From: Gammaproteobacteria bacterium
GTDB taxonomy: Bacteria; Pseudomonadota; Gammaproteobacteria; GCA-001735895
Length of the DNA stretch: 32,469 bases
Direction of reading: 5' to 3'
Assembly: GCA_024224415.1 (NCBI GenBank)
Contig: JAAENK010000111.1
Location: forward strand, 1 to 32,469
A program made the position numbers and the translations under genes. This document shows positions 1 to 32,469 of the stretch, in pieces. Positions within the stretch are counted from its first letter, which is position 1; every line of letters begins with the position of its first letter. A model generated the notes under the pieces. The model was not told where the DNA came from. It saw only the letters and a program-made list of their open reading frames with translations, and made no database searches.

Positions 1-1010
1 CCGATGCTTAAACCGATGAGCAGTAGCAAAAGAGATTCGAGCAAAATCTGATAAATAATCATACCCGGTCGCATACCCAGCGCCTGGATCAGGCCAATCT
101 CGCGGATGCGTTCGAATACTGCCATTACCAGGGTATTCACCAGGCCGAAAGACAGCGCCAGAAAAATTATGATTACCCACACCAGCACGAAACCATCCAT
201 CATATTCAGCATGTAACTCAGATAACTATCGAGTTCGTACCAGGCTCTGGCCTCCAATGGCGGTGGTGTAGCGTGTCTAATGTTTTGATACAGTGTTTCG
301 ATATCACGGAAGTCTTCGTCGGCAATTGCGATCTCGGATATTTTATTTCCAATCTTAAGTAACGACTGTAGCGTATCTCGTGCTGCGTATACATTAAACT
401 CTTCCAACCCCGGCATTTTAGCTTTGTATATACCCACCACGCGAAAGCCGCGTTCGGCGATATTGTTTTCCGGATCCTGCGTCATGATGACTACGCGTTT
501 GCCGAGTCGTGTTTCCAGTCTTTCAAGTAATTTTGCTCCGAGTATCAGGCCTTTGTCGTTGTTGTCCTGCAAAAACCGACCTTCGATGATTTGACTATCT
601 ATGCCGCTGATCGGGGCTTCGAATTCGGGTTCGATTCCAAGCAGGGTGATGCCGCGAGTATCACGCTCGCTGGCGATCACCGCAGGAACTTTAATGCTTG
701 TAGTCCAGTGTTTGGTGGTCTTGCTATTTAGGGCTATGAGCAGCTCACCCTGCGGTGCGGGCATGCTGTTTACTATGCTCGGATCGTCGCGATACGCCGG
801 GTGATGTATTTGAATATGCCCGGGCAAATTTTTAATACCCTGATGCAACATATCGTCAACCATGCCACGCATCAGCGCGGTCATGAACATCATCGCCCAG
901 ACCCCGACCACAATGGCTGTGAGCATGATTACCGTACGGCGATGGTTACGCCACAGGTTACGCCAGGATAAAACCAGCATCGCTTTAAACGGCAGACTGT
1001 TGGTCATCAT
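1..1010 (-). CDS. FtsX-family ABC transporter permease (C-terminus cut by window edge)
   Basis: This is a reading frame open from the ATG at 1010 to the left edge, about 336 codons. The N-terminus begins MMTNSLPFKAMLVLSWRNLW, followed by a hydrophobic first membrane helix. A large periplasmic region follows, containing a GHIQIHHPAYRDDP stretch that matches the GHIQVQHRAYLDNP stretch of its neighbour. A second helix leads into the FtsX core, with the typical FERIREIGLIQALGMRP motif. The start codon overlaps the upstream permease stop as ATGA (1007-1010), so the two are probably translationally coupled. The pair likely forms a heterodimeric MacB/LolCE-like permease. The ATPase subunit is not in the window and would be expected beyond the left edge. 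The family call is firm; the substrate is unknown. Confidence 0.9.
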   Translation of the reverse strand, partial: MMTNSLPFKAMLVLSWRNLWRNHRRTVIMLTAIVVGVWAMMFMTALMRGMVDDMLHQGIKNLPGHIQIHHPAYRDDPSIVNSMPAPQGELLIALNSKTTKHWTTSIKVPAVIASERDTRGITLLGIEPEFEAPISGIDSQIIEGRFLQDNNDKGLILGAKLLERLETRLGKRVVIMTQDPENNIAERGFRVVGIYKAKMPGLEEFNVYAARDTLQSLLKIGNKISEIAIADEDFRDIETLYQNIRHATPPPLEARAWYELDSYLSYMLNMMDGFVLVWVIIIFLALSFGLVNTLVMAVFERIREIGLIQALGMRPGMIIYQILLESLLLLLIGLSI

Positions 1011-2239
1011 GCTGCTCTCATTGCTTCGATGGGCAACAGTCGATACAGCCTCGTTGCCGGGTAAGTCGACGCCAGCAGGCTGGCGATGGATACAATGGCG
1101 GGGCCAAGCAACAGCGACAGCAGGGTAATGCTGGGATACATACGGTCGGGTAAATTAAACCTGGACGCCATTTCTTCCATACCGGGATAGTAAAACCCGA
1201 CCTGGCTCAGGTACCCGGTGATAGCAAAACCAGAAGCCACACCAAGCATCAGGCCAAGGCCGGACATCATCAACGTTTCCATCACCACCAGACGCGACAA
1301 GAGACTCGGTTTCATACCCAGTGCCATCATCGTGCCGAATTCGCGGGTGCGTTCCAGTACCGACATCAATTGTGTATTAAGTACACTAAACGCCACCAGT
1401 ACGATGAGAACGATATACATGAACCAGGCACTGGCCATATCGGCCTGGATGGCCTGTTTGAGGCCGGGTTGTAGTTCCTCCCAGTGCCTGGTCACGAGGT
1501 TTTGCTGAGTGTCGATCAAAGCAGCGATACGAGTCTGCAAATTTTCCACCGCTTCGATATGGCTGGCGCGGATGACGATACTGTGACCCTTACCCTGCAT
1601 GGCGAAACTATCGTCAAAATAGGCCAGACTGATTTGCGCCAGGCTGCGATCCAGCTCAGGCAGGCCCGACTCAAAAATACCGACCAACCTGACTACCCCG
1701 GCCGCGAACGAATCATCCAGGCCGCTGCCAAGAAAAGTTATTTCGTCACCGATATTCACTTTCAGGTTACGCGCCAGTACCGCACCGATAACGATTTCAT
1801 CGTAACTGTCTTGCTCAAGATAACGTCCTTTTGTGATCAAACCTGGAATGCTGGAGACTCTGGGTTCGAAGTCCGGCTCAACCCCCACAATTTGTAAACC
1901 GTAGGAGCGATCCTGACTCGACGCGAGGGCAAAACCGGCCGCGCGAGCACTAATGTCCTGCATACCAAGCTGGTCGCGCAGGCTTTGCGCGGTAGCTTTG
2001 ATATCGGCAATGGTATAGCGCATTTTGGGATTATCCAGGTAGGCCCGATGTTGAACCTGGATATGCCCGGGAAAAACTTGCAAGGTATTGTCGATCATCA
2101 TTTCGTAACTACCGAACTGCAACGAGATACTAAACACCAACAGGCAGTTGGAGAAAATCATCGCACCAACCGTAAGCCAGGTGCGGCGTTTGTGTCGCCA
2201 CAGATTACGCCAGGCCAGACGCAGTGAAATGTTGTTCAC
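1007..2239 (-). CDS. FtsX-family ABC transporter permease
   Basis: This 410-residue inner-membrane protein has the LolC/LolE/MacB architecture. It has one N-terminal helix after a basic RNLWRHKRRTW segment, a MacB-like periplasmic domain of about 220 residues, and three C-terminal helices from about residue 270. The FtsX signature LERTREFGTMMALGMKPS follows the second helix. The start is GTG, overlapping the stop of the LolA-like gene as GTGA (2236-2239). It is paralogous to the permease downstream, so the two probably pair in one transporter. Coupling with a periplasmic LolA-like protein suggests movement of a lipid or lipoprotein-like substrate from the inner membrane, but no substrate can be read from the sequence. 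Confidence 0.92.
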   Translation of the reverse strand: MNNISLRLAWRNLWRHKRRTWLTVGAMIFSNCLLVFSISLQFGSYEMMIDNTLQVFPGHIQVQHRAYLDNPKMRYTIADIKATAQSLRDQLGMQDISARAAGFALASSQDRSYGLQIVGVEPDFEPRVSSIPGLITKGRYLEQDSYDEIVIGAVLARNLKVNIGDEITFLGSGLDDSFAAGVVRLVGIFESGLPELDRSLAQISLAYFDDSFAMQGKGHSIVIRASHIEAVENLQTRIAALIDTQQNLVTRHWEELQPGLKQAIQADMASAWFMYIVLIVLVAFSVLNTQLMSVLERTREFGTMMALGMKPSLLSRLVVMETLMMSGLGLMLGVASGFAITGYLSQVGFYYPGMEEMASRFNLPDRMYPSITLLSLLLGPAIVSIASLLASTYPATRLYRLLPIEAMRAA

Positions 2240-2988
2240 TGACGCGGGTTCCGCAGGTTGGAGAGGGTGAACAGGCTATCGCTTAATTCGATATTGAACT
2301 CGATCTGATCGACCGACATTTCGGTCCATTCATCGGGGGTTTCGACCTTGTTCATATGCATGCGTTTGGCAATGGCTCGTCCACCCATCGATACCACTTC
2401 AAGGGTGTTCATGTGTTTGACCAGGACTTCATCCTGATCCCAGAACTCCTGGCGTATCATGACAAAGTCATCGCGAATAACGATAACTTCTTTACCCCAG
2501 ACTACCGCGGCCTCTTCGTGGGGAATCGACTCGATAGTATAAAAATAATGATCGTCCTTTAGTTCGGTTGCGATCAGGCGGTGGTCGTACTGGTCGATGA
2601 TATCGGTGGACTTGCTGATGTCTTTATTGGAAAAGTCGCTACCCATCCAGCTTTGGCTCATCATTGAAGAGGGCACCTTGAGAATGCGGTTCACCTTGGG
2701 CGAGTAAGTCCACATATTCTGGTCTTTAATGAGCGTGCCGTTACCGGCGTCACGTTTGGGTTCGGTAACGCGCACCAGCGAAGTTTTATCACCCTTGGTC
2801 CAGGCCTGCATCGACATGCGCCGTTGCCAGTCGCTGCGGTGTACGGTCATGGTCATTTCTGAATAGGAAGTGACGCCACGCCAGTGATCCATCGCTGCAC
2901 GGATCAATTCGCTGGGATCGGGTGTTTGTTCTGCAATCGCAAGCGGTGAGAGCAGAAACAGGCAAATCAGGCAAACTCGAACCGGCAT
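2236..2988 (-). CDS. LolA-like outer-membrane lipoprotein-sorting family protein
   Basis: The product is a 250-residue exported protein. Its signal peptide (about residues 1-19) ends at AIA before EQTPDP. The mature part resembles the LolA_like/outer-membrane lipoprotein-sorting family, an open beta-barrel fold that binds acyl chains. Typical features are a SYSEMTMTVHRSDWQR strand near the N-terminus, a GTLIKDQNMWTYSPKVNRIL region and a GSDFSNKDI stretch. It is the first gene of a three-gene operon with two FtsX permeases, joined by 4-base overlaps. It probably acts in the periplasm as chaperone or substrate acceptor for that transporter. It is distinct from canonical LolA, which is usually shorter and sits near ftsK. 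Confidence 0.85.
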   Translation of the reverse strand: MPVRVCLICLFLLSPLAIAEQTPDPSELIRAAMDHWRGVTSYSEMTMTVHRSDWQRRMSMQAWTKGDKTSLVRVTEPKRDAGNGTLIKDQNMWTYSPKVNRILKVPSSMMSQSWMGSDFSNKDISKSTDIIDQYDHRLIATELKDDHYFYTIESIPHEEAAVVWGKEVIVIRDDFVMIRQEFWDQDEVLVKHMNTLEVVSMGGRAIAKRMHMNKVETPDEWTEMSVDQIEFNIELSDSLFTLSNLRNPRQ

Positions 2989-3062
2989 TATGAGACCCTG
3001 TTAGTTGATATCGATTATCCTCAGTTGAAAGCTAACGTTACTACAGGGAAAAGACAATGGTT

Positions 3063-3086
3063 TTGAGCCAGATCAATTGGGCTCAA
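3063..3086. promoter_or_regulatory. Inverted repeat in the divergent promoter region, candidate operator
   Basis: TTGAGCC (3063-3069) and GGCTCAA (3080-3086) form 7-base perfect arms separated by 10 bases. They lie in the 169-base gap between the divergent LolA-like and bactofilin-like genes. No T-run follows, so it is not a terminator. A role as binding site for a dimeric regulator is inference from position and symmetry only. Confidence 0.3.
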
Positions 3087-3144
3087 GCCGAAAGAGTGTA
3101 AAAGTCTATTCGTAGGGTTAATTAATTTGTCTTTACATAGTTAA

Positions 3145-3152
3145 AAGGAGGT
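3145..3152 (+). promoter_or_regulatory. Strong Shine-Dalgarno site of the bactofilin-like gene
   Basis: AAGGAGGT lies 5 bases before the ATG at 3158. It is a near-perfect complement to the 16S rRNA 3' end. It fixes the start codon and suggests strong translation. Confidence 0.85.
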
Positions 3153-3157
3153 CTCTG

Positions 3158-4252
3158 ATGAATAGTCGATTTATACCAATCCTGGCGTTACTGGCCAGTA
3201 TTACTCTGCCTGCCTATGCCGCTTCCGACGCTGGCGAAACAGTCACCAAACGAGGTAGCATAGATGACGATTACTATGCAGCAGGTGGTGTCGTCGATAT
3301 CGATGCCGACATCCAGGGGGATGCGGTCATCGCTGGTGGTGAACTGTATATCGGGCAGCATATTCAGGGTGACTTGCTGGCCGCAGGCGGCAAGTTGAGG
3401 TTGCGTGGCCAGGTTGATGATGATGCCCGTGTGAGTGGCGGAGAGGTCAATATCGATGCCGATATTGGTGATGACCTGGCCGCCAGTGGCGGGAAAATCA
3501 CCGTCTCGTCCGATGTCATTATCGGCGGTGACGCCTGGATGGCGGGCGGTGAAGTCGAAATGGCGGGTACAGTCAATAAAGACCTGTATATAGGGGGCGG
3601 TAAAATAGTACTGTCTGGTACAGTGTTTGGGGATGTCGAACTTGAAGGTGGCGAAATCGAAGTACTCGAATCGGCGGTCATCAATGGTGATCTGGTCTAC
3701 AAAAGCCGGAGTGACACCGGTGTGCATAGTGGAGCAAAAATAAGTGGGGATATCCGCTATCATGAAGCTGACTGGGATCATTCCCACCGCGGATTTGGTC
3801 TATTCTTTGCGCTTACCCTGATTATCGCCAGTTTCGTTCTGTTCTGGCTGTTTCCCGGTTTCACCCTGTCGTCGGTAGAAAGAATTAAAACCAGCCCGTG
3901 GCATAGTCTCGGCCTCGGCTTTCTGCTCCTGGTGGTAACGCCGCTGTTGATCGTTCTTCTACTGAGCATCGTGCTGGGGATCTGGATAGCGTTGACTATG
4001 CTAGCCTTATATCTGGTCGCGCTGCTTGGTGGATTTCTAATAGGATGTTTCTTTGTTGGAGACTGGCTCGCAAAGCTGTTACACCGGGATGTTGGTACGA
4101 TGGCGAAGAGAATGCTCTGGGTTGCTATCGCTATCATTGTCATCGGTTTCGTACAGTGGATTCCGATTGTCGGCGGCCTGTTCACATTCGGGCTTTTATT
4201 AGCGGGGCTGGGTGCTACAGTGATGCAGCTGCGTAATAATTATGTAAGCTGA
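3158..4252 (+). CDS. Exported bactofilin-like beta-solenoid protein with C-terminal membrane domain
   Basis: The product has 364 residues. The signal peptide ends near AYA (residue 21). Residues about 35-185 are short glycine- and aspartate-rich repeats of roughly 17-20 residues (for example DADIQGDAVIAGGELYIG, QVDDDARVSGGEVNIDADIG). This is the pattern of a right-handed beta-solenoid of the polymer-forming cytoskeletal (bactofilin) family. Several strongly hydrophobic segments follow, at about 208-230, 245-300 and 315-350. Classical bactofilins are cytosolic and lack both signal peptide and membrane domain. The topology here places the solenoid in the periplasm, anchored by the C-terminal helices. 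Whether it polymerises is unknown. It is preceded by a very strong ribosome binding site and is divergent from the LolA-like operon. Confidence 0.85.
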   Translation: MNSRFIPILALLASITLPAYAASDAGETVTKRGSIDDDYYAAGGVVDIDADIQGDAVIAGGELYIGQHIQGDLLAAGGKLRLRGQVDDDARVSGGEVNIDADIGDDLAASGGKITVSSDVIIGGDAWMAGGEVEMAGTVNKDLYIGGGKIVLSGTVFGDVELEGGEIEVLESAVINGDLVYKSRSDTGVHSGAKISGDIRYHEADWDHSHRGFGLFFALTLIIASFVLFWLFPGFTLSSVERIKTSPWHSLGLGFLLLVVTPLLIVLLLSIVLGIWIALTMLALYLVALLGGFLIGCFFVGDWLAKLLHRDVGTMAKRMLWVAIAIIVIGFVQWIPIVGGLFTFGLLLAGLGATVMQLRNNYVS

Positions 4253-4258
4253 CCAGTC

Positions 4259-4420
4259 TACTGACAATAAGCCTGGTGATGGCTTTCAGCGCGTTTTATG
4301 AAGTGGTGGAAGCTGTAGTCGCTATGTTGGCAAACTGGCGGTTAAATCTGAATCATCCCTGACAGCGGGAATACAGGGCAGATCATTTCAACAAGATGGG
4401 ATTGGGCCCTTGTAAATTCG
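4259..4420 (+). pseudogene. Decayed fragment resembling a YjdF (DUF2238) membrane protein
   Basis: Just after the bactofilin-like stop, one frame reads TSLLTISLVMAFSAFYEVVE followed by AVVAML. This resembles the conserved YjdF segment that reads approximately LAISALYELLEWWVAV. A frameshift later, the DNA reads AGIQGRSFQQDGIGPL before a stop, resembling the YjdF motif FLGTQGDVWDTQ. The two pieces are in the order and at roughly the spacing expected for the family, but there is no start, no N-terminal half and no continuous frame. I read this as the remnant of a lost gene. The comparison is from memory of the family, so confidence is moderate. Confidence 0.42.
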
Positions 4421-4523
4421 GGCAAGAAACAATTCGCTAAATAAATCGAACATTGACCTTGAGACAGAATGATCAAGCACCATCTATTAACAGTTATCCC
4501 TAGCAATCAACACGGAGATTGGC

Positions 4524-4841
4524 ATGAGTGACGATCTAAAGAAGCATCTGAAAGACCAGAATACCTGGATACGTGGGCTTTACATGTTGTTATTTAGCTT
4601 TCTGGCAGGCATCGCCGATTTTGTTCTGTTCGGTGTGGTGATATTTCAGTTTGTGCACAGGTTAATCACTGGTAAGGTCAACGAACGTTTACTCAAACTT
4701 GGTCAGGGACTCGGCAGCTACATCTACCAGATTATCCAGTTTCTTACCTTTAACAGCGATTACCATCCTTACCCATTGGGTGCCTGGCCCAGGGCTGAAC
4801 CGAAGTCGGTAATAAAAGCGTCGGATGCTAATCAAGTTTAG
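4524..4841 (+). CDS. DUF4389 family membrane protein
   Basis: The product is a 105-residue protein. An N-terminal charged stretch is followed by a long hydrophobic segment (about 17-48, LYMLLFSFLAGIADFVLFGV) and a second amphipathic region. The family-typical ending NSDYHPYPLGAWP is present. DUF4389 proteins are small, widespread and uncharacterised in proteobacteria. The ATG is preceded by CGGAGA at a suitable distance. A mobile-type inverted repeat begins 5 bases after the stop. No functional partner is evident. Confidence 0.85.
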   Translation: MSDDLKKHLKDQNTWIRGLYMLLFSFLAGIADFVLFGVVIFQFVHRLITGKVNERLLKLGQGLGSYIYQIIQFLTFNSDYHPYPLGAWPRAEPKSVIKASDANQV

Positions 4842-4846
4842 AATAG

Positions 4847-4927
4847 CGTCATTGCGAGCGCAGCAATCTTTTACTCCCCGGTTAACGCCATAAAGATTGC
4901 CACGTCGCTGACGCTCCTCACAATGAC
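4847..4927. repeat. Interspersed inverted-repeat element of the GTCATTGCGAG type
   Basis: The left end GTCATTGCGAGCGCAGCAATC (from 4848) and the right end AAAGATTGCCACGTCGCTGACGCTCCTCACAATGAC (4892-4927, stated here only to locate it) are imperfect inverted copies. The left arm lacks about 12 bases present in the right. This belongs to the well-known class of non-coding palindromic repeats found in many Gram-negative genomes. It fills nearly the whole gap between the DUF4389 and GST genes. Transcribed, it would form a long hairpin. Confidence 0.75.
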
Positions 4928-4950
4928 TAATTAATCAGAAGGTTCCTAGA

Positions 4951-5649
4951 ATGAAACTCTATTGCGCATGGTATTGCCCTTTCGCCCAACGGGCCTGGAT
5001 GGCGCTTGAACAAAAAGGCATCGATTATGAATATATCGAGGTCGATCCCTACGATAAAACCGACTGGTGGTTAAAGCTGTCGCGCGGTACAGCGCTAGTG
5101 CCGGTGCTGGTGCAGGCGAACGACGATGAAGGTGAAATCACGATAGTAGAGTCGAATCGCATCCTCGAATATCTGGAAGACCTTTATCCCGAGCAGAATC
5201 CAATTTTTGCCGATCACCCCAATGCGCGCGCCGAACAGAAGTACTGGATGGACCATGTCAGCAATAAAATTACACCACATTTATATCGTTACCTGAAAGA
5301 CCCCCAGACAGATACACGGGGAAAATTACTCGATGGTTTAATGCAAATTGTTGAAGCGATGGATGATAAAGGGCCTTATTTCAACGGTGATAAAGTCAGC
5401 GCGGTGGATATTGCGCTGATGCCTTTCGTTTACAGAGCTATTCACCTGCTTGGCTATTATCGAGATTTTTCCCTGCCTGCGGAAGGCGATCAATGGCGGC
5501 GATTTCAGAACTGGTATGAGGCGATGCTGGAACTGCCGTCATTTAAGAAAACCTCTACCGACCACGATGACTATCGACAACGTTTGATTACGCGTTATGG
5601 GGAAAATATCCAGGGCAATGGGCAGGTAGATGTCACCAAAGTGAATTGA
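4951..5649 (+). CDS. Glutathione S-transferase, omega-like
   Basis: The product has 232 residues. The N-terminal thioredoxin-like domain (1-80) starts with MKLYCAWYCPFAQRAW. The CPF motif puts a cysteine at residue 9, which in omega-class GSTs forms a mixed disulfide with glutathione. The usual cis-proline region (ALVPVL) and the ES dipeptide that binds the glutathione gamma-glutamyl group (VESNRILEYLEDLYP) follow. The all-helical domain fills residues 95-215, with a DIALMPFVYR hydrophobic-core helix. Family knowledge suggests glutathionyl-thiol transferase or reductase activity in the cytosol. The substrate is unknown. Confidence 0.9.
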   Translation: MKLYCAWYCPFAQRAWMALEQKGIDYEYIEVDPYDKTDWWLKLSRGTALVPVLVQANDDEGEITIVESNRILEYLEDLYPEQNPIFADHPNARAEQKYWMDHVSNKITPHLYRYLKDPQTDTRGKLLDGLMQIVEAMDDKGPYFNGDKVSAVDIALMPFVYRAIHLLGYYRDFSLPAEGDQWRRFQNWYEAMLELPSFKKTSTDHDDYRQRLITRYGENIQGNGQVDVTKVN

Positions 5650-5673
5650 TAGTTTTTACATGGCTGTTAAAAA

Positions 5674-6147
5674 TCAAACCAACAACTCACTCTCAATCGG
5701 ATGAAAAACATCTGCCGCATTTATTAATGAATTCGCAGTGAGTGAAGCTACTCCGTAAACTTCGGTGCGAACCTGGAAATCCCCACTGACTTTCTTCAGC
5801 AGCAAATCAAAATCGCCATCACCCGATAGCAAAATAGCTGTATCGACATTTTGCGCTGCGTCCATCACATCAACTGTAATACCGACATCCCAGTCACCCT
5901 TGGCCGTACCGTCACTGCGTTGGATATAGGGTTTTAGTTTTATATTAAAGCCAATGCGTTTTAACGCATCCTGAAATTTGATTTGTCCATCATCATGGCG
6001 TTGCGTGGCGTAGGCATTTGCGAGAACGATATCTCCCTGCTTGCTCACCCGTTTCCACAGTTCACGATAATTGAACTGGCGGCCATGTGCCTGGCGTGTG
6101 GTGTAGTAAATATTCTGTACATCGGCAAATATTGCGATTTTATTCAT
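5674..6147 (-). CDS. NYN domain (LabA/DUF88-like) protein, putative PIN-fold nuclease
   Basis: The product is a 157-residue single-domain protein. The NYN hallmark is present: AIFADVQNIY at the start gives Asp9 and Asn12, KGDWDVGITVD gives Asp87 and Asp93, and LLSGDGDFDLLL gives Asp110 and Asp112. These acidic residues form the metal site of the PIN-like fold, which in relatives cleaves RNA. It is convergent with the GST gene. The substrate and biological role are not inferable here. Confidence 0.88.
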   Translation of the reverse strand: MNKIAIFADVQNIYYTTRQAHGRQFNYRELWKRVSKQGDIVLANAYATQRHDDGQIKFQDALKRIGFNIKLKPYIQRSDGTAKGDWDVGITVDVMDAAQNVDTAILLSGDGDFDLLLKKVSGDFQVRTEVYGVASLTANSLINAADVFHPIESELLV

Positions 6148-6311
6148 TTGGCTTCTTCATCTAATTGAGTGGGTGTCATGTCTCTTGAATTTGCTGGCAA
6201 GCATAAAACAGGTGATCTGTAAGTCCAGCTTTTGTCCTCTATTAGTCTTTCGATCAACATAAGCTCGACCAATACTCTGTATTAATAGTTAAACTTGGTC
6301 TATATATCTGG

Positions 6312-6340
6312 TTGTCAACAATTTGGTAGGCCGATAAGAT
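6312..6340 (+). promoter_or_regulatory. Candidate sigma-70 promoter of mdh
   Basis: TTGTCA (6312-6317) is followed after 17 bases by TAAGAT (6335-6340). The predicted start would leave an untranslated leader of about 35 bases before mdh. The match is five of six bases at -35 and four of six at -10. Confidence 0.5.
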
Positions 6341-6382
6341 GGTTGTTCAATCAATCCCCTCATTTACTCAACGAGGCCCGTT

Positions 6383-7318
6383 ATGAAAGTTTGTGTGCTT
6401 GGTGCAGCCGGTGGTATCGGCCAGCCGTTATCTCTATTACTGAAATTACAGTTACCTGCGGGTAGCGAATTATCTCTCTACGATGTTGCTCCTTTTACTC
6501 CGGGCGTCGCGGTTGATTTAAGCCACATCCCGACCGATGTTGCTGTTAGTGGATTTGTTGGCGACGATGTCGAAGCCGCGATGGCGAATGCCGATATCGT
6601 GGTTATTCCGGCGGGTGTGCCACGTAAACCTGGTATGACTCGTGACGATCTATTCAATATGAATGCCGGAATCGTCAAGAAGCTGGTGAGTGCCGGCGCC
6701 AAAGCCTGCCCGAATGCCTGTTACGCGATTGTCACCAATCCGGTGAATTCAACCGTGCCGATTGCTGCTGAAATACTGAAAGCTGCCGGTGTTTATGACA
6801 AGCGTAAAATGTTTGGTGTTACCACGCTGGACGTTATCCGTTCGAATACCTTTGTTGCCGAAGCGGTTGGTAAAAGCTGCGATGATGTCAACGTTAAAGT
6901 CATCGGCGGACATAGTGGTGTGACTATCCTGCCGTTACTTTCAAGTGTCGACGGCGTATCGCTGAGCCAGGATCAGATCGAATCTCTGACGCCACGCATC
7001 CAGGAAGCCGGTACCGAGGTTGTTGAGGCCAAAGCCGGTGCAGGTTCGGCTACGCTTTCAATGGCGCAGGCTGCCGCACGTTTCACCATGTCACTGGTGA
7101 TGGCGATGAATGGCGAAGCTGTGGAAGAATGCTGCTACGTGCAAACCGGTGACGATTCCACCAGTTTTCATGCGCAACCAGTCAAGCTCGGTAAAGACGG
7201 TGTCGATTCTATTCCGGCATTGCCTGCACTGAGCGACTATGAACAAAAATTGCTAGATGAAATGGCCGATGTACTCAATGGCAATATTGCCAAAGGCATC
7301 GAGTTCGCTAACTCGTAA
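6383..7318 (+). CDS. mdh: Malate dehydrogenase (NAD)
   Basis: The 311-residue cytosolic enzyme oxidises malate to oxaloacetate with NAD in the TCA cycle. It aligns with the E. coli-type enzyme residue for residue. The nucleotide-binding loop is GAAGGIGQ (8-15), with Asp34 selecting NAD. The substrate arginines are Arg81 and Arg87 ([10 protein letters not shown]), and Asp150 and Arg153 sit in TLDVIRS. The catalytic His177 is in GGHSG. Length equals the usual 311-312. It stands alone, with its own promoter and a strong terminator. Its divergent neighbour is the NYN-domain gene. Confidence 0.98.
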
Positions 7319-7330
7319 GTCTCCTCCCTG

Positions 7331-7365
7331 GCGCGGTTCCTGTGTGAGCCGCGCTGCCTTTTTTT
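7331..7365 (+). terminator. Rho-independent terminator of mdh
   Basis: GCGCGGTTC (7331-7339) pairs with GAGCCGCGC (7346-7354) around a 6-base loop, with one G-U pair. After four bases comes a run of seven T (7359-7365). It begins 12 bases after the mdh stop. Confidence 0.85.
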
Positions 7366-7471
7366 GTCATCAAATATTCACCACTTGATTTAGTAAATAT
7401 CCAATTTTTAACTAGTCTTCTGGTGCGAAGCCGATAAGATATCCTCGATCTAACAAAGGAGACAATCAACC

Positions 7472-7963
7472 ATGTTTAATACTCGCAATGTACTGACAGT
7501 TCTGTGCTGTGTACTGAGTTTTAGTTTGTATAGCTCTGCGGCAACAGCTGATAACCATGAGCCTTTGCTCGATAGAAATCTATTGTCTATTGGGGGCGGT
7601 ATTTCTAACAATTCGGTGAGTGGGCCTACAGATGATGAATTTGGATTACAGTTTTTTGTGGCTTACGATTTAGACGAGGTCAATCTGGTCTCAGGCGTAA
7701 GAAGCTCGGTTGAGTTCGGCATTATGGATTATGGTTTCTCACGAGATAGTACCGGTATCTGGGGAACCTATGTTGTTGACGGGCAGATTAACTCAAGATG
7801 GCAATGGCTGGCACGTCTTGGCTTTGATATCGGTGACGATAACGGCATCATGACCGGTGTAGGTCTGGGATTTGCTAATAGCGAGCAGGTGGAATTTCGT
7901 GGCGAGTATGTGATGCGTGACGATATCGACTCGCTGCAGTTTAATTTTCTTTACCACCTGTAA
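7472..7963 (+). CDS. Small outer-membrane beta-barrel-like protein
   Basis: The product is a 163-residue exported protein. Its signal peptide runs to about residue 26 (SSAATA before DNHEP). The mature part alternates hydrophobic and polar residues in short strands (LLSIGGGISNNSV, FGLQFFVAYDLDEV, SVEFGIMDYGF, WQWLARLGFDIG, GIMTGVGLGFA, VEFRGEYVMR) and ends QFNFLYHL. This is the pattern of an eight-stranded OmpA/OmpX-like barrel. The terminal residue is Leu rather than the usual Phe. AAAGGAGA lies about 8 bases before the ATG. I recognise no specific family. Confidence 0.75.
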   Translation: MFNTRNVLTVLCCVLSFSLYSSAATADNHEPLLDRNLLSIGGGISNNSVSGPTDDEFGLQFFVAYDLDEVNLVSGVRSSVEFGIMDYGFSRDSTGIWGTYVVDGQINSRWQWLARLGFDIGDDNGIMTGVGLGFANSEQVEFRGEYVMRDDIDSLQFNFLYHL

Positions 7964-7971
7964 AATAAAAC

Positions 7972-7999
7972 TTGACCGAGACTGCGTCGACGGTGTAAT
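7972..7999 (+). promoter_or_regulatory. Candidate sigma-70 promoter of the ilvBN leader
   Basis: TTGACC (7972-7977) and TGTAAT (7994-7999) are separated by 16 bases, each matching consensus in five of six positions. Transcription would start near 8006, about 35 bases before the leader peptide. Confidence 0.6.
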
Positions 8000-8039
8000 T
8001 TTGACTGGTAAACAACTTTTTAAACAACAGCTCAACTAA

Positions 8040-8144
8040 ATGCTCAACGCAAATCAGACAAACATTCAATCGACCACAAAGCTGCAAATCGCAACAGTGA
8101 GCGTCGTGGTGTCTGTGGTGGTCGTGGGAGATTCTATGCCGTAG
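8040..8144 (+). CDS. ivbL: ilvBN operon leader peptide (IvbL-like)
   Basis: A 34-codon frame begins MLNANQTN and ends TVSVVVSVVVVGDSMP, followed by TAG. Eight of ten consecutive codons from residue 20 are valine. The MLNA start and the VVVVG end resemble E. coli IvbL, the attenuation peptide of ilvBN. An in-frame TAA lies directly before the ATG, so this is the only possible ATG start; no clear ribosome binding site is visible. Ribosome stalling on the valine codons when charged tRNA-Val is scarce would prevent the downstream terminator from forming. Peptide, terminator and ilvB occur in the order expected for this mechanism. It is too short for routine gene callers. Confidence 0.9.
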   Translation: MLNANQTNIQSTTKLQIATVSVVVSVVVVGDSMP

Positions 8145-8170
8145 CGGTTGATTAGACATTTATTTCTAAA

Positions 8171-8203
8171 AACCCTCCGGCTTGCGCCGAAGGGTTTTTT
8201 TTT
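8171..8203 (+). terminator. ilvBN transcription attenuator
   Basis: AACCCT (8171-8176) pairs with AGGGTT (8191-8196), and CGGC (8178-8181) with GCCG (8186-8189), with one mismatch and a four-base loop. Nine T follow (8195-8203). It lies between the valine-rich peptide and ilvB. A candidate antiterminator is GTCGTGGG (8121-8128, in the last valine codons) against CCTCCGGC (8174-8181), seven of eight positions pairing with two G-U. That alternative pairing is inference. Confidence 0.88.
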
Positions 8204-8230
8204 GCCCTTAACATTTTTGAGAATAAAGTT

Positions 8231-9937
8231 ATGCCAGATTCAGCACTAGACCCAGAATCCAGAACGCAGCAACTCACAGGCGCTCAACTATTGATTAGAT
8301 TGCTTGAGCGCCAGGGCGTGACGCATATTGCCGGTATTCCGGGTGGCGCCAATCTGCCGATGTACGATGCTTTAACCTCTTCCAGTATCAAGCATGTGCT
8401 TGCCAGGCATGAACAGGGGGCAGGATTTATAGCTCAGGGTATGGCACGAGCTAGCGGTGCAGCGCAGGTATGTTTTGCCAGCTCTGGACCAGGTGCCAGC
8501 AACCTGATAACCGCGGTTGCCGACGCAAAACTGGATTCAGTACCACTGATAGCTATAACCGGGCAGGTGCCGCAGGCGATGATCGGTACCGATGCATTTC
8601 AGGAAATTGACACCTTCGGTTTAATGCTACCAATCACCAAACACAACTGGATGGTTCGCTCAGCGCAGGCATTACTCGAAGTCATCCCGCAAGCGTTTGA
8701 GATAGCGCTATCTGATCGACCCGGCCCAGTTTCAATTGATATTCCCAAGGATGTACAGAATGAGTTAATCACCGTCGATACACTGCCAGAACCGGGTAAA
8801 GCGTTGCCATGTCCGGTTCTTGAAGAAGCACATGTGGAGGCAATGCTAACCAGAATATGGCAGGCGCAACGTCCGATTTTGATGATTGGCGGGGGCATTA
8901 TTTATGCTGATGCATCTCAGGCATTGATTGAATTTGCCGAAAAGCTTGATATCCCGGTTGTGCAAACTTTCATGGGTCTTGGCGTTTTACCATCGGATCA
9001 TCCGCTGTCACTCGGTATGCTGGGTATGCATGGTGCGCGTTATACGAATCTGGTACTGGAAGAATGTGACCTGGTGGTTGGACTGGGTGTTCGCTTTGAT
9101 GACAGGGCTACTGGCAGGGTTGCCGAGTTTTGTCCAAAAGCGACGATTATTCATGTTGATATCGATCATAGTGAGATCGACAAGATTATTCCCTCAGCGC
9201 TGGCAATTCGGGCCGATGTTGGTGAGGTACTACATACGGCGAATTTTATGCTCGAAGCAAATGTACGGCCAGTCTGGCGTAACCGAGTCGATCAACTCAA
9301 ACAATCATACCCATTGATTCTGGATGGTGAGAATGAATTATTCCGCCCCTATGGTGCGATTAAAACCATTGCCTCGCTGCTCGATGACTCGGTCAATATC
9401 ACCACCGATGTAGGACAGCATCAAATGTGGGTGGCACAGGCTTATCCAATTAACCGGCCCCGGCAGTGGGCCAGTTCAGGTGGTTTGGGAACCATGGGTT
9501 TCGGTCTGCCAGCGGCGATTGGCATGGCGCTAGCGCAACCAGAGCGTAAAGTTATCTGCTTTTCGGGTGATGGCAGTTTGATGATGAACTTGCAGGAACT
9601 GGCGACAGCAGCAGAGCAGGACCTTGATATCAAAGTTGTTATTCTCAATAACCAGCACCTGGGCCTGGTTCGCCAGCAGCAAACGCTGTTTTATGAGAGC
9701 AACCTCTCTGCGGTAAAATTTCATGCAAAGGTCGATTTCGCCAAAGCTGCCGAAGCCATGGGATTGAAAGGCATCGATCTTGGAATAGTTGATAGCCCGC
9801 TCGATGAACTCAAAAACGCCTTGTTACAACCTGGGCCCTGGGTTATCAATCTACCGATTTGTGAAACCGAAATGGTTTATCCGATGGTTGCTCCTGGCGG
9901 AGCCAATCGAGATATGATCTGCGGAGCAAGCGCATGA
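8231..9937 (+). CDS. ilvB: Acetolactate synthase large subunit
   Basis: The 568-residue thiamine diphosphate and FAD enzyme condenses two pyruvates to acetolactate (valine and leucine branch), or pyruvate with 2-ketobutyrate (isoleucine branch). The catalytic glutamate is Glu61 in RHEQGAG. The central FAD domain spans roughly 190-350, and the thiamine-binding motif runs from GDG (446-448) to ILNN about 27 residues later. The length fits IlvB. It is preceded by the attenuator and overlaps ilvN by four bases (ATGA, 9934-9937), so the subunits are co-translated. The 96-residue partner and the IvbL-like leader mark it as the IlvB type rather than IlvI or IlvG. Confidence 0.96.
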   Translation: MPDSALDPESRTQQLTGAQLLIRLLERQGVTHIAGIPGGANLPMYDALTSSSIKHVLARHEQGAGFIAQGMARASGAAQVCFASSGPGASNLITAVADAKLDSVPLIAITGQVPQAMIGTDAFQEIDTFGLMLPITKHNWMVRSAQALLEVIPQAFEIALSDRPGPVSIDIPKDVQNELITVDTLPEPGKALPCPVLEEAHVEAMLTRIWQAQRPILMIGGGIIYADASQALIEFAEKLDIPVVQTFMGLGVLPSDHPLSLGMLGMHGARYTNLVLEECDLVVGLGVRFDDRATGRVAEFCPKATIIHVDIDHSEIDKIIPSALAIRADVGEVLHTANFMLEANVRPVWRNRVDQLKQSYPLILDGENELFRPYGAIKTIASLLDDSVNITTDVGQHQMWVAQAYPINRPRQWASSGGLGTMGFGLPAAIGMALAQPERKVICFSGDGSLMMNLQELATAAEQDLDIKVVILNNQHLGLVRQQQTLFYESNLSAVKFHAKVDFAKAAEAMGLKGIDLGIVDSPLDELKNALLQPGPWVINLPICETEMVYPMVAPGGANRDMICGASA

Positions 9938-10224
9938 CCTCGAAAACTATGTCTTTACTGAAGTTAACCGTCAATAATCACCCCGGAGTGCTATCGCATG
10001 TTTGTGGGCTGTTTGCACGACGATCATATAACCTCGAAGCAGTGATGGTACGTCCCGTTGCCGGTAGTACATTGCCTCGTAGCCGCATGTGGCTATTGGT
10101 GAACGAAGAACAACGTTTGCAGCAATTGATTCGGCAGACCGAAAAACTGGTTGATGTAATCAGTGTCGAGCGGCATGAATTGGCAGGTAGTGTGTTTGAG
10201 CAGACAGAAGAATTTTTTGTTTAA
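9934..10224 (+). CDS. ilvN: Acetolactate synthase small subunit
   Basis: The product has 96 residues, the same length as E. coli IlvN. It contains one ACT domain (about 5-80), starting LLKLTVNNHPGVLSHVCGLF and including ARRSYNLEAVMV. The ACT dimer binds valine and confers feedback inhibition on IlvB. The MWLLVNEEQRLQQL segment closely matches IlvN and is unlike the longer IlvH. It overlaps ilvB by four bases. Confidence 0.96.
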   Translation: MTSKTMSLLKLTVNNHPGVLSHVCGLFARRSYNLEAVMVRPVAGSTLPRSRMWLLVNEEQRLQQLIRQTEKLVDVISVERHELAGSVFEQTEEFFV

Positions 10225-10234
10225 CCGTAAAGTT

Positions 10235-10259
10235 AGCTCCGCCAACCTGTGGCGGAGCT
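10235..10259. other. Perfect hairpin after ilvN
   Basis: AGCTCCGCC (10235-10243) and GGCGGAGCT (10251-10259) form a 9-base stem with a 7-base loop, 10 bases past the ilvN stop. No adjacent T-run exists on either strand. It may protect the mRNA 3' end or assist termination between the convergent ilvN and VWA genes. Confidence 0.55.
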
Positions 10260-10297
10260 TGAGAAACACAAAAGTAGTTTTTCCAACAGTCTGCTAG

Positions 10298-11458
10298 CTA
10301 CTCAAAAACATAATCTTTCAACTCAGCCTGTTTTTTTACTGCCCGACTTAATGCATCACCCACGCTGGGTGCGGCGGCAACCTGCTTGCGTTTCTTTTCG
10401 GCAACATATGCGTTTCTTGAACGGCTGAGTTCGGCCATTTCCTGCTTTATGCTTTCGCGTTCTGCCGCCTTTTGCTGTACATAATCCAGTTTCTGTTTTG
10501 ATGACAGGCCTTTCATTGGTTCGGGGAGAGTGTCGTCTTCTAATTGCAGCAGATATTCTTCGTTAACTTCGCCTTCCTCAAGGGCGTCGACTAGATCCCA
10601 TTTTGAATTGCGATAAAATGATGAGGTTTTTGATTCAGCTCTTTTTGCCAGCAATCCTGCAGAAATCCCACTGCTATATGCATCCTGTTGTACCTGTCTT
10701 TGTATTTTTTCTTTACCCTGATCGCCATAGGGGACATAGGTTTCATTTAATCTGGCATTGAGTTCGGCGATTTTCTTATCCTGTGGTGCCACAATATGAA
10801 CCACCTGCTGGTCAGTATCTATGCTCATATAGTCACCACCAGCGAGTATGGCTCCTGCCTGCCAGCTATCGTTGATACCTTCCTGATGATTACCGGCATG
10901 GATGGTATTAATAGTAATGCCATGATGTTCTGCAAGTTTTATCGCTTTTCGATAGTCTATTGGCCCCTGCGTGAAGGCTTCATTACCGGCTATGAATATT
11001 GTTTTGATATCTCTGTCGGATTGACTCCACTGCAGGTTGTTAACCGCAGTTTGAATAGCTAAGCCACTGAACTCTGAACCACCGTTGGTAGTCAGTGAAA
11101 ATAGACCTTCAGAGACTGCATCAAGCTCACCTGTGAAGCCATTTAACTTGCGAACGTAGCCCACACGAGCGGAATTGCCGTCGTTGCCGTACTCGTATAA
11201 TGCGATTTCCAGAGTCGGAGTCTTGCCATGCTGGCGGGCAGTGGAAAACTCATTGACCACTTGCCACAATTGATTGCGCGTCTGGTTGATTAATCCATCC
11301 ATGCTATTGCTGGTATCCAGGATAATAGCCATTTGAATCTTCGGTATTGCAGGTTGCTGGGTTGCCAGCGCATGCTGTGCTACCGACGTTATTGCCATTG
11401 CAAGAATGCTGATTACTAAAGGCTTGTATATAGTGAAAGAGCTTCGTGTTTTTGACAT
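10298..11458 (-). CDS. Exported von Willebrand factor A domain protein
   Basis: The product has 386 residues. The signal peptide ends near ALA (residue 32). The VWA domain (about 40-230) starts with IQMAIILDTSNSM, so the metal site DxSxS is Asp48-Ser50-Ser52. A later TNGGSEFSG stretch supplies the threonine/aspartate-loop region. The C-terminal third is highly charged and helical (KQKLDYVQQKAAERESIKQEM), probably coiled coil. It likely acts in the periplasm as a metal-dependent adhesion or scaffold module. AGGAGT (complement of 11464-11469) precedes the ATG. It stands alone, and no AAA-ATPase partner of the MoxR type is nearby. Confidence 0.85.
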   Translation of the reverse strand: MSKTRSSFTIYKPLVISILAMAITSVAQHALATQQPAIPKIQMAIILDTSNSMDGLINQTRNQLWQVVNEFSTARQHGKTPTLEIALYEYGNDGNSARVGYVRKLNGFTGELDAVSEGLFSLTTNGGSEFSGLAIQTAVNNLQWSQSDRDIKTIFIAGNEAFTQGPIDYRKAIKLAEHHGITINTIHAGNHQEGINDSWQAGAILAGGDYMSIDTDQQVVHIVAPQDKKIAELNARLNETYVPYGDQGKEKIQRQVQQDAYSSGISAGLLAKRAESKTSSFYRNSKWDLVDALEEGEVNEEYLLQLEDDTLPEPMKGLSSKQKLDYVQQKAAERESIKQEMAELSRSRNAYVAEKKRKQVAAAPSVGDALSRAVKKQAELKDYVFE

Positions 11459-11636
11459 GGCTAACTCCTGACAGGGTTAAAGGTGAGGGCTTAGACTACA
11501 CCGGTACCAGGTGCCTATTTAGACATATCAAGGTAAAATCTGCGGTTCGGGGTTTACCAGAAGTTTACATGACTAATAATAACAAAATAGTGATTTATCG
11601 TTTGCAGCAGTGAGCCAAATCACTTAAGTTAATACT

Positions 11637-12059
11637 ATGCGTTACATCATAATCATTCTGTGCTTGCTGACGACTACGGCCTGTAGCCAGAAAAGCTCCG
11701 ACGCCGATCAATTGCCGGATGTGGTGACCAAAATCGGCAAAATTGTCGAAAAGGAAGCTGTTCAGGTAGAGGACGTCGAGCAAGGTGGGTTTCAGGTAAA
11801 CCCACGTATTTCAGCAAGTATTTTTAGTGGCGGGCATATCTCATTTGGCCTCGGTCTCCTGTTCACGTCTGAAGACCCGTCTGATTCCACTGCAACAACC
11901 ATGCGTTATGCTATCAAACTGCGAGACGGTGGCGAGTTGGTGATTTATAGTAAGAGCAATCAATTTTTAGTCGAGGACTGTGTCGAGGTGGTAATTTATC
12001 AGGATGTCGAAAAAAACCCACCACAGATAAAACGGTCTGAAGCAGGTTGTGGATTTTGA
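11637..12059 (+). CDS. Putative lipoprotein of unknown function
   Basis: The product is a 140-residue protein. Its short signal peptide ends in LTTTACSQK, a lipobox-like cysteine at residue 16, although Thr at -3 is not ideal. The middle holds a glycine-rich hydrophobic segment (ISASIFSGGHISFGLGLLF). The C-terminal part (YAIKLRDGGELVIYSKSNQF, then DCVEVVIYQD) resembles the small beta domain at the end of SlyB/Pcp-type lipoproteins. An outer-membrane location is therefore plausible. The ribosome binding site is weak. Function unknown. Confidence 0.7.
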   Translation: MRYIIIILCLLTTTACSQKSSDADQLPDVVTKIGKIVEKEAVQVEDVEQGGFQVNPRISASIFSGGHISFGLGLLFTSEDPSDSTATTMRYAIKLRDGGELVIYSKSNQFLVEDCVEVVIYQDVEKNPPQIKRSEAGCGF

Positions 12060-12077
12060 TTTGGGCGCAAAGACAGG

Positions 12078-12941
12078 TCACCCATTCACACGAAAACGCG
12101 TCAACGCGATACCACTCAATATGACCGCCAGAGCAAACAGGCTGTTTAATTCAATTGGCTCCGACAATATGAGCGCACCGGAAAAGAATGCCACTACTGG
12201 AATCATATAATTGATTGTTGACAGAAAAGTCGGTCCTGCGCGTTCTATGACGGCAAATAAAATCATCGTGGCAATCGCAGTTGGCCCTATACCGAGCCAG
12301 AGCATCGCATTGATCGAACTCAAAGTTATTTGCGCATAATTCGACGTAGTTTGAAATAGCCAGATGGGCAGCATGATAATGCTGGCAGCAATCATGACCC
12401 CGGCAGCCCCTATTATCGGGCTGAAGTTTGGCAGTCGGCGTACCAGTATAGTGTTCACCGCGTAGCTGGTGGCGGCAATAAATATTGCGATGCCTCCCAA
12501 AACAGCCTGACCACCACCTTCGAATACAGGGCCCAACAGTATGATTATGCCGGTGATACCAAACATGAATCCTGTTATTTTGTAGCGGTTTAAATTCTCA
12601 CCTTCAACGAAATAGTGTGCTAGTAGCATGGTCATCAACGGCATGATCGCCATTATCATGCCTGCAACACCGGAGTTAACCGATAACTGCCCCCAGGTGA
12701 CCAGGAAAAATGGGAACACATTACCCATAGTTCCCATCACAAAAAAAGCCAGCCAGGCCTTGCGATTAAACGGTAAACGCCGTCCTTTGATATAGACAAT
12801 GCTGGTTAAAATAATAGCGGCAATTAAAACGCGAGCAAACACTACCGTCAGGGGATCGATCGATTCCACCGATATCGATATAAATACGAAGGATGTGCCC
12901 CAGACAGAGACCAGGCACATTAACAGGAACCAGTTAAACAA
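12078..12941 (-). CDS. DMT superfamily (EamA) transporter
   Basis: The 287-residue protein has about ten hydrophobic helices in two EamA repeats (residues 1-135 and 145-285). Family marks are VSVWGTSFVFI at the start, ARVLIAAIIL in helix 2 and GPTAIATMILFAVIE in the second half. It is the last gene of the carnitine-type operon, 17 bases after acetoacetyl-CoA synthetase. That position makes it a candidate carrier for a pathway substrate or product, or an exporter relieving build-up of one. DMT proteins carry many metabolites, so the cargo is unknown. Confidence 0.88.
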   Translation of the reverse strand: MFNWFLLMCLVSVWGTSFVFISISVESIDPLTVVFARVLIAAIILTSIVYIKGRRLPFNRKAWLAFFVMGTMGNVFPFFLVTWGQLSVNSGVAGMIMAIMPLMTMLLAHYFVEGENLNRYKITGFMFGITGIIILLGPVFEGGGQAVLGGIAIFIAATSYAVNTILVRRLPNFSPIIGAAGVMIAASIIMLPIWLFQTTSNYAQITLSSINAMLWLGIGPTAIATMILFAVIERAGPTFLSTINYMIPVVAFFSGALILSEPIELNSLFALAVILSGIALTRFRVNG

Positions 12942-12958
12942 AACCGTTTACCGCTTAA

Positions 12959-14902
<1,944 letters not shown>

Positions 14903-14915
14903 AGCTTGTGAATTC

Positions 14916-14995
14916 CATCATCCCGGGCTTGATCCAGGATCCATTTTTTTATAAGCCGCAATCATAATGGATTGCGGCTCAGGGCCGCAATGACG
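14916..14995. repeat. Interspersed palindromic repeat inside the carnitine-type operon
   Basis: The ends are imperfect inverted copies, CATCATCCCGGGCTTGATCC on the left and GAGGCCGCAATGACG-like on the right (14981-14995). Inside, AGCCGCAATC (14954-14963) and GATTGCGGCT (14970-14979) are perfect 10-base arms around a 6-base loop. This is a known type of interspersed non-coding element in proteobacteria. On the operon strand the stem is followed by an A-rich run, not T, so it should not be an intrinsic terminator. It may act as an mRNA stability or processing site between caiD and aacS. Confidence 0.7.
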
Positions 14996-15013
14996 AATTG
15001 CTTCTATGGGGAT

Positions 15014-15796
15014 TTACTTGCCTTTCCAGACTGGATCACGTTTCTCAGCAAACGCTTTAAAGCCCTCAAGTCCATCTTCGCTGCCGTATAACACATCTAC
15101 GGTTTCAAATTGGCGTCGGGTAATGCGATTTATAGCATCCTGGAAATTCATGCCTTCGGCTTCGCGAGCAACTTCTTTGATCGAAGCAAATACCAGTGGT
15201 GGCCCGGATTCGAGTTGTTCTGCAACTTCCCAGACGCGGTCGTGGAGTTTGTCAGCGGCATGAATTTCATTGACCAGTCCCCATCGATGCGCTTCTTCGG
15301 CATCCATCCAACGACCAGTGTAAAGCATATCCATAGCAATGTGATAAGGAATACGTTTCGGTAGCTTCAGTGTGGCTGCATCGGCGAGTGTACCGGCACG
15401 GATTTCAGGCAATGCAAACGTCGTATGTTCGGCTACATAAATCATATCTGCCGAGAGTGCTAACTCGAAACCACCACCAACAGCCATGCCATTGATTTCG
15501 GCAAGCACAGGTTTGTTGAGGTTGCGTAATTCCTGCAAACCAGCAAAACCACCAACGCCGTAGTCGCTATCGACTGCATCACCATCGGCGGCAGCCTTCA
15601 AATCCCATCCTGCTGAAAAGAATTTTTCACCTGCGGTTTTGATGATGGCTACCCGCAATGCGGAATCATCACGGAATTCCCTAAATATCTCTCCCATCTC
15701 ACGACTGGTAACCAGGTCGATGGCGTTTGCTTTGGGGCGGTCGAGAGTTACTTCGAAGATACCACCTACACGGTTGGTTTTTACAACATCAGACAT
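15014..15796 (-). CDS. caiD: Carnitinyl-CoA dehydratase (crotonobetainyl-CoA hydratase)
   Basis: The product is a 260-residue crotonase-fold protein with near-colinear similarity to E. coli CaiD. Shared segments include LDRPKANAID, GEKFFSAGWDLKAAA and GGFAGL, and both end in FAEKRDPVWKG. The two active-site glutamates fall at identical positions, Glu111 (GGGFELALS) and Glu131 (ALPEIRAG). It interconverts crotonobetainyl-CoA and carnitinyl-CoA. The loop after Glu131 reads GTLADAAT, where crotonases usually have a glycine-rich PGxGG or PDSGG. The ATG directly abuts the stop of the upstream synthetase gene, and GGAGG lies inside that gene. The CaiD call is stronger than a generic hydratase call. 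Confidence 0.9.
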   Translation of the reverse strand: MSDVVKTNRVGGIFEVTLDRPKANAIDLVTSREMGEIFREFRDDSALRVAIIKTAGEKFFSAGWDLKAAADGDAVDSDYGVGGFAGLQELRNLNKPVLAEINGMAVGGGFELALSADMIYVAEHTTFALPEIRAGTLADAATLKLPKRIPYHIAMDMLYTGRWMDAEEAHRWGLVNEIHAADKLHDRVWEVAEQLESGPPLVFASIKEVAREAEGMNFQDAINRITRRQFETVDVLYGSEDGLEGFKAFAEKRDPVWKGK

Positions 15797-17830
15797 TTAC
15801 TGATCCTCCAGGACGATGAGCGCATCGGCTGCGAATACACCTTCGCCAGCTGTGCATAATAATAACGGGTTAATATCGAGTTCAATTAACTTGCTGGCAT
15901 TGGCCATGGCATATTCCTGAATGGCGAGAATAGCCTCGACAGTGGCTGCAATATCGGCACTGGCTTTGCCACGAAAACCATTAAGTACAGGGGCAAGCTT
16001 TAGCTGCCTGATCGCTTGCTCGATATCATCGCGATCGGCAGGGATTAACAAGGTCTGGCTATCTTTCAAAATTTCAACCAGAATACCACCACTGCCTATG
16101 GTGAGCACCAGCCCAAACTGTGGGTCACGCGTAACACCAACCAGAAGCTCTGCAACGACACTATCGATCATTGTTTCACAATAGAGCTGATCGCTGAGCT
16201 TGAGTAATTCAGTTTCGGCCTGCTGCAACTGGATTGCATCCTGCAAATTCAGGCGTACCGCATTTTGTTCAGTTTTGTGCGCGATACCGAGAGCCTTAAG
16301 CACGACCGGAAACTCTGGTATGTCACCAGAAGGTAAGCGCCTTCCATGGGGAACCCTGACACCATATTCCGATAACCGTTGTTTGGCATCCGCCTCATCA
16401 AGTGTTACTCGTGCTTCTGAAACCTGCGGCAAATTTAGTACTGGTATTGCTGGTTCATGTTGCCAGGCGGCACCAATATCGGCGGCAATCTCAGTTGCCC
16501 TAAGGGCTTCGTCGAAGCCATAAAGTACGACAATCCCACGATCACGAAATGACTCGGTATAGTCTTCGGAGATATTCTCCGCCATGCCAACTACAAATGC
16601 GCCTTTGGCATTGTTTGCTTTTAATGCTGTATCAAAAGATTCAGCTGCGATCTGCCATTCCCAATCCTCGCAGCGCTGCCGGTGTGGGAAGTCGATAATG
16701 AGGTAATTCAAATCAAAACCATTGCCGACCATAGCAGAATAAGCGGCCGTCATGATTTCGCCTTTGCCCCAACAATACATATGATAATCGAGCGGATTGG
16801 CAACGGTTACCAATGGCCCAAGTACTGCCTCTACTGGCGCCTTTTGTGCGTCGCTTAAATCATCGAAATATACTTTCCGACCATCGGCAGCATCGGCAAT
16901 TATACTGGCCTCGCCACCCGAACAACTCATCGAAGAAATACGATAACCATCCAGTGCACCGTGTACATGTAGCAATTTTAGCGATTCCAGGAATTCAGGG
17001 ATAGAATCAGCCTGACCAAAGCCAATACGCTTGAGAAATGCACTGCTGATATTGTGTGAACCAGCCAATGAGGCTGTATGTGTCATCGCTGCAACTTGTG
17101 CATGCTGGCTTTTGCCAACCTTGAAAACGACAATAGGCTTTCTTAACTGTCGCGATTTTTCCGCCAGCTCTTCCATGGCTGTGATTGAGTCGAAACCTTC
17201 GACATACATGCCTAAAGCCGTAACACGAGGATCATCCAGAATACTGATGGCAATTGCAGCAGTACCAACAATGGCCTGGTTGCCGGCTGTCACCAGGTAG
17301 GCCAGTGGCAAACCGCGTTGTTGCATGGAAAAGTTGATCGCAATATTGGATGATTGCGCAATAATGGCAACTCCAGTCTGGTTCTCAGCTAGTCGCTTAC
17401 CGCCCTGCTGATCAGGCCAGAGCAAAGCGCCGTCGGCGTAGTTGATCAAACCGTAACAATTGGGACCGAGTACCGGCATATCCCCAGCGGCAGCAATCAG
17501 TTCTGCCTGTAACTCACCCCCGGTTTCATCGGCTTCAAGAAACCCCGACGCAAAGGAAATAGCACCACCACAACCTTTTTCGCATAACTGTCTAACTACC
17601 TCGATAGTCAAATGACGATTGACACCGATGAAAGCAGCGTCGGGGCTACCAGGTAGGTCAGCTACCGATGCAAAGGCCGGCAAGCCATCGACTTCGGTTT
17701 TAGTTGGATGTACTGGCCAGATTTCGCCTTCGTAGTTCATGAGCTGACATTGTTCGACCACACGGCTGGCCTCTAAACCGCCGATGGCTGCTATCGACGC
17801 TGGCCTTATTAATCTTTCCAGACCAGACAT
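15797..17830 (-). CDS. ADP-forming acyl-CoA synthetase (acetate-CoA ligase family)
   Basis: The 677-residue fusion resembles ADP-forming acetyl-CoA synthetases. An N-terminal CoA-binding Rossmann domain (1-130, with LGPNCYGL) is followed by the succinyl-CoA-ligase-like domains (about 150-440). These include MTHTASLAG with His251 at the position of the phosphorylated histidine. An ATP-grasp domain forms the C-terminus (about 465-677, FPVVLKALGIAHKTE). The family reaction is acid + CoA + ATP to acyl-CoA + ADP + phosphate, and is reversible. Its start overlaps the acyl-CoA dehydrogenase stop (TAATG). By context the acid may be gamma-butyrobetaine, crotonobetaine, carnitine or glycine betaine. 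It is not a lysine acetyltransferase of the Pat type, since no GNAT domain is present. Confidence 0.9.
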   Translation of the reverse strand: MSGLERLIRPASIAAIGGLEASRVVEQCQLMNYEGEIWPVHPTKTEVDGLPAFASVADLPGSPDAAFIGVNRHLTIEVVRQLCEKGCGGAISFASGFLEADETGGELQAELIAAAGDMPVLGPNCYGLINYADGALLWPDQQGGKRLAENQTGVAIIAQSSNIAINFSMQQRGLPLAYLVTAGNQAIVGTAAIAISILDDPRVTALGMYVEGFDSITAMEELAEKSRQLRKPIVVFKVGKSQHAQVAAMTHTASLAGSHNISSAFLKRIGFGQADSIPEFLESLKLLHVHGALDGYRISSMSCSGGEASIIADAADGRKVYFDDLSDAQKAPVEAVLGPLVTVANPLDYHMYCWGKGEIMTAAYSAMVGNGFDLNYLIIDFPHRQRCEDWEWQIAAESFDTALKANNAKGAFVVGMAENISEDYTESFRDRGIVVLYGFDEALRATEIAADIGAAWQHEPAIPVLNLPQVSEARVTLDEADAKQRLSEYGVRVPHGRRLPSGDIPEFPVVLKALGIAHKTEQNAVRLNLQDAIQLQQAETELLKLSDQLYCETMIDSVVAELLVGVTRDPQFGLVLTIGSGGILVEILKDSQTLLIPADRDDIEQAIRQLKLAPVLNGFRGKASADIAATVEAILAIQEYAMANASKLIELDINPLLLCTAGEGVFAADALIVLEDQ

Positions 17831-18990
17831 TAGCCACCCAACGGTCTAAGCAAATCACGCGAAATAATATGGCGCTGAATTTCAGAAGTTCCATCCCAGA
17901 TACGCTCTACACGCGCATCGCGCCAGAAACGCTCTAGCGGTAGTTCGTCCATCAAGCCCATGCCACCAAAAATCTGGATTGCTTCATCAGTTACGCGCGC
18001 AAGCATTTCGGTAGCGTAAAGTTTGGCGCTGGCAATTTCACGATTACACTCAATACCTTCGTCAAGTTTCCACGCTGCTGAAAGAGTTAACCACTCAGCG
18101 GCATCAATCTCGGTAATCATGTCGGCAAGCTTGAAAGACACACCCTGAAACTTGCCGATTTGTTGACCAAACTGTTTGCGCTCGGTGCAATAAGGTAGTG
18201 CGTATTCAAATGCACGACGTGCACGCCCAACGCTAGTAGCGGCAACGGTTAAGCGCGTGGCGTAAAGCCACTCGTTCATGACATCGAAACCACCGTGTAA
18301 TTCACCCAGAATCTGGCCTTCTGGCAGGCGGCAGTTGTCAAAATTCAAGATACAGTTTTTATATCCACGATGACTTACCGAGTTATACCCCGGACGAATC
18401 TCAAAACCAGGCATGCCACGATCAACCAGAAAGCAGGTGATTTTCTTCTTCTTGCCACGTGGTGTATCTTCTTCACCGGTAGCAATAAAAACAATAACAA
18501 AGTCGGCAATATTTGCATGACTGATAAAATGCTTACTGCCGTTAACAACCCAGTCGCTGCCATCCTGTTTTGCGTTACAACTCATGCCCCGTACATCAGA
18601 GCCAGCACCTGGTTCCGTCATTGCCAGCGCATCGAATTTTTCACCTTTAACAGCAGGGAATAAATACTTCTCCTGTTGCTCCTTATTAGAGGCTTGCAAG
18701 ATACCAGAAGGGCGACCAAAGAAAACCGCAAGAGCATTCGAGGCACGACCCAACTCACGTTCCAGCAGGGTAAAATCAAGATTATTTAAGCCGCCACCAC
18801 CAAACTCGTCGGAAATATTGGCAGCGAAATAGCCAGCTTCGAGACACTTGTCACGGATTTCAAGACCCAGCTCCATGGGTACTTCACCGCTGCGCTCGAC
18901 TTTTGCTTCGTGTGGGTATATTTCTTTTTCGACAAATGAACGTACAGTATCGACGATCATTTCCTGTTCAAAACTTAAACCAAAATGCAT
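17830..18990 (-). CDS. Acyl-CoA dehydrogenase, probably acting on gamma-butyrobetainyl-CoA
   Basis: The 386-residue FAD enzyme has the standard N-terminal helical, beta-sheet and C-terminal helical domains. The flavin-contact segment is TEPGAGSD (125-132), and the C-terminal signature is IQIFGGMGL with IWDGTSEIQRHI. The residue usually serving as catalytic base (Glu in YEGTS) is Asp366 here. The alternative base position used by isovaleryl-CoA dehydrogenase is not Glu either (YATRL). Between carnitine dehydrogenase and CaiD, the likely reaction is desaturation of gamma-butyrobetainyl-CoA to crotonobetainyl-CoA. It would pass electrons to ETF. Substrate assignment is inference from neighbours. 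It starts 13 bases after the dehydrogenase upstream. Confidence 0.9.
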   Translation of the reverse strand: MHFGLSFEQEMIVDTVRSFVEKEIYPHEAKVERSGEVPMELGLEIRDKCLEAGYFAANISDEFGGGGLNNLDFTLLERELGRASNALAVFFGRPSGILQASNKEQQEKYLFPAVKGEKFDALAMTEPGAGSDVRGMSCNAKQDGSDWVVNGSKHFISHANIADFVIVFIATGEEDTPRGKKKKITCFLVDRGMPGFEIRPGYNSVSHRGYKNCILNFDNCRLPEGQILGELHGGFDVMNEWLYATRLTVAATSVGRARRAFEYALPYCTERKQFGQQIGKFQGVSFKLADMITEIDAAEWLTLSAAWKLDEGIECNREIASAKLYATEMLARVTDEAIQIFGGMGLMDELPLERFWRDARVERIWDGTSEIQRHIISRDLLRPLGG

Positions 18991-19003
18991 GAGTCTGTCC
19001 CCG

Positions 19004-19999
19004 TTAATCGTCGTTGGCTGCTTCTAGCAAGTGGCTTTCATACTTTCCTAATGCCTGTCCTGCACCCCAGTCATTGCCTTTCAACCCGTGCAGGATAGCG
19101 ATCAGGTTATCGTCACGAATACGTTCCATTTCGCGGATTGTCATATGACCGGATTGTTCGTCTGACTGCCCGGCTATAAGGTCTACTAGTTCATCAGTGA
19201 ATTCTGGTACATCCATGAGCCTGGTCCATGGCCATTTTAGGCAAGGACCAAATTGCGCCATGAAGTGCCGCATACCGGCTTCACCACCAGCAACACGATA
19301 GGTATCGAACACACCCATTTGCGCATAGCGTAAACCGAAGCCAAAGCGTACGGCATCATCGACATCCTGTGTTGTTGCAATACCGTCTTTCACCAACCAC
19401 AGGGACTCACGCCAGATGGCTTCGAGTAAACGGTCGGCAATAAAGGCTTCGATTTCTTTTTTGACATGCAAGGGGTGCATACCAACCGATGTGTAGATTT
19501 CTCTGGCACGGTTGATGGTATCCATCGATGTAGATTTACCGCCAACCAACTCAACCAGTGGCAACAGGTAAACAGGATTAAACGGATGTGCCACCAGCAA
19601 ACGTTCCGGGTTACTCATTTTAGCCTGTAGATCAGATGGCATGATTCCAGAAGTTGAGGAGGCAATTATTGCGTCGGTATCGGCAGACTGCTCTATTTCG
19701 GCATACACGGACTGTTTGATATCCAGTCTTTCTGGCACTGATTCGATGATGAGCTCGGCACCAGGCACAGCTGCCGCAATAGAGTCCTTAAAACTGATGC
19801 TACCTTCTTTTGCGCGTGGGGCTGATATCAGCTTGCCATAAGCGTAGCGGCTATTCTTTAAAACAGCTTCGACCTTTTCCATTGCATCTTCGGCAGGATC
19901 ATATATAGCAACATCAACGCCATTTTCGATTAAACGCGATACCCAACCTGCACCGATTACACCGCCGCCAATAACTGCGGCATATTTGATGATTGACAT
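19004..19999 (-). CDS. lcdH: L-carnitine dehydrogenase (3-hydroxyacyl-CoA dehydrogenase family)
   Basis: The product has 331 residues from the ATG at 19999. That start is chosen because GGAGT lies about 7 bases ahead and the Rossmann motif VIGGGVIGAGW then falls at residues 9-19; a longer frame reaches 20029. The NAD domain (1-190) has AHPFNPVYLLPLVELVGG, and the C-terminal dimer domain has DDAVRFGFGLRYAQMGVFDTYRVAGGEAG. These match the L-carnitine dehydrogenase branch, which oxidises L-carnitine to 3-dehydrocarnitine with NAD. Some homologues carry a fused thioesterase domain; this one ends without it. Position 10 bases after a BKACE gene strongly supports the carnitine assignment. Confidence 0.88.
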   Translation of the reverse strand: MSIIKYAAVIGGGVIGAGWVSRLIENGVDVAIYDPAEDAMEKVEAVLKNSRYAYGKLISAPRAKEGSISFKDSIAAAVPGAELIIESVPERLDIKQSVYAEIEQSADTDAIIASSTSGIMPSDLQAKMSNPERLLVAHPFNPVYLLPLVELVGGKSTSMDTINRAREIYTSVGMHPLHVKKEIEAFIADRLLEAIWRESLWLVKDGIATTQDVDDAVRFGFGLRYAQMGVFDTYRVAGGEAGMRHFMAQFGPCLKWPWTRLMDVPEFTDELVDLIAGQSDEQSGHMTIREMERIRDDNLIAILHGLKGNDWGAGQALGKYESHLLEAANDD

Positions 20000-20009
20000 T
20001 TCGTGACTC

Positions 20010-20927
20010 CTATCTGGCAACCGGTGCACGTTTCTGCAATTGCAGTTTTTCGCGTACTTCGGCTGGTGTCATCAAAGTTGCACCCATGTTGGTAACGATG
20101 GTTGCAGCTTTCTCGACGAGTTGCGCGTTTGTTGCGAGAACACCTTTTTCCAACCAGAGGTTGTCTTCAAGACCGACTCGTACGTTACCACCGGCAAGCA
20201 TGGCAGCAGCAACAAAAGACATTTCATTTCGTCCAATGGAAAATGCTGAAAATGTCCAGTCCTTCGGTGTGTTATTTACCATCGACATGAAGGTGTTCAA
20301 ATCATCGGGTGCTCCCCATGGAATACCCATACACATTTGAATCATCACAGGATCCTGGATGATGCCTTCCTCGACTAATTGTTTGGCAAACCAAAGATGA
20401 CCAGTTTCGAAAACCTCGATTTCCGGGCGCACACCCAGGTCGGTCATCATTTGCCCCATTGCACGAAGCATACCGGGAGTGTTGGTCATGACGTAATCGG
20501 CTTCGGCAAAATTCATCGTGCCGCAGTCCAGAGTACAAATCTCTGGCAGGCATTCCGCAACATGCGCGACGCGCTCGGTAGCACCGGCCATGTCAGTACC
20601 AGCTTCGTTTAATGGTAGTGGATTTTCTGCATCACCGAATACCAGGTCACCTCCCATGCCAGCCGTGAAATTCAATACCACGTCTGTTTCAGAATCACGA
20701 ATACGCTCAGTAACTTCGCGATAGAGTTCGATGCGACGACTAGGTTTGCCAGTATCAGGCTCGCGTACGTGACAATGTACGATGGCAGCTCCAGCTTTGG
20801 CGGCATCGATTGCGCTATTGGCAATTTGCTCTGGAGAGCGTGGCACATGTGGGGAGCGATCCTGGGTACCACCGGAGCCAGTAACGGCACAGGTGATGAA
20901 TGGTTTTTGATTGGCAGTTAAAGGCAT
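20010..20927 (-). CDS. Beta-keto acid cleavage enzyme (BKACE, DUF849), probable dehydrocarnitine cleavage
   Basis: The product has 305 residues from the ATG at 20927, which has GAGGAG just upstream; a longer frame to 20954 lacks support. BKACE enzymes are zinc-dependent TIM barrels that react a beta-keto acid with acetyl-CoA to give an acyl-CoA plus acetoacetate. The zinc ligands His51 and His53 (VHCHVRE) are present, as is Glu254 in VGLEDN. With dehydrocarnitine the products would be betainyl-CoA and acetoacetate. It is the first gene of the operon, next to L-carnitine dehydrogenase, with acetoacetyl-CoA synthetase downstream. Substrate is inferred from this context. Confidence 0.92.
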   Translation of the reverse strand: MPLTANQKPFITCAVTGSGGTQDRSPHVPRSPEQIANSAIDAAKAGAAIVHCHVREPDTGKPSRRIELYREVTERIRDSETDVVLNFTAGMGGDLVFGDAENPLPLNEAGTDMAGATERVAHVAECLPEICTLDCGTMNFAEADYVMTNTPGMLRAMGQMMTDLGVRPEIEVFETGHLWFAKQLVEEGIIQDPVMIQMCMGIPWGAPDDLNTFMSMVNNTPKDWTFSAFSIGRNEMSFVAAAMLAGGNVRVGLEDNLWLEKGVLATNAQLVEKAATIVTNMGATLMTPAEVREKLQLQKRAPVAR

Positions 20928-20958
20928 GACGAGTCTCCTCTGGAATTTGCGCAATCAT

Positions 20959-20987
20959 GTCATGGAAAAACAGGTTATGATTGTCAT
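20959..20987. promoter_or_regulatory. Direct TGTCAT repeat in the divergent control region
   Basis: TGTCAT occurs at 20959-20964 and again at 20982-20987, 23 bases apart start to start, about two helical turns. It lies in the short region between the BKACE start (20927) and the regulator start (21017). AraC-type regulators commonly bind direct repeats of this spacing. TTGTCA (20981-20986) could also be the -35 of a regulator promoter with TACAAA at 21004-21009. Both are inference. Confidence 0.3.
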
Positions 20988-21016
20988 TTCACGCAAAATA
21001 TTTTACAAATATCGAA

Positions 21017-21985
21017 ATGTCACTATTTTCAGTCAGTGAACAGAAGTTAAGAGTCTGCCTTTTAGTGTTACCTGAAACATCGATGATGTCGCTAGCTTCT
21101 ACGCTTGACCCAATGCGAGCAGCTAATCGCATTGCCAGTCGCGGTTTGTTCGAGTGGCAGCTGCTTACAATCGATGATCAGCCCGCAACGCTAACCTGCG
21201 GCATACCTGTTGCGCCACAGGGTAAGATTGACGCACATATCAGGGGCGATCTGCTATTTGTTATTGCCGGGTTTAATCAATACAAACACGTGAATCGGCA
21301 ACAAATAAAAATCATCAAACAATTATGCAGTCGATTCCAGGCAATCGGCGGTATTGAGGCTGGTAGCTGGTTGCTGGCACGCTGCGGCTTGCTCGATGGT
21401 AAGCAGGCCACCACGCACTGGGAAGACCAGGAAGAATTCTCTGTCCAGTTTCCACGTGTTGTTTTAAAACCTGATCGTTTTGTCATCGATGGCAAAATAT
21501 TCACTACCGGCGGAGCATCGCCAACCTTTGATCTTATGCTTTACCTGATCCGAACCCGCTATGGATATCCGCTCGCGCTCGAAGTTTCCAGTGCCTTTAT
21601 CTACGACGGCGTGCATAGTGCTACCGATACGCAGCCGCTCGTATCACTGGGTATGCTCGAAAACCATGAACCCCGTGTTGCCGCTGCAATTCAAATCATG
21701 GAGCAGCATATTGATGAAATCATAGCTATCACGGTCATTGCTGAAAAGCTCGATTTATCGACACGCATGCTGGAATACCTGTTCGCTCAGACACTTAATT
21801 TATCACCGGCCGCCTACTACCGTCGCCTGCGACTACAGACAGCACGCCGCATGGTGGTCGATACACGCTTGCGTTTGCAGGAGATCGCAATCCGAACCGG
21901 TTTTAATTCGCTATCATCTTTTTCGCGCCTGTTTCGGCAGTATTATCAACAGTCACCGGGGGAGTGTCGGCGGCAGGCTAGGTGA
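21017..21985 (+). CDS. GlxA/CdhR-type AraC transcription regulator
   Basis: The product has 322 residues from the ATG at 21017; a TTG at 20981 would add 12 residues. The N-terminal DJ-1/PfpI-like (GATase1) domain (about 10-180) includes IGGIEAGSWLLARCGLLDG and ATTHWED. The C-terminal AraC helix-turn-helix pair (about 225-320) has EKLDLSTRMLEYLF and IAIRTGFNSLSSFSRLFRQYY, ending QSPGECRR. This architecture is shared by GbdR, CdhR and ArgR, which respond to betaine, carnitine and arginine respectively. Divergent from the BKACE operon, it is very likely its activator and probably senses carnitine or a related quaternary amine. Confidence 0.9.
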   Translation: MSLFSVSEQKLRVCLLVLPETSMMSLASTLDPMRAANRIASRGLFEWQLLTIDDQPATLTCGIPVAPQGKIDAHIRGDLLFVIAGFNQYKHVNRQQIKIIKQLCSRFQAIGGIEAGSWLLARCGLLDGKQATTHWEDQEEFSVQFPRVVLKPDRFVIDGKIFTTGGASPTFDLMLYLIRTRYGYPLALEVSSAFIYDGVHSATDTQPLVSLGMLENHEPRVAAAIQIMEQHIDEIIAITVIAEKLDLSTRMLEYLFAQTLNLSPAAYYRRLRLQTARRMVVDTRLRLQEIAIRTGFNSLSSFSRLFRQYYQQSPGECRRQAR

Positions 21986-22030
21986 TGCACTCGCCGATCT
22001 AGCGATAGATTGCGGATCAGGATCAGGCAT

Positions 22031-24058
22031 TCACATCACCGAACATAAACGCAATGCATCGAACATGGCTGCTGCAACATTTCGGCTGGATAGTGCATCT
22101 CCGATTCGATGGAGGCTAAATCCCTGATCATTGTCGGGTTGTGGTTCACCGTTTAGCAGGGCAGGGATGTCGGTGATGCCATTGTTGCATGACTGTTCGC
22201 GTAGTGCGTGGAAGATATCGTCGAACGGAATGGTGCCGTGCTCGACGATGAGTTGATCGGTTTGTAGAATCATTTGTTCTGCGGTCAAATCACTGACGAA
22301 ACAAACTGACAGTTTGTCTGCCTGTTTTGTTACCTCCTTCAAACGGTACTCAAATAATGGTCGCAACTTGAGTGCAGCTAGCTGGCGTCGCCAGGTGACT
22401 GCTTCGCCGTAATCAAGTTCTGCGGCGGGTTGAGCGTCGAGCATAACCAGGTCGACCTTGCTCCCGGCATTTGTACAGAACTCGGTTACGGTTAAAGCCG
22501 GATGACGTCCGGTTCCGTCATAGACAATGATATCGGCTTTTGGTTTTTCGCTACCAGATAAAACATCCCAGACTGAGCTGCAGTGTTCCGAGCCAGGGAT
22601 CCAGTCGAGATCGGGCAGCCCACCCGTGGCAATCACTACGATATCCGGCTGTAGCGCGAGCACGTCTTTCGCTTCGGCCAGGATGTTGTAGTTAATGTTG
22701 ACGTCGAGCCTTGCCAGCTCCTGCAGACGCCAGTCGGTAATACCAACGATATCCTTACGCCAGCTTGCAGCGGAGGCCATTCTAAGTTGTCCGCCTAGCT
22801 GATCGGTAGCTTCGAATAGCGTTACCCGATGACCTCGCTCGGCGAGGATTCTGGCTGCCTCCAGTCCGGCTGGGCCGCCGCCCACTACCACAGCCTTACG
22901 TCCCGACCTGGAAGATTTCCGGATAAGCTGTGGCCAATCGGTTTCTCGACCACTGGCCGCATTGTGTACGCAGGTCGGTCGTGCCTCTCCCATACAGTGA
23001 GTGATGCCCAGACAGGGGCGAATGCGTGCTTCCTCGCCACTTTGAATTTTGTTGACTATCTGCGGGTCGGCAATATGTGCACGGGTCATTGCCACCATAT
23101 CGAGCAAACCCTCACGGATCGCATAGCGCGCAGTGGCGAGATCAGTAATCCGCGCCGCGTGAAAAACCGGTAATTTGACGGCACGTTTGAATTTGCCCGC
23201 CACTTCAAGCCAGGGCGCGATAGGAGACGCCATGTCAGGCATGCAGTCGGTTACCATGCTGATCATGGTATCGAGACGGCCATAATTGGCATTGAAAAAA
23301 TCGACTAATCCCGAGTCCTGAAAAATGTTGGCGGCCTCGACACATTCGTCGAAATTCATACCATCGTCCATTGCCTCGTCGATTGGAAAGCGCATGCCAA
23401 CGATATACTCATCGCCCACCTGCCTGCGAATTTCTTCGTGAACCATCAAACCAAAACGACAACGATTTTGTAGCGAGCCACCAAATTCATCGCGGCGCAA
23501 GTTGGTCGAAGGTGATAGAAACTGGCCGATCAAGTGACCACCGACCATGGTTTCAAGACCATCCAGCCCACCCTGTCGTGCACGCAATGCGGCCTGTCCG
23601 AAAGCCCTGACCACACGGTTGATGTCATCCCGATCCATTTCTCTGGGGAAAGCACGGTGCAGGGTTTCGCGCAGGGGAGACGGTCCAATTGCCGGTAACC
23701 AGTTTTGGGTGTTGGTTTCGGCGCGTCGACCCAGATGCGTCAGCTGAATCATAATCGCCGCACCAGCATCGTGTACACGTTGTGAAATAGACTCCAGGTA
23801 AGGCAGAATCGCATCGGATGACATATTTACCTGGGTAACCGGCCAAATCGAGTCGGCAGCGACGAAGGCCGAGCCACCAAACATAGTCAACGCCAGGCCA
23901 CCCCGGGCCTTCTCTTCGTGATAGCGTTGATATGCTTCGCCCGGCATACCGTTCGTCTCTTCCAATCCACAATGATGGCTGGTGGACATGATGCGGTTAC
24001 GCAAACGCAGGTGTTTGATTTGCAATGGTTGCAGCAGAGGGTCTTGTGAAGCGCTCAT
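22031..24058 (-). CDS. DgcA/StcD-like FMN/FAD oxidoreductase, putative N-demethylase
   Basis: The product has 675 residues. The N-terminal old-yellow-enzyme TIM barrel (1-345) includes MIQLTHLGRR and FLSPSTNLRRDEFGGS. A Cys-containing linker follows (Cys349, 355, 363), then an NAD/FAD domain beginning at GGGPAG (393-398). Similarity runs end to end with dimethylglycine demethylase subunit DgcA, including YHEEKARGGLAL, MTRAHIADP and the ending RIGDALSSRNVAAAMFDALR. Relatives oxidatively remove N-methyl groups from dimethylglycine or N-methylproline. Convergent with the carnitine-type regulator, it could act on methylamines released from glycine betaine. The electron-transfer partner DgcB is not in the window. 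The exact substrate is unknown; a dienoyl-CoA reductase is less likely. Confidence 0.87.
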   Translation of the reverse strand: MSASQDPLLQPLQIKHLRLRNRIMSTSHHCGLEETNGMPGEAYQRYHEEKARGGLALTMFGGSAFVAADSIWPVTQVNMSSDAILPYLESISQRVHDAGAAIMIQLTHLGRRAETNTQNWLPAIGPSPLRETLHRAFPREMDRDDINRVVRAFGQAALRARQGGLDGLETMVGGHLIGQFLSPSTNLRRDEFGGSLQNRCRFGLMVHEEIRRQVGDEYIVGMRFPIDEAMDDGMNFDECVEAANIFQDSGLVDFFNANYGRLDTMISMVTDCMPDMASPIAPWLEVAGKFKRAVKLPVFHAARITDLATARYAIREGLLDMVAMTRAHIADPQIVNKIQSGEEARIRPCLGITHCMGEARPTCVHNAASGRETDWPQLIRKSSRSGRKAVVVGGGPAGLEAARILAERGHRVTLFEATDQLGGQLRMASAASWRKDIVGITDWRLQELARLDVNINYNILAEAKDVLALQPDIVVIATGGLPDLDWIPGSEHCSSVWDVLSGSEKPKADIIVYDGTGRHPALTVTEFCTNAGSKVDLVMLDAQPAAELDYGEAVTWRRQLAALKLRPLFEYRLKEVTKQADKLSVCFVSDLTAEQMILQTDQLIVEHGTIPFDDIFHALREQSCNNGITDIPALLNGEPQPDNDQGFSLHRIGDALSSRNVAAAMFDALRLCSVM

Positions 24059-24118
24059 CGATGTTTTTCCAGGAGGAAGATTCGGGACGATCTTTAATCT
24101 TATCTAGCTTCAGGTCAA

Positions 24119-25093
24119 GTGTTAGCTATTTGTTCCTCTTTTGCACTGCAGGCCGGGATTGGAGACAATGCCGCGCTTCCACTGGGATTATGGCTAAATA
24201 ATTTGAACTGGTTTCATCGTTTGCCCGATAACCTGAAAGGTATCACTTTACTGATGCTGGCTTCGATCGTATTTGCCTTGATGGCGCTGCTCATTAAACT
24301 GCTTGGGCAGCGTCTGCATATCACACAAATTTTGTTGGTGCGCCAGGTAGGTATGGTTGTCATGGTGGCGCCGGCGATACTGCGGAACTTACCTGGTTCG
24401 CTGCATACTTCACGTCCCGGATTACAGGCATTGCGCGTGCTTTTTGCGCTGGTGGCGATGCTCTGTGGATTTACCGCGGTCATCCACCTGCCATTGGCCG
24501 ACGCTACGGCAATCTTCTTCGCCAAGAGTTTTTTCCTGACAGTATTCGCCGTTATTTTCCTCGCTGAATATGTCGGCGTGTACCGCTGGAGTGCGGTGCT
24601 GATTGGCTTCATCGGAGTATTGATAATGCTGCAACCCGGCACCGATAATTTCTCTATCTATGGCCTGGGGTCGTTGATCGGCGCGGCGGGCGCAGCAGCC
24701 GTGATGATATTACTGCGCATGCTTTCGCGCAGCGAGAGTACGAATTCGATTATGATCTATGGGTCACTGGGCGTTGGTTTGGTCATGATAGCGCCTGGTA
24801 TTTATTTCTGGCAACAGCCTGCTTCGTCGGAGTGGCTCTTGCTCGCCGCCGTGGTGTTAGTGTCCTACATTGGACAGCGCTGCAATATCTTTGCCTATAA
24901 ATACGGTGAGGCGTCTTTACTGGCTTCACTGGATTATGTTCGTTTACTGTGGGCGACACTGTTCGGTTATCTGGTTTTTGGACACCTACCCGGTGTGCCG
25001 ACCTGGGTTGGAGCGTCGATTGTTATTGCCGCAGCAATTTTTACCATTTATAGGGAGAGCCAGCGTGGGCGAGTTAGCGTCGGTGGTGATTAA
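24119..25093 (+). CDS. DMT superfamily (EamA) transporter
   Basis: About ten transmembrane helices fall in two EamA repeats (LKGITLLMLASIVFALMALL begins the first, GLGSLIGAAGAAAVMILLRM the second). The ARLL-type helix pattern and VLIGFIGVLIMLQPG are typical. The listed start is GTG, giving 324 residues. The hydrophobic core begins only around residue 38, so the real start may be a TTG near 24216. The long N-terminus before the first helix is unusual for the family. It is divergent from the demethylase-like gene. Cargo unknown; the protein is not closely similar to the DMT transporter of the operon. Confidence 0.83.
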   Translation: MLAICSSFALQAGIGDNAALPLGLWLNNLNWFHRLPDNLKGITLLMLASIVFALMALLIKLLGQRLHITQILLVRQVGMVVMVAPAILRNLPGSLHTSRPGLQALRVLFALVAMLCGFTAVIHLPLADATAIFFAKSFFLTVFAVIFLAEYVGVYRWSAVLIGFIGVLIMLQPGTDNFSIYGLGSLIGAAGAAAVMILLRMLSRSESTNSIMIYGSLGVGLVMIAPGIYFWQQPASSEWLLLAAVVLVSYIGQRCNIFAYKYGEASLLASLDYVRLLWATLFGYLVFGHLPGVPTWVGASIVIAAAIFTIYRESQRGRVSVGGD

Positions 25094-25203
25094 ACCAGAG
25101 GAGTGTCTTATTGCTCAGTCGAGTAGGGGTTTAAAAACTGTCTTCTCCAGAGGCAGGTGTCAGGGTTAGGTCATGCAGTTCAGTTGTATCTGCACCCATG
25201 TCT

Positions 25204-25232
25204 TTGAGTCTATATTTTTTTGCAGCTACAAT
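25204..25232 (+). promoter_or_regulatory. Candidate sigma-70 promoter of yehS
   Basis: TTGAGT (25204-25209) and TACAAT (25227-25232) are separated by 17 bases. Transcription would begin near 25239, giving a leader of about 23 bases before the ATG at 25262. This also argues against the longer frame starting at 25220. Confidence 0.6.
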
Positions 25233-25261
25233 GCTTGATTGGAAAAACCTGGAATCGAAAC

Positions 25262-25723
25262 ATGACGAACAATGACGTTTTGCGTCGCATCCGCTACATC
25301 TTTGATTTTGGTGACGACAAAATGATTTCGCTATTTGCCCAGGCGCAATGCGAAGTTACCCGAGAGCAGGTCAGCAACTGGTTGAAAAAAGAGGACCGGG
25401 ATGATTATCAGTCGCTTGGCGATTCCCAGCTAGCGACTTTTTTAAACGGCTTAATCAACGACCGACGTGGCAAAAAAGAGGGTGCGCAACCTGTGCCGGA
25501 AATGAAACTGACGAATAACATTATTTTTCGAAAATTGAAAATTGCGCTGGATCTTAGAGATGATGATATTCTCGCTATCATGAAACTGGCCGATCTACGA
25601 ATGAGTCGCCACGAACTCAGCGCTTTTTTTAGAAAAGTGGGGCATAAGCATTATCGGGAGTGTAAGGATCAGATTTTGCGGAATTTTATGAAGGGTTTGC
25701 AGGTGAAGTATAAAGGTGAATGA
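25262..25723 (+). CDS. yehS: DUF1456 family protein YehS
   Basis: The product has 153 residues from the ATG at 25262. The start is chosen because relatives begin NNDVLRxxRY and the candidate promoter lies between the longer frame's start and this ATG. Two tandem DUF1456 repeats are visible, each with a V/IFRKL-type helix and a DDxxISLFA-like segment (1-75 and 80-150): NNDVLRRIRYIFDFGDDKMI and NNIIFRKLKIALDLRDDDIL. The protein is conserved in gammaproteobacteria and its function is unknown. It precedes truA by 54 bases. Confidence 0.9.
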   Translation: MTNNDVLRRIRYIFDFGDDKMISLFAQAQCEVTREQVSNWLKKEDRDDYQSLGDSQLATFLNGLINDRRGKKEGAQPVPEMKLTNNIIFRKLKIALDLRDDDILAIMKLADLRMSRHELSAFFRKVGHKHYRECKDQILRNFMKGLQVKYKGE

Positions 25724-25777
25724 AAGGAATGTTTATGGGAATTGCCTGATTCGAATAAAACAGAAAAGACAACCAGC

Positions 25778-26578
25778 ATGTACTACTTTCGCGTTACGAT
25801 TGCCTATAAAGGTACCAACTATTTTGGCTGGCAGGCACAATCTATAGATACCCTGCATGAAACAAAGCCAACCGTCGAAGGTACGATACTCAATGCCTTG
25901 AAGAAGATATCGAACTATCAGCGCTGTACTATTTCAGCTGCTAGTCGTACTGATGGCGGTGTCCATGCACAGGGCCAAATTGCAAAAATCACCATGCCCG
26001 AAGAGATCAGCCCCGAGCATCTTTTAATGGGGCTTAATTCCCTGTTGCCAGTCGACATTCGTATTCTGAAATGCACATTATCGACGAAAGATTTTCAACC
26101 TAATAGAGGTAGCCTTAGTAAGGAATATCACTATTATTTTTTGGCCTCACCGGTTGAAAATGTCGCTACTTCCGATATTGCGCTGCACTTGCCTGTCAAC
26201 CGCAATGAAGCATTTGATCCGATGCCGCTACGTGCAGCCTGCCAGCTATTTGTTGGACAGCATGACTTTTATAATTTTAGTAGTCGCGACAAAAGCATAG
26301 CCACCAGCGTTAGAGAGGTATTCTACTGTGACATTCACGAGGCCAATTTTTCACCACTGGTTGGAAATATGTATTACCTGAAAATTATAGGAGATGGTTT
26401 TCTCAGATACATGATTCGCTACTTGATGGGCGCGTTACTTGAATTGGATAGGGGTCGCATCACAGCAGCTGACATCGCCACCTACCTGCAGCAACGCCAG
26501 GAGCGTAAACTAAGCCCTAGAGCGAAAGCTAAAGGGTTGCATTTAATTAGTATTGAAGTGCCGGAATCTATGTCTTAA
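25778..26578 (+). CDS. truA: tRNA pseudouridine synthase A family protein, divergent
   Basis: The product has 266 residues from the ATG at 25778; a TTG at 25742 would add 12 residues with no better ribosome site. TruA makes pseudouridine at positions 38-40 of the tRNA anticodon stem-loop. The fold is recognisable from FRVTIAYKGTNYFGWQAQ at the start, the catalytic Asp59 in SRTDGGVHAQGQ, KEYHYYF, FLRYMIRYLMGALLE and KAKGLHLISIEVP at the end. The usual RTDAGVHA is RTDGGVHA here, and the segment after GWQAQ carries a small insertion. It is not next to asd, fimV or trpF, the usual truA neighbours, so it may be a second, specialised copy. Confidence 0.85.
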   Translation: MYYFRVTIAYKGTNYFGWQAQSIDTLHETKPTVEGTILNALKKISNYQRCTISAASRTDGGVHAQGQIAKITMPEEISPEHLLMGLNSLLPVDIRILKCTLSTKDFQPNRGSLSKEYHYYFLASPVENVATSDIALHLPVNRNEAFDPMPLRAACQLFVGQHDFYNFSSRDKSIATSVREVFYCDIHEANFSPLVGNMYYLKIIGDGFLRYMIRYLMGALLELDRGRITAADIATYLQQRQERKLSPRAKAKGLHLISIEVPESMS

Positions 26579-26683
26579 GTTTCCTGTTGTTACCTCTGGC
26601 AATCTGTCCAACCCAGGAGAGAGCCTGGCTATAGTAAAACCACCGTCCAGATGTCAAGCTCCCCCAATTTAACCTAAACTCCC

Positions 26684-27751
26684 ATGGACCCTGTCGCACA
26701 TACATTAGTCGGCGCCGCACTTGCGGAAACCGGACTTAAGAAGGTTTCTCGCTACGCCACCGCTACTATACTGATTGGCGTCAACCTGCCCGATATCGAT
26801 GGCATCGCAAAATTCTGGGGGCCAGACGCTTCGTTGTTCTTCAGGCGCGGCTGGAGCCACGGTATCCTCGCGCTGGTGGTTTTGCCGCTATTGCTGGCGG
26901 GCTTGATATGGCTATGGAACCGTTGGCGTAATGGTTCGACTGATGACGGGCAGGCGTTTCGACCGGGGTGGATAGTCTCACTCGCTTTCCTGGCTGTTTG
27001 CACACATCCGTTGCTTGACTGGATGAATACTTACGGTGTTCGTTTGCTTATGCCTTTCGACGAACGCTGGTTTTACGGTGACACTCTGTTCATTATCGAT
27101 CCCTGGATTTGGTTGGTACTCGCGGCGGGGGTGTTTTTGACTCGGCAGGTAAACTATGGTGAGTTGGCCTTCTGGTTTGTAGTTGCAGTGTTATCGAGCT
27201 TGCTTGTGTTGAATACCGGCCACGCAAATGTCTGGATTTTATCGGCCTGGTTTGGCGGCATGGCATTAATAGTGATTTTGCGGATTAAACGAGCCGCAAA
27301 TAACTCGGTACCGAATTATGCACGCCTAAGTTTAGCCATGGTGACTATGTACATCTGTACCCTGTACGGTGTTGCCAGGATTACAGAAAATCTGGTTACG
27401 GAGCAATATGAAGCACCTTTGAAAACTCAGGCCAACCCGCTGCCCGGTAAACCGTTTTCCCATCGCGTCATCCTCGTATACGATGAATTTTACCGGGTTA
27501 TCGATCCGCAGGGTAACGACTACGACATTCCTAGCGAAAAACCAGGCCAGATTGTTAAAAAGGCCATGCAGTCTGAATCCATACGTGGCTTCGTCAACTG
27601 GATGCGTTTCCCTTACTGGGATGTTGAGGAAACAGCGGAGGGCTGGCGCGTCAAGTTCTGGGATCTGCGTTATCAGGGCCCGGGTTCTCGTAGCGCTTCA
27701 ATTGGTTTCGCCCAGGTGGATGTTCCCTTTATGAAAGAAATGGAGGAGTAA
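26684..27751 (+). CDS. YdjM-family membrane-bound metal-dependent hydrolase
   Basis: The 355-residue inner-membrane protein has conserved histidines and aspartates in MDPVAHTLVGAAL, NLPDIDG, RRGWSHGIL and THPLLDWMNTYG. This is the DUF457/YdjM pattern seen in putative phospholipase-like metal-dependent hydrolases. About four to five hydrophobic segments lie between residues 60 and 240. A soluble C-terminal domain of about 110 residues follows (PLPGKPFSHRVILVYDEFY). Its last codons carry the ribosome binding site of the SDR pseudogene that follows. Substrate unknown. Confidence 0.87.
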   Translation: MDPVAHTLVGAALAETGLKKVSRYATATILIGVNLPDIDGIAKFWGPDASLFFRRGWSHGILALVVLPLLLAGLIWLWNRWRNGSTDDGQAFRPGWIVSLAFLAVCTHPLLDWMNTYGVRLLMPFDERWFYGDTLFIIDPWIWLVLAAGVFLTRQVNYGELAFWFVVAVLSSLLVLNTGHANVWILSAWFGGMALIVILRIKRAANNSVPNYARLSLAMVTMYICTLYGVARITENLVTEQYEAPLKTQANPLPGKPFSHRVILVYDEFYRVIDPQGNDYDIPSEKPGQIVKKAMQSESIRGFVNWMRFPYWDVEETAEGWRVKFWDLRYQGPGSRSASIGFAQVDVPFMKEMEE

Positions 27752-27756
27752 ACGCA

Positions 27757-28211
27757 ATGCACGCAACGAAGTCTGTTAAAACAAATCCATCCTGATCACA
27801 GGCTGTTCAACCGGTATTGGTAAATGCGTAGCCCATGGTTTACACCAACGCGGCTACCATGTATTCGCAAGCGTCCGCAACCCAGATGACATTGCCGTGT
27901 TTGAACAAGCAGGCATAGAATATCTATTACTCGACTATGCTGACTCAGCGAGCATCAAAGCCGCAGTCGAGCAGGTACTCGAAAAAACCGGTGGACATCT
28001 ATATGCACTGTTTACTAATGGTGCTTATGGTCAGTCGGGTGCCTGCGAAGATCTCAGTCGTGAGGCCGTACTCAAACGCGTGGTGCACGCACTGGAAAGC
28101 AAACGACCAAAGATACGCTACCCGGTCACTTTCCAGACTTACCTGTTTGCCTGGTTAAGGCGGGCGATAAGCGACAGCATGCTGGATCGAATACTGGGGA
28201 GGGTTGGCTAG
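27757..28211 (+). pseudogene. Short-chain dehydrogenase/reductase pseudogene with frameshift and internal deletion
   Basis: A GGAGGAG site lies 8 bases before ATG 27757, but that frame stops after 12 codons (TGA 27793). Shifted by one base near 27785, the DNA reads SILITGCSTGIGKCVAHGL, the SDR cofactor motif TGxxxGIG. It continues through a complete Rossmann start to TNGAYGQSGACEDLSR. There it jumps to EAVLKRVVHALESKRPKIRY and FQTYLFAWLRR, which is the usual C-terminal end of the same SDR subfamily. About 120 or more residues, including the catalytic Ser, Tyr and Lys, are missing between. The frame is unbroken across the junction. Confidence 0.85.
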
Positions 28212-28299
28212 CTAAGGGCTAAAGATGAAAATTAGAGGAGTTATGAAGAAGGTGACGGTCGTATTTGTGATTGAGTAATTATATCTTTTGAGAGAGTGC

Positions 28300-29256
28300 T
28301 CATGCCGCACCTATTTTATTGCGACCACTTTGCTTGGCCTGATACAGGCCTTTATCTGTTTTTTCAATCAAATCACCCATATTGTCATCCTTGCCTGCTT
28401 CCGCAATTCCGATAGAAACCGTAATTTTGATAGAGTTATCGTCGTCTAAATTAATCGGTGTCTGGGTGACATTGCGACGTATACATTCCGAAATTGCGCG
28501 AGCCTGACTCAGGCTTGCACCTGGCATTAGCACGACAAACTCATCACCGCCATACCTTACCAACAAATCAGGCTCCTGTAGGCAGCCTTCTATGATGCTG
28601 GTCAGGACGGCCAGAGTGATGTCTCCTGCCTGATGACCATGCTGATCATTCACCTGTTTGAAATAGTCAGCATCGATAAGCAGCATCGAAATTTTCTGGC
28701 CGAGATGTTGTGAGAGCTCGATCTGTTTGGGGAACACGTCGTTCATCCAGTTTCGATTATTAGTACCTGTTAATCCATCACGTTCAGATTTGTCCTGATA
28801 CTCGCGCTGCAAGTCAACTGTACGGGTTAATACGGCTGTATTTTGCCGAAACCGATCTGCGATCAATTTGAGTAAATTGGCAGCCAGGTTGGTTTGCTTC
28901 TGATACATCTCGACAAGCACTTTACGGTTAATAGAAATCAACAGGGAATCAATTGTCGCCTTGACATAAGCTGATGGGGGTCTGTCGTCAATAATGGAAA
29001 TTTCGCCGACACAGTCCCCGGGTAATATTCGTGCAAATTCGTTTAATCCATCTTGATCCAGGCATATTTTCAATTCACCCTGTATCAAGAAGTAGATCTC
29101 GTCATTTTGACGTGACGTCGACAGCAAGATTTCTCCTTTCGAGATTTCTAGCTGTTGAATATCGGTTAAATGATCCTGCAATTGCGTCAGATCGACATTT
29201 TTAAAGATTTCTGCGTTCGATAGTTCGCCCAGCAGTTCGGTAGTAGATTTGGTCAA
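28300..29256 (-). CDS. CNB-GGDEF diguanylate cyclase
   Basis: The 318-residue cytosolic protein has an N-terminal cyclic-nucleotide-binding/CRP-like beta-roll (about 15-125, IYFLIQGELKI and LPGDCVGEISIIDDRPPSA). A short helical linker follows, then a GGDEF domain (155-318) with intact RYGGDEF at 234-240. It probably makes cyclic di-GMP. The product-inhibition I-site (RxxD) five residues upstream reads QEPD (227-230), so feedback control may be lost. The usual DPLTGLPNR reads DGLTGTNNR. The CNB arginine that contacts cyclic nucleotide phosphate appears as RPPSA, so ligand binding is plausible. It stands alone. Confidence 0.92.
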   Translation of the reverse strand: MTKSTTELLGELSNAEIFKNVDLTQLQDHLTDIQQLEISKGEILLSTSRQNDEIYFLIQGELKICLDQDGLNEFARILPGDCVGEISIIDDRPPSAYVKATIDSLLISINRKVLVEMYQKQTNLAANLLKLIADRFRQNTAVLTRTVDLQREYQDKSERDGLTGTNNRNWMNDVFPKQIELSQHLGQKISMLLIDADYFKQVNDQHGHQAGDITLAVLTSIIEGCLQEPDLLVRYGGDEFVVLMPGASLSQARAISECIRRNVTQTPINLDDDNSIKITVSIGIAEAGKDDNMGDLIEKTDKGLYQAKQSGRNKIGAA

Positions 29257-29513
29257 ACCGTTTATTACCTTTTTTATTTTTATGCAAAATTGTCGCTATT
29301 AGTTTGAGGTCAGCAACAAATAGTTTATTGCTTGAAATATCCGCCTCAGTAATGCCAGCCATTTTATCAGGGCCAGATTTAGTACCTTTATAACATGTTT
29401 ATGCATTACCTCTCCAATTTCAATTTATTGTTGCAGCATGTTCTGTAAAGAGTGCAGAATAAAGAACTCATTCCGGGCACTTCATAACGTTTAGACAGAG
29501 AGAGCAAAAAGTA

Positions 29514-29876
29514 ATGCAAAACGAAAATTTTTTCAATGTTGATGTGCTGGAGCAGGGAATCCAGCGTGAACTTGCCGATGGATTAAGTACGCGAATTTTT
29601 CCAGGTGAGCAGGCGATGATTTCAATTGTGCGTATTGTGGCTAATGCCACTGGTGATTTACATGCCCACCCTCAGGAGCAATGGGGTTTCTGTTTTCGTG
29701 GATCCGGGGTAAGGCATCAGGGTGGCGAGGATATTGCTGTGCAAGTCGGTGACTTCTGGTGCACACCCGGAAATGTCGAACATGGATTTACTGCGGGCTC
29801 AGAAGGTGCCGTGATTTATGACCTGTTCGCGCCACCCCGCGAGGAATACAAAAAAGCTGGTCACGGGTTTTCGTAG
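29514..29876 (+). CDS. Cupin domain protein
   Basis: The product is a 120-residue single-domain cupin. The metal-binding motif 1 appears as HAHPQEQWGFCFRGSG, giving two histidines and a glutamate. Motif 2 is GDFWCTPGNVEHGF, with PGNVxH. Small cupins of this kind bind Fe or Mn and include sugar isomerases, dioxygenases and sensors. Nothing in the neighbourhood points to one. The ATG lies after an AGAGAGAGCAAAAAG stretch acting as ribosome site. Confidence 0.88.
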   Translation: MQNENFFNVDVLEQGIQRELADGLSTRIFPGEQAMISIVRIVANATGDLHAHPQEQWGFCFRGSGVRHQGGEDIAVQVGDFWCTPGNVEHGFTAGSEGAVIYDLFAPPREEYKKAGHGFS

Positions 29877-30053
29877 TGGTTGGCCTGCTTTTCTAGATCG
29901 GATTTAATATCACTGAGTTTCAAATCTGCATATGATCAAGAATCCAGTGTAGGAGAGAGTGTTTGTGCTGTTAATGATGACAGATCGCGATAGTTGACGT
30001 AAAAATCGACACCATCGACTGTGCCACCGGACCCTTATTCTGGCTAGAAAGAC

Positions 30054-30704
30054 CTAAGACCAGGCTTTAGTGTGAATGTGGCTAAACTTCTCAGGCGACT
30101 GAAGACGATAGAAATGGCGTAGTTCAGATTTCGCCAACTGGTGATCGTCGATCAATTGCTGCCGGAGCGCGTGGCAATATCGTGAGGCATAGTTATTGGC
30201 AGATCGATAACGCTCAAGCTGCTCGTCGTCGAGGTCATTATGGAAACTGACACCCTCGAACAGTCGACCGTGCAAACTGGCCATGAGTTCGCTATTAGAC
30301 TGTTCCATGGCAAGAAGCATTGTGCTGACAAACTTGTCTATCTCAGCCTGTAACTCCAGCTCAAGGAATGTAACTGTGCGATCTTGTGAAGCTTTCCATG
30401 CAACACAATTAAAATGGCTAATACCCTCAATGACCTTCCACCAGTCGTCGAGCAATTCCGAGCCAAGACAGGCGATTGGACCAGCAGCTTCAAGACGGGT
30501 GAGCATTTCACCATCAAGAAATAGCGACAATTCCAGGCCCTCATCATCCTGCGCGACCAGTAAACTCTCATCCGTGTCTTCCAGCAGTACATTCTTGCCC
30601 AGGTAATTTGCCAGTTGACGATCGGTAATCAGATAATCGCGCACGTCGTAGGCGCGATCTACCTGGTAGATATCGGTCAATTGCTGTTGTAGTTGTAGCA
30701 GCAT
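30054..30704 (-). CDS. Conserved hypothetical protein, second gene of a two-gene operon
   Basis: The product has 216 residues, with no signal peptide, membrane segment or catalytic motif I can name. Visible features are ITDRQLANYLG near the start, an acidic LLVAQDDEGLELSLFLDGEM stretch and ISHFNCVAWKASQDRTVTFL, followed by ELELQAEIDKFVS. It is mostly helical and acidic in the first two thirds. It starts 5 bases after the upstream unknown gene, so the two are likely co-transcribed. I have an impression that this pair recurs in gammaproteobacteria, but cannot check. Cytosolic by sequence. Confidence 0.75.
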   Translation of the reverse strand: MLLQLQQQLTDIYQVDRAYDVRDYLITDRQLANYLGKNVLLEDTDESLLVAQDDEGLELSLFLDGEMLTRLEAAGPIACLGSELLDDWWKVIEGISHFNCVAWKASQDRTVTFLELELQAEIDKFVSTMLLAMEQSNSELMASLHGRLFEGVSFHNDLDDEQLERYRSANNYASRYCHALRQQLIDDHQLAKSELRHFYRLQSPEKFSHIHTKAWS

Positions 30705-30709
30705 ATGTA

Positions 30710-31339
30710 CTAATGTCGATATTTACTGGCTTGTGAGATCGGCACTACGCCCTGTTTGCGTAATAGCTTTTCGCATCGACGGCTACCAGTTTTTAGCCAC
30801 TGCTGATAGGTACGCAGCAAATCGACATCAGAGTCTATGCGTTTGCTATCACGAACCTCGTTAAGTATATCGATAAGAACCAGAAACTTCTCTGACAACT
30901 CCTGATAAATAGGCGCAAATGCATTACCGCGAAATGTGCCGCGTACTTCCTCAGACAAAACCGCATACGCGTTACCACCCATGTTAATGTAGTAATCAAT
31001 GTCAACGGCAGTCCTGGCCAGACTATTACTGAAAAAGCCGGAAACGAATAGAGACACGTCACCAATGCGCTGCAAAGATTGGCTACGCTCCTCAGCGCTA
31101 CTTGCATTTGCGGCGTCAGCGAGCATGAGTGCGAGAGGTTTTAGTCCGTAGGATTCGCCATCGTCTTCATATAACGCTTCAGAGCGCGAGAATGACGTAA
31201 GCAGATTGACGACGTAATGGGCAGCGTGAGGATCCATGTCTACTCCACGATTATCGATAACATCTTCTACTGACCTACGAAAATAGTCTCGGAGATTAGC
31301 GACCTGTTCTACACAATTATTTGCTGACAGTTTATCCAT
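30710..31339 (-). CDS. Conserved hypothetical protein, first gene of a two-gene operon
   Basis: The 209-residue helical protein has no signal peptide or membrane helix. Features that look conserved are AAHYVVNLLTSFSRSEALYE, GLKPLALMLADA, RIGDVSLFVSGFFSNSL and DIDYYINMGGNAYAVLSE. No catalytic motif is evident. It is divergent from the long GAPDH gene and 5 bases ahead of its partner. Function unknown. Its constant-looking aromatic and glycine motifs suggest an old family rather than a spurious frame. Confidence 0.78.
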   Translation of the reverse strand: MDKLSANNCVEQVANLRDYFRRSVEDVIDNRGVDMDPHAAHYVVNLLTSFSRSEALYEDDGESYGLKPLALMLADAANASSAEERSQSLQRIGDVSLFVSGFFSNSLARTAVDIDYYINMGGNAYAVLSEEVRGTFRGNAFAPIYQELSEKFLVLIDILNEVRDSKRIDSDVDLLRTYQQWLKTGSRRCEKLLRKQGVVPISQASKYRH

Positions 31340-31643
31340 ATGCGATTACCTCATTATTTATATATATAGCATCTGTACAAATATAATCGAGGTGTGGTTC
31401 ACGGACAGCTATCAGAATTAGTCTGCGCTAATTGTATCAGCGCTTAGGAAATCACCGTTCTCGAGGTAATTTTATACTGGCATGTACTTATGGCTATTCA
31501 GCCCGGCTATCGCTGTGATTCGCTATTTAACTAATTGAAGGCAGGTCTTCGACTTACCATTGCGGTATAACATTCGAAATTCATACAAATACCTATATAA
31601 TCCCCAACCTGTTATAAACCCCCAGAAATAAAAGGCGTAATTA
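31340..31643. promoter_or_regulatory. Divergent intergenic region with GAPDH promoter
   Basis: This gap of about 300 bases separates the unknown gene pair from the GAPDH gene. TATAAT at 31596-31601 is a perfect -10, with weak TTCGAA (31573-31578) 17 bases ahead, giving a leader of about 36 bases. A small palindrome, GCGCT/AGCGC (31425-31443), lies mid-gap. AT-rich stretches near 31360-31370 may serve the leftward promoter. No coding sequence or RNA gene is visible. Confidence 0.5.
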
Positions 31644-32469
31644 ATGACACTTCTCCTTGAAGAAAAATACCTGACTAGCTGGCAGGAACGTCAGACTTTT
31701 GCAGAAACCATGCAGCCAATTATTGGTCAGCTATTCAGAAACAAAGGCATTGAAATTTCTATTTATGGTAAACCGCTAGTCAATGCTTCAGCTATCGACA
31801 TTATTAAGGCACACAAAACAGTTTTATTACACGAGGACAAAAAACTCCGTTTGCGGGAGAGCCTGCCTTTTCTAAAGGTATTAAGCGAAATGGACCTTGC
31901 ACCGGCAAACATTGACATTGGCAAATTAGCTTTTCGCTACTTACATCTTGATATGGCCAACGGCCTTTCCAAAGAGCAGTACTTAAAACAGGAACTGGGA
32001 ACAATTGGTAAAGCGCGTGATGTCGAGCAGAAAAAAGATGTTGTTTTATACGGATTTGGTCGAATAGGCCGCTTATTAGCGCGACTACTGATTGAACGAG
32101 CCGGACCTAGTTCGCTATTGAATTTACGTGCAATTGTTGTTCGTCCAGGCGATGAAGACGATCTGGAAAAACGCGCAAGTCTTTTAAGACGTGACTCAGT
32201 ACATGGCGCATTTAATGGTAGCATAACAATAGATAAAGAACACAATGTTATCAAAGCAAACGGCGCCTTCATAAAAGTTATCTACGCAAAATCCCCGGCT
32301 GAAATAGACTACACAACGTATGGTATAAACAATGTGTTAGTAGTTGATAACACCGGCATCTGGACTGATGAAGAAGGACTTGCCCAGCATTTAAAATCAA
32401 AAGGTGTTGGAAAAGTTCTGCTGACCGCACCAGCAAAAGGCGATATTAAAAATATTGTTTATGGTGTTA
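31644..32469 (+). CDS. Long-form glyceraldehyde-3-phosphate dehydrogenase (cut by window edge)
   Basis: A frame is open from ATG 31644 to the right edge, 275 codons. A helical N-terminal extension of about 130 residues precedes the NAD-binding start VVLYGFGRIGRLLARLL (133-149). The typical RRDSVHGAF and IVVDNTGIW segments follow, then a KVLLTAPAKGD segment like that ahead of the GAPDH catalytic cysteine, which lies beyond the window. GAPDHs with this extension occur in gammaproteobacteria (Pseudomonas PA3001 type) beside a standard GapA. Reaction: interconversion of glyceraldehyde-3-phosphate and 1,3-bisphosphoglycerate. AAAGG precedes the ATG. Confidence 0.88.
   Translation, partial: MTLLLEEKYLTSWQERQTFAETMQPIIGQLFRNKGIEISIYGKPLVNASAIDIIKAHKTVLLHEDKKLRLRESLPFLKVLSEMDLAPANIDIGKLAFRYLHLDMANGLSKEQYLKQELGTIGKARDVEQKKDVVLYGFGRIGRLLARLLIERAGPSSLLNLRAIVVRPGDEDDLEKRASLLRRDSVHGAFNGSITIDKEHNVIKANGAFIKVIYAKSPAEIDYTTYGINNVLVVDNTGIWTDEEGLAQHLKSKGVGKVLLTAPAKGDIKNIVYGV

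Follow-up and report, generated by a model that had tools for sequence, protein, structure and literature searches.

The gene at positions 15797–17830 on the minus strand of the analysed stretch of DNA (32,469 nucleotides in total, referred to here as the window) was found to encode a member of the ADP-forming acyl-CoA synthetase (ACD) superfamily. It is very likely, judging from sequence comparisons, a gamma-butyrobetaine:CoA ligase like BcoAB of Sinorhizobium, activating gamma-butyrobetaine at the head of a carnitine pathway. The initial annotation had left two directions open for this enzyme, and we infer that it is the activating one, which is supported by the gene neighbourhoods of its relatives, by its coexistence with thioesterases, by pocket residues resembling those of DddX and by the gamma-butyrobetaine:CoA ligase published for Sinorhizobium. 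The finding is an ordinary one, namely a pathway described before in soil bacteria which is found here in a new genus and with its thioesterase probably relocated. It offers a likely function for proteins listed in databases as "acetate--CoA ligase family protein", and leads to the prediction that gamma-butyrobetaine is used in a genus of Gammaproteobacteria from sediment and worm symbioses. It also raises the question of whether, in this genus, a fused carnitine thioesterase domain has become a gene of its own.

The ligase gene and its product

The open reading frame is uninterrupted, with 677 codons and an ATG start, and its product matches three Pfam families well above their cut-offs: CoA_binding_2 (PF13380, 52.2 bits, cut-off 22.8), Succ_CoA_lig (PF13607, 92.6 bits, cut-off 27.4) and ATP-grasp_5 (PF13549, 121.4 bits, cut-off 27.6). 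Neither the AMP-binding domain PF00501 (CaiC type) nor PF02515 (CaiB class III CoA-transferase) was matched in the Pfam scan of this protein. Its assignment to the ACD superfamily is based on these domains and on two histidines. The first, His251 (codon 17078–17080, minus strand), is the phosphohistidine of the swinging loop and corresponds to DddX His292; it is present in all 88 aligned homologue rows and in DddX. The second, His518 (codon 16277–16279, minus strand), lies in an AHKT motif of the ATP-grasp half and is present in 87 of the 88 rows, with a gap in the remaining one, and again in DddX. The description of the protein in the initial annotation as a complete ADP-forming synthetase with His251 in place is thus borne out. 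The reaction of the ACD superfamily is reversible, and for this reason the direction of the ligase is not fixed by its sequence.

The carnitine operon in the window

The ligase gene is part of a tight run of seven genes on the minus strand. The run begins with a beta-keto acid cleavage enzyme (BKACE; 20010–20927, PF05853, 337 bits), which is proposed to convert dehydrocarnitine and acetyl-CoA to betainyl-CoA and acetoacetate, and continues with an L-carnitine dehydrogenase (19004–19999). The start of the latter was placed at the ATG at 19999, which has a GGAG site, within a 341-residue reading frame that is open to 20029 from a GTG. The dehydrogenase matches only positions 1–333 of the 495 positions of model PRK07531 and has no 4HBT_2 domain, which confirms the earlier observation that it lacks the fused thioesterase of some homologues. 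It is followed by an acyl-CoA dehydrogenase (17830–18990; PF02771, PF02770, PF00441), proposed to be a gamma-butyrobetainyl-CoA dehydrogenase, which overlaps the start of the ligase gene by one base. Directly 3' of the ligase, with a gap of 0 bases, lies a CaiD-like crotonobetainyl-CoA hydratase (15014–15796), for which the best NCBIfam model is PRK03580 (318.6 bits, under the cut-off of 500). After a gap of 111 bases there is an AMP-forming acetoacetate--CoA ligase (acetoacetyl-CoA synthetase; 12959–14902, PRK03584, 959.5 bits, cut-off 639), which would use up acetoacetate, and the last gene encodes an EamA-family transporter (12078–12941, PF00892). These last two genes are additions to the run which are found in most loci of the genus.

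Divergent from the operon, in a position that is conserved, is a GbdR-like GlxA/AraC regulator (20981–21985, plus strand; 231.6 bits with the GbdR model, under its cut-off of 480). The BKACE is approximately 72–77% and the carnitine dehydrogenase 54–62% identical to their counterparts in alphaproteobacterial carnitine operons. Scans for promoters and terminators gave numbers at chance level. Adjoining the regulator, at 22031–24058, is a gene for a 675-residue NADH:flavin oxidoreductase/pyridine nucleotide oxidoreductase, a relative of which (69% identity) is found beside the operon at another locus (L039); it is possibly a demethylase for a downstream betaine.

Gene neighbourhoods of related ligases

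A scan of bacterial genomes and a search of the genus identified the operon in other members of the genus, including the Olavius algarvensis Gamma 3 endosymbiont. Outside the genus, the order regulator (GlxA), BKACE, carnitine dehydrogenase with fused thioesterase, acyl-CoA dehydrogenase, ligase and CaiD was found in Rhizobium leguminosarum WSM1325 and R. johnstonii 3841, and identically, with the fused thioesterase, in Neorhizobium sp. NCHU2750 and Sinorhizobium sp. M103. The R. leguminosarum carnitine dehydrogenase has 496 residues and carries a C-terminal 4HBT_2 domain. As these rhizobial operons have the ligase in addition to the fused thioesterase, the former is not a substitute for the latter. 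Other loci contain fewer genes: in Ruegeria conchae only the regulator, acyl-CoA dehydrogenase, ligase and CaiD are present, and in Paracoccus methylovorus the trio of acyl-CoA dehydrogenase, ligase and CaiD and the BKACE-dehydrogenase set form two separate units.

A member of the ligase family (at least 36% identity) was present in 79 of the 86 loci examined, and the tally was made on these 79 (omitting L051, L069, L075, L076, L100, L146 and L179). An acyl-CoA dehydrogenase was found near the ligase in 73 of them, CaiD in 68 and both in 66, compared with 52 for carnitine dehydrogenase, 49 for BKACE and 21 for the fused thioesterase; as the loci were sampled by similarity to the window protein, with close relatives included, these counts are not independent. 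Seventeen loci, four of them on short stretches, have acyl-CoA dehydrogenase and CaiD with no carnitine dehydrogenase or BKACE in view. Seven genomes of this kind were searched, and each has, at another place, a long reading frame for a thioesterase of the carnitine-dehydrogenase type; the four distant loci that were fetched each had a fused dehydrogenase-thioesterase beside BKACE. The ligase therefore goes together with the two enzymes of the steps that follow activation, rather than with the enzyme that forms betainyl-CoA. It is a regular partner in this type of operon in many Proteobacteria, and the view that its presence would be an unusual replacement was not upheld. In 7 of 16 loci of the genus the cluster is flanked by genes for ETF (none is near the cluster in the window), which fits an oxidation of acyl-CoA.

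Two further gene sets were observed during this comparison. In six loci of genus relatives (L070–L074 and L076) the gene types of the operon occur a second time, as a parallel set that comprises a ligase, an acyl-CoA dehydrogenase, a CaiD-like hydratase, a carnitine-dehydrogenase-like protein and, at loci where it is in view, a BKACE. These genes are approximately 34–55% identical to those of the window, and L070 has additional nitrilase-like and luciferase-like genes; this set probably follows the same logic with another substrate. The genome of the window itself has a second ADP-forming ligase (36% identity) on contig C294 (L068, 8727–18980). On one side it is flanked by genes for molybdenum-hydroxylase subunits, CofC and a 788-residue radical SAM protein of the CofG/CofH type, and on the opposite side by a luciferase-like gene, so that coenzyme F420 genes are present in a gammaproteobacterial assembly.

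Location of the thioesterase and direction of the ligase

The initial annotation had noted that no thioesterase, CaiB-type CoA-transferase or CaiC-type ligase was present. This holds for the window's contig, where profile searches gave no match to PF02515, 4HBT or the carnitine-type thioesterase. It does not hold for the genome, in which a profile search of the contigs gave 8 hits to PF02515 and 9 to 4HBT. A dedicated thioesterase elsewhere in the genome was also looked for, and the start of a carnitine-type gene was found by direct search at the end of contig C192 (9072 bases), where positions 8964–9071 encode the first ~36 residues at 75–77% identity and adjoin the same ABC-2 transporter pair as in other members of the genus. 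As the assembly is 87% complete and the match lies at a contig end, the gene looks cut rather than absent. The earlier claim that only the ligase could handle the betaine-side CoA ester was not confirmed.

With a profile built from 19 fused domains (threshold 1e-5), a carnitine-type thioesterase was matched in 35 of the 36 genomes searched, the exception being G213. A free-standing relative was present in each of the 8 alphaproteobacterial genomes whose operons lack the thioesterase and in all 13 relatives from the genus, where the gene is conserved beside the ABC-2 transporter pair. The only NCBIfam match of the stand-alone protein of the genus is to the thioesterase half of carnitine 3-dehydrogenase (2.4e-28, under the full-length cut-off), and it has a YTVETHxRxL-like stretch in common with the fused domains. 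In a protein search of the other 10 genus relatives, the thioesterase was found at 69–75% identity in seven and cut at a contig start in one (G022); only in G007 and G023, which are 62 and 66% complete, was it absent or matched weakly. Among 369 genomes sampled from the class, relatives with at least 60% identity occur, the window's own genome aside, in four (G004, G011, G116 and G237), all of them among the 18 with a match to the ligase. This co-occurrence has a Fisher p of 3e-6 with the own genome left out, although it involves two genera only and is p 0.0018 when counted by genus. Two facts count against the link to carnitine: a fused thioesterase (L134) is present in G116 as well, and the stand-alone gene lies outside the operon.

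In a quick tree, the ligase of the window falls into a clade of 25 rows (support 99) made up of the genus and certain alphaproteobacteria, no member of which has a fused thioesterase in view (the tree omits the truncated L048, L140 and L163, as well as L050, L051, L068, L075, L077, L100, L145, L146 and L179). This suggests that the fused thioesterase may have been lost once in this clade, and the stand-alone gene of the genus probably represents its relocation from a fused domain to a free gene.

Several other candidates for the release of the acids were considered. A thioesterase of 145 residues on contig C234 of the same genome (profile E-value 2.5e-19) appears, by eye, to be without the YTVETHxRxL-like stretch and is less likely. 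A CoA-transferase was rejected since, despite the 8 PF02515 hits, none of 11 genomes had a protein over the cut-off of the CaiB model. Three alphaproteobacterial operons (L147, L149 and L152) have a gene between BKACE and carnitine dehydrogenase, which was found to encode a PhnZ-like HD-domain protein in the copy scanned (L149), and none of the gap genes in L153, L154, L133, L166, L168, L171 and L172 was recognised as a thioesterase on reading their sequences. Separately, contig C205 of the window's genome (L069, 740–3244) encodes an 834-residue protein with two PF02515 matches, a layout which we take to be that of DddD; it lies near a peptide/nickel-type (family 5) ABC transporter resembling those beside carnitine operons.

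The ligase could alternatively be a two-way recycler of CoA, which charges gamma-butyrobetaine and discharges carnitinyl-CoA with recovery of ATP, achieving by two half reactions the task of CaiB in E. coli. The operon has no CaiB-type gene, 0 of 11 genomes gave a hit over the CaiB cut-off, and G213, a 93% complete genome, has BKACE and carnitine dehydrogenase (L133) with no carnitine-type thioesterase at 1e-5. However, such a thioesterase is present in every other genome searched, and this role is very unlikely. There is a still slimmer chance that in the thioesterase-less lineages, above all G213, the ligase is the physiological releaser of both carnitinyl-CoA and betainyl-CoA. If this were true, one enzyme would both spend and recover ATP, and the route from gamma-butyrobetaine to glycine betaine would run without a hydrolysed thioester. 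If release without a thioesterase exists, G213 is the genome in which it should be sought first.

It is extremely unlikely that the ligase of a thioesterase-less operon runs in the acid-forming direction, making glycine betaine and ATP from betainyl-CoA, as the initial annotation had suggested. The reversibility of the superfamily reaction, the absence of a thioesterase domain from the carnitine dehydrogenase and of any thioesterase from the window, and the position of the ligase in a well-supported clade in which no locus has the fused domain would be in keeping with it. The proposal was premised, however, on the lack of a thioesterase, a lack which is confined to the window, given the stand-alone genes in the genus and in the alphaproteobacterial genomes and the gene start in the own genome. 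In addition, orthologues stand together with the fused thioesterase in 21 loci, and at the 17 loci with no BKACE in view no betainyl-CoA would be made from the locus. ATP recovery as the main role was rejected on these two grounds, the occurrence of the ligase with fused thioesterases and its occurrence apart from BKACE.

Structure and putative substrate pocket

Of the solved structures, DddX (7cm9) is matched in sequence over nearly the whole length of the ligase in one stretch, at 22–23% identity; two archaeal hydroxyacid ligases gave better E-values, but these match in two pieces, and other matches are partial. The predicted model of the ligase (13 sequences) has a mean pLDDT of 78.5 and a pTM of 0.74. 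Its best fold match is again DddX (Foldseek E-value 5.2e-45, TM 0.73; VIA-align Z 27.3, 639 residues aligned, rmsd 9.9), the high rmsd probably reflecting the placement of the domains. Such a likeness of fold does not by itself show function.

For DddX, docking and mutants led to the proposal that the sulfonium group is held by Trp391 (by cation-pi interaction) and Phe435, with Tyr181 close by (excerpts of PMC8163506). In the ligase, Trp354 (codon 16769–16771, minus strand) stands at the position of Trp391 and is a tryptophan in 79 of 80 family rows and none of 8 distant ACD rows, while Trp138 (codon 17417–17419, minus strand), at the position of Tyr181, is conserved in 80 of 80 and again in none of the 8. 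Trp392 (codon 16655–16657, minus strand) is paired with Phe435 in the pairwise alignment, the MAFFT alignment having a gap beside this position; here tryptophan is found in 67 and tyrosine in 7 of the 80 rows, and tryptophan in 2 of the 8. The tryptophan count omits DddX and eight rows (L051, L075, L077, L100, L146 and three PatZ-like). As the rows were chosen by similarity, conservation is expected, and the evidence lies in the correspondence with residues proposed independently for DddX. This pattern fits a quaternary-ammonium acid as the putative substrate. The pocket is not readable from the model itself because of low confidence at residues 124–144, with pLDDT below 50 around Trp138. Given the kinship with DddX, there may be a group of onium-acid ligases that have an aromatic pocket in common and among which one member evolved into a DMSP lyase.

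It is exceedingly improbable that the protein acts instead on a different onium acid, such as DMSP or some other betaine, whether as a lyase like DddX or as a paralogue specialised for another compound. In favour of this, DddX is the nearest solved structure, Asp389 aligns pairwise with its proposed lyase base Glu432, and the second gene set in genus relatives means that the substrates of the two sets probably differ. Position 389, however, which lies in a gappy region, is occupied by Ala, Pro, Val, Thr or Ser in a good number of relatives, and the partners are of the carnitine type at the identities given above.

Proposed reaction and pathway

For gamma-butyrobetaine as the substrate, the order of steps that we infer would begin with phosphorylation of His251 by ATP, after which the swinging loop would bring the phosphate to gamma-butyrobetaine, with its trimethylammonium head against Trp138, Trp354 and probably Trp392. 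Displacement of the phosphate by CoA would then yield gamma-butyrobetainyl-CoA, ADP and Pi. The adjacent acyl-CoA dehydrogenase would oxidise the product to crotonobetainyl-CoA, which the CaiD-like hydratase would convert to L-carnitinyl-CoA. Release of carnitine, and later of glycine betaine, is assigned to the putative 4HBT_2 thioesterase, fused in many relatives and free-standing in the genus. Carnitine dehydrogenase and BKACE would convert carnitine to betainyl-CoA and acetoacetate, the latter being recovered by the acetoacetyl-CoA synthetase. A route from gamma-butyrobetaine to glycine betaine with five enzymes and seven steps was reportedly described by Bazire et al. in 2019 (J Bacteriol 201:e00772-18). 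Such a route would fit the present gene set exactly.

Comparison with known systems

The closest known system is that of S. meliloti, in which BcoAB, a "gamma-bb:CoA ligase" whose plasmid came from A. Perret, converts ATP, CoA and gamma-butyrobetaine to gamma-butyrobetainyl-CoA (excerpts of PMC8364193), and SM2011_c01638 both carries out the oxidation of carnitine and forms glycine betaine from betainyl-CoA (excerpts of PMC12482172, citing Bazire et al., 2019). BcoAB would belong to the present ligase family, judging from its operon position, its AB name and the sole recognised ligase gene in the operon of Sinorhizobium sp. M103. The proposed reaction is the same, the ligase of M103 is 51% identical to that of the window, and in both operons the genes for acyl-CoA dehydrogenase and CaiD adjoin those for carnitine dehydrogenase and BKACE. 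The genus of the window differs in having a carnitine dehydrogenase without fused thioesterase and in the additional acetoacetyl-CoA synthetase and EamA transporter. Compared with the fused protein (PRK07531), the dehydrogenase of the window has 341 residues and no C-terminal 4HBT_2, against 496 residues in R. leguminosarum (L096). An ADP-forming carnitine or gamma-butyrobetaine ligase was not found in titles or abstracts in the literature search. Carnitine synthesis by CoA thioesterification, dehydrogenation and hydration has been reported for the Rhizobium-like strain HK4 (excerpts of PMC3546705).

DddX, the ATP-dependent DMSP lyase, shares the whole-length fold, the phosphohistidine and the aromatic residues at the Trp391 and Tyr181 positions (excerpts of PMC8163506), but its low identity to the ligase, its proposed base Glu432, the position of which varies in the ligase family, and the carnitine rather than DMSP neighbours of the latter set the two apart. 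The CaiC/CaiB/CaiD/CaiA system of E. coli performs the same kind of CoA-level chemistry on the same betaines with a hydratase of the CaiD kind (excerpts of PMC2131755), whereas the window has an ADP-forming ligase in place of the AMP-forming CaiC and the CoA-transferase CaiB, and its acyl-CoA dehydrogenase is proposed to be oxidative. Anaerobic use of gamma-butyrobetaine by Emergencia timonensis likewise involves CoA-level metabolism, a flavin acyl-CoA dehydrogenase and a thioesterase; unlike the window, the bbu cluster, as described in the excerpts of PMC8364193, has class III CoA-transferases and no ADP-forming ligase.
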